From: Tatumella morbirosei
GTDB taxonomy: Bacteria; Pseudomonadota; Gammaproteobacteria; Enterobacterales; Enterobacteriaceae
NCBI RefSeq assembly: GCF_000757425.2
Contig: NZ_JPKR02000004.1
Location: 124,001-188,000 of the forward strand
Direction: 5' to 3'
DNA length: 64,000 nucleotides
A program made the translations under genes and the position numbers. Below are positions 1-64,000 of the stretch, one piece after another. Each line of letters starts with the position of its first letter. Position 1 is the stretch's first letter. The notes under the pieces were generated by a model, which was given only the letters and a program-made list of their open reading frames with translations, did not search any database and had not been told where the DNA came from.

Positions 1-62
1 TTTCTCCTGACGGGGGCGGGAGGGGGCCGGCACGCAAAAAAACCGGCGGCATAACAATAGTA

Positions 63-824
63 TCAGCGCAGTGCGGTGACCTTTTGCAGCAGCAATTCTT
101 TCGCCTGATCGAGCAGTGCCGGGTTAGTTTGTCGGGACAGGGCCTCGCGAGGTTTTTTACCCAGGAAATAGTGAATTCGTTCACTGTTAGCGCCTGAAGG
201 ATGGGGCAGGCCTGTCAGTATCCTTGCAGGATCAATCAGTTGTTGTTCTGCCAACCATTCTACCCCAGCGGTTGCCACCGGTCCGAGAGGAACAAACACC
301 GCTTGTGGCAGTTGTCGCGCTTCGGCTGTAAAGCCGCGCTCAATACTTTGTCGCAGTAACGAAGATCGTTGGAATGACGGGGTATTGTTGTAATTTTTAC
401 CGTTCACAAATACCGGCTGATTAAACAGCGAAGTAAAATGCACCAGTGCCATATCTTCAGCAAACAGTGAGCGGCAGGAGTGAATGCCTAGCCAGTCCGC
501 CAGACCGATAACATCCAGTAGCTGTGTCAGATTATTTCGAATAGCGCCACTGAAGGCACCTTGCTGTTTGGCGAGAAAAAGCGCCTGCTGGTCCGTGTCG
601 CCGTTGAGCAGTGACTGTTGGGCCGCAGTCACCGCATTCAGCCATTGCTGATAGCCAGGAGTAATGCCAACCAACACAACGCGCGCTGCAGGATTCAGAT
701 AATCGAACGGAATATAGTATTCGCTGAGCGTCCCTTCCTGATGTAACAGAAATTCCTGAGGCAACTGACGGGCAGCAGGCTGGCTGAAACTGAGAATCGC
801 CGGACGAAACTGGCTAAACAGCAT
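63..824 (-). CDS. Uracil-DNA-glycosylase-like protein of unknown role
   Basis: The protein has 253 residues from the ATG at 824. The open frame continues upstream to 902, but the conserved-looking part begins at MLFSQF and an AGGG lies about ten bases before this ATG. A VGITPG motif near residue 50 and a LPHPSGAN motif near residue 210 resemble the two active-site loops of the uracil-DNA glycosylase superfamily (G-x-x-PG and H-P-S). The inference is a base-excision or DNA-binding function. It is not Mug, the glycosylase found beside rpoD in E. coli, as it is longer and unlike it. Its substrate is unknown. It lies downstream of the acid-sugar operon on the same strand, 230 bases after the kinase, so it may have its own promoter. 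Confidence 0.6.
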   Translation of the reverse strand: MLFSQFRPAILSFSQPAARQLPQEFLLHQEGTLSEYYIPFDYLNPAARVVLVGITPGYQQWLNAVTAAQQSLLNGDTDQQALFLAKQQGAFSGAIRNNLTQLLDVIGLADWLGIHSCRSLFAEDMALVHFTSLFNQPVFVNGKNYNNTPSFQRSSLLRQSIERGFTAEARQLPQAVFVPLGPVATAGVEWLAEQQLIDPARILTGLPHPSGANSERIHYFLGKKPREALSRQTNPALLDQAKELLLQKVTALR

Positions 825-1055
825 AAAAAATAACCCTAAAGTATCAGAAGAATAGTCTGACAAAGGGTAACATGCGCAACACCCGCGGCAAATCATCTGC
901 AATGAAGAATACCGGACAACCCTGCCGCGAGGCGGCAGGGGAAAGGCAGTCAGTGACTGATAATCTGGCTGAGAAAGTCGCGGGCTCGCTGAGTTGCAGG
1001 GGCAGTGAAGTTGCGATGCCTACACTCAAATTACAGGATATGAGGCGCCACCATG

Positions 1056-2327
1056 TTATTCCCCCAGCAGAGTCAGAGCCCGGGAGAAAAAGTCCTCTTC
1101 ACCGAAGTTACCGGATTTAAGCGCCAGTCCCAGTGGGCCTTGCTGATCACTTGCCAGTAAGGCCGGTACACCGGTGCTCAGTTCTGCGCCAATAACCACC
1201 GAACGGATGCCAAGCCCGGTGACAACCGCCCCCGATGTTTCACCTCCGCCAACCACCAGACGCCTGACTCCAGCCCCCGTCAGCAAGGGAGCCAGCCCTG
1301 CAAAGAATTGTTCGATGGCCTGAGAAACCTCTTCACGTCCATACTGCTGCTGTAACTCTCTGACCCGGGCGGCATCACCGGAGGTATAAATCAGCGGTAA
1401 CTGCTGCTGATGGTCCGCCACAAACTGCAACAACTCATCATAGCCGGCTTCGCCACGGATAATTTGTTCCACATCCAGTGGCAGCACAGCATAACGCTGA
1501 CGGTGATATTCAATTTGTCGTAACGTCATCCGTGAACAGCTGCCGACCAGAATGGCGCCCTGGCCCTGTACGGAAAAGGATTCTGGTTTTTCACCGCAGG
1601 CTTCCCCCCGGGAAATAAAGTTATGGGGTAGCCCACGGGCTATCGCTGACCCACCGGTCAGCAGCGGAGCATCATGGCAGGCTTTGGCAATCGACAATAG
1701 ATCGTCATCACTGATGGCATCCACCAGAACCAGACATTTTTGTTGCTCAGCCTGCTGCTGTAACAGGGTTCGTATTGTTTCGCTGCCTTGCTGTACCTGT
1801 TGCCAGTGGATAAAACCTTGCGGCAGCGTTGACTGGCTGGCCAGCACTCGTCGCAGATCGGCGTCGGTCATCGGGGTCAGAGGATGGTTTTCCATCCCCG
1901 ACTCGTTCAGCAACTGATCGTTGACAAACAGATGCCCCTGATACAAGGTCCGCTTCATGGCTGGGAATGACGGGCAAACCACCACGCCCCGCGCCGATAA
2001 TTTTTCTGCCAGTGCTTCAGCGACCGGCCCGATGTTGCCCTGGTCGGTAGAGTCAAAGGTAGAACAGTACTTAAAGACAATCTGTCGGCAGCCTTGTGCC
2101 AGCAACCAGTCACAGGCCAGCAATGATTGTTCAATGGCCTGATCGACAGGCCAGGAACGGCTTTTCAGAGCGATAACGCCGGCACCGATGGCATTTTCAG
2201 CAGGGGCGTCGGGTACTCCCATATACAATGCGGTTTTCAGGCCACCTTCTTCCGGTAACCCACCAGCCAGTGTGACACCAATATCACTGGCCCCGGTGAA
2301 ATCATCTGCTATCACACCTATTAACAT
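1056..2327 (-). CDS. otnK: 3-oxo-tetronate kinase family protein (DUF1537, OtnK type)
   Basis: This 423-residue protein belongs to the four-carbon acid sugar kinase family. In known pathways OtnK phosphorylates 3-oxo-tetronate at O4 with ATP, in the cytoplasm. The N-terminal IADDFTGASD motif (about residues 5-14) and the C-terminal GGGETSGAV motif (about residue 370) are the sugar-binding and ATP-binding signatures. STFDSTDQGNIGPV near residue 95 is typical of the OtnK branch. The frame is open 49 codons further upstream, but the start at 2327 is preferred: it begins the conserved MLIGVIADD segment, has a GGAG about six bases upstream, and overlaps the preceding gene by only seven bases. It is the last gene of the DeoR-led operon. 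Confidence 0.8.
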   Translation of the reverse strand: MLIGVIADDFTGASDIGVTLAGGLPEEGGLKTALYMGVPDAPAENAIGAGVIALKSRSWPVDQAIEQSLLACDWLLAQGCRQIVFKYCSTFDSTDQGNIGPVAEALAEKLSARGVVVCPSFPAMKRTLYQGHLFVNDQLLNESGMENHPLTPMTDADLRRVLASQSTLPQGFIHWQQVQQGSETIRTLLQQQAEQQKCLVLVDAISDDDLLSIAKACHDAPLLTGGSAIARGLPHNFISRGEACGEKPESFSVQGQGAILVGSCSRMTLRQIEYHRQRYAVLPLDVEQIIRGEAGYDELLQFVADHQQQLPLIYTSGDAARVRELQQQYGREEVSQAIEQFFAGLAPLLTGAGVRRLVVGGGETSGAVVTGLGIRSVVIGAELSTGVPALLASDQQGPLGLALKSGNFGEEDFFSRALTLLGE

Positions 2328-2998
2328 GAGTCGCTCCGTGTGTCCCGGGCCAGCCGGTGTTTCATTTTCAAAACAGCGGACTGTGGTGCCGCCAGTATGG
2401 GTAAAGCGCTCGCCGCCTGAACGGTCGCCAGTGCGCCGGATGTCGAAAAGTGGGCCAGCATTATTGCCTGACAATCTGCCAGTTGTGCTGCATATTCAGC
2501 GACCAGCGCATGGTGACGCGGGGCATCCCCGGCCCGTAACGCTTCTATGGCGCCGGGGACACAGAGGGTTTTCAGGGTAGCCTGGCTCTGCCGCTGTCTG
2601 GTCAGTGCATAGAATTCGCTTTCCATACCACTGACGGCCGGGGCAAAGGTGGCCAGCATACCAATCCGGGTGCCGTGCTCCAGTGCAGCTTCAAACATCG
2701 CCTCATTCGGTTTCAGTACCGGAATAGTGAACATCTCGTCCAGCGCCTCCAGGGGTTCACCAAAAGCAAAACAGGTGGCCAGAATACCGTCAGCACCCAT
2801 GTCACGGGCATAGGTACCAAAGCGGATAAAACGGCTTCTCAGTTCAGGCGTCATTTGAGAGGATTTTGCCCGCTCCAGCGATAATCCCTCATCCAGCAAA
2901 TGAATGGCTGTGGCTTCCGGCCATAAAGCCTGCATTGCCTCCGTGATCGGTTGCATAGCCACCGGCGTGGCATGCAGCAGAACTATTGATTTCATCAC
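2321..2998 (-). CDS. Asp/Glu racemase-like protein lacking the second catalytic cysteine
   Basis: The protein has 225 residues and the fold signature of the aspartate/glutamate/hydantoin racemase family: an LLHATP start, a GADGILATCF segment with Cys near residue 75, and a C-terminal P-I-LAAP segment. Two-base racemases of this family carry a second cysteine in a G-C-A/T-x motif near residue 180. Here that site reads IMLAHFSTSG, with no cysteine. Either it is not a classical racemase or it uses one-base chemistry, as some isomerase and decarboxylase relatives do. It overlaps the kinase start by seven bases, which suggests translational coupling in the operon. The substrate cannot be read from the sequence. 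Confidence 0.7.
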   Translation of the reverse strand: MMKSIVLLHATPVAMQPITEAMQALWPEATAIHLLDEGLSLERAKSSQMTPELRSRFIRFGTYARDMGADGILATCFAFGEPLEALDEMFTIPVLKPNEAMFEAALEHGTRIGMLATFAPAVSGMESEFYALTRQRQSQATLKTLCVPGAIEALRAGDAPRHHALVAEYAAQLADCQAIMLAHFSTSGALATVQAASALPILAAPQSAVLKMKHRLARDTRSDSC

Positions 2999-3019
2999 AG
3001 TGTTCTCCCGGGTCAGGGA

Positions 3020-3718
3020 TTAATTACGCAGTTCCAGACCAAATTTCTGATATTCATCGGCGGTTTCCGGCGCAGTCACAATATCGATCAATTCTGCTGC
3101 CTGTTGTTTACGTTCAGAACTGGCAAACTGCGCGATAGAAAATGCGGTGATCTTCTGTAATTCATCCGGCAGATAACCAATGATTTCGACGCCGGGAACC
3201 ACCAGCAGCTCGCTAATTTGCTGAATGGCTAAATCTGCTTCCCCGGTGATCAGTTTTTCCGCAGTAAAACCTTCCGGGATAGGGCAGGCTTTGGCGTCAA
3301 TCTCCTGTTCGATCCCGAGTTTTTTTAATACGGTTTTGAAATGAATACCACTGGCTCCGCCGACGGAGTAGCAGATGGAGCGTCCTTCACGCAGGGTTTT
3401 CACCAGCTGTTCTGTCCCGGAAACATCGACATGTGGGGCACCTTGTTTCACCGCAAATCCGATCCTTGAGATCACCAGCGGTTTTCGGGTTGCCGGATCG
3501 ACAATCCCCTGAGCCACCAGTTGATCCATTGCCGGATCCGTGACAATTACCACGTCGCATTGCTGACCGTTTTCTATGTTTTTCATCAGTACTGTGGTCG
3601 GGGTCCAGTGAATATCAATCTCTCCGGACTGGCGACGATAGCGGTCGAGCAATGTCGCATCAAAAGGTGAACGAACGACCAATGCACTGTGCAGTGATAA
3701 AGGACCTGAATGACTCAT
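3020..3718 (-). CDS. ModA-like periplasmic-binding-fold protein without signal peptide
   Basis: The protein has 232 residues and resembles the substrate-binding domain of the molybdate/sulfate-type binding proteins: a VVRSPFDATLL start, CDVVIVTDPAMDQL, ISRIGFAVKQG, and GEADLAIQQISELL followed by PGVEIIGYLPDELQ. The N-terminus has no basic-hydrophobic signal sequence, so the protein is predicted to stay in the cytoplasm, and no ABC permease or ATPase genes are present. It sits between the AEC permease and the racemase-like gene in the same operon. It may bind a pathway metabolite or act as a ligand sensor; this is inference only. It is not a transcription factor, as no helix-turn-helix is visible. 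Confidence 0.6.
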   Translation of the reverse strand: MSHSGPLSLHSALVVRSPFDATLLDRYRRQSGEIDIHWTPTTVLMKNIENGQQCDVVIVTDPAMDQLVAQGIVDPATRKPLVISRIGFAVKQGAPHVDVSGTEQLVKTLREGRSICYSVGGASGIHFKTVLKKLGIEQEIDAKACPIPEGFTAEKLITGEADLAIQQISELLVVPGVEIIGYLPDELQKITAFSIAQFASSERKQQAAELIDIVTAPETADEYQKFGLELRN

Positions 3719-3769
3719 AGTTAACTCCTGAATTCGTGGGGGTGGGCCGCCATAGAGCAGCCCGTTTGG

Positions 3770-4684
3770 CTACATGGCCAGCCAGATGGTAACGGGGACA
3801 GTAATCACTGCCAGTATGGTACTGACCATGATGGCAAAGGCTGCTTTTTCCGGATGCACATCCAGCGCTGAAGCTACTGCGGCAATATTGGCCGGAAGTG
3901 GGTTACAGGCCAGCATAACCATGACCACATATTCATAAGTCTGAAGATGAAACTGGCGGAAAATCAGGATAATCACCAGAGCATACAGCCCTTGTTTCCA
4001 GAGGATGGAGTAGAAGGCGAATTTCCAGTCCGGTACCAGTTTGTCAAATCTCGCCAGTGACATCCCGATAATCATCATCCCCAGGGTAGAGTATCCCCCC
4101 ACAAAACCGTTCACTCCGCTTTTAATAAACTCAGGTAATTCAAAGTGAAAATATTTTAGAATCAATGCCAGGATCGCTGCATGCAGGGTAGGCATTTTGG
4201 CAACACGGATCAGACTGGTTTTCACTGAATAGAGGCCACGGGCGGTAATATAATAGGCCGCGGTAAATTCATAGATACTGGAAGCGACCTTGGCAAACAC
4301 CACAATACTGATTGCCGCAGCGCCATCCGGAGTACCTCCCAGCAGCCCTATAGCCAGTGGCAGAACAAAATAGCCAACATTACCCTGTCCGCCGGCAGCG
4401 CCAAACAGGTTAGCACGGTTGTCTTTCCATAAAAAACGCCCGACGAATAACGCCAGAAAGGCAGCAATACAGGAGATGACATAAAATACTACCGAATACA
4501 TGGCATATCCGACGCCTGCCGGAGAATTCAGTATTAATACAAAACAGACAATCGGTGAAAAAATATAAATTAATAAGTTGGCAATGTCTTTGGAATTTAT
4601 TTTAAATTTCCTGGACGCATACCAGCCTATCATCGACACAGCGATTAAATATGCCACGCGTGGCATAATTTCATAAGCGGTCAT
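3770..4684 (-). CDS. AEC-family inner-membrane transporter
   Basis: The 304-residue protein has about ten hydrophobic membrane segments arranged in two halves, as in auxin-efflux-carrier (AEC) family permeases of bacteria. These commonly carry malonate, malate or other small carboxylates. Family-like features include the GGQGNVGYFVLPLAIGL segment with the internal NVGY kink motif, and the second-half ACNPLPANI motif. It lies in the DeoR-led operon with sugar-acid metabolism genes, so the likely cargo is the acid substrate of the pathway or a product. The direction of transport cannot be told from sequence. Confidence 0.75.
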   Translation of the reverse strand: MTAYEIMPRVAYLIAVSMIGWYASRKFKINSKDIANLLIYIFSPIVCFVLILNSPAGVGYAMYSVVFYVISCIAAFLALFVGRFLWKDNRANLFGAAGGQGNVGYFVLPLAIGLLGGTPDGAAAISIVVFAKVASSIYEFTAAYYITARGLYSVKTSLIRVAKMPTLHAAILALILKYFHFELPEFIKSGVNGFVGGYSTLGMMIIGMSLARFDKLVPDWKFAFYSILWKQGLYALVIILIFRQFHLQTYEYVVMVMLACNPLPANIAAVASALDVHPEKAAFAIMVSTILAVITVPVTIWLAM

Positions 4685-4729
4685 TTTATTTTTACCTGTG
4701 TATAGTGAGTAGGGTAATTTAAACAGTGA

Positions 4730-5368
4730 TTACCATCGGCATTTAAATGTTGTTTCCAAATCATTAATGGCCTGCTCAGAAAGCAGTGCTGCCTTGCGAC
4801 CCGTTTCTATCCATAGTTTTGCTGTTTCTTCTAATTCTTCGAGAATATAACTTGCCTGTGAAACACTGTTTCCCCAGACAACCGGACCCAGCCGTTCCAG
4901 CATGACACCTTTGACCTTATCCGCCAGTCCGGCCACTATTTCTGCCACTTCCGGCGCACCTGGTCGTTGATATTCAATTAACGGGATTCTGCCGACTTTC
5001 ATGACCTGATAAGGCGTGATGGGAGGCAGAATAGCATCAGGGCTCCAGACACCCAGTAAGGTTAGTAAGACCAAAGAGGTGGAATGGGTATGCAGAACAC
5101 TGCTGGCAGCTGAATTCTGTTTATAGATACCGCGATGCAACAACAGTGTTTTGGAGGGTTTATTCCCACTAATCCATTCACCGGCCAGGCTGACTTTAGC
5201 AATATCATTCGGGTCAAGAGTCCCCAGACAGGCGTCGGTGGGGGTAATCAGCCAGCCATCATCCAGACAGGCACTGATATTACCCGATGAACCGACAATA
5301 TATCCTCTGTTATATAAGCTTGCCCCGGTCAGACATATCTCTTCGCGTATTTTATTTTCGTCTTTCAT
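4730..5368 (-). CDS. Class II aldolase/adducin protein, OtnC-like, with substituted catalytic residues
   Basis: The 212-residue protein is similar over its length to OtnC (3-oxo-tetronate-4-phosphate decarboxylase): a GSSGNIS phosphate loop at residues 26-32, TPTDACLGTLDP at 42-53, two zinc ligands in HTH at 93-95, and EELEETAKL near the end. Two canonical positions differ. The catalytic Glu of the family PSKE motif is Thr (PSKT, residues 71-74), and the third zinc His of the NHGPVV motif is Leu (ERLGPVV). The chemistry may therefore be changed or lost. Its start overlaps the end of the DeoR regulator by 17 bases, which indicates co-transcription. Confidence 0.75.
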   Translation of the reverse strand: MKDENKIREEICLTGASLYNRGYIVGSSGNISACLDDGWLITPTDACLGTLDPNDIAKVSLAGEWISGNKPSKTLLLHRGIYKQNSAASSVLHTHSTSLVLLTLLGVWSPDAILPPITPYQVMKVGRIPLIEYQRPGAPEVAEIVAGLADKVKGVMLERLGPVVWGNSVSQASYILEELEETAKLWIETGRKAALLSEQAINDLETTFKCRW

Positions 5369-6164
5369 AATAACTTCCTTCCTGAAATATATCGATAAAG
5401 GTCACTTTGGGTGACGTGACCTCAAGCAAGCTCTGCTTACATTCACCGGAAATAGAGTCGGTAATTATTTCATCCATTGAGGATAACGGGCAGACGGTAT
5501 AAAAACCGTATTTTCCATATTTACTGCTATCCGATACCAGAATATTTCTATTTGATACAGAAATAACTGTCTGCTTAACCACTGCTTTACCTTCATATGG
5601 TGTCGAAATTCCGTGGACTAAATCCCAGGAACTGGCACTCAGAAAGGCTAAATCAATATTCAGCGCTTTGATAAAATTGGCTGCGCTTAATCCGACGCAG
5701 GACAAATTACGTTTATCTACCCGCCCCCCCACGTGATAGAGATCGATAGCGGGGTTAGACATCAGCAACTGACTGATAGAAAAATCATTGGTGACTACCG
5801 TCAGATGAAAATTAGCCGGAATACAACAGGCTATTTCAAACGTGGTGGTTCCCGCATCCAGATAGATAATGGTGCCTTCAGAGATGCGCTGCATAGCCCG
5901 TTTACCCAGCTCTTTTTTCAGCTTATGGTTCAGGTATGATTTTTCCTGATAGGGCAGTTCCTGATGCAGTAGTTCGCTGAGTCTGATACCGCCATTGACC
6001 CGTTGAACTTTTCCTTCCCGTTCCAGAATCTGTACGTCCCGGCGGATGGTCATGTGTGACACGTTCATCAGGGACGCCAGGGCGTCATAAAGCGCAATCT
6101 GGTTTTCATGGACATAGCGATAGATAAAGTCCCGACGTTCATTAGCCGTTAATGCAATCGCCAT
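5352..6164 (-). CDS. DeoR-family transcriptional regulator of the acid-sugar operon
   Basis: This 270-residue protein has an N-terminal DeoR helix-turn-helix (about residues 8-60, including VSHMTIRRD and REGKVQRVNGG). A C-terminal sugar-phosphate sensor domain of the DeoR/GntR type follows (DAGTTTFEIA, VTNDFSI, VGGRVDKRN). It is the promoter-proximal gene of the operon, overlapping the aldolase start by 17 bases. It therefore probably represses its own operon and is released by a phosphorylated intermediate. A CRP-like site and a TTCACA-N6-TGTGAA inverted repeat lie upstream, at 6221-6236 and 6342-6359. Confidence 0.8.
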   Translation of the reverse strand: MAIALTANERRDFIYRYVHENQIALYDALASLMNVSHMTIRRDVQILEREGKVQRVNGGIRLSELLHQELPYQEKSYLNHKLKKELGKRAMQRISEGTIIYLDAGTTTFEIACCIPANFHLTVVTNDFSISQLLMSNPAIDLYHVGGRVDKRNLSCVGLSAANFIKALNIDLAFLSASSWDLVHGISTPYEGKAVVKQTVISVSNRNILVSDSSKYGKYGFYTVCPLSSMDEIITDSISGECKQSLLEVTSPKVTFIDIFQEGSYYERRK

Positions 6165-6220
6165 TTGCCACCACTCTTATCACTGTCTGTTCTGTGTCTG
6201 TGTTAATGAATGTAGTTTAC

Positions 6221-6236
6221 GGTGATCAATTTCACA
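6221..6236 (-). promoter_or_regulatory. Candidate CRP binding site ahead of the DeoR operon
   Basis: The sequence GGTGA-N6-TCACA matches nine of ten core positions of the CRP consensus TGTGA-N6-TCACA. It is about 57 bases upstream of the DeoR start codon. Catabolite control would suit a sugar-acid operon. No footprint information is available and the transcription start is not known. Confidence 0.45.
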
Positions 6237-6341
6237 TTAAAAGTTGCGTAATCACAGATTTTACACCGGGTAAAATTAAGGTTTTTTATTTAACTATATG
6301 AAAATTAATTATTTTAAATCTTAATAACCTGATTTTATTTT

Positions 6342-6359
6342 TCACACTGGCATGTGAAA
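6342..6359. promoter_or_regulatory. Perfect inverted repeat TTCACA-N6-TGTGAA, possible operator
   Basis: A perfect 6+6 inverted repeat with a six-base spacer lies in AT-rich DNA about 180 bases upstream of the DeoR gene. The half-sites are in the opposite order from a CRP site, so it is not a standard CRP box. It may be an operator for the local DeoR regulator. The rest of the 6165-6521 gap holds AT-rich sequence and the rpoD terminator. Confidence 0.3.
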
Positions 6360-6447
6360 TATCAGAGTGACGGGGAGAGGGTGAAAATTTCCGTGGCTTG
6401 GGTGATTAAACAAAAGGTATCCGCGATGATAAGAGCACAGCACAGTT

Positions 6448-6478
6448 AAAAAAAACCTCACCAGAATGATGAGGTTTT
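6448..6478 (-). terminator. Intrinsic terminator of the rpsU-dnaG-rpoD operon
   Basis: Read on the minus strand, AAAACCTCA pairs with TGAGGTTTT around a nine-base loop and is followed by a run of T. It begins 44 bases after the rpoD stop codon, as expected for the operon end. Confidence 0.8.
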
Positions 6479-6521
6479 CGCTAAGCAGAGATGTCGGAAA
6501 AATTATCCGACAGGCTGTGGA

Positions 6522-8366
6522 TTAGTCATCCAGGAAGCTTCGCAGAACTTCCGAGCGGCTTGGGTGACGTAATTTACGCAGTGCTTTGGCTTCAATCTGA
6601 CGAATACGCTCACGGGTAACATCGAACTGTTTACCGACTTCTTCCAGAGTATGGTCAGTATTCATATCAATACCAAAACGCATCCGCAGGACTTTAGCTT
6701 CACGGGCAGTCAGACCAGCCAGTACGTCATGCGTTGCAGAACGCAGGCTTTCAGACGTTGCTGAATCCAGCGGCAGCTCCAGCGTGGTGTCTTCGATAAA
6801 ATCACCCAGATGTGAATCTTCGTCATCGCCAATCGGTGTTTCCATCGAAATAGGCTCTTTCGCGATTTTCAGCACCTTACGAATTTTATCTTCAGGCATC
6901 AGCATCCGCTCTGCCAGTTCTTCCGGTGAAGGTTCACGACCCATTTCCTGCAACATCTGACGTGAAATACGGTTCAGTTTGTTGATGGTTTCGATCATGT
7001 GTACCGGAATACGAATGGTTCTGGCCTGGTCTGCAATTGAACGGGTAATGGCCTGACGAATCCACCATGTCGCATAAGTTGAGAACTTGTAACCACGACG
7101 GTATTCAAACTTATCAACCGCTTTCATCAGACCAATGTTACCTTCCTGAATCAGATCCAGGAACTGCAGGCCACGGTTGGTGTATTTTTTAGCAATTGAA
7201 ATCACCAGACGCAGGTTAGCTTCTACCATCTCTTTTTTCGCACGGCGGGCTTTCGCTTCACCGATAGACATACGACGGTTGATGTCCTTCACCTGCTCGA
7301 TGGTCAGACCGGTTTCTTCCTCAACCTGAGCCAGTTTGTGAAGGCCACGTTCCACATCATCTTCGACTTCCAGCAGCTTTTCAGACCATGGTTTTTTCAT
7401 TGCCAGAGCAGCTTTAAACCAGGTGCCATTGGTTTCGTTGCCGGTAAACAGTGTGATGAAGTTTTTCTTCGGCATTTTGCACACTTCAACACACAGTTTC
7501 ATGATGGCGCGTTCCTGAGCACGGACACGATCCATCATCTGGCGCATATTGTTGACCAGATAATCAAACTGTTTTGGCACTAAACGGAACTGTTTAAAGA
7601 CTTCAGACAGATTCTGAATTTCGGCAATCGCATCAGCATGGCTGCGGCTTTTGCTTTTGATGACGGTACGGGTGACTTCGTACTGGGCACGTAATTCGCC
7701 GAATTTTTCACGTGCCAGCTCAGGATCGATAGAGTTATCATCTTCTGAGTTATCATCATCGCTGTCTTCATCTTCGTCGTCGTCATCGTTACGGTCTTCT
7801 TCCGATAACTCTGACCCGATATTGGTCGCTGTCGGTGCCAGATCTTCCTCAGCATTCGGATCGACAAAACCAGTAATAATATCGGAAAGCCGTGCTTCTC
7901 CGGCTTCGACTCTGTCGTATTGTTCCAGCAGATAAGTGATTGCTTCCGGATATTCCGCGACTGAGCATTGAACCTGGTTGATACCATCTTCAATACGTTT
8001 AGCAATATCAATTTCGCCTTCGCGGGTAAGCAGTTCTACGGTACCCATTTCACGCATATACATGCGGACAGGGTCAGTGGTCCGGCCAATTTCAGACTCT
8101 ACGCTGGAAAGTACCTGCGCGGCCGCTTCTGCTGCATCTTCATCAGTATCGGAACTGTTTTCATTCAGCATCAGATCATCGGCATCAGGGGCTTCTTCTA
8201 CCACCTGAATACCCATGTCGTTGATCATCTGAATAATGTCTTCAATCTGATCGGAGTCGACAATATCTTCCGGCAGATGGTCATTGACCTCAGCATAGGT
8301 CAGATAGCCTTGCTCCTTACCACGGGTGACAAGTAGCTTCAGCTGTGACTGCGGGTTTTGCTCCAT
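6522..8366 (-). CDS. rpoD: RNA polymerase primary sigma factor sigma-70
   Basis: The 614-residue protein is nearly identical in layout to E. coli sigma-70 (613 residues). Region 1.1 occupies the first 80 or so residues. A non-conserved insert with a long acidic stretch lies near residues 190-215. The region 2 core is near 380-450 ([14 protein letters not shown], core binding and -10 recognition). Region 4.2, near 570-600 ([27 protein letters not shown]), recognises the -35 element. It is the last gene of the macromolecular synthesis operon after rpsU and dnaG, with a terminator 44 bases downstream. Confidence 0.98.
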
Positions 8367-8525
8367 AAGACGGTATCCACACTTCTGTTAATGAGATCGG
8401 TGTTTGTCGGGGTTAACCGGCAAATAACAGTAAAGGCGTTTCATTGGCTGCGGCCTTCATCGCAGCAATGGGCATCTGCCCTGAGTAATCGGCAATTAAG
8501 CCGCGAGTAATCTTTTTGTCATCAT

Positions 8526-8552
8526 TCAGGCTTCAGTATAGAAGAAGCCTGA
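8526..8552 (-). other. Hairpin with a TATACT -10-like loop in the dnaG-rpoD spacer
   Basis: TCAGGCTTC pairs perfectly with GAAGCCTGA around a nine-base loop. On the minus strand the loop region contains TATACT, a -10-like hexamer, with a weak TTGTAC about 19 bases upstream. It may be an rpoD-proximal promoter or a processing hairpin; E. coli is known to have extra promoters for rpoD within the operon. No T-run follows, so it is not an obvious terminator. The rest of the 269-base spacer shows nothing clear. Confidence 0.3.
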
Positions 8553-8635
8553 CAACTCTGTACAAACTGGTGGTTTTTACAGCAAAATTTACATTCAGTC
8601 ACAGGTCGACGTGTCAGCAAACGCCAACCGACAAT

Positions 8636-10382
8636 CTATTTTTTGGCCAGTGCTGTCAGCAACGATTGCAATTCAAGCCGTTCGTCACTGTTCAGCCCAT
8701 GAGTGCGATCACGGGCAATCAGCCATTCGAGTCGCTGCTCCAACGCTGTGTTATAAATACTGGTCAGTGAGTCACTAAACACCGCTTCCACTTCATCATC
8801 TACTATCATGTGGTTCCAGACAGCCAGAGTTTCAAGGGACTGTGCCGTTTTAGTATCACGATAACTTTCCAGTAACTGGGCAGTAGTTAAGCCTGGCTGC
8901 TCATTACAGCGTTGTACCAGTTCAGCGAACAGTGGCAGTCCGGCAATACCCGTCTCTTTTAACCCTTCAAGCGACGGGACTTTAGCCGCCAGTGCCGGGT
9001 TCTGTAACAGCAACGCGACCAGAATCCGCATGGTGGTTTTTTTTCATCACTGGCGAAGCGTTCACCGGTTTGTTTTCGGCCTTTGCCGGTAACAATTTTT
9101 CCAACTGACGGTCGTCCAGAATACCCAGTTTGTTGCCCAGTACCTGACGTATATAAATCCGCAGCGTTTCTCCCGGGATCTGACTAATCAGTGGCAGAGC
9201 CAGGGTACTTAAACGTGCTTTTCCGTCACGGGTACTCAGGTCTACCTGAGGCAGTAAATTGTCGAACAGGAAGTCTGACAGCGGTACAGCCTGTTCCATT
9301 CGTTGCTCAAACGCCTGTTTGCCTTCTTTACGTACCAGCGTATCCGGATCTTCGCCATCCGGCAGAAACATAAAACGCAGCTGGCGGCCATCGGTAATGT
9401 AAGGCAGGGCAGTTTCCAGTGCACGCCATGCGGCGTCACGTCCCGCCCGGTCACCGTCATAACAGCAAATCACGGTATCGGTATTTCTGAACAGTAGCTG
9501 TATATGTTCACTGGTGGTTGAAGTCCCCAGAGAGGCTACTGCATAATCGATGCCAAACTGCGCCAGAGCCACCACATCCATATAGCCTTCAACCACTAAT
9601 AACCTGGCGGGCTGGTTATGGATTTGTGTGACTTCATAGAGCCCGTATAGTTGCCGGCCTTTATGGAAAATTGAGGTCTCCGGTGAGTTAAGGTATTTGG
9701 GCGTATCATTCCCCAGTACCCGACCACCAAAACCAATCACTCTTCCTCGTTTATCACGAATTGGGAACATGACCCGGTCACGAAAACGGTCATAACTGCG
9801 GCCATTGTCATTAGTGACCAGCATCCCGGCTTCTGTCAGAGAGTGTTTATCTTCCTGATGTTTTCCAAAACGCTTTAAGGCGTTGTCCCATCCTGGTGGG
9901 GCGAACCCTATCGAAAAATGTTCGATCACCTGCTGACTCAGTCCGCGACTTTGCAGATAGTGCCGGGCAGGTTCTGCCTGAGGTTGTGATAAAGAAGACT
10001 GGTAAAACTGATTCAGACCGTCCATCAGCTGGTAAAGGCTTTGTCGCTGATGCCGCTCCATGGGGGTGTCACCGCTACCGCTTTCGTAGGGAACTTCCAG
10101 TCCATTCATGGTGGCCAGTTCTTCGATGGTTTCGACAAACTCCAGACGGTCAAAATTCATCAGAAAATCAATAGCATTACCATGAGCACCACAGCCAAAA
10201 CAGTGGTAAAACTGTTTGTCACCGTTGACGGTAAAAGACGGGGTTTTTTCGTTATGGAAAGGGCAACAGGCGTGATAATTCTTGCCTTGCTTTTTCAGCT
10301 TCACGCGGGCATCAATAAGATCCACGATGTCTGTGCGGGCAAGCAAGTCATTGATAAATATACGCGGTATTTTCCCAGCCAT
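8636..10382 (-). CDS. dnaG: DNA primase, interrupted by a one-base insertion in an A8 tract
   Basis: DnaG makes RNA primers at the replication fork and binds the DnaB helicase. The first frame (8982-10382) carries the CHC2 zinc ribbon (CPFH and CFGCG motifs, about residues 40-64) and the Toprim core (VVEGYMDVV near 265, YDGDRAG near 308). The helicase-binding C-terminal domain is in another frame (to 8636). The switch is at an eight-A tract on the minus strand (9037-9044). Removing one A gives KKTTMRIL, as in other DnaG proteins, and a 581-residue protein, the same length as E. coli DnaG. DnaG is essential, so this is a sequencing error or is bypassed, for example by transcriptional slippage. 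Confidence 0.9.
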
Positions 10383-10407
10383 AGACTCCGGTTCTTTAAC
10401 TCATAAA

Positions 10408-10445
10408 CGACAACAAGCCGCGCCTCCTTTCGGAAAGCACGGCCT
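10408..10445 (-). terminator. Possible partial terminator in the rpsU-dnaG spacer
   Basis: On the minus strand GCCGTGC and a GCGCGGC-like arm flank TTTCCGAAAGGAG, giving an imperfect GC-rich hairpin in the 116-base spacer. E. coli has a leaky terminator at this place, which lowers dnaG expression relative to rpsU. Support here is the position plus imperfect pairing only. Confidence 0.35.
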
Positions 10446-10498
10446 TTCACTTTACTCAGTCTGCGTGTAACACGCATGGGAGCAGGCTCCCGGACAAA

Positions 10499-10765
<267 letters not shown>

Positions 10766-10886
10766 TTATTTCAAAATGGTGCAGTATTTTACTCCAGCGT
10801 GGGCTGGCTTGTAAAGCACCATGAACAATTTCAAACCAACAAAGCGCTTCGCAGCACTGTGGTTGCCGGTTTTTTTCAGACCGCGA

Positions 10887-10892
10887 AGTATA
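10887..10892 (-). promoter_or_regulatory. Candidate -10 element of the rpsU promoter
   Basis: On the minus strand a TATACT hexamer lies about 170 bases upstream of rpsU. A T-rich stretch (TTTTTAC) about 16-17 bases further upstream could serve as the -35. The match to the sigma-70 -10 consensus is five of six. Confidence 0.45.
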
Positions 10893-10960
10893 GCCTATTC
10901 TTTGGCCGGTAAAAAATCTTTTTAATGAAATCGTGCAGCATAGGCCAGAATTGTTAGCTG

Positions 10961-10969
10961 TGGTACACT
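10961..10969 (+). promoter_or_regulatory. Extended -10 promoter element for tsaD
   Basis: TGGTACACT forms an extended -10 (TGnTACACT) 28 bases before the tsaD start codon, in the divergent rpsU/tsaD spacer. A TTGTTA lies only four bases before it, too close to act as a -35, so the extended -10 is the main support. Confidence 0.45.
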
Positions 10970-10996
10970 CCTGCGGCGAAATCAGAGGTGAGTGTG

Positions 10997-12016
10997 ATGC
11001 GAGTTTTGGGTATTGAAACGTCTTGCGATGAAACCGGAATTGCAATTTATGACGACGAATCCGGTCTGTTGGCTAATCAGCTATATAGCCAGGTGAGTTT
11101 ACACGCTGATTATGGCGGTGTGGTGCCGGAACTGGCATCCCGCGACCATGTCCGTAAAACGGTACCCCTCATTCAGGCGGCGATGGCTGAGGCAGGGCTG
11201 ACAGCTACAGATATTGATGCGGTGGCTTACACTGCCGGTCCCGGGCTGGTCGGGGCATTAATGGTCGGAGCTACCGTCGGTCGCTCTCTGGCTTTTGCCT
11301 GGCAGGTGCCGGCGATTGCCGTCCACCATATGGAAGGCCATCTGTTGGCTCCAATGCTGGAAGATAACCCACCTGAATTTCCTTTTGTTGCCTTGCTGGT
11401 CTCAGGGGGACATACCCAGCTTATCAGTGTCACCGGGATTGGTGAGTATGAACTGCTCGGCGAGTCGATTGATGATGCCGCCGGAGAAGCCTTTGATAAG
11501 ACAGCTAAATTACTGGGGCTGGATTATCCCGGAGGGCCACTGCTGTCGAAAATGGCAGCGCAGGGGACGGCAGGACGTTTTACCTTTCCACGGCCAATGA
11601 CCGACAGGCCAGGCCTGGATTTCAGTTTTTCGGGCCTGAAGACCTTTGCCGCGAATACCATCCGTAACCATGACGATGATGCCGGGACCAAAGCTGATAT
11701 TGCGAGGGCATTTGAAGATGCGGTGGTGGATACCCTGATGATAAAATGTAAGCGCGCACTTCAGCAGACCGGGTTTAAAAAACTGGTGATTGCCGGAGGT
11801 GTCAGTGCTAACAAAACACTACGAGAAAGAATGGCAGAGATGATGCAGCAACGCGGCGGTGAAGTGTTTTATGCAAGGCCAGCGTTCTGTACCGATAATG
11901 GTGCCATGATAGCCTATGCAGGGATGGTTCGTCTGAAAGGGGGAACCCACAGTGATCTGGGGATTACAGTGCGACCACGCTGGCCACTGGCGGAATTGCC
12001 GCCGTTAGTGCCCTGA
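10997..12016 (+). CDS. tsaD: tRNA N6-threonylcarbamoyladenosine transferase TsaD
   Basis: The 339-residue ASKHA-fold enzyme transfers the threonylcarbamoyl group to A37 of ANN-decoding tRNAs, with TsaB, TsaE and Tsa[11 protein letters not shown] opens the protein. HHMEGHL carries the metal-binding histidines near 111-115. LVSGGHTQL and [11 protein letters not shown] mark the nucleotide site. The ATG at 10997 is preferred over the GTG at 10988 because GAGGTG lies seven bases before it and E. coli TsaD starts at the same residue. It is divergent from rpsU, as in E. coli. Confidence 0.97.
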
Positions 12017-12045
12017 TCTGGGAAATTTCAGGAGCGGCCGGAGGT

Positions 12046-12669
12046 TTAGTGTTTGCCGCTATCTGTAGGCTGCGATTTGGTTTTGCGTTTCCACAGGCGG
12101 GGCTCCATACCCCGCCACAGACGCTGAATATTGTCGTGATGACGTAGCAGAATCAGGCAGGACAGCATAGAGACAGGAAAGGTAAACTGTGGCTTAAACC
12201 ACCAGACATAAAAGGGTGCAATTAATGCACTGATAATCGCTCCCAGCGAAGAGTAACCACTGAGTAGTACTGTCAGAATCCATGTGCCCATCATCAGCCC
12301 GGTCAGGTCCCAGCCAATGGGGGCAATCGCACCCAGCGCAGTCGCCACACCTTTACCGCCGCGAAAGCCAAAAAATACCGGATAGATATGGCCGAGACAG
12401 GCCGCTATTGCCGTCAAACCCAGGAAGAAGGGAGAAATATGTAACTCCCATGCCAGCCAGACCGGCAACATCCCTTTTATGACATCAAATAATAGCACCG
12501 CAACTGCGGCCAGTTTACCACCCACCCGTAAAATGTTGGTCGCACCGGGGTTGCCAGAACCCAGGGTACGGGGATCAGGGTATCCGCAGAGTTTGCACAA
12601 CAGAATTGCTCCGGAAACGGAACCGCAAAGATACGCAAAAAGGATCATACCTGCAGCGATTACTGTCAT
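12046..12669 (-). CDS. plsY: Glycerol-3-phosphate acyltransferase PlsY
   Basis: The roughly 207-residue inner-membrane protein has about five hydrophobic segments. It transfers acyl groups from acyl-phosphate to glycerol-3-phosphate, the first step of phospholipid synthesis. Its three conserved cytoplasmic motifs are visible: SGNPGATN near residue 38, [18 protein letters not shown] near 95-112, and RHHDNIQRL near 180. The start at 12669 matches E. coli PlsY better than the ATG four codons upstream. It is convergent with tsaD and divergent from folB, as in E. coli. Confidence 0.95.
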
Positions 12670-12772
12670 AATACTTCCCATACCTGTCCGTTGTTTTGGT
12701 TGCTGTCTGGATAATACGCATAAAGCAACGGAAGTGGTATCTGATCACCATAAAAACACAGAGAGTATCACG

Positions 12773-13132
12773 ATGGATCTTGTCTTTATCGAACAGCTGA
12801 CCGTATTTACCACCATTGGCGCCTATGACTGGGAACAGACTATTCAGCAAAAATTGTTACTGGATATAGAAATGGCATGGGATAACCGCAAAGCCGCGAA
12901 GAGTGATGATGTGGCAGATTGTCTAAGTTATGCGGATGTTTCTGAGGCAGTGTTACAGCATTTACAGGGACAGCGCTTTGCCCTGGTTGAGCGGGTAGCA
13001 GAAGAAGTAGCGGAATTACTTATGCAGCGTTTTGACTTACCCGGAGTACGAATTAAAGTCAGTAAGCCCGGCGCTGTCGCGCAAGCGAGCCAGGTGGGAG
13101 TACGCATTGAGCGGGGAATTATTCCTAAATAA
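12773..13132 (+). CDS. folB: Dihydroneopterin aldolase
   Basis: The 119-residue protein matches FolB over its length: MDLVFIEQLTV, a GAYDWE motif with the family Glu, LSYADVSEAV, and KPGAVAQASQVGVRIER with the C-terminal catalytic Lys. It converts dihydroneopterin to 6-hydroxymethyl-dihydropterin plus glycolaldehyde in folate synthesis. The open frame continues 98 codons upstream across plsY, but that part is antisense to plsY. The ATG at 12773 is the family start. Confidence 0.95.
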   Translation: MDLVFIEQLTVFTTIGAYDWEQTIQQKLLLDIEMAWDNRKAAKSDDVADCLSYADVSEAVLQHLQGQRFALVERVAEEVAELLMQRFDLPGVRIKVSKPGAVAQASQVGVRIERGIIPK

Positions 13133-13338
13133 CCGGAAACAGATAGTAAATAATTGCCATCAAACTGAAACCCAATCAGAGTATTGACTGTCATATGCCG
13201 TGGAACTCATTGTCGGTACAATGATTTAACGGTTCTGGCATAGTTCAGAAAAGTTCACATAACTGCTTATTTTAAGCCATCAGTAAAAATGGCAGCCAGG
13301 TGTTGTGTTGATTGGGGTGAATTGGAGAGGATTTTTTG

Positions 13339-14157
13339 ATGGCAGATATGCACCACCTGTTTGTTGCAGCAATTTTGGGCATTGTTGAAGGGTTAACGGA
13401 ATTCTTACCCGTTTCATCCACAGGCCACATGATTATTGTCGGCCATTTGCTGGGGTTTGAGGATGAAACCGCAGAAACCTTTGAAGTTGTCATCCAGTTG
13501 GGGTCGATACTGGCTGTCGTTGTGATGTTCTGGCGCAGGTTGTTTGGGTTGATAGGTATTCATTTTGGGAAGGTTCCCCATGAAGGTACTGGCCAGGGGC
13601 ATCTGACGCTTATCCATATTTTACTGGGTATGATTCCGGCTGTCGTTCTCGGCCTAATTTTGCATGACCGGATCAAAACACTGTTTACCCCGATTAATGT
13701 GATGTATGCGCTGGTCGCCGGGGGGATTTTGTTGTTGCTGGCAGAATACTTTAAACCCAAACAGCCAAAATCGGTGGGTCTTGATGATATTACCTACCGC
13801 CAGGCTTTTATGATTGGTTGCTTTCAGTGTCTGGCTCTGTGGCCTGGTTTTTCACGTTCAGGCGCAACTATCTCCGGTGGAATGCTGATGGGGATAAGTC
13901 GCTATGCGGCTTCTGAATTTTCGTTTCTGCTGGCGGTGCCGATGATGATGGGCGCGACAGCACTGGATTTATATAAAAGCCTCAGCTTCCTGACTGTCAG
14001 CGATATTCCGATGTTTGGTATTGGTTTTATTATGGCATTTATCGTGGCACTGATTGCGATTAAGACCTTCCTGGAACTGATTAAACGAATTTCGTTTGTC
14101 CCGTTCGCTATCTACCGTTTTATCCTCGCGGTGGTGGTCTATATGATTTTTGCCTGA
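13339..14157 (+). CDS. uppP: Undecaprenyl-diphosphate phosphatase
   Basis: The 272-residue inner-membrane enzyme (BacA/UppP) recycles the lipid carrier of cell-wall synthesis. Visible signatures are [17 protein letters not shown] near residues 16-32 and the second-half [13 protein letters not shown] near 170-182, which carry the catalytic Glu, Ser and Arg. About seven to eight hydrophobic segments are present. The ATG at 13339 follows a GGAGAGG eight bases upstream. A TTG just before it is not needed. It ends at a strong terminator. Confidence 0.96.
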
Positions 14158-14179
14158 CGATGATTCAAAAGATAAGCAT

Positions 14180-14207
14180 GGCCGGAATTTATTTCCGGCC
14201 TTTTTTT
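14180..14207 (+). terminator. Intrinsic terminator between uppP and cca
   Basis: GGCCGGAA and TTCCGGCC form an eight-base stem with a short AT loop, followed by seven T. It lies 23 bases after uppP and just before the convergent cca stop codon. Confidence 0.9.
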
Positions 14208-14210
14208 ATC

Positions 14211-15437
14211 TCAGGCGGAGGATGGGGAGTGGCCCTGAAGTGCTGCGACCCGGCGACGGGTCAGTTCAGTGCGGATTTGTGGGCCGCTGAATCCGTCACT
14301 AATCACTTCAGACACCGGTACTGCAACAGCAGCCTGGTACAACGCCAGAGTATAGTCGGCCTGTGGATAGGCTTGCCCGGTTAATCCTTCACGTCCACGG
14401 GCATCGGCTTCACTGGCAGTAATCAGTTGTGTCAGTCGTTCCGGCCTGCGCCATACGTCAATACTGTCAAACAGCTGGATCACTTTCTCCGGCGGCTGAC
14501 GCTGGATAGTGTGGATCACATCATGATATTCGGTAATAACCAGAGACAGTTCACGAACATGATTAGGGACTTTCAGACGCTGACACAGCGCACTGACCAG
14601 TGGTAACCCGGCTGCACCATGTCCCGGATGAGAAGGCCAGACTTGTTTGGGGGTCAGGGCTTTGCCTGCATCATGGAACAGCGCAGCAAAGCGGATTGCG
14701 ATATCTTCTGTCAGCCGTGCAGCCATATTCAGAGTCATCAGGCTGTGGACGCCGGTGTCAATTTCCGGGTGCCATTTGACCGGGGCCGGCACGCCGAACA
14801 GGTTATCCAGTTCAGGAAATAATACCTTCAGCGCACCACAATCCCGTAATACCTGAAAGTAAACATCAGGATTATCCGTAGCTAACGCTTTCTCCGTCTC
14901 TTTCCACACACGTTCGGCAGTCAGGTGTTGTAATTCACCACTATCAGACAGTTGCTTCATTAGCGTCAGCGTGGGATCCGCCACGCGAAACCCCTGTCCT
15001 GCAAACCGCGCCGCAAACCGGGCGACCCGTAATACCCGCAACGGATCCTCGACAAAGGCTGGTGAGACATGGCGTAACAAACGTTGTCTGAGATCCTGCT
15101 GCCCCTGCCATGGGTCAATAATTTCTCCGTCACTGTCCTGTGCCATCGCATTGATGGTCAGGTCGCGACGCTGTAAATCTTCAGGCAGAGTCACCTCGGG
15201 GGAGAAACAGGTTGTGAATCCGGTATAGCCATGTCCGGCTTTACGTTCAGTACGTGCCAGAGCATATTCTTCATGACTGACAGGATGCAGAAACACAGGG
15301 AAATCACGCCCGGCCTGTTGATACCCTAGGCTAAGCAGATCTTCCGGGGTTGCCCCTACCACGACCCAGTCCCGGTCTTTGACCGGCAAATTAAGCAACG
15401 CATCACGGACGGCACCACCGACCAGATAAGTTTTCAC
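14211..15437 (-). CDS. cca: CCA-adding multifunctional tRNA nucleotidyltransferase
   Basis: The 408-residue enzyme builds and repairs the 3' CCA end of tRNAs. The N-terminal nucleotidyltransferase core shows [11 protein letters not shown] and the DRDWVVVG catalytic carboxylates, followed by [10 protein letters not shown] and [12 protein letters not shown]. The C-terminal half has the HD phosphohydrolase motif LFHDAGKAL near residue 255, as in the gammaproteobacterial multifunctional form. It is convergent with uppP and directly downstream of ygiM on the minus strand, as in E. coli. Confidence 0.96.
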
Positions 15438-15527
15438 ACCACAACTCCTGTGTCTGTTAGCCGTTCGCCGCTGCAGGCTGTCAGGTCAGCGCTCAGCGCG
15501 TGGTATTGTGCAGGAACCCGGAATCGG

Positions 15528-16169
15528 TCAGCGCATCCAGCGGTCATTACTTTTACGGCGTGGGATCATCCGTGGCAGTAACAGACCCAGCAACAGACCC
15601 AGGCCCATCACGCCACCACCATACATAAACCACTGCATGATAATCGCTCGTTGCTTGTCATCCAACTGAACATTCGCCGCCGCGACTTTTTTCTGCGCGA
15701 CAATAAGAGAATTTTTCAGTGTCTGGTTTTCCTGTTTCAGGGCATCGATAGCACTGTCGCTGCCAGCCACTTTCTTCTGCATATCGGCAGTCCGCTGGTT
15801 CCAGCTGTTATCGATATTCGCCAGCTTATCTGTCAGTTGTTTCACCTGCTGTTGCAGTTGCGGCACCTGGGTACGCAGGCTGGGTGTGTCACTCAGTTGT
15901 GACAAAGGTATCCAGGTTGTGCGTCCTTCTGAATCACGAATTTGTGCGTATTTGCTGTCGGGATTAGTTTGCAATACTGTGACCTGATCGCCAGCGTTAA
16001 CTTTGCCAACCAGGCGATATTGGTCGCCTGGTCCACTACGGACCCAGGTCGAAAGCTCATCAGAAATATAACGGGTAGTATCTGCGTGAACCGCAGGGGC
16101 TATAGTGCTGAAAGCGAGTAGAAAAATACCGGTGCGTGTAAGTTTATTCATTCGACGTCGTTTTTGCAT
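15528..16169 (-). CDS. ygiM: SH3-domain membrane protein YgiM
   Basis: The protein has up to 213 residues. A signal-type hydrophobic segment is followed by a bacterial SH3 domain (about residues 30-100, WVRSGPGDQYRLVG), a coiled-coil stretch (VPQLQQQVKQLTDKL onward) and one C-terminal membrane segment with a basic tail. This matches E. coli YgiM, a conserved protein of undefined function in the envelope. Two starts are possible, 16169 and 16151; the second begins MNKLTRTG and matches the family better. Neither has a clear ribosome binding site. Confidence 0.9.
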   Translation of the reverse strand: MQKRRRMNKLTRTGIFLLAFSTIAPAVHADTTRYISDELSTWVRSGPGDQYRLVGKVNAGDQVTVLQTNPDSKYAQIRDSEGRTTWIPLSQLSDTPSLRTQVPQLQQQVKQLTDKLANIDNSWNQRTADMQKKVAGSDSAIDALKQENQTLKNSLIVAQKKVAAANVQLDDKQRAIIMQWFMYGGGVMGLGLLLGLLLPRMIPRRKSNDRWMR

Positions 16170-16351
16170 ATTATATGGGTAAATTTATTGCCACAGTCTG
16201 GAGAGGGGCCGGACGGATATAAATGAGAACTATCTTGTTCTCGGCGATGTTAAAGCCTAACAAATCAGAGACAGTGCGTCTTTAGTCGATTACTCTGGAA
16301 GCGGAGTAATTTACCGGTTTATTGATAGTAATTGTGACATTCAGAGATCCT

Positions 16352-17668
16352 ATGACCATCGAAACAGAATTAAAGTTCATTGCCAGTTCACAGGCTGCTT
16401 CTCAACTGGCAGAACGGCTCAACCGCTGGCCACAGCAACACTCTGCGCCACAGACACTGGCCAACATCTACTTTGAGACACCGGATAACCAGTTACGCCG
16501 CTGGGATATGGGATTACGTATCCGTGGTATTAATCAGCAGTATGAAATGACGTTAAAGACCAGCGGTCAGACTATCGGTGGTTTGCATCAGCGTCCTGAG
16601 TTCAATGTCAGCCTGCAGAATGATGAGCTGGATATTCGTCTGCTACCGGAAAATGTCTGGCCTGAGGGCGCGGATATTCAGGAGCTGCAACAGCGTTTAC
16701 AACCGCTATTCCGGACCGACTTTGTCCGGGAAAAGTGGCTGGTCAGTTATCAGGACAGCGAAATTGAGGTGGCTTTCGATCAGGGGGCCGTCATTGCCGG
16801 TGAGCTACAGTCACCACTGTTTGAAGTGGAACTGGAGCTAAAGCAGGGGTCGCGGCAGGCGCTGATGGCCTTTGCTTTTGATTTGATTGCTGACGGTGGC
16901 CTGCGACCGGGCAGCCTGAGTAAAGCAGCCAGAGGCTACCATCTCGCACAGGGCAATCCGCCGAAAAGTATCCGGCCGTTCCCGCGTTTACAGACAGAAA
17001 GGAAACTTAACTGCGAGCAGGGGCTGCTCACCATGTTGTCGGTGCTGCTAAGTGAATGGCAATACCATGAAGAGCTTTGGCTGGAAGGAAATGGTGATGC
17101 CGGTGCCCGGGTGGCTGAGATTCTGCTGGCCCTCCGTGAAGTGTTTACCCTGTTTGGTAGCATGCTGCCTCGTAAAGCCAGTGGCTCATTGCGTGAGTCT
17201 TTGCTGACGCTGGAACAGGAAATGACCCATATCCCTGCCAAAGAACTCTGTTTTTCTGCCCGCTGGAGTGAGACCCAGTTAGCGCTTACTCACTGGCTGA
17301 CAGAGCAACCCTGGAAGTCAGTGCTGGAAGACAAACACCGTAAAAAATTGCAGGGTTCATTTAAACGGTTTTGCGATGTGATGCTGGGACGAGTATTTGC
17401 CGAACTGAAGGCGACCACTGCCGAATTTAATCAGCCGACCGAATATCAGGACAAAGCACAACGTATTCATAAACAACTGCTGGCCGTGTGTCTGTTATGT
17501 GGAGCTTACCCGCTGGCGGCGGTGGATAGCTGGCTGGAACCCTGGTGGCTGGTTCTTCAGCAAATTCACCAGGGACGTTATCAGGACTTGCCCTGGACGA
17601 TTCGTTCTCTGCACCGTCAGGCGCCGTTCTGGATTAACGGTAGTGAAGTACGTCATACCGGCGAATAA
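16352..17668 (+). CDS. ygiF: Inorganic triphosphatase YgiF (CYTH-CHAD)
   Basis: The 438-residue protein has an N-terminal CYTH domain (about 1-200, starting with the ExExK-type motif ETELKF and including [11 protein letters not shown]) and a C-terminal CHAD helical domain. E. coli YgiF is a tripolyphosphatase. The start at 16352 is the conserved MTIETELKF; the open frame extends ten codons upstream without support. It precedes glnE by 44 bases, as in E. coli, so the two may be co-transcribed. Confidence 0.93.
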
Positions 17669-17712
17669 GTCAGGCAGGACCGCCTTCCCATTGGATGTCA
17701 CAGGATAAGTCT

Positions 17713-20553
17713 ATGTTGCCGTTACCTTTGTTAATGAAAGAACACACCCAAAAAGTGGCAGAACTACTCGAACTGCCTGTGGCATCCCTGAGCGGGCCGG
17801 AATCTGCAGCCCTGGCTTTCAGCGATTTTATCGCCGAAAACCTGCAACAACATCCCGAATGGCGCACTAAATTACAGCAGCATCCCCCGCAGGCTAATGA
17901 GTGGCAACACTATGCCGTCTGGCTTAAACAGTGGCTGGAGGACGCGGACAGTGAAGCCGGGATGATGAAGGCGCTACGTCTTTTTCGGCGCTATATGATG
18001 GTGCGGATTGGCTGGATGCAATGTTTATCGCTCGCAGAGACCGAACAGAGCCTGCTACAGCTCAGTGAGCTGGCGGAGGTATTAATCATCGCCACAAGGG
18101 ACTGGTGTTATCACCAGTGCTGCCTTGACTGGGGAATGCCCTGTAATGCTGACGGGGTGGAACAGCCGCTCTATATCCTGGGAATGGGCAAGCTTGGCGG
18201 ACGTGAACTGAATTTTTCCTCAGATATTGATTTGATTTTTGCCTGGCCGGAGAACGGAGTTACCCGTGGCGGAAGACGTGAGCTGGACAACACTCAGTTT
18301 TTTACCCGTATGGGGCAACGACTGATCAAAATGCTGGACCAGCAAACTATTGATGGTTTTGTTTACCGGGTCGATATGCGGCTACGGCCGTTTGGTGACA
18401 GCGGGCCGCTGGTCATGAGCTACGCAGCACTAGAGGATTACTACCAGGAGCAGGGACGAGACTGGGAACGCTATGCAATGGTCAAGGCCCGTATCATGGG
18501 GCCCGCGGATAACCAGGGCTACCAGGAACTTCAGCAAATGTTACGGCCGTTTATCTACCGCCGTTATATCGATTTTAGCGTTATTCAGTCGTTGCGGACC
18601 ATGAAGAGCATGATAGCCCGCGAGGTCAGGCGCCGTGGGCTTTCCGATAACATAAAACTGGGGGCCGGCGGGATTCGCGAATGCGAGTTTATCGTACAGG
18701 TATTCCAGTTAATCCGTGGCGGACGTGAGCGTTCACTTCAACAGCGCTCCTGGCTGGCGGCGCTGGAAGCGATATCCGGACTGGGGTTATTACCTCCGTT
18801 GCAGGTCAGTCAGTTACGGGATGCCTGGCGCTGGTTGCGTCGCCTGGAAAACCTGTTGCAAAGTATCAATGATGAGCAGACGCAGACCCTGCCGTCAGGT
18901 GCTCTGGATCGTGAACGTCTGGCCTGGGCGATGGGTGAAAACGACTGGACGGGTCTGAGTAGCCGGCTGTCAGAGCACATGGAACGGGTGCGAACGATTT
19001 TTAATGATTTGATTGGCGAAGATGTGCCTGAAGCGGCAGAACAGTCGGAACTTAGTGATTACAGTGAACTGTGGCTCGGCGATTATCAGGCCGGGGAGTT
19101 AGCACCGCTGACTCCTGAGCTGAATGATCAACAGCGCCAGCGCCTGCTCAGAGTATTGCAGGATTTTCGCAACGATGTAGCCCGGCGGACTATCGGCCCC
19201 CGCGGTCGTCTGGCGTTAGATCAACTGATGCCACGGCTGCTTTCCGGACTGTGTGGCAATTCGCAGGCTGATGAGACACTGCACCGGTTAATCCCGTTGC
19301 TGACGGGAGTATTGACCCGGAGTACTTATCTGGAATTACTGACCGAATATCCTGCCGCGTTATCTCACCTGATACGTCTGTGTGCGGCTTCACCTATGGT
19401 GGCCGACCAACTGGCCCGTCATCCGTTGCTGCTTGACGAGTTACTTGACCCTGCAACGCTGTATCAGCCAACCGCCACCGATGCTTATCGTGATGAACTG
19501 CGTCAGTATCTGATGCGTATTCCGGTGGATGATGAAGAGCAACAACTGGAAGCATTGCGTCAGTTTAAACTGACACAACAGTTGCGAATTGCCGCTGCCG
19601 ATCTCGCCAGAACACTGCCGGTCATGAAAGTGAGTGATCACCTTACCTGGCTGGCTGAGGCCATTCTGGAAACCGTGGTACAGCAGGCCTGGAATATGAT
19701 GGTGGCGCGTTATGGCAGGCCTTCACATCTCGGTGATCAACAGCAACGCGGCTTTGCTGTCGTCGGGTACGGTAAACTGGGCGGGCTTGAGCTGGGCTAC
19801 AGTTCCGATCTGGATCTGGTTTTTTTGCATGACAGCCCGGACACTTCGTATACCGACGGAGAGCGCAGTATTGATAGTCGTCAGTTCTATCTGAGGCTGG
19901 CTCAGCGAGTGATGCATTTATTCAGCACCCGAACTGCGTCCGGTATTTTATACGAGGTCGATGCCAGGCTCCGTCCATCCGGAGCAGCCGGTATGCTGGT
20001 CAGCACCTGTGATGCTTTTCGTCAGTATCAACTGGAAGAAGCCTGGACCTGGGAACATCAGGCACTGGTGCGGGCCCGGGTGGTTTTTGGCGAGTCGTCG
20101 CTGGCAAACCGCTTTAACGATATCCGGCGCGAAGTATTGACCCGGGCGAGAGATCCACAGCAGCTGCAAAACGAAGTGCGTGAAATGCGTGAAAAAATGC
20201 GCCAGCACCTCGGCAATAAGCATAAGGGGCGCTGGGATATTAAAGCCGATAGCGGAGGGATTACCGATATTGAGTTTATTGCCCAGTATCTGGTTCTGCG
20301 TTATGCCGCCGGACAACCTGCGCTGACCCGCTGGCCGGACAACGTGCGGATTTTTGAAGCCATGGCCGGGGGAGGGATTATGCCGGAACCGGAAGCGTCG
20401 GAACTTACCACGACTTATGTCACCTTGCGGGATACCCTGCACCATCTGGCATTGCAGTCGTTACCCGGACATGTGGACCCGCAAATCTTTGAACAGCAGC
20501 GTCAGATTGTCAGTCAGAGCTGGCAGCACTGGCTGGAGCAACCTGCGGAGTAG
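17713..20553 (+). CDS. glnE: Glutamine synthetase adenylyltransferase/deadenylase
   Basis: From the ATG at 17713 the protein has 946 residues, the same as E. coli GlnE. AGGA lies seven bases upstream of this ATG, while the ATG at 17695 has no site. Two nucleotidyltransferase domains are visible. The N-terminal deadenylylation domain carries [20 protein letters not shown]. The C-terminal adenylylation domain carries [20 protein letters not shown]. The enzyme adjusts glutamine synthetase activity in response to PII proteins. Confidence 0.96.
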
Positions 20554-20735
20554 AACCCGGAATCTGTTTGAATAATGGCAACTTTTTACGCTTGTTGTTG
20601 CCTTAAGTGAGATTTATTCTGCCGGCTGTATTGCATGGCCGGCCAGATTGTTTGCAGATAACCACTCCTGTCGAGTGTTTATGTTATTATCGGCAAAATT
20701 TTTTAGTCTGGTTTACACGCTCTGGAGTCGCTGGA

Positions 20736-22166
20736 ATGAAAGTAACGCTGCCTGATTTTGGCCGTGCGGGTGTATTGGTAATTGGTGACGTTATGTTAGA
20801 TCGTTACTGGTATGGGCCGACACAACGAATATCTCCTGAAGCCCCTGTGCCTGTGGTTAAAGTCGAAACTATCGAAGAACGTCCCGGTGGGGCTGCCAAC
20901 GTGGCTATGAATATTGCCGCGCTGGGCACTGCGTCACGTCTGATCGGGTTGACCGGGGCCGATGAGGCCGCGCAAACCTTATCCCGTACCCTCGAAAATG
21001 TGAATGTTGGCTGCGATTTTGTCAAAGTCAGTACACATCCGACGATCACTAAATTACGAATTCTTTCAAGAAATCAGCAGCTTATTCGCCTTGATTTTGA
21101 AGAGGGATTCGACAATATCGATCCCGAACCCATTAATCAGCAGATGCGATCCACCGTCGGCAGTGTTGGCGCGGTAGTATTGTCTGATTATGCAAAAGGC
21201 GCACTGTCAGATGTACAGACACTGATTGGTATTGCACGTGATGCCGGGGTTCCGGTACTGATTGACCCGAAAGGCACCGATTTTGAGCGTTATCGCGGCG
21301 CCACACTGTTGACCCCTAATCTGTCTGAGTTTGAAGCCGTCGCCGGTAAATGCCGGGATGTTGACGATATTGTACAACGTGGCATGGCGCTGCTGAGCGA
21401 CTATGAGCTGTCGGCACTGCTGGTGACCCGCTCAGAAAATGGTATGACACTGCTTCAGCCGGGTAAAGAGCCGGTGCATTTACCGACCCTGGCTCAGGAA
21501 GTTTATGATGTGACAGGGGCGGGAGATACAGTGATCGGCGTGCTGGCTGCCGCACTGGCGGCGGGTTGTTCACTGGAAGATGCCTGCTTCCTGGCCAATG
21601 CGGGAGCGGGTGTAGTGGTGGGTAAACTGGGCACATCGACTGTCAGCCCGGTCGAACTGGAAAATGCGATTCATGCCCGGCCAGACAGTGGTTTTGGGGT
21701 GATGGACGAACAGCAACTGAAAGCGGCTGTCGAACAGGCCCGCGCCCGTGGTGAGAAGGTGGTGATGACTAACGGCGTGTTTGATATTTTGCATGCCGGA
21801 CATGTCTCTTACCTGGCAAATGCCCGTCAGTTGGGTGACCGGCTGATTGTTGCGGTCAACAGTGATGCTTCCACCCGCCGTCTGAAGGGGGACAGCCGTC
21901 CGGTCAACCCGTTGATCAACCGGATGATTGTACTGGGGGCTCTGGAAGCGGTGGACTGGGTGGTATCGTTTGAAGAGGATACGCCACAACGCCTGATCAG
22001 CGAAATTTTGCCGGATTTGCTGGTGAAAGGGGGAGATTATAAGCCTGAAGAGGTGGCCGGAGGCCAGGAAGTGGTGGCAAATGGCGGCGAGGTCCGGATT
22101 CTGAATTTCGAAGATGGAATTTCTACCACCAATATCATCAAAACCATCAGGAGCCGTTCATCCTGA
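20736..22166 (+). CDS. hldE: Bifunctional heptose-7-phosphate kinase/adenylyltransferase
   Basis: The 476-residue enzyme makes ADP-heptose for the lipopolysaccharide inner core. The N-terminal ribokinase-type domain has [10 protein letters not shown] and the DVTGAGDT catalytic motif near residue 260. The C-terminal cytidylyltransferase-like domain has [12 protein letters not shown] near 343. The ATG at 20736 (after TGGAG) is the family start; the open frame runs 43 codons further upstream. It follows glnE as in E. coli. Confidence 0.97.
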
Positions 22167-22175
22167 TAAGGACAG

Positions 22176-22205
22176 GCACTGCGGAAGTTGAGACTCCCGC
22201 AGTGC
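22176..22205. terminator. Hairpin between convergent hldE and ubiK
   Basis: GCACTGCGG and CCGCAGTGC form a nine-base stem with a 12-base loop, ten bases after the hldE stop codon and 14 bases beyond the ubiK stop codon. No long T-run follows on either strand, so its strength is uncertain. The position fits a shared terminator. Confidence 0.5.
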
Positions 22206-22218
22206 AGTCAGTCATAGC

Positions 22219-22515
22219 TTACGCTTCGCTATCGGTGGGTGCTGGCGGCTTAGCGATTGGCGTGCTCGCCGGGGCGGCCGCGGCCTCCAGTGCGTTAAGG
22301 CGTTGTTCCAGTGCCGCCAGTTTTTCCCGGGTCCGCAGTAAGACCTGAGTCTGAACATCAAATTCTTCGCGATTGACCAAATCCATACGACCCAGTTGCG
22401 CCTGGAGTACCTGACGAATTTTTTTCTCGACATCATCGCCTAAGTTACGGATCCCCTGTGGCATAGCATCCTGTACCTGACGGGCGAGCTGTTCAATTTT
22501 TTTAGTATCAATCAT
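22219..22515 (-). CDS. ubiK: Ubiquinone biosynthesis accessory factor UbiK
   Basis: The 98-residue protein matches UbiK (YqiC): [14 protein letters not shown], a central [16 protein letters not shown] segment and a coiled coil ([10 protein letters not shown]), then an Ala/Pro-rich tail. UbiK works with UbiJ in the soluble ubiquinone-synthesis complex under aerobic conditions. It is convergent with hldE and divergent from ribB, as in E. coli. Confidence 0.93.
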
Positions 22516-22702
22516 GACCGGTTCCTGTAGTTGTCGCCCGAAAGCGAATGAGGCGCTGTCGGTGGCGCCCCCTGGATAACTTAAGTGTAATGCCTCTGTC
22601 GGAAACGGGAAACCTATTAATTAAACCGCAGGATCTGTTAATAACTTTTAGTCGCCAGGTGATTGCCGTTTTTAACATTTGGGGATATAGTGATTTTGCT
22701 TA

Positions 22703-22843
22703 TTCTCAGGGCGGGGCGAAATTCCCCACCGGCGGTAAATCAGTTTTCACTGAAAGCCCGCGAGCGCTTCAGCCCCTGGCTGAAGGTCAGCAGATCCGGT
22801 GTAATTCCGGGGCCGACGGTTAGAGTCCGGATGGGAGAGGGTA
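22703..22843 (+). promoter_or_regulatory. FMN riboswitch (RFN element) upstream of ribB
   Basis: The conserved RFN blocks are visible in order: TCAGGGCGGGG, CCCCACCGGCGGTAAAT, AGCCCGCGAGCG, GGTCAGCAGATCCGGT, and the closing GAGTCCGGATGGGAGAGGGTA. It lies about 110 bases upstream of ribB. FMN binding is expected to lower ribB expression. A small CGGT/ACCG hairpin with a following T-rich stretch (22866-22886) may belong to the expression platform, but its stem is only four pairs. Confidence 0.95.
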
Positions 22844-22952
22844 ACGATACATTAGTGAGCCTGACCGGTTCTTACCGTTATTTTTTGTCTTACTGACATT
22901 CCTCCTAAGCTGCCCTGGTTCTGGTAACATTTATCAAATAAGGGTTTTTACC

Positions 22953-23609
22953 ATGAATCAGACTCTTCTTTCTGAATTTGGCACGCCTGAACAGCGTGTA
23001 GAACGTGCTTTTGCGGCACTCCGCGAAAATCGCGGTGTGATGGTGCTTGATGACGAAAATCGCGAAAACGAAGCGGATATGATTTTCGCGGCAGAAACCA
23101 TGACTGTTGAACAGATGGCTCTGACCATTCGTCATGGCAGTGGTATCGTTTGCCTGTGCATGACCGAACAGCGTCGCCGCCAGCTCGATTTGCCCATGAT
23201 GGTTGATAACAACACCAGCCCTTACGGTACTGGTTTTACTGTGACCATTGAAGCTGCTCAGGGCGTAACCACGGGTGTGTCTGCTAAAGACCGTATCACG
23301 ACCGTGCGTGCCGCAGTAGCTGATGATGCCCAACCTTCTGATCTGAACCGTCCTGGCCATGTGTTCCCGTTACGTGCTCGCGAAGGTGGCGTCCTGACCC
23401 GTGGTGGACATACTGAAGCGACGATTGATCTGGTCCGTCTGGCCGGATTTAAAGCGATGGGTGTACTGTGCGAACTGACCAATGATGATGGTTCAATGGC
23501 CCGTGCACCGGAAGCCATTGTGTTTGCTAAACAGCACAACATGCCGGTAGTCACTATTGAGGATTTGATTGCCTGGCGTCAACAGCACGATAATCGCCAG
23601 GCCGTCTGA
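22953..23609 (+). CDS. ribB: 3,4-dihydroxy-2-butanone 4-phosphate synthase
   Basis: The 218-residue enzyme converts ribulose 5-phosphate to the four-carbon precursor of riboflavin plus formate. [15 protein letters not shown] near residue 30-45 carries the acidic metal site. The RxGHTEA-type motif ([11 protein letters not shown]) near 150 carries the substrate-binding residues. It is a monofunctional RibB with no GTP cyclohydrolase II part. It is controlled by the FMN riboswitch upstream and ended by a terminator. Confidence 0.97.
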
Positions 23610-23638
23610 ATACCGGGCGCTCTGTACTCAGTTTTCTG

Positions 23639-23667
23639 AAAGCTGGCAAATTCTGCCAGCTTTTTTT
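23639..23667 (+). terminator. Intrinsic terminator after ribB
   Basis: AGCTGGCA and TGCCAGCT form an eight-base stem with a five-base loop, followed by a run of T. It lies 30 bases after the ribB stop codon. Confidence 0.92.
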
Positions 23668-23807
23668 ATGCCTGCCAGCCTGTCACCTCACCTGCTTTCT
23701 GCGTGTCATTCAAAATCTCTGAATATGATCATCATTATCCACCGGGTGTGTTCCCTGTAAAAAAGAGTATTTTGTCATACATGAGCAATTTGAGTTTGCG
23801 GAGAAAT

Positions 23808-24596
23808 ATGATGACGGGTTCACGTATGCCGGTTCTGTTTTTAGGGCACGGCAGCCCAATGAATGTGCTGGAAGATAATCGTTATACACAATGCTGGCAG
23901 GCGCTGGGGCAACAGTTACCCCGGCCAAAAGCCATTCTGGCGATTTCTGCCCACTGGTATACCCGTGGCACAGCAGTGACGGCGATGGAAACCCCCCGGA
24001 CTATCCATGACTTTGGGGGATTCCCGCAGGCGTTATTTGACACAATGTATAATGCGCCGGGATCTCCGGAACTGGCGGAGCAGGTCGCGGGATTGTTGTC
24101 GCCGGTACCCGTGATTATGGACCACGACTGGGGCCTGGACCATGGTTTCTGGGGCGTGTTAATCAAAATGTATCCGGACGCGTCGATTCCGGTCGTTCAG
24201 CTAAGTATTGATGGTACTCAACCGGCTGAATACCATTATGAGCTGGGACAGAAACTGGCGGCATTGCGCTCACAGGGTGTGATGATTGTGGCCAGTGGCA
24301 ATGTGGTACATAACCTGCGCAAAGCTCGCTGGGGAGGCGGCGATGAAGCTTACCCCTGGGCCGAATCTTTTAATGATTATGTGCGGGAAAATCTACAGTG
24401 GCAGGGCAATCCGGCGCAACATCCGTTAGTGAATTTTATGCAGCATGACGGTGCCGCCTTATCGAATCCTTCGGTTGAGCACTACCTGCCCCTGCTGTAT
24501 GTGCTGGGCGCAGCGACACCGGAAGATAAAATTTCAGTACCGGTTGACGGCATTGAAATGGGGTCGTTAAGTATGTTGTCAGTGCTGGTGGAATAA
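23808..24596 (+). CDS. ygiD: 4,5-DOPA-extradiol-dioxygenase family protein YgiD
   Basis: The roughly 262-residue protein matches YgiD, a zinc-dependent LigB-family dioxygenase active on L-DOPA in E. coli. LFLGHGSPMN near the start, AISAHW near 45, GLDHGFWG near 110 and ASGNVVHNLR near 165 give the metal-binding His residues. A GGAG at 23800-23803 supports the ATG pair at 23808/23811, although the frame is open from 23703. Its physiological substrate is unknown. It is convergent with ygiC across a long hairpin. Confidence 0.92.
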   Translation: MMTGSRMPVLFLGHGSPMNVLEDNRYTQCWQALGQQLPRPKAILAISAHWYTRGTAVTAMETPRTIHDFGGFPQALFDTMYNAPGSPELAEQVAGLLSPVPVIMDHDWGLDHGFWGVLIKMYPDASIPVVQLSIDGTQPAEYHYELGQKLAALRSQGVMIVASGNVVHNLRKARWGGGDEAYPWAESFNDYVRENLQWQGNPAQHPLVNFMQHDGAALSNPSVEHYLPLLYVLGAATPEDKISVPVDGIEMGSLSMLSVLVE

Positions 24597-24605
24597 CCGC
24601 CCGCA

Positions 24606-24637
24606 TTACAGGGGACAAAAAGCGTTGTCCCCTGTAA
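24606..24637. terminator. Bidirectional terminator hairpin between ygiD and ygiC
   Basis: TTACAGGGGACAA pairs perfectly with TTGTCCCCTGTAA (13 base pairs) around a six-base loop, in the 47-base gap between convergent stop codons. Confidence 0.85.
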
Positions 24638-24643
24638 AGAGGC

Positions 24644-25804
24644 TTAGCTGGTAAAGAAATGTGGATAAAAGCGTGACAGATCCTGAGTAATCAGCTGCTT
24701 ATCTTCACGCAGGCCAATACCTGCGGGCTCATCATCAATCAGCCAGCTTCCGATGACAGTGTGGTTATCACCAAACACCGGTAACGGATGATATTGCTGG
24801 ATGATCGATCCTTCTTCACCATAGGGGCCATCGGCACCGGCAATTTCGCGCCCTTGTTCGATGATCCTGATATTGGCACCTTCGCGGGAAAACAGAGGTT
24901 TCACCACATATTTTTCCGGAAGCGGCGGATTATCTTCACAGAACCATGCGGGCAGCAGATTAGGGTGCCCCGGAAACATCTCCCAAAGTAGCGGCAGAAT
25001 AGCTTTGTTCGAGATAATACTTTTCCAGGCCGGTTCCAGCCAGCGCACCCCGGCATCAGCCAGTTTCATGGAAAAAGATTCACGGAACATAAACTCCCAG
25101 GGATAGAGTTTGAACAGATTACTGATCACCTGATCCTGCATATCGGTGAACTGACCTTTTTCGCCAAGCCCGATATCGTCGATATACAAAAATTCATTCG
25201 GGAGTCCTGCTTCTGTTGCACAATCCTGTAAATACTGGATGGTTGCGCGATCTTCACTGGTATCCCGGCAGCAGCTCAGATGCAGGTAATTGATACCGGA
25301 TTGCTGATGCAGCTGCGCAAACCGTTCGATGAGCTTTTCCTGCAAACTGTTAAACTGATCACTGCCCGCGGGCAACACCCCTGCCGCAGACTGATCTTCC
25401 AGCCAGATCCACTGGAAAAATGCCGCTTCATACAATGAAGTCGGGGTATCGGCATTATTTTCCAGCAGTTTAGCATCGCCGCTGCCACTCCAGGCCAGAT
25501 CGAGTCGGGAATAGAGCGATGGCTGGCGGCTATGCCATGATTCGGTCACGAATTCCCGTACATGCTTAGGAATGCGGAATTTATCCAGCAGTTGATCACT
25601 GCCGACCACTCTCTCAACCGCCTGCAGACACATCTGATGCAGTTCTGCCGTGACATTTTCCAGATATTCAATCTGGGACAGGCTAAACTGATAACAGGCT
25701 TCTTCACTCCAGTAGGGTTCGCCATACATGGTGTGAAAATTAAAACCATACTCTTCGGCTTTACGGCGCCAGTCCGGCCGTTCTGCAATGCTGACTCGTT
25801 GCAT
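24644..25804 (-). CDS. ygiC: ATP-grasp glutathionylspermidine-synthase-like protein YgiC
   Basis: The 386-residue protein matches E. coli YgiC, a relative of the C-terminal synthetase domain of glutathionylspermidine synthase. The ATP-grasp fold is indicated by [16 protein letters not shown] near residue 115, [17 protein letters not shown], and [12 protein letters not shown] near 305. YgiC itself is not known to make glutathionylspermidine, and its substrate is undefined. It lies eight bases after ygiB and downstream of tolC, as in E. coli, so an envelope-related role is likely. Confidence 0.92.
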
Positions 25805-25812
25805 AATCTGGA

Positions 25813-26472
25813 TTAGCCCCCGAATGAACGGGAAGTACTGCGACCTGCCGGAGCGGCACTCTGCCGTTGCATGGTATTCTGTCGCGCCACAGACTCACCA
25901 AATCCGCCACGGGTAATGGTTGTCGTGGTTGCGGGTTTGGGTGCCATAGCGCTTTTCGGCACGGTGGCAGTACGGCCGGCCGCTGCCGGACCATAGGATT
26001 TGCCGGCAGCATCGACAAACTGGCCATTCGCCGGACTCGCCGGATTACGCGGGGTAAACAGTGGCTGCGCCATGCCTCCCCCCATCATTCTGCCCATCAT
26101 GTAACCTGCCATCAGTGGCATCCAGAAACTGCCACTTTGCTGTGGTTCGGCGGCGGTAGATGCCTGAGCCGGCGCCTGCTGGCACTGGTTTTCACCGAAG
26201 TCGGCCACACAGTCTTCACGGCTGGCATATTTAGGTGCCGTCCGGGCGGCTTCTTTGACCGCATTGTTATAGGCCACGCTGCATTGAGCCTCCTGGCCCG
26301 GGTTGGCCGAACTGCATTGATCGGCGTTCATGTACATTGTGACTTTTTCATCTTTTTGTTCGCAGCCACTGAGCAGTACAACTGCCGAAATGGCAACTGC
26401 AACCGGCGTCAGATGGCGCGCCTGCCAGCTTTTACGAAAAGCAGCATGCCGGATATTTTTTGTCCGTTTCAT
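25813..26472 (-). CDS. ygiB: DUF1190 lipoprotein-like protein YgiB
   Basis: The 219-residue protein has a basic start, a hydrophobic segment and a lipobox-like VVLLSGC with Cys near residue 37, then [13 protein letters not shown]. The tail is rich in Ala, Pro, Ser and Arg, and the central part has a Met/Gly-rich [10 protein letters not shown] segment. It matches E. coli YgiB, of unknown function. It is transcribed with ygiC, eight bases downstream, and follows tolC on the same strand. Confidence 0.9.
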
Positions 26473-26579
26473 TTTATTTTTCCATAGCCCAAAGGTCAGG
26501 AATAAGGATAGGGGAAGGCCGGTTAAAAATGAAGCGGCAGGGCCGGTGAGACGGGGATCTTTACGTTGCTATACATAGA

Positions 26580-26608
26580 TTTGCCGGGGAGCTGGGTTCC
26601 CCGGCAAA
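26580..26608 (-). terminator. Strong hairpin after tolC
   Basis: TTTGCCGGGGA and TCCCCGGCAAA form a perfect 11-base stem with a seven-base loop just beyond the tolC stop codon. No T-run follows on the minus strand, so it may be a partial terminator or an RNA-stability hairpin ahead of ygiB. Confidence 0.6.
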
Positions 26609-26615
26609 TTCAGAA

Positions 26616-28088
26616 CTATTGGCGGAAAGGATTTCCGCTGTGGCGGGTAGACCGGGTTTGGCGTGCTGCCGCAGGGGTGGCTTTTGCCGGGGTATCAGTC
26701 CCATCGGCATAAGCTTCCTGTTGCGGGTTTTCCGGGGCAACCACATCCGGTGATGTCGGTACTGGTTTACCTAACTGTGAATTTAATACCGCCAGATCCT
26801 GTTCATTCAGGGTACCCAGCGCATATTTAATATTCAGCTGATTAATCATATAGCTGTAGCGCGCATCGGAAAGTTGCTGCTTGGCATTATACAAGGTGGT
26901 GGTGGCATCCAGTACATCAACAATCGTACGGGTACCTACCTGATAACCGGCTTCCATCGCATCCAGTGAGCTTTGCGCAGAAACCACCGCCTGTTTATAA
27001 GCGTTAATACTGCTTATAGAAGCATTAACGTTGTTAAACGAAGAACGTACGGTCTGAATCGCTGAACGATGTGCGGCTTCCAGTTTTTCGCTGGCTCCGG
27101 CAAAATTATACTCAGCCTGTTTGACCTGCGAGGTGACTGCGCCGCCGCTATACAGCGGTATGGACAGGCTCAGGCCAATCTGATTGTTGCCGGTAATATT
27201 GTTATCCGTAGAGCTGGTAGTATTGGCATACTTACCACCATATCGGGTATTGGACAGGCCGGTCGAAGCGGTCAGACCCAGCGTTGGCATGTGTCCGGCT
27301 TCCGCAGATTTAATCTCCTCACGGGCTAAATCCTGGGTCAGACGGGCAGATAACAAGGTCAGGTTGTGATTATCCGCTTGTTTAAGCAGCGCATTAATGG
27401 TTTCAGGACGCTGAGTTCTGAATACACCCACATTCAGTGAGGCCAGTGCGTTATAATCATTTCCTGTCACCTGACGCAATGCTTCCATCATATTGTCGAG
27501 ATTATTACGGGCGGTGACTTCATTGGCCAGAACCGCATCATATTGTGCGCGGGCGTTTTGCACATCCGTAATCGCCACCAGGCCAACATTAAACCGTTGG
27601 GTCGTCTGGTCGAGTTCACGGTAAATAGATTGCTTTTGTGCTTCAGTATATGAAAGTGTATCAATGGCATTCAGCACATTAAAATAGGCTGTTGCTGTGT
27701 TCAGTATCAGATCCTGTTGGGCAACCTGATAGGTCACATCCTGAATTCCTGCTGTTTTTTCCTGAAGTGTTAACGCGCGCCATTTCGACATATCAAAAAT
27801 AGTCTGGGTTAACTGCAGTGATGCACTGACTGCATTTGAGTGCAGACCGCTGCCATCACGGTACCCGCTCTTGAAAGCGTAATCGCCGCCCAAACCTAAC
27901 TGAGGTAATAACGGGCTGCGTGATTCATTGATTTTCTCAAACGCGGCATCACGATCGGCAGCAGCACTGCGCAGGTCCGGGTTAGTTGCCCTGGCCTGTT
28001 GGTAAACCTGAAGTAAATCTTCGGCCTGGCTAAGCTGAGAAAAGCCGGCAAGACTCAGGCTAATAAGAACGGGGAGCAATTTTTTCAT
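26616..28088 (-). CDS. tolC: Outer-membrane efflux channel TolC
   Basis: The 490-residue precursor has a signal peptide ending near AGFSQLSQA (about residue 22). Two repeats of long helices with strand hairpins follow, of the outer-membrane-factor family (LLQVYQQARATNPDL; GYQVGTRTIVDVLDATTTLYNAKQQLSDARY in the second repeat). TolC trimers form the exit duct for AcrAB-type pumps and type I secretion. The ATG at 28088 is preferred, as AAGGA is six bases upstream. The Pro/Ala-rich C-terminal tail is typical. Confidence 0.97.
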   Translation of the reverse strand: MKKLLPVLISLSLAGFSQLSQAEDLLQVYQQARATNPDLRSAAADRDAAFEKINESRSPLLPQLGLGGDYAFKSGYRDGSGLHSNAVSASLQLTQTIFDMSKWRALTLQEKTAGIQDVTYQVAQQDLILNTATAYFNVLNAIDTLSYTEAQKQSIYRELDQTTQRFNVGLVAITDVQNARAQYDAVLANEVTARNNLDNMMEALRQVTGNDYNALASLNVGVFRTQRPETINALLKQADNHNLTLLSARLTQDLAREEIKSAEAGHMPTLGLTASTGLSNTRYGGKYANTTSSTDNNITGNNQIGLSLSIPLYSGGAVTSQVKQAEYNFAGASEKLEAAHRSAIQTVRSSFNNVNASISSINAYKQAVVSAQSSLDAMEAGYQVGTRTIVDVLDATTTLYNAKQQLSDARYSYMINQLNIKYALGTLNEQDLAVLNSQLGKPVPTSPDVVAPENPQQEAYADGTDTPAKATPAAARQTRSTRHSGNPFRQ

Positions 28089-28309
28089 TTGCATTCCTTG
28101 TATTGCAGCGAAATTGCATAAATGGTGCTGTCGGGAGCCAAAAAATAATCAGCGATTCTAGCAGAGTAAGATGGCATCTTAAGTTGGCTGAACGTGCCTT
28201 CTGCTCCGGATCATGCGAAATAAAGGACTGAATCCCCCGCAATGGGGTGTAACAATTACAGTATATAACTTTACATCAGCTTGTCAGTAAAGGTTCTCAG
28301 GAGTCAACG

Positions 28310-28945
28310 ATGCAAAAATTATCACCTTCTCCGGTTATTTTCGGCCGTAGTGATGTCGAAATTATTACCAGAGACCCGGTTTATAACGGTTTCTTCTCTT
28401 TAGTGAAATACCGCTTTCGTCATCGACTGTATGGCGGGGGAATGAGTGGGGTAGTGACGCGAGAAGTCCTGGAACGTGGTAATGCTGTCGTATTAATGCT
28501 GTATGATGTATACCGCGATCAACTGGTTCTGACAGAACAAATCCGTATTCCTGCCTATGACAATTCAGCAACCCCCTGGTTACTGGAGATGGTGGCGGGT
28601 ATGAAAGAACCCGGGGAGTCCGATGAAGATGTTGCCCGTCGCGAAGCACAGGAAGAAGCCGGATTGACCGTTGGCCGGATTAAACCTGTGCTAAATTATC
28701 TTTCAAGCCCCGGAGGAACCAGTGAACGAATTTCGATAATGGTCGGAGAAGTGGATGCCAGCCAGGCAACGGGATATCACGGGCTGGAGGAAGAGAATGA
28801 GGATATTCTGGTGCGGGTGGTGAGCCGGGGACAGGCTTATCAATGGGTAGAAGAGGGGATTATAGATAACGCAGCCTCAGTTATTGCTTTGCAATGGCTG
28901 GAACTGCACTACAAAAGACTGAAACAAGAGTGGACAACCACATGA
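28310..28945 (+). CDS. nudF: ADP-ribose diphosphatase
   Basis: The 211-residue Nudix hydrolase cleaves ADP-ribose to AMP and ribose 5-phosphate. The Nudix box [20 protein letters not shown] lies near residues 96-115. The length and LLEMVAGM lead-in match E. coli NudF (209 residues). It is divergent from tolC and overlaps yqiB by four bases (ATGA), so it starts the nudF-yqiB-cpdA-yqiA-parE cluster. Confidence 0.95.
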
Positions 28946-29367
28946 GACAACGTTACACCCCGGATTTTCCTGAGATGATGCGCCTTAACGAGACAAATTA
29001 CGCTCAGTTGCGTCGTCTGTTACCGCGTGATGAACAGGAAGGTGCCACAGTTACCTATCAGATTAATGGTGCCAGATACCGTCTGGCCATTGAAGAATCA
29101 ACGCGTTACACAACCAGAGTCAATATCAGCCAGATAGCCCCGGCGGTAAGTTACTGGAGTCTGCCGGCGATGTCTGTCAGACTTTATCATGATGCTATGG
29201 TTGCGGAAGTGTGTTCGACTCAACAGATCTACCGTTTTAAAGCACGTTATGATTACCCGAATAAAAAATTGCATCAGCGTGATGAAAAACATCAGATAAA
29301 CCAGTTTCTTGCCGAATGGCTACGTTATTGCCTGATTTACGGCGCAATGGCTGAGGCCGTATATTAA
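28942..29367 (+). CDS. yqiB: DUF1249 protein YqiB
   Basis: The roughly 141-residue protein matches Yqi[20 protein letters not shown], then [12 protein letters not shown]-like and [19 protein letters not shown] segments. The function is unknown. The ATG at 28942 overlaps the nudF stop codon. The open frame further upstream lies inside nudF and is not supported. Confidence 0.92.
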
Positions 29368-29398
29368 AGAATAATGGTGTACTCACTAAGGATTTGCC

Positions 29399-30226
29399 TT
29401 GGATAATGTGTTAGTCCCCGGGATTGCTGACGATTTGCAGATCAAAGTGCTGCAAATCACCGACACGCATTTGTTTAAGGGAAAAAATGAAACTCTGCTG
29501 GGGGTCAATACCTGGGCGGGTTATCAGGCCGTGCTGGATGAGGTGATCGCTTCGCAACAGCATTACGATCTGATTATTGCCACCGGCGATCTGTCGCAGG
29601 ACCATTCTGTGGAGGCGTACCAGCATTTTGCAGAGGGTATCCAACGCCTGCCCGCGCCTTGTGTATGGCTGCCCGGAAACCACGATTTTCAGCCGGCAAT
29701 GTACGATACTCTGGCCAAAGCCGGTATCAGCCAGTCTAAACATGTGTTGCTCGGCAATCGCTGGCAGATGCTGTTGCTGGACAGCCAGGTGTATGGCGTT
29801 CCTCATGGTATGCTGAGTGAGTTTCAACTGGAATGGCTGGAAACTGCGCTGGCGGCTTACCCCAACAGAGATACCGTGATTCTGTTACACCATCATCCTG
29901 TGGCATCAGGTTGCAGTTGGCTGGATCAGCACAGCTTACGTAATTCTCATCAGTTGGATATGATTCTGCAAAAATATCCCCGGGCTGCAACCCTGCTTTG
30001 CGGCCATATTCATCAGGAAATGGACGAGATTTGGCAAGGCCGCCGGGTGCTGGCAACGCCTTCAACCTGTGTGCAGTTCAAACCCCATTGTTCAGGATTC
30101 ACTATCGACTCTGTCGCTCCGGGTTGGCGCTGGCTGAAACTGGGAGCCGATGGTCAGTTGGCGACGCAGGTGTGTCGTCTGAATACCCGTGAATTTCTGC
30201 CAGATATGGAATCGGAAGGATATTAA
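29399..30226 (+). CDS. cpdA: 3',5'-cyclic AMP phosphodiesterase
   Basis: The 275-residue metallophosphoesterase hydrolyses cAMP and so lowers CRP activity. The metal-binding blocks are ITDTHL near residue 20, TGDLSQD near 63, GNHDF near 95, HHHP near 165 and CGHIHQE near 200. The start is a TTG at 29399 with AAGGA six bases upstream. It gives the same N-terminus as E. coli CpdA. Confidence 0.96.
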   Translation: MDNVLVPGIADDLQIKVLQITDTHLFKGKNETLLGVNTWAGYQAVLDEVIASQQHYDLIIATGDLSQDHSVEAYQHFAEGIQRLPAPCVWLPGNHDFQPAMYDTLAKAGISQSKHVLLGNRWQMLLLDSQVYGVPHGMLSEFQLEWLETALAAYPNRDTVILLHHHPVASGCSWLDQHSLRNSHQLDMILQKYPRAATLLCGHIHQEMDEIWQGRRVLATPSTCVQFKPHCSGFTIDSVAPGWRWLKLGADGQLATQVCRLNTREFLPDMESEGY

Positions 30227-30229
30227 CTA

Positions 30230-30811
30230 ATGTCCACCTTGCTCTATTTGCATGGTTTTAACAGCTCTCCCCGTTCAGCAAAAGCCACCCTGTTACAACA
30301 ATGGATTCAGCAGCACCATCCGGAAATTACTCTGCTGATCCCGCAGTTGCCTGCCTATCCGGATGAAGCGGCATTGCTGCTGGAGGAACTGGTGATGCAA
30401 CATGCCGGGCGTCCGTTGGGTATTGTCGGATCTTCGCTGGGGGGGTTTTATGCGACCTGGTTGTCACAATGTTTTATGCTGCCGGCGGTGGTGATTAACC
30501 CGGCGACCCGGCCTTTTGAACTACTGGAAGATTTTCTCGGCGACAACCGGAACCCATACACCGGGCAAGATTATGTGTTAGAGTCTCGCCATATCTATGA
30601 TCTGAAGGTGATGCATATTGATCCCCTTGAGGCTCCGGACCTGCTCTGGCTGTTATTGCAGACCGGAGATGAAGTCCTCGATTATCGCGTCGCACTGGAG
30701 TATTACTCCGCCTGCCGGCAGACCATCGAGGAAGGGGGAGATCATGCCTTCCAGGGCATTGATCGCTATTTTGCGCAGCTTATTGATTTCCTGGGGATAG
30801 CCAGCGAATAA
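30230..30811 (+). CDS. yqiA: Esterase YqiA
   Basis: The 193-residue alpha/beta hydrolase has [14 protein letters not shown] at the start and the nucleophile elbow GSSLGG near residue 70, with the His in GGDHAF near 175. It matches E. coli YqiA, an esterase of unknown physiological substrate. It begins three bases after cpdA and lies 45 bases ahead of parE. Confidence 0.94.
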
Positions 30812-32752
<1,941 letters not shown>

Positions 32753-32759
32753 TGGCTGA

Positions 32760-32780
32760 CGGCAGGCTAAGCGCCTGCCG
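32760..32780 (+). terminator. Hairpin after parE
   Basis: CGGCAGGC and GCCTGCCG form an eight-base stem with a five-base loop, seven bases after the parE stop codon. The following sequence has only short T-runs. Confidence 0.6.
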
Positions 32781-32838
32781 GTAATTTCCTTTCGGCCTTA
32801 CCACTGTAAAATCAACATTTCCCTGTGATATGAAGGAG

Positions 32839-33756
32839 TTAAAGCTCAGTTAAGGTGGTTTTTGCCCGCTGTTTGTCCGGAGCTAAGGTAATAAATATTA
32901 CCGACAGAATAATCAGCAGCGATCCTGTCCAGTCAGCCACACCAAAAGATACTCCCAGTATTAATACTGACAGTATGGTACTGCTCAGAGGTTCAGCACA
33001 GCTCAGGATGCTGGCATTCTGGCTGCCGGTCAGAAAGGCACCTCTCAGAAACAGACTGAAAGTTAAGGCGGTTCCTACCAGCACCAGATATCCCAGCGCC
33101 AGCCAGCCAGTGGTATCCAGCTGCCCAAGGTGAAGTCCCGGCAGGCAAAACGGAATCAGACAGCCTCCGGCAATCAGCATACTGATTCCGACCACCGGTA
33201 AGGTACCGAACTGGCGGATCAGTTTTGACGAGTAAGATGAGTTAAATGCCGCTGCGCCGGCAGAAATTAATCCCCAGATGAGTCCCCATACCGGAAGTTG
33301 CAACGAGGACAGGTCACCGTGAGTCGCCATTAATACCGTACCTGCCAGCGAAGTCAGTACAGCGATAAAAGTCATCAGCCCAGGTAAGGTTCGCTTGCTG
33401 AACATGGTATACAACACCAGCACCACCGGGGCCAGAAACTGTAATACCGTCGCCGTTGCCGCATTGGTTTTCTGAATAGTGATCAGAAAAGAGAGCTGGA
33501 CCAGCAGGGTACCAAAGACACTGAAAATCAGCAGTCGTTTGAAAGAAGTAGCTTCGCGGAACATGGCCAGCGGATGATTGCCTTGTAATATTCCAAGCAA
33601 GGTCAGCAGCAGACCGGCAGCCAGCAGGCGGAGCATTGTCATTCCACCGGCACTAAAATGATATGATTCAAAAAGATACTGGGCACAGACCCCTGAGCTT
33701 CCCCACAACGTAGCGGCGAGTAAAACCAGATAGATACCCTGTCGGGATGTATTCAT
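32839..33756 (-). CDS. EamA/DMT-family permease
   Basis: The 305-residue protein has about ten hydrophobic segments in two EamA repeats (YLVLLAATLWGSSGVCAQYLF at the start; WGLISAGAAAFNSSYSSKLI in the second half). This is typical of drug/metabolite transporters such as amino-acid or metabolite exporters. The ATG at 33756 has AAGG five to six bases upstream and is preferred over the GTG at 33780. The gene stands alone between parE and the siderophore receptor, and its cargo is unknown. Confidence 0.8.
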   Translation of the reverse strand: MNTSRQGIYLVLLAATLWGSSGVCAQYLFESYHFSAGGMTMLRLLAAGLLLTLLGILQGNHPLAMFREATSFKRLLIFSVFGTLLVQLSFLITIQKTNAATATVLQFLAPVVLVLYTMFSKRTLPGLMTFIAVLTSLAGTVLMATHGDLSSLQLPVWGLIWGLISAGAAAFNSSYSSKLIRQFGTLPVVGISMLIAGGCLIPFCLPGLHLGQLDTTGWLALGYLVLVGTALTFSLFLRGAFLTGSQNASILSCAEPLSSTILSVLILGVSFGVADWTGSLLIILSVIFITLAPDKQRAKTTLTEL

Positions 33757-33987
33757 TGCAACCTTAAATTCTTCGGACACTTGTCGCTAAAATTATGGGC
33801 CATTCTATTTGTAATAACTTATGTATTCCAATAAAAAAAATGACAAAATTATCGGAGTTTATTGAACATTTATTAATGAAAAATGACTCAATAGCCCCGT
33901 AGTCACGGAGAGTCTTACCTTTACCTCAGGCAGGATGAAGGGCTTTACGATTTTCTTACGTTGGTATTTCAGAGTGTTATTGAAATT

Positions 33988-34006
33988 AAGAATAGTTATC
34001 ATTACT
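33988..34006 (+). promoter_or_regulatory. Candidate Fur box upstream of the FepA-like receptor
   Basis: The 19 bases match about 12 of 19 positions of the Fur consensus GATAATGATAATCATTATC and lie 41 bases before the receptor start. This supports iron repression. The start codon itself lacks a clear Shine-Dalgarno. Confidence 0.5.
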
Positions 34007-34046
34007 ATTTCTGTTCAATAATAATACACAGCAATAATACTCTTCT

Positions 34047-36350
34047 ATGGCAAATAACTCATTGAAATACTCGCTGCTGGCATCGCTGGTAGCAGGCAGT
34101 TTTCTTATCCCTGTGTCTGAAGCAGCCGTTACTTCGGATCAGAATTCCACACAAAACACCGCCGCAGCAGTGACAAAACCGGCCTCTCCTGAAACCAAAA
34201 ACGTATCCGCTCCTGAGGCGAAGAAAGAGGATAGATCCACCATAGTAGTGACCGGCCGGGTACAGACCTTACAGGCGCCGGGGGTCTCGATCATCGATCA
34301 GGAAGCCATCAAAAAACATCCCATTCAGCGCGATGTATCTGAAATTATCCGTACCATGCCTGGCGTTAACCTGACGGGCAACTCTACCAGTGGTCAGCGC
34401 GGTAACAACCGACAGATTGATATCCGGGGTATGGGACCGGAAAATACGCTGATCCTTATCGACGGTATGCCGGTCAGCAGCAAGAACTCCGTGCGTTATG
34501 GCTGGCGTGGCGAACGTGATACCCGCGGCGACAGCAACTGGGTGCCTCCGGAGATGATCGATCATATCGAGGTCATTCGCGGACCTGCTGCAGCTATGTA
34601 TGGAAATGGAGCTATGGGTGGGGTAGTGAATATTGTCACTAAACCGACCGGTAAAACCTGGCATGGTAGCTTTAACAGTTATTACAACGTACCGGAACAC
34701 AAACAGGAAGGGGCGACTAAACGTGAAAACTTCGACCTGAGTGGCGGGCTGACCGATAACCTGACGATGCGTCTGTACGGTAACTGGAGTAAGACCCAGG
34801 CCGATGGTCAGAATATTAACGACGGCCATTCCGCAGAACGTACCGGGAAATATGCAGGCCAGGTTCCGGCGGGCCGTGAAGGGGTCATCAACAAAAATAT
34901 CAACGGTGTGCTGCGCTGGGAATTCGCTCCGATGCAGGCACTGGAGTTAGATGCAGGCTACAGCCGTCAGGGGAATCTGTATGCAGGAGATACCCAGAAT
35001 ACTAACAGTTCAACTCTGACCAAAGCTTACTACGGGAAGGAAACCAACATTATTTATCGCCAGACTCTGGCGCTGAAATATACCGGTGCCTGGGATAATG
35101 GTGTCACCACCAATAACTACATCCAGTTCGAGAAAACCCGTAATACCCGCCTGAAAGAAGGTTTATCCGGCGGCCTGGAAGGGCTGTTTTCAACCACCGA
35201 TGAAGGTTTCGCCACCATTAATCTGAATGACACTAATGTCCACTCGGATATTAACATTCCGATCAATGGCTGGGTGCAGCAAAACCTGACCTTTGGCGCT
35301 GAATTTAACCATCAGGCGATGAAGGATCCGACGTCGAATTCCTATACCGCGACGTCAGAAATTGACGGAGTCTCTGAAACCAACCGAAGTGAATACAGCT
35401 CGGCAAACATCTGGGGTATTTATACCGAAGATAATATCGACCTGACCGATTCAACCCGTCTGACGCCAGGAGTGCGTTTTAACCATCAGTCTTATACCGG
35501 CAGTAATATCAGTCCGTCTCTGAATTTGTCTCAGGATCTGGGTGATGACTTCACTCTGAAGATGGGGATTGCGCGGGCATGGAAAGCGCCCAATCTTTAC
35601 CAGACCAACCCGAACTACCTGCTGTACAGCAATGGCAACGGTTGTTATGACACAGGGTCAACCTGCTACCTGCAGGGCAATAAAAACCTGAAGGCTGAAA
35701 CCAGCATCAATAAAGAAATTGGGATTGAATACCATCACAATGGTGTTCAGGCTGGTCTGACCTGGTACCGCAACGATTACCGTAACAAAATCCAGGCCGG
35801 TACCAGCTCTGCGTACTACAACGGCACTTCTAATATTTATCAGTGGACCAACGTACCTAAGTCACTGGTGGAGGGACTCGAAGGTACTCTTAACTTCCCG
35901 ATCAGTGATAGCGTGACGATGAATAACAACTTCACCTATATCATTGCGAATGAGAATAAATCTACCGGTGATTACCTGTCGATTATTCCTAAATTTACCA
36001 TCAACTCGACTCTGGACTGGCAGGCGACCAATGATTTAGCCGTTCAGGGCACCATGACCTGGTATGGCAGACAAAAACCGCAAAAATATAATACTCAGGG
36101 AGTCGCTACTTCCGGCACAGAAACCTGGCAGGTGAATCCTTATGCGGTGTTTGGATTTAGCGCAGTCTACAGTGTGAATAAAAATGTGGATGTGACTGCA
36201 GGTATCGATAACCTGCTGGATAAACGTCACTACCGTGAGGGTAATGCCCTAACTTCAGGAGCCAGTGGAACTTACGCCTATGGAGCCGGTGCCCGCACCT
36301 ATAACGAATCAGGACGTACTTACTACATGGAGTTGGGAATGCACTTCTGA
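34047..36350 (+). CDS. TonB-dependent catecholate siderophore receptor, FepA/IroN type
   Basis: The 767-residue protein has a signal peptide (about residues 1-26, ending SEA-A) and an unusually Ala/Thr/Lys-rich N-terminal segment. A TonB-box-like STIVVTG follows near residue 64. The plug domain shows IDIRGMGPENTLILIDGMPV and EVIRGPAAAMYGNGAMGGVVNIVT. The beta-barrel ends with the usual terminal Phe (GMHF). The plug and the C-terminal GIDNLLDKRHYREGN match FepA/PfeA/IroN receptors for enterobactin-like siderophores. A Fur-like box lies upstream and an IroE-like esterase follows. No siderophore synthesis genes are in the window. Confidence 0.88.
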   Translation: MANNSLKYSLLASLVAGSFLIPVSEAAVTSDQNSTQNTAAAVTKPASPETKNVSAPEAKKEDRSTIVVTGRVQTLQAPGVSIIDQEAIKKHPIQRDVSEIIRTMPGVNLTGNSTSGQRGNNRQIDIRGMGPENTLILIDGMPVSSKNSVRYGWRGERDTRGDSNWVPPEMIDHIEVIRGPAAAMYGNGAMGGVVNIVTKPTGKTWHGSFNSYYNVPEHKQEGATKRENFDLSGGLTDNLTMRLYGNWSKTQADGQNINDGHSAERTGKYAGQVPAGREGVINKNINGVLRWEFAPMQALELDAGYSRQGNLYAGDTQNTNSSTLTKAYYGKETNIIYRQTLALKYTGAWDNGVTTNNYIQFEKTRNTRLKEGLSGGLEGLFSTTDEGFATINLNDTNVHSDINIPINGWVQQNLTFGAEFNHQAMKDPTSNSYTATSEIDGVSETNRSEYSSANIWGIYTEDNIDLTDSTRLTPGVRFNHQSYTGSNISPSLNLSQDLGDDFTLKMGIARAWKAPNLYQTNPNYLLYSNGNGCYDTGSTCYLQGNKNLKAETSINKEIGIEYHHNGVQAGLTWYRNDYRNKIQAGTSSAYYNGTSNIYQWTNVPKSLVEGLEGTLNFPISDSVTMNNNFTYIIANENKSTGDYLSIIPKFTINSTLDWQATNDLAVQGTMTWYGRQKPQKYNTQGVATSGTETWQVNPYAVFGFSAVYSVNKNVDVTAGIDNLLDKRHYREGNALTSGASGTYAYGAGARTYNESGRTYYMELGMHF

Positions 36351-36363
36351 TAATCAGTGCAAT

Positions 36364-36385
36364 AGGGCGGCGATCCGTCGCCCTG
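36364..36385 (+). terminator. Hairpin after the siderophore receptor
   Basis: AGGGCGGCG and the CGTCGCCCT arm pair with one mismatch around a short ATC loop, 14 bases after the receptor stop codon. A second hairpin (ATACCGCC/GGCGGTAT, 36418-36442) lies just before the esterase ribosome binding site. These may limit read-through into the esterase. Confidence 0.5.
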
Positions 36386-36462
36386 ATTTCCGCTGATTGT
36401 CTGACAGTGTTAACCCGATACCGCCAGTTTTTGCCGGCGGTATGACGATTGGAGAGATGTTG

Positions 36463-37386
36463 ATGAATGCTTCTGACTGCAGACTGACTGGCTACAAAAC
36501 TCTGATATCGCTGATCTGTATTAGCGGGTGGTTGGTCGGCACCTGCACTGTGGCAAATGCCAGACCCAATATGGCCCCACTGGGACCTAACATTGCTGAC
36601 AAAGGTTCGGCAGTCTACCACTTCAGGATGAACAGTTTCGATTCGGCAGATGGACAGCGACATTACAGGGTGTGGACTGCAATTCCTGATAAAACACCAC
36701 CGGTGAAAGGGTATCCGGTGCTGTATATGCTGGACGGTAACTCAGTGATGGATAAGCTCTCTGAACCGCTGCTGGAAAAGCTGTCGCAACATAACCCGCC
36801 TGTGATTGTGGCGGTCGGTTATCAGACCGACCTGCCGTTCGATCTTAACGCCCGGACCTACGACTATACCCCTGCGGCGTCCGGGGGCGGAACATCCCTG
36901 CAACAGAGGAGCCGTGGCAGACCTACCGGCGGGAGTCAGGTGTTCCGTAAATTGCTGGAAGAGACTATCGCACCGCAGGCAGAAAAAGGTCTGCCGCTGA
37001 ATACCGCACAACGTGGGGTCTGGGGACACTCATTTGCCGGGCTATGGGTGTTGGACTCGTATGTTAATTCGGATTTCTTTCATCAGTATTATTCCGCCAG
37101 TCCATCGCTGGGGCAGATGGACTTTAGCCTGCTGACACAGATGACGTCACTTCCGGCTGAACAGCTGCGGGATAAACAACTGTTTCTGATGGAAGGTGAT
37201 GGCGATCCGCAACGGAAAAATGCGGCACCAGGGAATGATGTATTGGGTGCGGTCAGCAGAACCGTGACTCAGCTGCATAACAAAGGCGCTGCGGCCAGTT
37301 ATCTGCTTTTTCCCGGGCTGAGCCACGGTCAGATGTTCCCTGCTTCTCTGGAGCAAGCACTGCTGCGGGTGTCACAGCAGCAGTAA
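36463..37386 (+). CDS. IroE-like periplasmic siderophore trilactone esterase
   Basis: The roughly 307-residue alpha/beta hydrolase begins with a signal sequence (residues 1-33, ISGWLVGTCTVANA). The nucleophile elbow GHSFAG lies near residue 190 and the catalytic His in GLSHGQMF near 290. GYQTDLPFDLNARTYDYTP is nearly the same as in IroE, the periplasmic esterase that linearises salmochelin and enterobactin. IroE has GHSYGG at the elbow, so one glycine is replaced by alanine here. The ATG at 36463 is preferred: GGAG lies eight bases upstream. It follows the FepA-like receptor, which supports a shared role in ferric-siderophore use. Confidence 0.82.
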   Translation: MNASDCRLTGYKTLISLICISGWLVGTCTVANARPNMAPLGPNIADKGSAVYHFRMNSFDSADGQRHYRVWTAIPDKTPPVKGYPVLYMLDGNSVMDKLSEPLLEKLSQHNPPVIVAVGYQTDLPFDLNARTYDYTPAASGGGTSLQQRSRGRPTGGSQVFRKLLEETIAPQAEKGLPLNTAQRGVWGHSFAGLWVLDSYVNSDFFHQYYSASPSLGQMDFSLLTQMTSLPAEQLRDKQLFLMEGDGDPQRKNAAPGNDVLGAVSRTVTQLHNKGAAASYLLFPGLSHGQMFPASLEQALLRVSQQQ

Positions 37387-37418
37387 CTATGGGCGGCAGG
37401 ACTTCTGCCAGCCTCTGA

Positions 37419-37997
37419 TTACTGTGCTTTCAGGACTACCACGGCGTAGCGGCATAACTGATCACTGGCGTTAGTAAAAACACAATCCACAGGATCACCT
37501 AATTCCAGGCAGTCGCCGCGGTCCAGTGTAAATTGATGATTGCCTTCGCTAAACACCAGTTCACCTTCCAGTACCCAGATCAGTTGTCTGCGTGACATGT
37601 ATGAGATGGCGGGCATTGGCACCGAAACGCCGGCGGGTAATTCGACACTAACCAGATCGACGGGGATCGCGCCGGGGGAGACATGGCGGCGGATATAACC
37701 GGATTCGGGATCCTGCCAGACCGGCTGCTGATCATGGCGTAACAGAGTTCCGGCAGTGACTTCTGACAGAGCAATCAGCTGTGACATGGAAAGACCAAAT
37801 GCACCGGCCAGTCTCGCCAGAAGTGTGGCGGTTGGGCTACTTTCTCCCCGTTCAATTTTGTGGATCATTGCCCGCGACACTCCCGAATGATCCGCCAGGG
37901 TGGTCAGTGACCAGCCACGATTTTCCCGCTCGCTTTTTACCTTCAGGCCGATGCGTATATTTATATCGTCTTCTTTACTGGACATTTCGTCTATCAT
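37419..37997 (-). CDS. XRE-family regulator with C-terminal cupin domain
   Basis: The 192-residue protein has an N-terminal Cro/C1 helix-turn-helix (about 15-70: LTTLADHSGVSRAMIHKIERGESSPT) and a C-terminal cupin sensor domain (about 110-190: LIWVLEGELVFSEG, LDRGDCLELGDP). It is divergent from the GNAT gene with 62 bases between their start codons. This layout is common for local repressors of an acetyltransferase. The start may be 37997 or 37985. Confidence 0.85.
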   Translation of the reverse strand: MIDEMSSKEDDINIRIGLKVKSERENRGWSLTTLADHSGVSRAMIHKIERGESSPTATLLARLAGAFGLSMSQLIALSEVTAGTLLRHDQQPVWQDPESGYIRRHVSPGAIPVDLVSVELPAGVSVPMPAISYMSRRQLIWVLEGELVFSEGNHQFTLDRGDCLELGDPVDCVFTNASDQLCRYAVVVLKAQ

Positions 37998-38062
37998 GGT
38001 GGATATTCACTATATTAAATTATTGTCCATTTTAGTAAACTGAGCGGAGAGTGTCCACCATG
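37995..38062. repeat. Nine-base inverted repeat spanning the XRE/GNAT divergent start region
   Basis: CATGGTGGA at 37995-38003 and TCCACCATG at 38054-38062 are exact reverse complements, with AT-rich DNA between them. Each arm includes a start codon (the XRE ATG on the minus strand and the GNAT ATG). It could be a paired operator for the XRE regulator or a chance product of similar leaders. Confidence 0.4.
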
Positions 38063-38587
38063 AAAATACGCCACGCCAATGTTGAGGATTGTGAAGCGAT
38101 TGCCGGTATCTATAACCATGCTGTTGTTCATTCAGCGGCTATCTGGACCGATCACACTGTAGACGGTGAAGAGCGCAAGTCATGGATGGTTCAGCGGCAA
38201 CAGGCAGGTTATCCGGTGATTGTGATTACAGATGAGCAGGATAAGGTCGCCGGTTATGCCAGCTATGGAGAGTGGAGTGCGAAAGAAGGTTACCGCTTTA
38301 CCGTTGAACATTCGGTCTATGTCCGGCATGACTTTCGGGGCAACGGGGCGGGGCGGTTGCTGATGAATGAACTTATTTCGCTGGCGGTCGCACAGGGATT
38401 ACATGTGATGGTGGCTGCTATCGAATCCGGGAATCTGGCGTCGATTGCATTGCATCAGTCACTCGGGTTTACCGGTGAAGTCAGAATTCCGGAAGTCGGC
38501 ACTAAGTTTGGTCGGTGGCTGGATCTGACCTTCCTTTATCTGCCTCTTGAACCTCTGCGGGCGACTTCAGCATCGGGTGATTCATAA
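38060..38587 (+). CDS. GNAT acetyltransferase, phosphinothricin/methionine-sulfone acetyltransferase type
   Basis: The 175-residue protein has the GNAT core: RHANVEDCEAIAGIYNHAVVHS at the start, the acetyl-CoA loop RHDFRGNGAGRLLMNEL near residue 95-110, and GLHVMVAAIESGNLASIALHQSLGF near 120-145. These are typical of the Pat/MddA (YncA) group that acetylates methionine analogues or phosphinothricin. The ATG at 38060 sits ten bases after GGAG; the GTG at 38051 is too close to it. It faces the XRE-cupin regulator. Confidence 0.82.
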   Translation: MKIRHANVEDCEAIAGIYNHAVVHSAAIWTDHTVDGEERKSWMVQRQQAGYPVIVITDEQDKVAGYASYGEWSAKEGYRFTVEHSVYVRHDFRGNGAGRLLMNELISLAVAQGLHVMVAAIESGNLASIALHQSLGFTGEVRIPEVGTKFGRWLDLTFLYLPLEPLRATSASGDS

Positions 38588-38672
38588 ACTCACGGGCAAA
38601 AAACTGGAGAAAGGCACGTAATCTGAGCCCGGCATTATGTTTCTCAGGCCAGACAATATTCACGGGACGGTC
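38585..38672 (-). pseudogene. Remnant of a LysR-family regulator (C-terminal end)
   Basis: On the minus strand the frame reads DRPVNIVWPEKHNAGLRLRAF followed by LQFFAREF, which is the pattern at the end of LysR effector domains (P-V-x-x-V-W-P then R-x-R-A-F-x-x-F). No helix-turn-helix or remaining effector domain is found upstream in this frame. The frame runs on to a stop at 38502 inside the GNAT gene. It abuts a MoaF-like remnant on the other strand. Confidence 0.6.
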
Positions 38673-38846
38673 ATGGATGTGCCTTTTCAGTGGCGTGCCC
38701 TCGCTGACGGCAGTTTTCTGATCAGCTGGCAGGAATCGGATAATAATACCGTGGTGCATTGTGATAACTTCGACACTGGCCGCTCCTACGTTTACTACAC
38801 GACAATGGGTGGCGATTTTTATATTATGGAAGGGCAAATCGTCTGA
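38672..38846 (+). pseudogene. Remnant of a MoaF-like (lipocalin-fold) protein, C-terminal part
   Basis: From about 38672 the frame reads FQWRALADGSFLISWQESD followed by TVVHCDNFDTG and GGDFYIMEGQIV, then a stop. This matches the end of MoaF-related small barrel proteins (FLxSWQExDGTTV). The family N-terminal half is missing and the join to the LysR remnant is abrupt. The pair looks like a divergent LysR/MoaF locus whose middle has been deleted. The sequence from 38847 to 38998 shows no further coding signal. Confidence 0.55.
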
Positions 38847-38998
38847 TACGGGACAGCAGGTCGTCCTCCCCCCTGGGCAGGTATTTTGTGCGGGTTCTCT
38901 GGTAGCCACCGCCCTGACGGTGGCAAACTGCAATCTTTGAATGTTTACAGGACCATCCATTCGTTCAACGTGGATGGCGGGGACCACTGAACTCACCA

Positions 38999-39925
38999 AT
39001 GAAAGTCACACTGGAAGATATGCGAATCTGGGTCGCGGTCGCAGACAGCGGCTCAATCACTGCTGCTGCCACACAACTGGCAATGACGGTCTCTTCTGTC
39101 AGCCGCTCACTGAGCCGTCTGGAGATTAAGCTGGATACCACACTGATGCTGCGGACCACCCGGCGGATGGCATTGACTTCGGAAGGTGAGCTGTTTCTTC
39201 AGCGGGCCAGACAAATTCTGGCCTCTGTGGCATCGGCAGAAGATGAACTGGCCGTGCGTCGTGAAACACCCTCCGGACGGTTACGAATTAATACCGCCCC
39301 CTCATTTATGCAGCATGTGATCGTGCCACTATTGGGGGGATTTATCAGCCGTTATCCGCAGATAGACCCTGAACTGACAACGGATGATCTGCCGATTGAT
39401 CTGTTGGAACAACAAACGGATATCGCGATTCGCATGGGCGCATTGCAGGATTCCCGCATTAACGCGCGTATCCTTGGCTACAGCCCGTTGCGCTTGTTTG
39501 CCAGTCCGGATTATTTGCGTCGTTATGGTATACCGGAGCAGACAGAGCAACTGGCAGACCATCGTACTTTGGGATTTACTCAGCCTGTGGTGCATAACCA
39601 CTGGCCAGTGTTTAATCATCGTCAGGAATTCATTCAGATTACCCCGACGTTGCGTGCATCGAGTGGCGAAACGCTATTGCAGCTGGCGATTGCCGGTCAG
39701 GGGATCGCAAGATTGTCAGATTTTGCATCGAAAGTGGCGGTGAGAGAGGGGCGGTTGGTACCGATTCTGGAGCAGGAAATACAGAGTATGTTATTACCGG
39801 TTCATGCACTGTACTACCGTAACACCGCATTGGCGGTCCGAATCCGCTGTTTTCTGGATTATCTGCAACAGGCCGTGATTGAACACGACCTGTTGCTGCC
39901 ACCCTCGGCGACGACAAAAAATTAA
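38999..39925 (+). CDS. LysR-family transcriptional regulator, probably of mdaB
   Basis: The 308-residue protein has an N-terminal winged helix-turn-helix (about 1-65: MRIWVAVADSGSITAAATQL, SRSLSRLEIKLDTTL) and a two-lobed effector domain (RLRINTAPSFMQHVIVPLL onward). Its 3' end overlaps the convergent mdaB stop by four bases. Regulation of the neighbouring quinone reductase is an inference from the arrangement. Confidence 0.88.
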   Translation: MKVTLEDMRIWVAVADSGSITAAATQLAMTVSSVSRSLSRLEIKLDTTLMLRTTRRMALTSEGELFLQRARQILASVASAEDELAVRRETPSGRLRINTAPSFMQHVIVPLLGGFISRYPQIDPELTTDDLPIDLLEQQTDIAIRMGALQDSRINARILGYSPLRLFASPDYLRRYGIPEQTEQLADHRTLGFTQPVVHNHWPVFNHRQEFIQITPTLRASSGETLLQLAIAGQGIARLSDFASKVAVREGRLVPILEQEIQSMLLPVHALYYRNTALAVRIRCFLDYLQQAVIEHDLLLPPSATTKN

Positions 39926-40503
39926 CCGAAAACCTGCTGTAAATGCTGACGGTAATTTTCCAGGTACAACGGAACCTGGGGATTTTTGATCACATCATTA
40001 CAGATAAAGGTTGGCAGACCACTCATTCCCAGGAACTGGAACGCTTTATGACTGTGCAGGTAAACACCATCTACACCCACACCCTCGAAGAATTGCTGAG
40101 GATCAGTAAATGCCTGTAATGGTGCGTTCCAGGTCAGTGACAGCATGTAGGTTTTGCCCTGCAGCAGTCCGCCGGAACCATATTTCTTTTCACTGTCGGC
40201 ACGGGTACGTCCGTCACTGGCGTATAAACGCCCGTGGCCATAGGTAAAGACTTCATCGATATATTTTTTTACCGTCCAGGGCTCACCCATCCACCAACCT
40301 GGCATTTGCAGGATAACGGTGTCATGACTGGCAAATTTCTCAATTTCTGCTTCAATGTCGTATCCCTGGTCGATGCGGGTGACTGACACTTCATGTCCCA
40401 GACGGCTCAGTTCGCTGGCACCTTCGTCGCTGAGTGTATGGTTCAGGCGTCCGGCGGAATGGCCGAATGTGGTGCCCCCGTCAATAATCAGGATCTTACT
40501 CAT
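39922..40503 (-). CDS. mdaB: NADPH:quinone oxidoreductase MdaB
   Basis: The 193-residue flavodoxin-fold protein is close to E. coli MdaB over its full length: MSKILIIDGG, MPGWWMGEPWTVKKYIDEVF, YGHGRLYASDGRTR, KKYGSGGLLQGKTYMLSLTWNAP and FEGVGVDGVYL. MdaB reduces quinones with two electrons using FAD, protecting against electrophile and oxidative stress. In E. coli it lies between qseC and ygiN near parE; here ygiN is absent and a LysR gene is convergent. Confidence 0.95.
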   Translation of the reverse strand: MSKILIIDGGTTFGHSAGRLNHTLSDEGASELSRLGHEVSVTRIDQGYDIEAEIEKFASHDTVILQMPGWWMGEPWTVKKYIDEVFTYGHGRLYASDGRTRADSEKKYGSGGLLQGKTYMLSLTWNAPLQAFTDPQQFFEGVGVDGVYLHSHKAFQFLGMSGLPTFICNDVIKNPQVPLYLENYRQHLQQVFG

Positions 40504-40642
40504 TGTCTGTTCCTCTTGAAAAGTATGCGCCTATTGTTAACCGCAACGTTGCAGAAAAAAATAGCCTGTTCTGCATAATACCTTTGCAGCCAGCGCAATA
40601 ATCAGGGAATGTAATCTGTTATCACTGCTTGCGGGGAAAAAA

Positions 40643-41413
40643 ATGTTAAAAGTATTCTGTCCGGCCCTATTGTTACTGCCGCTGATGGTCAGTGCACAAT
40701 CACATCTTGATACGGTATTGCAGACAAAAGTGTTGCGGGTCTGCACCACGGGTGATTATAAGCCCTATAGCTTCTTGCGGCCTGACGGGCACTATGAAGG
40801 GCTGGATATTTCGATGGCTGAATCACTGGCTGCCAGCCTTGGGGCTAAACCACAGTGGATTGCGACCCGCTGGAAGACTCTCAGTGATGATTTTGTCAGC
40901 CAGCATTGCGATATTGCGGTAGGCGGGGTATCGGTCACTCTGAATCGTCAGCGAATTGCCTGGTTTGCCAGACCGCTCGGCAGTGACGGAAAAATTCCGC
41001 TGGTCCGTTGTGTCGATCGGGAAAAGTATCAGACGGTGGAACAACTCAATCGCCCGGAGGTGCGGGTAACTGAACCGGCAGGAGGCACCAATGAAGCCTT
41101 TGTTCATCAGTATCTGCCGCGGGCTACCCTGCAACTGTTTCCTGATAATGTCACCATCTTCAGCCAGATTCTTAACGGAAAAGCAGACGTTATGATAACC
41201 GATGCCTCTGAAGCAGAATATCAACAGGGACGGAATCCGGGTTTATGTGCGCTGAACCCGAAAGCTCCGCTGCAATATGGTGAAAAAGCCTACATGATTC
41301 CGCGCGATGACAGTAGTTGGCAACAGTATGTCGATCAGTGGCAGCATCTGAGCCAGGAGACCGGTGAATACCGGAAAATTGCTGAACAATGGTTGGGCGC
41401 AGCAGGTTTATAA
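40643..41413 (+). CDS. pheC: Periplasmic cyclohexadienyl dehydratase (PheC-like)
   Basis: The 256-residue precursor has a signal peptide (about residues 1-18, ending VSAQ) and a type-II binding-protein fold. Conserved PheC stretches are LRVCTTGDYKPYSF near residue 30, GLDISMAESLAASLGAKP near 55, the GGTNEAF motif near 148, PDNVTIFSQILNGKADVMITDA near 170-190, and EKAYMIPRD near 220. PheC converts prephenate to phenylpyruvate or arogenate to phenylalanine. The alternative is an amino-acid ABC binding protein, but no transporter genes are nearby. A periplasmic PheC is known in Erwinia herbicola, which fits the suggested family. Confidence 0.8.
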   Translation: MLKVFCPALLLLPLMVSAQSHLDTVLQTKVLRVCTTGDYKPYSFLRPDGHYEGLDISMAESLAASLGAKPQWIATRWKTLSDDFVSQHCDIAVGGVSVTLNRQRIAWFARPLGSDGKIPLVRCVDREKYQTVEQLNRPEVRVTEPAGGTNEAFVHQYLPRATLQLFPDNVTIFSQILNGKADVMITDASEAEYQQGRNPGLCALNPKAPLQYGEKAYMIPRDDSSWQQYVDQWQHLSQETGEYRKIAEQWLGAAGL

Positions 41414-41613
41414 GTCCCGTCACTGGCAGGAAAGAGACTTACCAGGATAAGGGATGCTGATATTTTTTTATAACTTCCACCAAAATGCTGGCTAAAGCGG
41501 TAGCACTGTGCGTAACGCACCTGTGACTAAGCACGGCGAATAAGGTACTATCCCCGGCAGAGAACTGCCACAGACGGGTGTCTGTCTGGCTGCGAAGTGA
41601 GGATTGATAATCA

Positions 41614-43890
41614 ATGAGTGACATGACCCGGGACGGTGCAGAACGTCTTGCATTGCACAAATTTACCGAAAACGCCTATCTGAACTACTCCATGTACGTG
41701 ATCATGGATAGGGCTCTTCCTTATATCGGGGACGGACTCAAACCGGTTCAGCGACGTATTATTTATGCAATGTCCGAGCTGGGATTAAATGCCAGCGCGA
41801 AGTTTAAGAAATCGGCGCGTACCGTCGGGGATGTTCTGGGTAAATATCATCCACACGGTGACAGTGCCTGTTACGAAGCGATGGTGCTGATGGCACAGCC
41901 TTTCTCATACCGTTATCCGTTGGTTGACGGGCAGGGAAACTGGGGTGCTCCGGATGATCCGAAATCTTTTGCCGCTATGCGTTACACCGAATCGCGTTTG
42001 TCACGCTATGCCGAGTTGCTGCTCAGTGAACTGGGGCAGGGCACAGTCGATTATGTGGCTAACTTTGACGGTACTTTGCAGGAGCCGAAAATGCTGCCTG
42101 CCAGGCTACCCAATATCCTGCTGAACGGCACGACCGGTATTGCGGTAGGAATGGCGACCGATATTCCGCCACACAATTTGCGTGAAGTTGCCGATGCGGC
42201 CATTGCTCTGATTGATAAGCCCAATACCCCGCTCGACGAGTTGCTGGATATTGTGCAGGGACCGGACTTTCCCACCGAAGCTGAAATTATTACCCCACGT
42301 AGCGAAATCCGAAAGATTTATGAGAACGGTCGCGGCAGTGTCCGTCAGCGTGCTGTCTGGAAGAAAGAGGAAGGTGAAATTGTCATCACCGCGCTGCCTC
42401 ACCAGGTGTCCGGCGCCAGGGTTCTGGAGCAGATTGCCGCCCAGATGCGCAATAAAAAGCTGCCGATGGTTGAAGATTTGCGTGATGAATCCGATCATGA
42501 AAATCCGACGCGGCTGGTCATTGTACCGCGTTCCAACCGGGTCGATGCTGATCCTCTGATGAACCATCTGTTTGCCACGACGGATCTGGAAAAAAGCTAC
42601 CGTATTAACCTGAATATGATCGGCCTGGATAACCGCCCGGCAGTGAAGAACCTGCGGGAGATCCTCAGCGAATGGCTGGTATATCGTCGGGATACAGTAC
42701 GCAAGCGCTTAAGTTTCCGTCTGGATAAAGTCCTTAACCGGCTGCATATTCTGGAAGGTTTACTGATTGCCTTTCTGAATATTGACGAAGTAATCGAGAT
42801 TATCCGTCATGAGGATGAGCCGAAAGCTGTCCTGATGTCACGTTTTTCCATCAGCGAAACTCAGGCTGAAGCCATCCTTGAACTGAAATTACGTCACCTG
42901 GCAAAACTTGAGGAGATGAAAATTCGCGGTGAGCAGGATGCACTGGCTAAAGAACGTGATGAGTTGCAGGCACTGTTGGCCTCTGAACGTAAGATGAATA
43001 CCCTGCTGAAGAAAGAGTTGCAGGCTGACAGTAAAACCTATGGTGATTCCCGCCGTTCTCCGCTCAGAGAACGCGAGGAAGCGAAAGCCATCAGTGAAAC
43101 AGAATTGGTGCCTTCCGAGCCGGTGACGGTTGTACTGTCACAAATGGGCTGGGTAAGAAGTGCCAAGGGGCATGATATTGACCCGGCCGGACTGAGCTAT
43201 AAAGCCGGCGACAGTTATCTGGCGTCGGCAAAAGGCAAGAGTAACCTGCCGGTGTCGTTTATAGACTCTACCGGGCGCAGCTACACTCTGGATCCAAACA
43301 GCCTGCCTTCAGCACGTGGTCAGGGAGAACCGCTGACCGGGAAGCTGACCCCGCCACCGGGGGCGGTCGTGGAACAGGTACTGATGGAAGCCGACGAACA
43401 GCGGTTGTTGATGGCCTCAGATGCCGGTTATGGCTTTATCTGTACCTTTAACGATTTACTGTCGCGTAACCGTGCCGGTAAAGCTGTGCTGAGCTTACCG
43501 GCAAATGCCAAAGTCATGACACCGCTGGCCGTACATAACGATGAAGATATGTTACTGGCGATTACTGCCGCAGGGCGGATGCTGATGTTCCCTGTGAAAG
43601 ACCTGCCACAGTTATCGAAAGGAAAAGGGAATAAGATTATCTCCATTCCGGCGGCTGAAGCCGCTGCGGGAAGCGATAAGCTGGCCTGGTTGTTACTGCT
43701 GCCACCTCAGAGTGTGGTGACTCTGCATGTGGGCAAACGCAAACTGATGTTGCGTGAAGATGATTTACAAAAATTCAGGACCGAGCGCGGACGGCGTGGC
43801 ACGCTGTTGCCCCGCGGTCTGCAAAGAATCGACCGGGTCGAAGTCGACGCTCCATCACTGAATCAGGACACGGTGGACACGACAGAATGA
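41614..43890 (+). CDS. parC: DNA topoisomerase IV subunit A
   Basis: The 758-residue protein has the winged-helix cleavage domain with [12 protein letters not shown] near residue 77-88 and the catalytic Tyr in [11 protein letters not shown] near 120. Ser80 and Glu84, the main quinolone-resistance positions, are wild type. The C-terminal half carries the beta-pinwheel repeats, including [26 protein letters not shown] and [10 protein letters not shown]. It is followed by plsC and ftsP, as in E. coli. Confidence 0.98.
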
Positions 43891-44050
43891 TAAATTAGCC
43901 GGTAGTCTCTGCGAAAAGTAAAAAAACGTTATACTTGCCGGCTGTTTATCTGGGTTCTGATGACTACTGCCATTGTGGCGTTGCCCGCAATGGAGTTTCT
44001 GTCTGCTCTTCAGGGATGGAAGTGACGCAGGCTGCTATTATGAGGTTGTT

Positions 44051-44782
44051 ATGCTGTTGATTGTGCGCGCAATTATCGTTGTTGTTTATTCTATTTTCGT
44101 GTGTGTGTTTGGTTGCCTCTGGTGTTGTTTTTCGCCCAGAAATCCACGACATGTCGCCACCTTTGCTCACGCTTTCGGCCGTCTGAGCTCTGTGTTTGGG
44201 ATCCGCGTTGAGTTACGCAAACCTCTTGATGCCAAAAACTTCGGTAATGCTATCTATATTGCTAACCACCAGAATAACTACGATATGATAACGGCAGCGA
44301 ATATGGTACAGCCGCCGACCGTAACGGTCGGTAAAAAAAGCCTGGCATGGATACCTTTTTTTGGTCAACTGTACTGGCTGACCGGAAATCTGCTGATTGA
44401 CCGGGATAACCGTAATAAGGCCCACGATACCATCAGCGAATTAGTGGCTCAGTTTAAAAAGAAAGATATCTCCTTCTGGATGTTTCCGGAAGGAACCCGT
44501 AGCCGTGGTCGGGGATTGCTGCCGTTTAAAACCGGTGCCTTTCACGCAGCTCTGGCTGCCGGCGTACCGGTGATCCCGATTGTTATTTCCAATACGCATA
44601 ATCAAATTAAGCTGAACCGCTGGCATAACGGACTGGTGATTGTCGAAATGCTGCCCCCGGTGGATGTAAAACAATTTGAAGGCCAGTCTGCGCGTAAGCT
44701 GGCAACCCATTGTCGTGAGCTGATGTCGGCCCGACTTGATGCGTTAAATGAAGAAGTCGCTCGCCGGGCAAAGGAAAAATAG
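44051..44782 (+). CDS. plsC: 1-acyl-sn-glycerol-3-phosphate acyltransferase
   Basis: The 243-residue inner-membrane enzyme makes phosphatidic acid. The HX4D motif (ANHQNNYDM) lies near residue 75 and the FPEGTRSRG motif near 145. The ATG at 44051 matches the E. coli N-terminus and has GAGG six bases upstream. The open frame extends 26 codons further but without support. Confidence 0.97.
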   Translation: MLLIVRAIIVVVYSIFVCVFGCLWCCFSPRNPRHVATFAHAFGRLSSVFGIRVELRKPLDAKNFGNAIYIANHQNNYDMITAANMVQPPTVTVGKKSLAWIPFFGQLYWLTGNLLIDRDNRNKAHDTISELVAQFKKKDISFWMFPEGTRSRGRGLLPFKTGAFHAALAAGVPVIPIVISNTHNQIKLNRWHNGLVIVEMLPPVDVKQFEGQSARKLATHCRELMSARLDALNEEVARRAKEK

Positions 44783-44873
44783 TTGTTCGCTGCGGCCAAA
44801 AATGGGCCCGGCGTGTTGCTTGTTTGTGGTGAACCACCACCTGCGGTGTTATCAGTATAAGGTCAGAAGTATT

Positions 44874-46295
44874 ATGTCTTTTAACCGTCGTCAGTTTCTG
44901 CAGTTATCCGCCGGCGCAGCTCTCGGCAGTACTTTACTTCCGCACAGTGCCCTGGCAGCAGACACCGGAGAAAATGCTCTGCCGGTACCTCCTCTGCTAG
45001 AGTCACGCCGTGGTCAGCCACTGTTTTTAACCTTACAGGCCAGTCACTGGGCATTTAACGGCACCAGTAAGGCTCCGGTCTGGGGATTTAACGGACTCTA
45101 TCTCGGTCCCACCGTCCGGGTACATAATGGTGATAATGTTAAGCTGATCTACAGCAATCGTCTGCCCGAGCCGGTGTCAATGACCGTCAGCGGATTACAG
45201 GTGCAGGGGGCGTTAAATGGCGGGGCACCACGACAGATTTCACCTAATGTTGACTGGGCGCCGATACTGCCGGTGCGTCAGGCCGCAGCAACCTGCTGGT
45301 ATCATGCCGATACTCCTCACCATATGGCCCCTCATGTGTATAACGGCCTGGCCGGTATGTGGCTGATAGAAGATGACAACAGTAAGTCTTTACCACTGCC
45401 TAAACATTATGGTGTGGATGACTTCCCATTGATTATTCAGGATAAACGTCTGGATAATTTTGGCTCACCGGTGTATGACAGTGGCGCAGATGAAGGATTT
45501 TACGGCGATATCCTGCTGGTCAATGGAATCAGAGAACCTTATGTCAATGTCTCCAGAGGCTGGGTCCGCTTACGGTTACTCAATGCTTCTAACGCCCGTC
45601 GATACCAGCTACAGCTCAGCGATAACCGTCCTTTCACTGTCATCGCGGGCGATCAGGGTTTCTTACCGTCTGCGGTCACCGTACAACAGTTATCACTGGC
45701 CCCCGGTGAACGCCGTGAAGTATTGATCGACCTCTCCCAGGGGAAAGATGTGTCTATCACCGCGGGGACTGCTGCGACCCTCATTGAGCGTATAAAAGGT
45801 ATTTTTGAACCCTCATCGATTCTGACCTCAACACTGGTGTTAACTCTGCGTCCTACCGGATTATTACCACTGGTCACTGACGGCCTTCCTGCGCAACTCG
45901 CTCCACAGCCACAGGCAAATAATGTTTCCGGCAGCCGTCAGATTCGGCTGGACGATTCTCCGGCGGGAATCAACGGCGCAGCCTGGGATATAAATCGTAT
46001 TGATACCGTGGTGCGGCAGGGCACGGTTGAGCGCTGGACAATTCAGGCAAATCAGCCTCAGCCGTTCCATATTCAGGGTGCTATGTTCCTGATAATCAGT
46101 GTTAACGGCGCCCCGGCGATGGTCGAAGATCGTGGCTGGAAAGATACTGTCTGGGTGGATGGCAGTGTTGAGTTACTGGTGACTTTCCCACAAAATTCTT
46201 CAGAGCATTTTCCGTTTGTCTACTATAGTCAGAATCTGGAACTGGCCGATCGTGGCTGTGCAGGCCAACTGATGGTCCAGCAGTCGATTAACTAA
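44874..46295 (+). CDS. ftsP: Cell division protein FtsP (SufI)
   Basis: The 473-residue protein is a Tat substrate: the twin-arginine motif FNRRQFLQ is at residues 3-10, followed by a moderately hydrophobic segment and an A-A cleavage site (SALAA). It has the three cupredoxin domains of the multicopper oxidase fold (NGLYLGPTVRVHNGDNV, WYHADTPHHMAPHVYNGLAGMWLI) but lacks the full set of copper ligands near the C-terminus. In E. coli it stabilises the divisome under stress. The ATG at 44874 begins the Tat signal; the frame upstream overlaps plsC. Confidence 0.94.
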   Translation: MSFNRRQFLQLSAGAALGSTLLPHSALAADTGENALPVPPLLESRRGQPLFLTLQASHWAFNGTSKAPVWGFNGLYLGPTVRVHNGDNVKLIYSNRLPEPVSMTVSGLQVQGALNGGAPRQISPNVDWAPILPVRQAAATCWYHADTPHHMAPHVYNGLAGMWLIEDDNSKSLPLPKHYGVDDFPLIIQDKRLDNFGSPVYDSGADEGFYGDILLVNGIREPYVNVSRGWVRLRLLNASNARRYQLQLSDNRPFTVIAGDQGFLPSAVTVQQLSLAPGERREVLIDLSQGKDVSITAGTAATLIERIKGIFEPSSILTSTLVLTLRPTGLLPLVTDGLPAQLAPQPQANNVSGSRQIRLDDSPAGINGAAWDINRIDTVVRQGTVERWTIQANQPQPFHIQGAMFLIISVNGAPAMVEDRGWKDTVWVDGSVELLVTFPQNSSEHFPFVYYSQNLELADRGCAGQLMVQQSIN

Positions 46296-46319
46296 CAACC
46301 CGTATCTCCGGAGCCGGAA

Positions 46320-46531
46320 ATGTCGAAAGAAGATGATTTCACCGCAGCGAAAGCCATCTGTAATGAGACAGGGGGGCGGTACTGGAATTACTGGGCGACG
46401 GACAAAGCCTGTCTGTACAGGGACTGGTGACTGTTATGCAGCAGGCTCAACAGGATGGTCATTCCTACGGCGAACAGCGGGAAGAAGCCATGAACAGAGC
46501 CATCCGTTTGCTGCAAAAATTTATCAGTTAG
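46320..46531 (+). pseudogene. Small FumD-like protein, frameshifted in a G6 tract
   Basis: As given, the frame from the ATG at 46320 stops after 36 codons. One extra G in the six-G run at 46371-46376 would restore a 70-residue protein reading CNETGGAVLELLGDGQ across the join and ending AIRLLQKFIS. The restored protein aligns with FumD (YdhZ, 69 residues): the spacing C-x3-G-x2-VLE-x4-GQ is the same. GGAG lies six bases before the ATG, and a terminator hairpin follows directly. The FumD assignment is tentative; a small YmgA/AriR-type helical protein is the alternative. Confidence 0.45.
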
Positions 46532-46550
46532 CCACTGCCGTGGCAGTGGC
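46531..46550. terminator. Hairpin between the FumD-like gene and dkgA
   Basis: GCCACTGC and GCAGTGGC pair perfectly around a four-base loop in the 39-base gap between convergent stop codons. Confidence 0.6.
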
Positions 46551-46570
46551 TAAGCTGTGAACTATGCGGT

Positions 46571-47401
46571 TCAGGTCTTGTTAAAAGTATCCGGATCCGG
46601 GCCCAGTCGTTTACCTGCTTCCAGCACGGTCAGATCACTCAGCTCGGTTTTTTCCAGGCTAAAATCAAACACCGAAAAATTCTCTTCAATCCGTTTTGCG
46701 GTGACCGATTTAGGGATGACCACCAGACCATTATCGATATGCCAGCGGATGACAATCTGTGCCGGGGTTTTCTGATATTTATCCGCCAGAGCGCGAATTT
46801 TCGGATGATCGAAGACGCCTTTACCCCCCTGAGCTAACGGGCTCCAGGATTCGGTCTGAATATGATGTAATCCGTTCCATGCATGCATCGGACGTTGTTG
46901 GAACAAAGGGTGCAGTTCTATCTGATTAATCACCGGGGTGACGCCAGTTTCACGAATGATATTTTGCAGATGCTCCTGCTGGAAATTACATACGCCAATA
47001 CTTTTAATCAGCCCCTGTTTCTGTAACTCAATCAGTTGCTGCCAGGCCCCGATATACTCATTCTGCTGCGGGCAGGGCCAGTGGATAAGATACAGGTCTA
47101 TATAATCAAGCTGTAATTTTTTCAGGCTGAGCTCAAGGGCTTTAGCCGCGTGGGTCTGGTCACTGTTCCACAGTTTAGTGGTAATAAACAGCTCTTCGCG
47201 TGGCAGAGCTGTATCGCTTAGCGCCTGACCCACACCTTCTTCGTTCTGATATATGGCTGCAGTGTCGATGGAACGATAGCCGGTTTGCAATGCGTGTTGG
47301 ACGGCATGTCGGGTTTCTTCGACTGAAGCCTGCCAGACGCCGAGTCCAACCTGTGGCATAAGCTGACCGTCATTGAGTCTGATCATGGATTGTTCGGACA
47401 T
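46571..47401 (-). CDS. dkgA: 2,5-diketo-D-gluconate reductase A / methylglyoxal reductase
   Basis: The 276-residue aldo-keto reductase matches DkgA: MPQVGLGVWQAS near residue 15, GYRSIDTAAIYQNEEGVG near 45-60 with catalytic Asp and Tyr, the Lys in FITTKLW near 77, HWP near 108, and VVIPKSVTAKRIEENF near 230. It reduces 2,5-diketogluconate and methylglyoxal with NADPH. The ATG at 47401 begins the family sequence; the frame upstream overlaps the divergent yqhC region. In E. coli yqhD lies between yqhC and dkgA, but not here. Confidence 0.94.
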   Translation of the reverse strand: MSEQSMIRLNDGQLMPQVGLGVWQASVEETRHAVQHALQTGYRSIDTAAIYQNEEGVGQALSDTALPREELFITTKLWNSDQTHAAKALELSLKKLQLDYIDLYLIHWPCPQQNEYIGAWQQLIELQKQGLIKSIGVCNFQQEHLQNIIRETGVTPVINQIELHPLFQQRPMHAWNGLHHIQTESWSPLAQGGKGVFDHPKIRALADKYQKTPAQIVIRWHIDNGLVVIPKSVTAKRIEENFSVFDFSLEKTELSDLTVLEAGKRLGPDPDTFNKT

Positions 47402-47555
47402 TTCAGTTTCCTCCGTGGCAGAAAAACACGTCAGGTGGTGAGGGCTGAAGTTAAGTGTAGTTGCTATCCTGGTATCTGGCAGAGGGTGATTGTCTGATAT
47501 TGAGTATTTTTTAGCCCCTCGCGGGGAGCCGGATACCGGCAAAACTGGAGATTTC

Positions 47556-48458
47556 ATGTCTGATAACGGTTATTGTCAGCGTCTGGCGCAGCAGGTCATC
47601 GCTTTGCATCATTCCCTGTCCGGAGGGATCAGCCCGCTGAAAAATGTATCGCTGATGTATTCCGATAAACATTTAACACTCAGCCCGGTCATGTATCGTC
47701 CGGGGATAGCCATTTTGTTTCAGGGCAGTAAAACCGGATATCTTGGTGATGTTAGTTTCAGTTACGATCCCAGCCGTTATCTGTTGCTCAGTGTCGCACT
47801 ACCGGTTGAATGTGAAACGCATGGCAGCCGGGAGCATCCACTGGCCGGGTTATTTATTGATGTGGATATGCTGTCGGTGCAGGAAATGATCCTTGAAATT
47901 GGCGAACAGTACGATTATCAGCCACCTCAGCTGACAACGGCTATCCATTCAGCAGAGTTAACTCACGATATGCTGAGAATTAGCGAAAGGCTGTTGGATA
48001 TGATGACCCGGCCTCTGGAAGCCAGACTTCTGGCGAACCAGGTAATTAAAGAGATGTATTTTTATCTGCTGACCGGTCCTTGTGGCAGGGCACTGTTATC
48101 TCTGGCCAACAGTCAAACCCGCATTAGCCAGATAGCCAAAGCCCTGCGCAGAATTGAGCAGGATTACCGGACAGGGCTGAGTATTGATGTGCTGGCCGCC
48201 GAGGTCAATATGAGTACATCGGCATTTTATCACCATTTTAAAACGGTCACGCAGACCTCACCGCTGCAATACCTGAAACGTTACCGGCTACATGAGGCCA
48301 GACGGTTACTGGCTCATCAACAAATGAAAGCCGGCAATGCGGCTATCGAAGTGGGTTATGAAAGCGTGTCACAGTTTTCCCGCGAATATAAACGCTATTT
48401 CGGGGTAACGCCCGGAGAAGAAATTCAACGGGTACGTCAGGCATCAGCAGATGCCTGA
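47556..48458 (+). CDS. yqhC: AraC-family regulator YqhC
   Basis: The 300-residue protein has an N-terminal AraC ligand-binding domain (about 1-180) and a C-terminal double helix-turn-helix (about 195-295: LAAEVNMSTSAFYHHFKTVTQTSPLQYLKRYRLHEAR and GYESVSQFSREYKRYFGVTPGEE). In E. coli YqhC senses aldehydes and activates yqhD and dkgA. The ATG at 47556 with GGAG six bases upstream is preferred over 47490. It is divergent from dkgA, its likely target. Confidence 0.9.
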   Translation: MSDNGYCQRLAQQVIALHHSLSGGISPLKNVSLMYSDKHLTLSPVMYRPGIAILFQGSKTGYLGDVSFSYDPSRYLLLSVALPVECETHGSREHPLAGLFIDVDMLSVQEMILEIGEQYDYQPPQLTTAIHSAELTHDMLRISERLLDMMTRPLEARLLANQVIKEMYFYLLTGPCGRALLSLANSQTRISQIAKALRRIEQDYRTGLSIDVLAAEVNMSTSAFYHHFKTVTQTSPLQYLKRYRLHEARRLLAHQQMKAGNAAIEVGYESVSQFSREYKRYFGVTPGEEIQRVRQASADA

Positions 48459-48475
48459 CGTCAGCAGGTTTCGTT

Positions 48476-49138
48476 TCAGACAGAGGTCTGGCGTTTTTTC
48501 TTCCACAGAAATACCAGGCTGCCTGCCAGACCGCAGACCAGCAGCAGCAGCGGTAACAGCATCAGTAAGGCCATGACCTGATCTTCATGACGTTTAATAA
48601 ACGGCACGTGGCTGAAACCGTAACCCAGGGCGACCAGCAGTACCACCCACAACAGCCCGCTCAACCAGTTGAACAGCTGGAAACGAGTGTTGCTGAGCCC
48701 GGAAATTCCTGCCATGGTAGGCAGGACCGTGCGGACAAACGCCAGAAACCGGCCTGCCAGTAAAGCGGCCAGACCATGACGGTTAAACATCTGCCAGGCC
48801 CGCTGATGATATTTGGCGGGTAAATGTTTAAGCCACCCCTGTACCAGCCGGGTATTTCCCAGCCAGCGCCCCTGCAGATAGCCCATCCAGAATCCCAGGC
48901 TGGCAGCACTGGTGAGGATCACTATGGTGGGAATAAATCCCATCACGCCTTTGGCTACCATGGCACCTGCCAGCAGTAATAAACTGTCCCCCGGTAAAAA
49001 AGCCGCCGGTAATAACCCGTTTTCAAGAAACAACATGCAAAACATCACCGCGTAGACAATCCAGATAACATGAGGATCTGCCAGTACGGCGAAATCCTGA
49101 TGCCACAGAGCATGGATTATCTCCTGTATAGCACTCAT
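48476..49138 (-). CDS. yghB: DedA-family membrane protein YghB
   Basis: The 220-residue inner-membrane protein matches Ygh[22 protein letters not shown] near residue 40-60, [14 protein letters not shown], and the conserved [17 protein letters not shown] near 130-145. DedA proteins of this group are linked to lipid-carrier flipping, membrane potential and drug tolerance. The ATG at 49138 is the family start. It lies between yqhC and metC, as in E. coli. Confidence 0.94.
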
Positions 49139-49245
49139 TTTCTTTCCCGTAACCTGACCCGTGTCAGGGGTTAATACTGCCGGTATCCGCCAGCTGGCGA
49201 CAGACACCGCTCATTAATTTCCTGCCATGCAGACCAGATAAATGG

Positions 49246-50454
49246 TCAGGCATGGCGAGCCAGCCGGTCGAAACCCGCGGCCAGGTCAGCAATTAAATCA
49301 TCGACGTTTTCCAGACCAATATGCAGTCTGACCAGGGTTCCCGGTAAGCGTGGTTCCTGTTCCGGGCGGATGGCCGCAATTTCATGTGGCTGATTGGCCA
49401 GAATCAGGGATTCAAAGCCCCCCCAAGAATAAGCCATGCTGAAATGCTGAAAATTATCCAGGAAGTCAGCCAATGCTTCACGCGACAGCTCGCGGCGCAG
49501 AATAAATGAGAACAAACCACTACTGCCGGAAAAATCACGCTTCCAGAACAGGTGGCCTGGTGACTGAGGCAGTGCAGGGTGGTTGACCCGCCAGACCTCT
49601 TCACGACCTGCCAGCCACTCAGCGACACGGATACTGCTCTCTTCATGCTGACGCAATCTGACTCCCAGGGTTCGCAGGCCCCGGGAGGTCATATAGGCGG
49701 TATCAGCATCCACCATTTGTCCCATCAGGTAGGAATTTTCGCGTAAGGTGTCCCAGCAGCGCTGATTCGCGACTGCGGTGCCTACCATAGCATCGGAATG
49801 CCCTATCAGATATTTGGTGCCCGCCTGAATGGAAATATCAATGCCGAAATCGAGCGCGTTAAACAGTACCCCGGCAGCCCAGGTGTTATCCATCATAATA
49901 ATGGCATCCGGAGCGGTCTGACGGATGGCGGCGACAATCGCCGGAATATCCTGGACTTCCATGGTGATGGAGGCCGGCGATTCCAGAAATACCACCCTGG
50001 TTTCAGGTTTCAGCCACTGAATAATCTCAGCGCCACTGGTATGAGGGAAGAAAGTGGTCGCTACGTTAAGTTTACGCAGTATCACATTACAGAAATCACG
50101 GGTCGGCTCATAGACCGAACCGCTCATCAGGACATGGTCACCGCTTTCAACAAACGCCAGAATGGCATTGGTCACCGCGGCAGCACCGCAGGGATACAGG
50201 GCACATCCGGCACCGTTTTCCAGTTCGGTCATGGCATCCTGCAATGAAAAATGCGTCAGAGTCCCCCGGCGACCGTAAAATAACTCACCACGGGTTCGTC
50301 CTGCAGCGGCACGTTTTTTATCAGCCACCGTGTCGAATACCAGCGAGGACGCACGCTGAATTACGCTGTTAACTGCGCCGGCAGTATAGCGTTTTTGCCG
50401 GCCGGCACTGACCAGTGTAGTTTCCAGTTTTTTTTCTAATTTCTTGTCTGTCAT
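49246..50454 (-). CDS. metC: Cystathionine beta-lyase MetC
   Basis: The 402-residue PLP enzyme cleaves cystathionine to homocysteine, pyruvate and ammonia in methionine synthesis. The PLP lysine lies in [13 protein letters not shown] near residue 214. [23 protein letters not shown] and TRDFCNVIL are family segments. A Cys-Met metabolism transsulfuration fold covers the whole length. It is divergent from exbB, as in E. coli. Confidence 0.96.
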
Positions 50455-50642
50455 TGATTTCTGCTCTGCCTGTAAATGCCTTGACTACAACTTAACATGA
50501 ATTATTGCTCAGGGCAGAGTCAGAAAGAAAAATCGCGGCTTGGATTATATGGAAAGTCATGGATAACAAGCTATCCGGCCGCTGTCGGTTAACCAGAAAC
50601 TGTCACTGATGCCAGCCACGAATAACAGAAGAATTTGTAAAT

Positions 50643-50661
50643 ACTAATGATAACTACTATC
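50643..50661 (+). promoter_or_regulatory. Fur box upstream of exbB
   Basis: The 19 bases match 14 of 19 positions of the Fur consensus and contain the symmetric TGATA-N5-TATCA. The site lies about 68 bases before the exbB start, which supports iron-repressed expression of exbBD. Confidence 0.7.
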
Positions 50662-50728
50662 AATTAAGCTGTGATTTGGTATCATCGCGGAATAGCAAGA
50701 AATTAAACGTTGAGATGGGGTAGTACAC

Positions 50729-51469
50729 GTGGTGACCAATAATTTGATGCAAACGGATCTGTCCGTTCTGGGCATGTATCATCATGCTGATATTGTTGTA
50801 AAAGTGGTAATGATAGGTTTATTGCTCGCCTCTGTGGTTACCTGGGCAATTTTCTTCGGCAAGTTTACCGAATTAAGCTCAGCCAAACGGCGTCTCAAAT
50901 CAGAACAGAAAACACTGAAAGACGTTCGCACCTTACAGCAGGCAGTGGATGTTGCCAGTAAATTCTCAGCCAGCAGCCATTGCCGCAGCCTGATTGCGGA
51001 AGCACAGGATGAACGCCAGCTTTCTGCCGGCGCAGAAGACACCGATGGTATCAAAGATCGTACGGCTTTCCGTCTGGAGCGTAAAGTTGCAGCCGTCGGG
51101 CGATATGCATCGCGGGGCAATGGTTTCCTGGCGACTATCGGCTCTGTGGCACCCTTTATTGGTCTGTTCGGGACCGTTTGGGGAATCATGAACAGCTTTA
51201 TCGGAATTGCTCAAACTCAGACGACTAACCTGGCGGTCGTAGCGCCGGGGATTGCCGAGGCACTGCTGGCTACGGCGGTTGGCCTGGTGGCTGCGATTCC
51301 TGCCGTAGTGATTTACAACGTATTTGCCCGGATGATTGCCGGATATAAAGCTTCATTAAGCGATACTGCCGCTCAGGTGTTATTGCTGCAGAGCCGTGAT
51401 CTGGATCTCGGTCAGAGCCATGAGCCGGTAGATCTGCGGGCTTCGGCACATAAACTGCGTGTGAGTTAA
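50729..51469 (+). CDS. exbB: TonB-system energiser ExbB
   Basis: The 246-residue inner-membrane protein forms the proton-motive complex with ExbD and TonB. NNLMQTDLSVLGMYHHADIVVKVVMIGLLLASVVTW gives the first membrane helix. The conserved second/third helix region is GTVWGIMNSFIGIAQTQTTNLAVVAPGIAEALLATA near residue 150-185. The start is a GTG (50729, or the adjacent GTG at 50732) as in E. coli. It overlaps exbD by one base and has a Fur-like box upstream. Confidence 0.97.
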   Translation: MVTNNLMQTDLSVLGMYHHADIVVKVVMIGLLLASVVTWAIFFGKFTELSSAKRRLKSEQKTLKDVRTLQQAVDVASKFSASSHCRSLIAEAQDERQLSAGAEDTDGIKDRTAFRLERKVAAVGRYASRGNGFLATIGSVAPFIGLFGTVWGIMNSFIGIAQTQTTNLAVVAPGIAEALLATAVGLVAAIPAVVIYNVFARMIAGYKASLSDTAAQVLLLQSRDLDLGQSHEPVDLRASAHKLRVS

Positions 51470-51909
51470 TGGCTATGGCTATGCATCTGAAAGATGATTT
51501 AGAAAGCGATGGAGAAATGAGTGAGATTAACGTGACGCCGTTTATCGATGTCATGTTAGTGCTGTTGATTATTTTTATGGTTGCCGCGCCGCTGGCGACC
51601 GTGGATGTCAAGGTTAACCTGCCGGCTTCGACCAGCGTTCCACAGCCCCGTCCGGATAAGCCGGTCTATCTGAGTATTAAAGCAGACAAGCAACTGTATG
51701 TCGGCAATAACGAAGTCTCGAAAGAGCAGTTAGTCTCAGCTATTGATTCACAGACCACTGGCAATAAAGATACCACCATTTTCTTCCAGGCGGATAAAGA
51801 TGTGGACTATGCCACTCTGATGGGCGTGATGGATGAGCTACGCGCCGCAGGCTATCTGAAAATTGGACTGATGGGGCTGGAAAGCGCTGGCAGCAGCGCA
51901 GCCAATTAA
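51469..51909 (+). CDS. exbD: TonB-system energiser ExbD
   Basis: The 146-residue protein has a single N-terminal membrane helix with the essential Asp (NVTPFIDVMLVLLIIFMVAAPL, near residue 29) and a periplasmic domain. The start overlaps the exbB stop codon (TAATG). An ATG two codons further, giving MAMHLKDD, matches E. coli equally well. Confidence 0.97.
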   Translation: MAMAMHLKDDLESDGEMSEINVTPFIDVMLVLLIIFMVAAPLATVDVKVNLPASTSVPQPRPDKPVYLSIKADKQLYVGNNEVSKEQLVSAIDSQTTGNKDTTIFFQADKDVDYATLMGVMDELRAAGYLKIGLMGLESAGSSAAN

Positions 51910-51936
51910 TTCCGGCACTGAGCAACACCGAATAAG

Positions 51937-51958
51937 CCTCCCTCCGGGAGGTTTTTTT
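51937..51958 (+). terminator. Intrinsic terminator after exbD
   Basis: CCTCCC and GGGAGG form a six-base stem with a three-base loop, followed by seven T, 28 bases after the exbD stop codon. Confidence 0.92.
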
Positions 51959-52123
51959 TACCTGTTATTCAGAAATAGTCTGATGCTCCTGCCGGGTGGT
52001 TGTTATTTTGTTACCAAATTGTATGTTTCTGTAAATCGTAAAGATGACTGTCGTCACATCTTTCCCGTATCAACCGGGGTAAATAGTCAGAGCAGACTAA
52101 AACTATAACGGCAGGGTTGAGCA

Positions 52124-53446
52124 ATGAATGATTCGGTAACTTCTGCTCCGGCGGCTAAAACCAGCGGAGCTAAATCTATTTTCCGGGTGACCAGCGGAAA
52201 CTTCCTTGAAATGTACGACTTTATGGTGTTTGGCTATTATGCTACCGCCATTTCTAAAACCTTTTTCCCTGGCAATGATCCTTACTCATCGTTGATGTTG
52301 ACACTGATGACCTTTGGTGCCGGTTTTCTGATGCGACCTCTGGGGGCTATCATTCTCGGGGCTTATATTGACCATCATGGCCGTCGTAAAGGGTTGTTGT
52401 TGACCCTGGGCCTGATGGCTATTGGCACCCTGACGATTGCTCTGACCCCCGGGTATCAGACGATTGGCGCAGCGGCTCCGTTAATTATCCTGGCCGGCCG
52501 CCTGTTGCAGGGGTTCTCTGCCGGGGTGGAACTGGGAGGAGTATCCGTTTACCTGTCAGAAATCGCACCCAAAGGGCGTAAAGGCTTTTATGTCAGCTGG
52601 CAGTCGGGGAGTCAGCAAATATCAGTCATCTTTGCAGCGTTGCTGGGACTGATGCTGAACCAGTGGCTCGGCAAGGGGCAGGTGACGGACTGGGGTTGGC
52701 GCATTCCGTTTATTATTGGCTGTATGATTGTTCCTTTCCTGTTCTATATCCGGCGGATGCTGGAAGAAACAGAAAGTTTTCAGCAGCGTAAACATCGCCC
52801 GGGGATGACAGAAATTATGCGCTCGGTCGCCAGTAACTGGGCACTGGTGCTGGCCGGGATGTTGATGGTGGTGACCACGACCGTCATGTTCTATATGATT
52901 ACCGCCTTTACCCCGACCTTTGGTAAGACAGTACTGATGATGACGGACCACCAGAGTTTTATGGTGACGTTGTTAGTGGGGGTGTCGAATTTATTCTGGT
53001 TGCCGGTCATGGGGACCTTGTCCGACCGGATCGGTCGCCGTCCACTGTTAATTACTTTCACCCTGTTAACCATGCTGACCGCGTGGCCAGTACTGAAGTG
53101 GATGGTGGCAGCACCATCGTTTGGGCATCTGCTGACCGCCGAGCTGTGGCTGTCTTTTCTCTACGCCAGCTATAACGGGGCAATGGTGGTCTATCTGGCT
53201 GAGATTATGCCGGCCGAAGTACGTGCTGCGGGTTTCTCTCTGGCCTATAGCCTGGCAACAGCCTTATTTGGTGGATTTACACCAGCGGTGTCCAGTTATC
53301 TGATTCATGCGACCGGTGACAAATCAATGCCGGGAGCATGGCTGACCTTTGCCGGTTGTTGTGGTCTGGTAGGGACACTATGTATTGGTTACCTGGTTCG
53401 CCGTTATCAGCAAAAAAAAGCAGCCGGGCCACTGCACAGTATGTAG
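52124..53446 (+). CDS. Citrate/tricarballylate-type proton symporter (MFS, MHS group)
   Basis: The 440-residue transporter has about 12 membrane segments. [68 protein letters not shown] and [10 protein letters not shown] match CitA and TcuC, which import citrate or tricarballylate with protons. No tcuAB or citrate-fermentation genes are nearby, so the cargo is not certain. The 214-base spacer from exbD contains the exbD terminator; no clear promoter motif was identified. Confidence 0.85.
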
Positions 53447-53452
53447 TCCGTT

Positions 53453-53479
53453 GTCGCTCAGGCCACAGGCCTGAGCGAC
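53453..53479 (+). terminator. Strong hairpin after the CitA-type transporter
   Basis: GTCGCTCAGGCC and GGCCTGAGCGAC form a perfect 12-base stem with a three-base loop, six bases after the stop codon. The T-run that follows (GGTATTTTG) is short. Confidence 0.75.
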
Positions 53480-53627
53480 CTGGTATTTTGCAGTAAGGAC
53501 TCTTCTGTGTACTATCCGCCTGAATAAAACCGAAATTTACCCGGGATTTCTTCGGGGAAATTATTTTTTTTAGCCATTAGATTAATTAAGGTTTGTTTCC
53601 GGCGGATTATCTGGCGTACTATGCCCT

Positions 53628-53654
53628 CTGTCAGAAAATTCTCTGACAGATTTT
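53628..53654 (+). other. Second hairpin in the gap before the MHYT protein
   Basis: CTGTCAGA and TCTGACAG form an eight-base stem with a six-base loop followed by ATTTTC. It may be a second terminator. The 420-base gap (53447-53866) also holds a 16-base palindrome CTGTAAA-TT-TTTACAG at 53707-53722, a possible operator. No open frame in the gap looks real. Confidence 0.4.
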
Positions 53655-53866
53655 CATGCAGCAACATTCGTTGCGCTATGTTTGTTTCCGGCCCCCATGG
53701 GCAGACCTGTAAATTTTTACAGCTTAATGAAATAATGGAAAATAACGCATAAGTTATGGCGTTGGCTGTTGCCTGTTAGTTGTAAATGAATATGACAGCT
53801 TTCCTTTTTGTCTCTGTCATTTTTATTTGTATCTTTGCTTAATAACCCAAGACAAAGGGAGTCAGC

Positions 53867-55983
53867 ATGCTGGATGTATCCTGGAATAAATGGCTGGTGT
53901 TAATTTCACTTATCATCGCCTTTATCGCCTCTTTTACTGCGCTTGATACAGCAGGACGGGTTGCCAGTTCCCAGGGATGGAAAGCAAAGCTATGGCTGGT
54001 GGGTGGCGGTACTGCGATGGGCATTGGTGTCTGGTCGATGCATTTTATTGGCATCCTGGCCATGATGTTTCCGATGCCGATGCATTACGGTACCGTTGAT
54101 ACCGCGGCGTCTTTAATCATCGTTATTATTGCTTCTGTTGCCGCCCTGCAACGGGTGATTGGTCAACAACAACTGAAGTTTAGCCGCTTGTTGGGGGGGC
54201 GCTGTTACTTGGTAGCGGCGTGGTAGGGATGCATTACGTCGGTATGTATGCTCTGCTTGTTCAGCCGCCTATCGAATGGAATTACTGGCTGGTCGCTTTA
54301 TCAGTACTGATAGCCTATGTGGCATCAGGCGTAGCGCTCTGGCTGGCTTTCAATCTGCGCAAAGGGGATAACGGTATCGTGATGCGCCGTATACAGGCAT
54401 CTCTGGTAATGGGGGTTGCGATTGCCGGAATGCACTATACTGGTATGGCGGCCGCCAGTTTTCATGAAACCAGTTATATTGACGGACATGGGGTGAATTC
54501 ACCGACGCTGGCTATCTGGGTGTTCCTGTTTACTCTGGCGATACTGGGCTCCAGTCTGCTGATTTCGATGGTCGACTCTCAAATTAAAGCCACCAGGCTT
54601 GCGAAAAAATTACATCAGGCCAACCGCGAACTCCACAAACTGGCGATGCATGATCCCCTGACATTGCTGCCTAATCGTGTTTATCTGGAAGAACAACTGG
54701 AACATTATATCCGTAATGCCTCTGCAGGTATTGAGACCTTCTCTCTGATGTTCCTGGATCTCGACGGTTTCAAAATGATTAATGATGCTTACGGACATCA
54801 CATTGGTGACCGTCTGCTGGTGACGGCTTCTGACCGTCTGAAAAGTATTCTTGAAAAAGATCAGGTGCTGGCGCGGGTAGGGGGAGATGAATTTATTTTG
54901 CTGACTCCGGGCACTTCTGTTGAGCAGGCTGAAGACATCGCCGCCCGGATGGTGAAGTCGATTGAGCAACCTTTCCATATCGCTGAATATGAACTGATGG
55001 TTTCTATCAGTATTGGTATTGCACAGTATCCGCAACATGGCGCTGAAGGTCGCGAAATGATGTTCAATGCTGATGTTGCGATGTATCACACCAAGAATAA
55101 CGGTCGTAACGGTTACAGCATCTACCGTGCCAGCATGAATTCGATGGGTAAAAGCCAGGTACAACTTAAAAACGAATTGTGGCGGGCGCTGTACCACAAC
55201 GAACTGCGTCTGTTCTATCAGCCGAAGAATGATGCACAGAGCGGCAGCATCATCGGCTACGAAGCCCTGGTACGCTGGCAGCATCCGACCCGCGGCCTGC
55301 TCTCTCCGGATAAGTTTTTACCGATTGCCGAAAAGAGCGGTATGATTATTCAGGTCGGTGAGTGGGTGCTAAATGAAGCCTGCCGTCAGCTCGCAATCTG
55401 GCATGCTCAGGGCAATACTGAGCTCTCCGTTTCGGTGAACCTTTCAGCACTTCAGTTTGAGCAGGAAATGTTGCAAAGCGTCGTGCTGAATGCCTTATCG
55501 GCCAATCAGGTTCCGGCCGACAAACTTATCCTGGAAATTACCGAAACCACCGCAATGCGTTCCCCGCAGGAAACGATTCGCATTCTGACGGCCCTGAAAG
55601 AATATGGTATTAAAGTCTCGATTGACGATTTTGGTACCGGTTATTCCAGTCTGCTGTATCTGCAAAGTATGCCTGCCAGTGAGCTGAAAATTGACCGTGC
55701 ATTTGTCCGGGAGATCAATAAGCAGTCCACCGATACCCGGTTGTTGGCGATGATCATCGATCTGGCCAAAAATATGAATCTGAACATCGTGGCGGAAGGT
55801 GTAGAAACCGAGGAACAGCAACGTCAACTGGCAAGCCTGGGATGTAACATCCTGCAGGGGTTCTATTTCAGTCGGCCGGTACCTCCGGAGCAGCTAGTAA
55901 TGCCGGAAATCGCCGGTAAGCTGCCCCGTCCGGTTAAACTGGATCTGGTGCCGGAAACCGGATCGCAAAAAATCAGGGCCTGA
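53867..55983 (+). CDS. MHYT-GGDEF-EAL cyclic-di-GMP protein, frameshifted in a G7 tract
   Basis: Restored, the protein would have 705 residues. The N-terminal MHYT sensor (about seven membrane helices; MHFIGILAMM, MHYVGMYALL, MHYTGMAAAS) is followed by a GGDEF domain with intact RVGGDEF and an EAL domain with YEALVRW, NLSALQFE and IDDFGTGYSS. As given, the frame breaks after about 115 codons at seven G (54193-54199). One more G would give LLGGALLLGSGVVGMHY. The second frame could start at a GTG (54220). No RxxD inhibitory site precedes GGDEF. It may be a bifunctional cyclase/phosphodiesterase. Confidence 0.85.
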
Positions 55984-56046
55984 TCGGCGGCACAGTGCTG
56001 TCAATAGTCCTGTGGTTGTCGACAGGAACCGTAATTCCGGAGTGAT

Positions 56047-57444
56047 GTGAGTAAATTTCAGCAGATTGCACAACAGATGCAGCAGCAAATAGAGGCGGGC
56101 GTCTGGCAGCCAGGAGATAAGCTGCCTTCGTTACGTGCCCAGTCTGAACTGTTACAGGTCAGTCTGATGACCGTAATGAATGCCTATACTTTGCTGGAAA
56201 GCCAGGGATGGATTACCTCTCGTCCGCAATCCGGGTACTATGTCGCCCCCGGCCTTCCCCGGCAAGCTGCGGCGGTCAGACACAGTGAACAGACGGACAC
56301 TAACCGTTTTGTTTTCGATGTCCTTCAGGCCTGCCGTGACCCACAGATAGTGCCCTTTGGCTCAGCGTTTCCCGACCCTGAACTCTTTCCGATGCGGGCA
56401 TTGATGCGTTCATTAGGCGATGTTTCCCGACATTTGACCGTGAGTGATGCTATCGATAATCTGCCGCCCGGTAATGTGGAATTACGCAAGATTCTGGCCC
56501 GTCGCTATACCCGTCAGGGCATTCTGGTCTCACCTGACGATATTGTGATCACCAATGGCGCTATGGATGCTCTGAACCTGAGCCTGCAAGCGGTGACAGA
56601 ACCGGGGGACTGGGTGATTATCGAAAGCCCCGCATTTTACGGTGCCCTGCAGGCGATTGAACGGCTAAAACTGAAAGCGCTGGCGATCCCTGCCTTGCCT
56701 GGCGAGGGGATTGATTTGCTCCGACTGGAACAGGCGCTGCAACGCTGGCCGGTAAAAGCCTGCTGGCTAATGACCAGTCACCAGAACCCACTGGGTTACA
56801 CCTTATCCGCAGAACGTAAACAGCAACTGGTCAGTCTGCTGGCAGAGAATCAGGTGGCGCTGATTGAAGACGATGTTTATGCCAGTCTGTGGGAAGGGGA
56901 GCAGCCTCCGCTACCGGCTCTGGCATGGGATAAGGGCGGAACAGTGTTGCATTGTGGTTCTTTCTCGAAAGATCTGGTGGCCGGATTTCGTGTCGGCTGG
57001 GTAGTCACCCGGGGACATGCGTTGCGGGTTCAGCAGCTACAGCTGATGAGTACTCTCTCGGTAAGTACGCCGATACAACTGGCACTGGTCGGTTTCCTGG
57101 AAAGCCAGCACTATGACCAGCACCTGAAACGCCTGCGGCGCCAGCTTGTCTCGCGTAAAAAGCTGGCTATTGCGGCTTTGAAACGGGCCTTGCCCCGGGA
57201 AGCTGTGATCCATGCTGATCATGGCGGGTATTTTTTGTGGATTGAACTGCCTGCAGGTTTGGACAGTACACTGCTGTATCACCAGGCTCTGCAGAAGGGG
57301 ATTAGTATAGCGCCGGGAGAGCTGTTCTCAGCGTCCCGGCAGCATCGTCACTGTTTTCGTTTTAATGCCGCCTGGCCGTGGGATCAACGTGCAGAGCAGG
57401 CGGTGACTATTCTCGGGGAGTTGATTAGCGACCAGCTTGACTGA
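56047..57444 (+). CDS. MocR-type GntR regulator with aminotransferase domain
   Basis: The 465-residue protein has an N-terminal GntR winged helix (about 1-70: AGDKLPSLRAQSELLQVSLMTVMNAYTLLE-like pattern with LPSLRAQ) and a class I aminotransferase-like domain (about 100-460). The PLP lysine lies in HCGSFSKDLVAGFRVGW near residue 310. It resembles the YdcR/MocR group, which use PLP as a sensor. The start is a GTG at 56047 with CCGGAG just upstream. It is convergent with ylaC. Target genes are not evident. Confidence 0.87.
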   Translation: MSKFQQIAQQMQQQIEAGVWQPGDKLPSLRAQSELLQVSLMTVMNAYTLLESQGWITSRPQSGYYVAPGLPRQAAAVRHSEQTDTNRFVFDVLQACRDPQIVPFGSAFPDPELFPMRALMRSLGDVSRHLTVSDAIDNLPPGNVELRKILARRYTRQGILVSPDDIVITNGAMDALNLSLQAVTEPGDWVIIESPAFYGALQAIERLKLKALAIPALPGEGIDLLRLEQALQRWPVKACWLMTSHQNPLGYTLSAERKQQLVSLLAENQVALIEDDVYASLWEGEQPPLPALAWDKGGTVLHCGSFSKDLVAGFRVGWVVTRGHALRVQQLQLMSTLSVSTPIQLALVGFLESQHYDQHLKRLRRQLVSRKKLAIAALKRALPREAVIHADHGGYFLWIELPAGLDSTLLYHQALQKGISIAPGELFSASRQHRHCFRFNAAWPWDQRAEQAVTILGELISDQLD

Positions 57445-57933
57445 ACCCCTCAGATAGTCGCTGCACTGCGCCCCCCCCGAAGCCAGATGATAGATATCGT
57501 AAAAATCCACCTCCCCTTTTTTTTCCAGTAACCTGGCGATACCCTGTTTCACCTGTGATGGCACTTCCGGGTCGTTGTTAATGGCGTTGATGCATTGCTC
57601 AGAGACGGCACGAATATAGTACCATTCGCCGTTATAGCAGACCCGTAAATCCAGGGCATCGATATCTTCAAACCGGTATTTAGGCGAGATATCCATCAGC
57701 ATTAACAGGCTCATCCCCAGCACAAAGGCGGTGGCGAACCAGAAGGCAGGCCAGCCCAACATTTCGGTAGAGAAGATCAGCGCCACGCACAATGCATAAC
57801 AAAGATACATCACGAACCACAGTCCGGGATGTTTACGTAAAAACGTAAAACTGAAGCGTGGCAGGTTATCCCGTCGTTCTGCAGTATTAAGACGATCGAT
57901 TTCCTGCTGAAGAATTTGTTTAACTTTATCCAT
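57328..57933 (-). CDS. ylaC: Inner-membrane protein YlaC, with a doubtful C-terminal extension
   Basis: The first 155 residues match YlaC (156 residues in E. coli): RRDNLPRFSFTFLRKHPGLWF, two membrane helices, YRFEDIDALDLRVCYNGEWY and FYDIYHLA. As given, the frame continues to 201 residues and overlaps the 3' end of the convergent MocR gene by 117 bases. The extension begins right after an eight-G tract (57471-57478, plus-strand C). With seven G the protein would stop at 57450 with 160 residues, just outside the MocR stop codon. The function is unknown. Confidence 0.8.
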   Translation of the reverse strand: MDKVKQILQQEIDRLNTAERRDNLPRFSFTFLRKHPGLWFVMYLCYALCVALIFSTEMLGWPAFWFATAFVLGMSLLMLMDISPKYRFEDIDALDLRVCYNGEWYYIRAVSEQCINAINNDPEVPSQVKQGIARLLEKKGEVDFYDIYHLASGGAQCSDYLRGSVKLVANQLPENSHRLLCTLIPRPGGIKTKTVTMLPGR

Positions 57934-58273
57934 ATATCCTCCGCTGTTCTGCCCTCAGTTCATCATAAATATTTCATACAGGAAAGAGACAGATAAGCCA
58001 ATCGTGGCTATAACAGTTAACGGAACGACGATTTTTGTTAACCGATTGCTGCATAACAGTGAAAACCCGTCATGGCAGGCACTGTTATGGGGTGGAACTG
58101 TGAAATACAGATTTAACCTGTTAAAAAACAGCCAGTTTGCAATTCCCTGAAACGGTGCACCTCCACACTGCGCGCACAGATAACAGGCGTGGTAAGGAAG
58201 TACGGGGCTCGTTTAGCAATATTGAGCAGGTTTCTTTTCGATAAACAACACTAACTGACGGGATTTCAGAAAA

Positions 58274-58299
58274 TTTTATGCCCAACTCCTGGCATAAAA
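58274..58299. promoter_or_regulatory. Perfect inverted repeat TTTTATGCC-N8-GGCATAAAA upstream of the Anbu operon
   Basis: Nine-base arms with an eight-base spacer lie about 47 bases before the ATP-grasp start codon. It overlaps the sigma-54-like motif, so it may be an operator or part of the promoter structure. The rest of the 412-base gap (57934-58345) shows no convincing gene. Confidence 0.45.
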
Positions 58300-58305
58300 A
58301 ATGCA
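58290..58305 (+). promoter_or_regulatory. Sigma-54-like -24/-12 promoter motif for the Anbu operon
   Basis: TGGCATAAAAAATGCA has GG and GC exactly ten bases apart and matches 9 of the 12 fixed positions of the sigma-54 consensus TGGCACG-N4-TTGCA. The expected start of transcription would fall near 58316, leaving a 30-base leader with GGTGGAG before the ATG at 58346. No activator site was identified with confidence. Confidence 0.4.
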
Positions 58306-58345
58306 GAGCTATCTCAGGTCATCACAGGAAAGCGGTGGGTGGAGC

Positions 58346-59785
58346 ATGAATCATAGCTATCAGATAGCAGCAAATTTTTATGATGAGATGTTACTCAAAG
58401 ATGGATTGTACCGGCCCCACTACAAAGACTACTGGGAGTGGTTAAAACAGGCTGATAAAGAGGCTATCGCCCGCAAAAAAGAGGAGGCAGAACTATTATT
58501 TCACCGCGTCGGCATTACTTTCAATGTGTATGGTGATGATGACGGTGCTGACCGGCTAATCCCGTTCGATAGTGTTCCGCGCATTATCCCGGCCAGTGAA
58601 TGGGCGCAACTGGATAAAGGTATCCGCCAGCGGGTCCGGGCATTAAACCTGTTTCTGCACGATATTTATCACCAGCAGCATATCCTGAAGGCCGGCATTA
58701 TTCCTGCCGAACAGGTACTGGTCAATGATCAATATCAACCCTGCATGCAGGGTGTTGATTTGCACCGGAACATTTACGCACATATCGTCGGTGTGGACAT
58801 GGTGCGTAACAGTGACGGTGAATACTATGTGTTGGAGGACAATCTTCGGACACCGTCCGGGGTCTCTTATATGCTGGAAAACCGTAAAATGATGATGCGG
58901 TTGTATCCGGAATTGTTTGCCACTCAGTCGATTGCTCCGGTGGAGCGTTACCCCTCACATCTGTTGCAAACCCTTCGTGAAAGTTCGCCGGTCAACGATC
59001 CGGTTGTGGTGGTATTAACCCCAGGTCGCTTTAACAGTGCTTACTTTGAACACAGCTTCCTTGCTCAGCAAATGGGGGTTGAACTGGTGGAAAGTGCCGA
59101 TCTGTTTGTCAAAGATGGTGCGGTGCTGATGCGCACTACCGAAGGCCCGTGCAAAGTGGATGTTATTTATCGCCGTGTTGATGATGCCTTTCTCGACCCT
59201 CTGGCATTCCGGGCTGATTCAATGCTGGGTGTTGCCGGTTTGCTGTCAGTTTACCGTGCAGGTAACGTGGTGCTGGCGAATGCTATCGGCACCGGGGTTG
59301 CTGATGATAAGTCGATATACCCCTATGTCCCGGATATGATCCGTTATTACCTGCAGGAAGAACCTATTCTCAATAATGTGCCCACCTGGCAATGTCGTCG
59401 TCCAAAAGATCTGAGCTATGTTTTGGCCAATTTAGACAAAATGGTCGTCAAAGAAGTCCATGGTGCCGGTGGTTACGGCATGCTGATTGGTCCGGTTGCC
59501 AGCCGTGCCGAAATTGAAGATTTCCGCGCCAGACTGCTGGCCCGTCCGGACAATTATATCGCTCAGGATACGTTGTCGTTATCCACCTGCCCGACATTTA
59601 CGGGGGAAGGGCTGGCGCCACGGCATATCGATTTACGGCCATTTGCCCTGTGCGGAGCCGATATCCGACTGGTTCCTGGCGGGCTGACCCGGGTCGCATT
59701 AACGGAAGGGTCACTGGTGGTGAACTCCTCTCAGGGAGGAGGAACCAAAGATACCTGGGTTCTGGAGGATGATTCATCATGTTAA
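58346..59785 (+). CDS. Circularly permuted ATP-grasp protein of the Anbu operon
   Basis: The 479-residue protein belongs to the circularly permuted ATP-grasp type 2 family (DUF404/DUF407). Segments typical of it are GVDMVRNSDGEYYVLEDNLRTPSGVSYML near residue 150-180, DVIYRRVDD near 275, VVKEVHGAGGYGMLIGP near 370-385, and STCPTF with PRHIDLRPFALCG near 410-435. The family is predicted to form amide or peptide bonds using ATP; the substrate is unknown. GGAG lies just before the ATG at 58346. It overlaps the alpha-E gene by seven bases. Confidence 0.88.
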   Translation: MNHSYQIAANFYDEMLLKDGLYRPHYKDYWEWLKQADKEAIARKKEEAELLFHRVGITFNVYGDDDGADRLIPFDSVPRIIPASEWAQLDKGIRQRVRALNLFLHDIYHQQHILKAGIIPAEQVLVNDQYQPCMQGVDLHRNIYAHIVGVDMVRNSDGEYYVLEDNLRTPSGVSYMLENRKMMMRLYPELFATQSIAPVERYPSHLLQTLRESSPVNDPVVVVLTPGRFNSAYFEHSFLAQQMGVELVESADLFVKDGAVLMRTTEGPCKVDVIYRRVDDAFLDPLAFRADSMLGVAGLLSVYRAGNVVLANAIGTGVADDKSIYPYVPDMIRYYLQEEPILNNVPTWQCRRPKDLSYVLANLDKMVVKEVHGAGGYGMLIGPVASRAEIEDFRARLLARPDNYIAQDTLSLSTCPTFTGEGLAPRHIDLRPFALCGADIRLVPGGLTRVALTEGSLVVNSSQGGGTKDTWVLEDDSSC

Positions 59786-60708
59786 GTCGCACAGCCAGTG
59801 GATTGTATTGGATGGCACGTTATCTGGAACGTGCCGAGCAGCTTGCCCGGGTTCTGGATGTGACTAACCGGTTATCGATGCTTTCGGTTCATCAGAAACA
59901 AGGGGACGAACTGTTACTGCCGGTGAATCTGACCGGGACCAGACAGCTGTTTGAAATGCTTAACGGCCGTTACACCATGCCGCAGCTGTTTAACTTTTAT
60001 GCACTCGACGATCGTAATCCCGGCAGTATTTACAGTTGCTGGCAATCGGCGTGGAACAACGCCCATGCGGTGCGGGGCAGCCTGTCATCGGAAGTTTGGG
60101 AAAGTATTAACAGTACCTGGATTGAACTACGTAATATGCGTCGTCGTGGGGTGACCAGTGCTAATGCCGACAGTTTTTTTGACTGGGTCAAGGAACGTTC
60201 CCACCTGTTTCGTGGCGCGTTACTCGGCACTCTGTTACGTGGCGATGCGCTATACTTTATTCAACTGGGTACACAACTGGAGCGTTGTGACGGAACCGCC
60301 CGCTTGCTAAAGATTAACCAGGAATTGCCCGTAGTACAGGAAGACTCGGTACGTGAATACTACTTCCTCGACACCTTATTGCGAGCCGTATCGGCAAAAG
60401 AGGGGTATCACACGATTTTCCATCAACAGGTAATGCAGGATAACGTGAATCAGTTGCTGATTCTGCGCAGCGAGAGTCCTCGCTCATTGCACTCCTGTAT
60501 CGACGCTATCTCAAGGCAGCTGGAGCTGATTGGCAGACACGGGGAAGACAGGCCACGCTTACTGACCAGCCAGATGCTGGCAGAGTTACGATTTAACAGC
60601 TGGGAAAGTTTAATTACTGAGGGAGTCTCCGTCTGGCTGGAAAACTTCTCTTCGCGGATAAATCTGCTGGCGCAAAGTATTCAGGAAACGTATCTGGAGG
60701 CACAATGA
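59779..60708 (+). CDS. Alpha-E domain protein (DUF403)
   Basis: The 309-residue, mostly helical protein starts MLSRTASGLYWMARYLERAEQLAR, the alpha-E signature, and contains WESINSTWIELRN and FIQLGTQLERCDGTARLL. Alpha-E proteins nearly always accompany the type 2 ATP-grasp proteins and are thought to form a complex with them; no reaction is established. It overlaps both neighbours (seven bases upstream, four bases downstream). Confidence 0.9.
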   Translation: MLSRTASGLYWMARYLERAEQLARVLDVTNRLSMLSVHQKQGDELLLPVNLTGTRQLFEMLNGRYTMPQLFNFYALDDRNPGSIYSCWQSAWNNAHAVRGSLSSEVWESINSTWIELRNMRRRGVTSANADSFFDWVKERSHLFRGALLGTLLRGDALYFIQLGTQLERCDGTARLLKINQELPVVQEDSVREYYFLDTLLRAVSAKEGYHTIFHQQVMQDNVNQLLILRSESPRSLHSCIDAISRQLELIGRHGEDRPRLLTSQMLAELRFNSWESLITEGVSVWLENFSSRINLLAQSIQETYLEAQ

Positions 60709-61505
60709 AACTGACAATCGATCATAAGACCTGGTATAGCTATGACGATCAGGTGAAACTCAGCACCCAGTACCTGCGTCTGACACCACAGAACACACCC
60801 AATCAGCAGATTGTTCACTGGGAGCTGATGCTGCCTGGCGAAGCCACACAGACGGTGGATGCCTACGGCAATGTGATGCATGTGCTGACTCTGGACTCTC
60901 CCCATCAGGTGCTGGAAATTCAGGCCCGTGGGGAAGTGACCATTCTTGAGCATGATGATTTCAGCTATACCGATGAATGCCATTTGTCGCCACTGGTATT
61001 CCTTCGTTTCTCGCCATTAACCCAGCCGGATCGTGATATCCGTGCTTTTGCTCAGGAATACTGGCAGGAGGCTCAGCCACTGGTTTCTCTGGAAGCATTA
61101 ATGACGGCCGTGTTGGAAAAAATGCCGTATCGTCCGGGCAGTACCACCGTGGCCGATACGGCCAGCGAAGTCTTTGCCCGGGGAACCGGCGTCTGTCAGG
61201 ATCACAGCCACGTTTTTCTGGCTTGTTGTCGCAGCCTGGGGATTCCGGCACGTTATGTCAGTGGTTACCTGTATACTGACAATAACGAGCATGTCGCCAC
61301 TCATGCCTGGGTAGAGGCCTTTGTGAATGATCGCTGGGAAAGTTTTGATATTACAAATAATACCCGTGATACCCGCCAGCATCTGAAACTGGCTGTCGGG
61401 GTCGATTATCTGGATGCCTGCCCGGTCCGCGGAGTACGGCTGGGTGGCGGGGGCGAAAGTATGCGGGCTGTAGCAGCCGTGCAGAAGGTTGCTCCGCAAC
61501 AATAG
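60705..61505 (+). CDS. Transglutaminase-like protein of the Anbu operon
   Basis: The 266-residue protein has an N-terminal beta domain (about 1-90) and a transglutaminase-like core: the catalytic Cys in GTGVCQDHSHVFLACCRSLGIP near residue 165, the His in HVATHAWVEAF near 200, and the Asp in SFDITNNT near 220. Relatives act as peptidases or amide transferases. It starts in an ATGA overlap with the alpha-E gene. The gene set suggests that it trims or transfers the product of the ATP-grasp step. Confidence 0.9.
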   Translation: MKLTIDHKTWYSYDDQVKLSTQYLRLTPQNTPNQQIVHWELMLPGEATQTVDAYGNVMHVLTLDSPHQVLEIQARGEVTILEHDDFSYTDECHLSPLVFLRFSPLTQPDRDIRAFAQEYWQEAQPLVSLEALMTAVLEKMPYRPGSTTVADTASEVFARGTGVCQDHSHVFLACCRSLGIPARYVSGYLYTDNNEHVATHAWVEAFVNDRWESFDITNNTRDTRQHLKLAVGVDYLDACPVRGVRLGGGGESMRAVAAVQKVAPQQ

Positions 61506-61530
61506 CACTTATGGAATCAGGATCCTTACT

Positions 61531-62238
61531 ATGACTTATTGCGTCGCAATGCGTTTATCTTCAGGCATGGTATTTGTGTCTGACTCGCGGACTAATGCCG
61601 GCGTTGACCATATCTCTACCTTCCGAAAGCTACACGTTTTTCAGGTAGACAATGAACGGACGCTGGTCCTGCAGAGTGCCGGCAATCTGGCCACGACTCA
61701 GAGTGTGCTCAGTTTGCTCAGGAGAGCTCATCAGGAAGAGGGTGAAATGTCAGGGATTTTGAAGTCAGCATCTCTGTATGATGTTGCACTGAAGGTCGGA
61801 GAAACTCTGCGCGAAGTGATTAAACGTGACGGGGAGGAGTTCAGTGGTACTCTGTTGCTTGGCGGGCAGATTCGGGGTGAAGAACCCCGGTTATTCCAGA
61901 TTTATGCGCAGGGGAATTTTATTGAAGCCAGTGTCGATACTCCCTATTTTCAGGTGGGAGAGAGTAAATATGGCAAGCCGATCATTGACCGTGTTTTGCG
62001 CTATGAAACCCCACTGGAACAGGCGATGCAATGCGCACTGATTTCTATGGATTCCACACTGGCCAGTAATATATCCGTTGGTCTGCCGTTGGATGTGATG
62101 ATTTACCGGACCGACAGTTACAGCGATGCAGAACAGTACCACCTGACAGAACAGCATCCTTATTTCTCACAAATCAGGCAGTTATGGAGTAAAGGCCTGC
62201 TGAGTGTCTTTACCCGTCTGCCGCCTCTCGAATTATAA
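61531..62238 (+). CDS. Anbu, ancestral proteasome-like N-terminal nucleophile protease
   Basis: The 235-residue protein is the bacterial Anbu (proteasome-type protease) family. The sequence begins M-TYCVAMRLSSG, so removal of Met would expose Thr1, the expected nucleophile. Asp17 (VSDSR) and a Lys near 32 (TFRKLH) fit the proteasome triad positions. AGNLATTQSVLSLL and GGQIRGEEPRLFQIYAQGNFIEA are typical of the fold. Anbu assembles into multisubunit rings; its natural substrates are not established. The ATG at 61531 is chosen because it places Thr at position 2; the frame is open from 61489. Confidence 0.92.
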   Translation: MTYCVAMRLSSGMVFVSDSRTNAGVDHISTFRKLHVFQVDNERTLVLQSAGNLATTQSVLSLLRRAHQEEGEMSGILKSASLYDVALKVGETLREVIKRDGEEFSGTLLLGGQIRGEEPRLFQIYAQGNFIEASVDTPYFQVGESKYGKPIIDRVLRYETPLEQAMQCALISMDSTLASNISVGLPLDVMIYRTDSYSDAEQYHLTEQHPYFSQIRQLWSKGLLSVFTRLPPLEL

Positions 62239-62339
62239 TCTTCTCTCTGTGATGGCAGCCTATGGCTGTCATCACTCTGTCATCCCTGAAACGTATTGTG
62301 CATCAGTGCCTTATTTAATCTGTTTCAGGGGGACTCCCG

Positions 62340-64000
62340 GTGTTTACCGTCGATCATCTGTTGCGGGACTATTGGCCTGAATTTAATGCCTCTGAATGGC
62401 AAAAACGGTTTTTACGCCGGATGATGCGTGAACAGGAATTTATCCGGTTTGCTGCTGAATATCCTCATCTTCATGGACTGGAGATGGTTGAACAGATGCT
62501 CGAGTACCTGGATGTTCGCTGTGAACTCACCGCACGGGAGCTGGAACAAATACCGGTCAGTGGCCCGCTGGTGCTGGTGGCTAACCATCCACTGGGTGCG
62601 TTAGATGGACTGGCCTTATTGCATGCCGTAGCTCAGGTCAGACGCGATGTGAAGATAGTGGCTAACCGTTTACTAATGAGCCTCACCTGCCTGCACCCGG
62701 TGTTACTGCCGGTAGATAATATGGGGCAGAAAACCGGGCGCGAGCAGTTGTCCGGTATCCGGCAGCAGTTGGCTAATCAGGGAGTGGTTATTATCTTCCC
62801 TGCCGGGGAAGTTTCGCGCTTAAGCAGCAAGGGAATTAAAGATGGTCGCTGGCACCACAGTTTTGTCCGGCTGGCTGCCAAAAGCCGTGCTCCGGTACTG
62901 CCTGTGTTTGTCGCCGGTAAAAACAGTCTGCCATTTTATCTGACAGCCAAACTCTGTCCGCCGGCAGCGTTACTCATGCTGGTCAGAGAAATGTTCCGTT
63001 GTCGTGGGACTACCGTAAAGATGAAGGTGGGTGCCCGCATTCCTTTCAGTAACTGGTATGACGGTCATACCCCGGCCAAAGAGCTGGCCTCCCGGCTACG
63101 TAAACATCTTTACCGGATCGCCCGTGGCCGCCCGGGGCTGTTTCAGACCGAAAATGCCATTGCCCGACCTGAAGACAGGGTAGCCGTGCGTAAACAACTG
63201 TTTAGCAGTGAACTGTTGGGGAGGCTACCCGACGGCAAATATATTTTTCTCTGGCAGCGCGGCAAAGAGAGCTATGTTCCGGTACTGAGGGAGATTGGTC
63301 GCTTAAGGGAAATCGCTTTTCGGGCTGTCGGGGAAGGCAGTGGTCGGCGCCGGGATCTGGATCGCTACGATGACGACTATTTCCATCTGGTATTGTGGGA
63401 CGATGAAACGCTGGAGATTGTCGGTGCCTATCGTCTGTTGCCCACCGCATCGCAACTCACGGATGCAGAGACCCGGGGGATCTACAGCCAAAGCCTGTTT
63501 GAATATGATCCGGGTATGCTACCGGTATTATCACAGGGTATCGAACTGGGACGGAGTTTCGTTCAGCCGGCTTACTGGGGCAGCCGCGGGCTGGAGTACC
63601 TGTGGATGGGAATCGGTGCATTTCTGGCCAGATATCCGCATATCCGTTATCTTTTCGGTCCGGTATCCATATCCGGCGGACTTCCGTTAGCGGCACGTGA
63701 TTTGTTGGTGGCTTTTTACCGGCTCTATTTCCCTCCGGCGGCGGAGCTTGCCACATCCCGCCGTCCTTACCCTGCGTCGTTACCCGAGGTGCTTGCTCAG
63801 TTTAGTGGTGACGATTATCAGCAGGACTTACGCTGTCTGAAGCGCCTGCTGGCGAATATGGGATGCGCGATACCGCCATTGTACAAGCAATATTCTGAGC
63901 TTTGTGAACCCGGCGGGGTGCAGTTTATTGATTTCGGCAGCGATCCGGATTTCAACAACTGTGTTGACGGGCTGGTGCTGGTGGATTTATCGCTGATTAA
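62340..64000 (+). CDS. PlsC-GNAT bifunctional acyltransferase, OlsF-like (partial at window end)
   Basis: The frame is open from the GTG at 62340 to the end of the window (553 codons and two bases) with no stop. A GGGGGA lies about six bases before the GTG. The N-terminal half is a PlsC-type O-acyltransferase: HX4D in ANHPLGALDG near residue 83, and FPAGEVSR near 155. The C-terminal half is a hemolysin/GNAT-like N-acyltransferase: YDDDYFHLVLWD, EIVGAYRLLPT, ELGRSFVQPAYWGSRGLEYLWMGIGAFLARYP and GPVSISGGLP. This domain order is that of OlsF, which makes ornithine lipids from ornithine in some Enterobacterales. It follows the Anbu operon by 101 bases. Confidence 0.85.
   Translation, partial: MFTVDHLLRDYWPEFNASEWQKRFLRRMMREQEFIRFAAEYPHLHGLEMVEQMLEYLDVRCELTARELEQIPVSGPLVLVANHPLGALDGLALLHAVAQVRRDVKIVANRLLMSLTCLHPVLLPVDNMGQKTGREQLSGIRQQLANQGVVIIFPAGEVSRLSSKGIKDGRWHHSFVRLAAKSRAPVLPVFVAGKNSLPFYLTAKLCPPAALLMLVREMFRCRGTTVKMKVGARIPFSNWYDGHTPAKELASRLRKHLYRIARGRPGLFQTENAIARPEDRVAVRKQLFSSELLGRLPDGKYIFLWQRGKESYVPVLREIGRLREIAFRAVGEGSGRRRDLDRYDDDYFHLVLWDDETLEIVGAYRLLPTASQLTDAETRGIYSQSLFEYDPGMLPVLSQGIELGRSFVQPAYWGSRGLEYLWMGIGAFLARYPHIRYLFGPVSISGGLPLAARDLLVAFYRLYFPPAAELATSRRPYPASLPEVLAQFSGDDYQQDLRCLKRLLANMGCAIPPLYKQYSELCEPGGVQFIDFGSDPDFNNCVDGLVLVDLSLI

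Follow-up and report, generated by a model that had tools for sequence, protein, structure and literature searches.

In FucA, as described in an excerpt of PMC11841055, a zinc held by three His residues serves to stabilise the enediolate, the C3 hydrogen is dealt with by Glu73, and phosphate is bound by Asn29, Thr43, Gly44, Ser71 and Ser72. The same excerpt presents a variation on this site in pyruvic oxime dioxygenase, which has the FucA fold and has lost the Glu73 position, with a Glu kept in that space and all three His kept. OtnC belongs to the LtnD-OtnI-OtnK-OtnC route, and deletion of the genes of this route abolishes the use of L-threonate, as stated in an excerpt of PMC12540250 that cites Zhang et al. 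2016.

The window, the whole stretch of 64,000 nucleotides of Tatumella morbirosei DNA analysed here, contains an OtnC-like gene in a minus-strand run that proceeds from a DeoR regulator through the OtnC-like protein, an AEC transporter, a substrate-binding-protein-like gene and an Asp/Glu racemase-like gene to OtnK, as listed below. T/L denotes OtnC-family proteins with Thr and Leu at sites 74 and 160, and E/H those with Glu and His at the same sites.

5352–6164, minus strand: DeoR-family regulator upstream, YgbI-like (227.7 bits, below that model's cut-off of 400)
4730–5368, minus strand, stop codon included: T/L-type member of the OtnC family with 212 aa (Aldolase_II, 4.2e-41; NF043034, 5.2e-79)
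3770–4684, minus strand: AEC-type membrane transporter (PF03547, 6.4e-12)
3020–3718, minus strand: substrate-binding-protein-like (SBP_bac_11, 6.2e-31)
2321–2998, minus strand: Asp/Glu racemase-family protein (1.2e-12)
1056–2327, minus strand: OtnK, 3-oxo-tetronate kinase (DUF1537; NF043035, 512.8 bits, cut-off 350)

The start of OtnK was set at an internal ATG, the longer ORF opening at TTG, and the structure nearest to its model is 5dmh (Z 50.9). The OtnC-like gene is an uninterrupted ORF of 212 residues with an ATG start, in agreement with a preliminary description of this DNA that had called the frame intact, and it is under strong purifying selection, with dN/dS values (simple Nei-Gojobori) of 0.025 for the comparison with the closest congener (protein 98% identical), 0.105 against a 76% relative and 0.039 in a third comparison, in which dS was saturated. 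Its product scored 264.8 bits against NF043034, the NCBIfam model of OtnC (cut-off 250), and its membership of PF00596, the class II aldolase/adducin superfamily, was evident from both the domain match (4.2e-41) and the fold. The AlphaFold model (mean pLDDT 93.4) found its best structural match in YgbL 6vop (Z 30.1, rmsd 1.6, 205 aligned residues), with FucA ranking behind YgbL at a Z of about 26.

The likeness to OtnC/YgbL of E. coli and Klebsiella (6vop and 6voq, Z 30.1 and 29.8; NF043034) extends to length, to 42–43% identity and to the shared motifs TPY, YxRPG and EELEETA. Unlike these proteins, the window protein carries Thr74 for Glu, Leu160 for the third His, Asp45 for Gly or Asn, HTH for HLH and Arg159 for Asn, and has gained Trp165. 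With FucA it shares the fold (Z 26.0), the Asn and Ser of the phosphate loop and the HxH motif, but equivalents of Glu73 and His155 are missing and the identity is about 26%. Pyruvic oxime dioxygenase (8il8) has the same fold (Z 22.6) and has also lost the Glu73 position, but it differs in keeping all three His and in having Glu164 take the place of Glu73, as given in the excerpt of PMC11841055. The E. coli YgbL chain in 6vop reads PSAA at the family PSKE motif and looks like an active-site mutant rather than the native enzyme.

The codons of the residues in question are located as follows.

5147–5149, minus strand: codon of Thr74, at the FucA Glu73 position (from alignments)
4889–4891, minus strand: codon of Leu160, at the position of the third zinc His, FucA His155 (from alignments)
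5234–5236, minus strand: codon of Asp45, at FucA Gly44 in the phosphate loop; clade-invariant, candidate compensating carboxylate
5084–5092, minus strand: codons of His93-Thr94-His95, in which both retained zinc His flank a Thr typical of the clade
4892–4897, minus strand: codons of Glu158-Arg159, of which Arg is nearly invariant and Glu is not

PSKT, HTH and ERLGPVV occupy residues 71–74, 93–95 and 158–164 of the window protein. Alignments to 6voq and 6vop, and of a T/L relative to FucA, placed Thr74 at the Glu73 site and Leu160 at the His155 site, confirming that the changes from PSKE to PSKT and from NHGPVV to ERLGPVV, noticed in the preliminary description, are real. That description was also right that the first two zinc His (HTH) are kept, as His93 and His95 are retained and only the third zinc-His site, now Leu160, is altered. 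The phosphate loop, which it had taken as kept, is so in part: N30, T44 and S72 are present, but FucA Gly44 has become an Asp45 that is fixed in the clade. Replacement of His155 by another conserved His, a case it had also raised, was rejected, given that the only His residues fixed in T/L proteins are 78, 93 and 95, all common to E/H; the new invariant residue is Asp45 instead. A search of the literature by titles and abstract openings found nothing on these substitutions.

The substitutions are shared far beyond Tatumella. From 311 loci, 247 different aligned stretches were obtained, comprising 175 T74/L160, 71 E/H and one A/L sequence, totals that are not frequencies because the loci were sought by the window protein or the family model; no mixed E/H–T/L state occurred among the 247. 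All 80 relatives taken from genome_contigs (61–76% identity, with 54 further candidates of the same scan left out) have Thr and Leu at the two sites, as do all 84 matched stretches when the window gene and three same-genus genomes are included, some genes being reached twice. The gene is present in four of the six genomes of the genus, its own included, and Tatumella records are the closest named relatives of the window protein among the genome_contigs matches listed (74 and 76%). Other T/L records are titled Pseudomonas, Erwinia, Pantoea, Serratia, Rouxiella, Achromobacter, Collimonas, Delftia, Comamonas, Pandoraea and Gluconacetobacter, among others. The product name 'aldolase' in plasmid records stands on both types and is uninformative.

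The T/L type is usual in some groups and rare in others. Besides the window, 40 places were read from a search of Enterobacterales and gave 39 E/H and a single T/L (L282), so that E/H prevails in the sampled Enterobacterales outside this genus; in an even class-wide draw, ten other genomes over the cut-off were E/H and one below it (G112) was T/L. A family search centred on G1090, in contrast, had matches in 230 of 398 genomes, and the 46 places read from it were 42 T/L and 4 E/H.

Glu at site 74 is absent from all 176 L160-type sequences (175 Thr, one Ala) and present in all 71 canonical ones, and it marks the E/H branch rather than every sequence over the NF043034 cut-off; one divergent T/L member, L281, falls below that cut-off at 220.6 bits (cut-off 250). 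Further sites separate the two types: site 45 is Asp in 175/175 T/L versus Gly or Asn in 71/71 E/H, site 165 is Trp in 175/175 versus mostly small residues, site 94 is Thr in 174/175 versus Leu in 70/71, and site 159 is Arg in 174/175 versus mostly Asn (66/71). Asp45 is the sole acidic residue that is fixed in T/L and absent in E/H. In an earlier subset of 207 sequences (144 T/L and 63 E/H), N30, T44, S72, K73 and the two zinc His were invariant in 144/144 T/L sequences. Site 158 varies within T/L (145 Glu, 18 Asp, 11 Ala and one Ser), and because 12 of 175 sequences have Ala or Ser there, the idea that Glu158 is a new obligatory ligand was rejected. A role of Thr74 as obligatory acid is weakened by L344 (G876:C70:74200-75500), the sole sequence read with Ala74 and Leu160, in which even Thr74 is not kept.

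A 62-row tree that excluded columns 74 and 158–160 and included three outgroup aldolases placed the T/L sequences on one side of a branch with 100/100 support and a single change, and thus revealed the clade with the same two substitutions that the preliminary description had proposed to look for. Four long-branch rows of other aldolases (L100, L101, L106 and L107) were removed from the tree, as T/L was not one clade with them included; L107 was also taken out of the E/H counts (64 to 63), and the counts do not include L207 and L267, the C. necator pBB1 copy, whose match is divided between two frames. Glu and His occupy the two sites in the three outgroup aldolases, so that the T/L state is derived; in the rooted tree the E/H sequences do not form a clade, in line with E/H as the ancestral state. 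Because the tree records one event, the coupling of residues is not a set of independent trials. The OtnC active site has been rebuilt throughout the T/L clade, and the window protein is no local oddity. Decay of the window gene, which had been considered less likely from the intact frame, was rejected in view of the same residues in four genomes of the genus and in 238 of the 311 loci read, together with the dN/dS of 0.025, and on the same grounds decay or a sequencing error, in favour of which nothing was found for the window gene, retains next to no probability as an explanation.

The surroundings of the T/L genes were surveyed by tblastn at 1e-20 in the 80 loci, with flanks of at most 6 kb on either side, some of them shortened where the contig ended; the L288 stretch, retrieved to show gene context, did not contain the gene. 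OtnK was found at 76 loci, LtnD and OtnI at 52 each and DenD at 25, with LtnD, OtnI and OtnK together at 50 of 80; near four loci (L011, L013, L022 and L085) OtnK was not found in the fetched flanks. Family names of the neighbours were confirmed by profile on two clusters, all scores being over the cut-offs (L012: LtnD 477.5, OtnI 415.7 and T/L protein 278.2 bits; L277: LtnD 481.6, DenD 509.7 and T/L protein 307.3 bits). T/L genes occupy OtnC's place in the gene clusters. A search of the 79 genomes behind the 80 loci with the OtnC model at E 1e-45 gave T/L as the sole OtnC-family form in 73 of them, where a single match in a genome was taken as the known T/L gene; G787 and G801, among the 73, have two T/L members each. 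The remaining six (G766, G771, G784, G793, G806 and G810, with records titled Pantoea, Erwinia and Winslowiella) also hold an E/H member, and their T/L loci are of a cluster type with an alpha-hydroxyacid oxidase, outside the 50. On a Paraburkholderia sabiae plasmid (L206, 6001-6639), a T/L gene lies beside annotated eno (enolase) and tpiA (triose-phosphate isomerase), and no OtnC-pathway genes, OtnK included, were found in that stretch.

In Cupriavidus necator N-1 (G1429), a chromosomal cluster brings together LtnD, OtnK, the T/L protein, OtnI and DenD, with a GntR-type regulator and a transporter recognised by eye; no other decarboxylase candidate was seen by eye in this cluster. The protein at the OtnC position (L277) has the same T/L site and 64% identity to the window protein. 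Its neighbouring kinase, an H16_A1561 orthologue, differs by eye at 8 of 431 positions (~98% identical) from PDB 5dmh, titled DUF1537 of Ralstonia eutropha H16, H16_A1561. Judging from strain N-1, the H16 cluster very probably has a T/L-type OtnC, and a 2016 study reportedly assayed the H16 OtnC itself. Genome G1429 was recognised as that of N-1 by a 100% match over 1501 bases to the plasmid pBB1 of this strain. Two family matches were obtained in the N-1 genome, the chromosomal T/L gene and presumably the pBB1 copy. The divergent T/L copy on plasmid pBB1 (L207, 6001-6593), whose match is split over two reading frames, represents either a disrupted gene or an error in the sequence of that record.

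Unlike the N-1 cluster, the window operon contains none of LtnD, OtnI and DenD, so that of OtnK, LtnD and OtnI only OtnK is present; with its racemase-like and SBP-like genes, its substrate may differ. The racemase-family protein (2321–2998) may stand in for the isomerase step. Relatives of this protein occur at 12 of the 80 loci, 11 of them without LtnD and OtnI and one (L030) with OtnI, and outside the 80, L285 has a relative together with OtnI. SBP-like genes occur at 16 of the 80 T/L loci. The N-terminus of the SBP_bac_11-like protein at 3020–3718 (MSHSGPLSLHSALVV...) has no signal peptide evident by eye, and this protein may be a cytosolic enzyme or sensor rather than a transport protein.

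The same genome contains a second acid-sugar cluster (L309, G000:C6:741000-755000, 2622-14001), in which lactonase-, MFS-, LacI-, alpha-hydroxyacid oxidase-, racemase-, OtnK-, cytochrome c- and GMC dehydrogenase-like genes were recognised, mostly by eye. Its alpha-hydroxyacid oxidase is 79% to the Erwinia one, but the aldolase that lies between transporter and lactonase in the Erwinia/Pantoea clusters (L018 and L210) is absent from L309. The genome has no family member other than the window gene (a single match at 1e-30), so that this gene may serve both clusters. Three other aldolase-like places in the genome have 25–28% identity, and two OtnI/Hyi-like proteins at 40% are found elsewhere in it.

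To decarboxylate a beta-keto acid, an enzyme requires an electron sink and a proton donor but no base that pulls a proton from carbon, and this is less demanding than retro-aldol cleavage. The role of Glu73 could therefore be dropped or moved. The T/L protein would probably convert the OtnK product of the same operon to dihydroxyacetone phosphate and CO2. It was speculated that His93 and His95 still hold a metal and that Asp45, which is fixed in the clade, acts as third ligand or acid in preference to Glu158, which some members have lost, while Arg159 and Lys73 may stabilise the enediolate or the carboxylate. On the pattern of conservation, Asp45 is the best candidate for compensation of the lost Glu and third His. 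We tentatively propose that, for the same reaction within one family, the centre of three-His zinc and Glu could have been replaced once by two His and a fixed Asp, with Arg and Trp, giving either a two-His-one-carboxylate metal site or a decarboxylation that uses no tightly bound metal; this is somewhat less probable than otherwise.

Since the whole T/L branch sits in clusters where the normal enzyme belongs, the T/L protein is probably a working OtnC-type decarboxylase with a differently built active site, acting on the OtnK product; both the catalysis and its substrate are what we infer. The usual decarboxylation is favoured by a score over the NF043034 equivalog cut-off, by OtnK at 76 of 80 loci with the LtnD, OtnI and OtnK set at 50, by the 73 of 79 genomes in which no E/H member was found at E 1e-45, by the C. 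necator N-1 cluster, by the dN/dS of 0.025 and by the match of the model to YgbL. However, Glu and the three His are the accepted set in FucA, so that their joint loss could mean a different reaction, and gene context is association rather than chemistry. It is possible, if rather unlikely, that the T/L clade catalyses another reaction, with a related OtnK product as substrate; an acid-sugar phosphate that is branched or differs in configuration might, for instance, be decarboxylated or undergo retro-aldol cleavage. The additional fixed differences at Asp45, Thr94, Arg159 and Trp165 are in keeping with such a change, as are the operons of the window type, which lack LtnD and OtnI and have racemase-like and SBP-like genes, and elsewhere an alpha-hydroxyacid oxidase; the six genomes with both types could also mean a division of labour. 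This is countered by the co-occurrence of LtnD, OtnI and OtnK at 50 of the 80 T/L loci, with no E/H member found in those genomes.

The preliminary description had left the choice between a new activity or metal geometry and a non-catalytic, adducin-like protein. The usual decarboxylation is more likely than a new activity, which is nonetheless possible. The metal site or the mechanism may be changed, with no new invariant His in place of His155 but with the new invariant Asp45. The non-catalytic alternative is disfavoured by the T/L protein being the sole type in 73 of 79 genomes and by its company of LtnD, OtnI and OtnK at the 50 loci and in N-1. A binding or regulatory protein would accord with the Glu and one zinc His both being lost, but it appears very improbable in view of the invariance of N30, T44, S72, K73 and the two zinc His in 144/144 T/L sequences and of the C. 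necator N-1 cluster, where no other decarboxylase candidate was seen by eye.

The known OtnC function is the most likely one for the T/L protein. If the T/L clade is active, this reaction does not depend on the residues that define class II aldolases and decarboxylases, and annotation based on catalytic residues would miscall many enzymes of Pseudomonas and Burkholderiales, Achromobacter included, as dead. The E/H and T/L types, roughly 40% identical and apparently catalysing the same reaction, form a natural pair and would offer a clean test case for the rebuilding of a metal-dependent active site.
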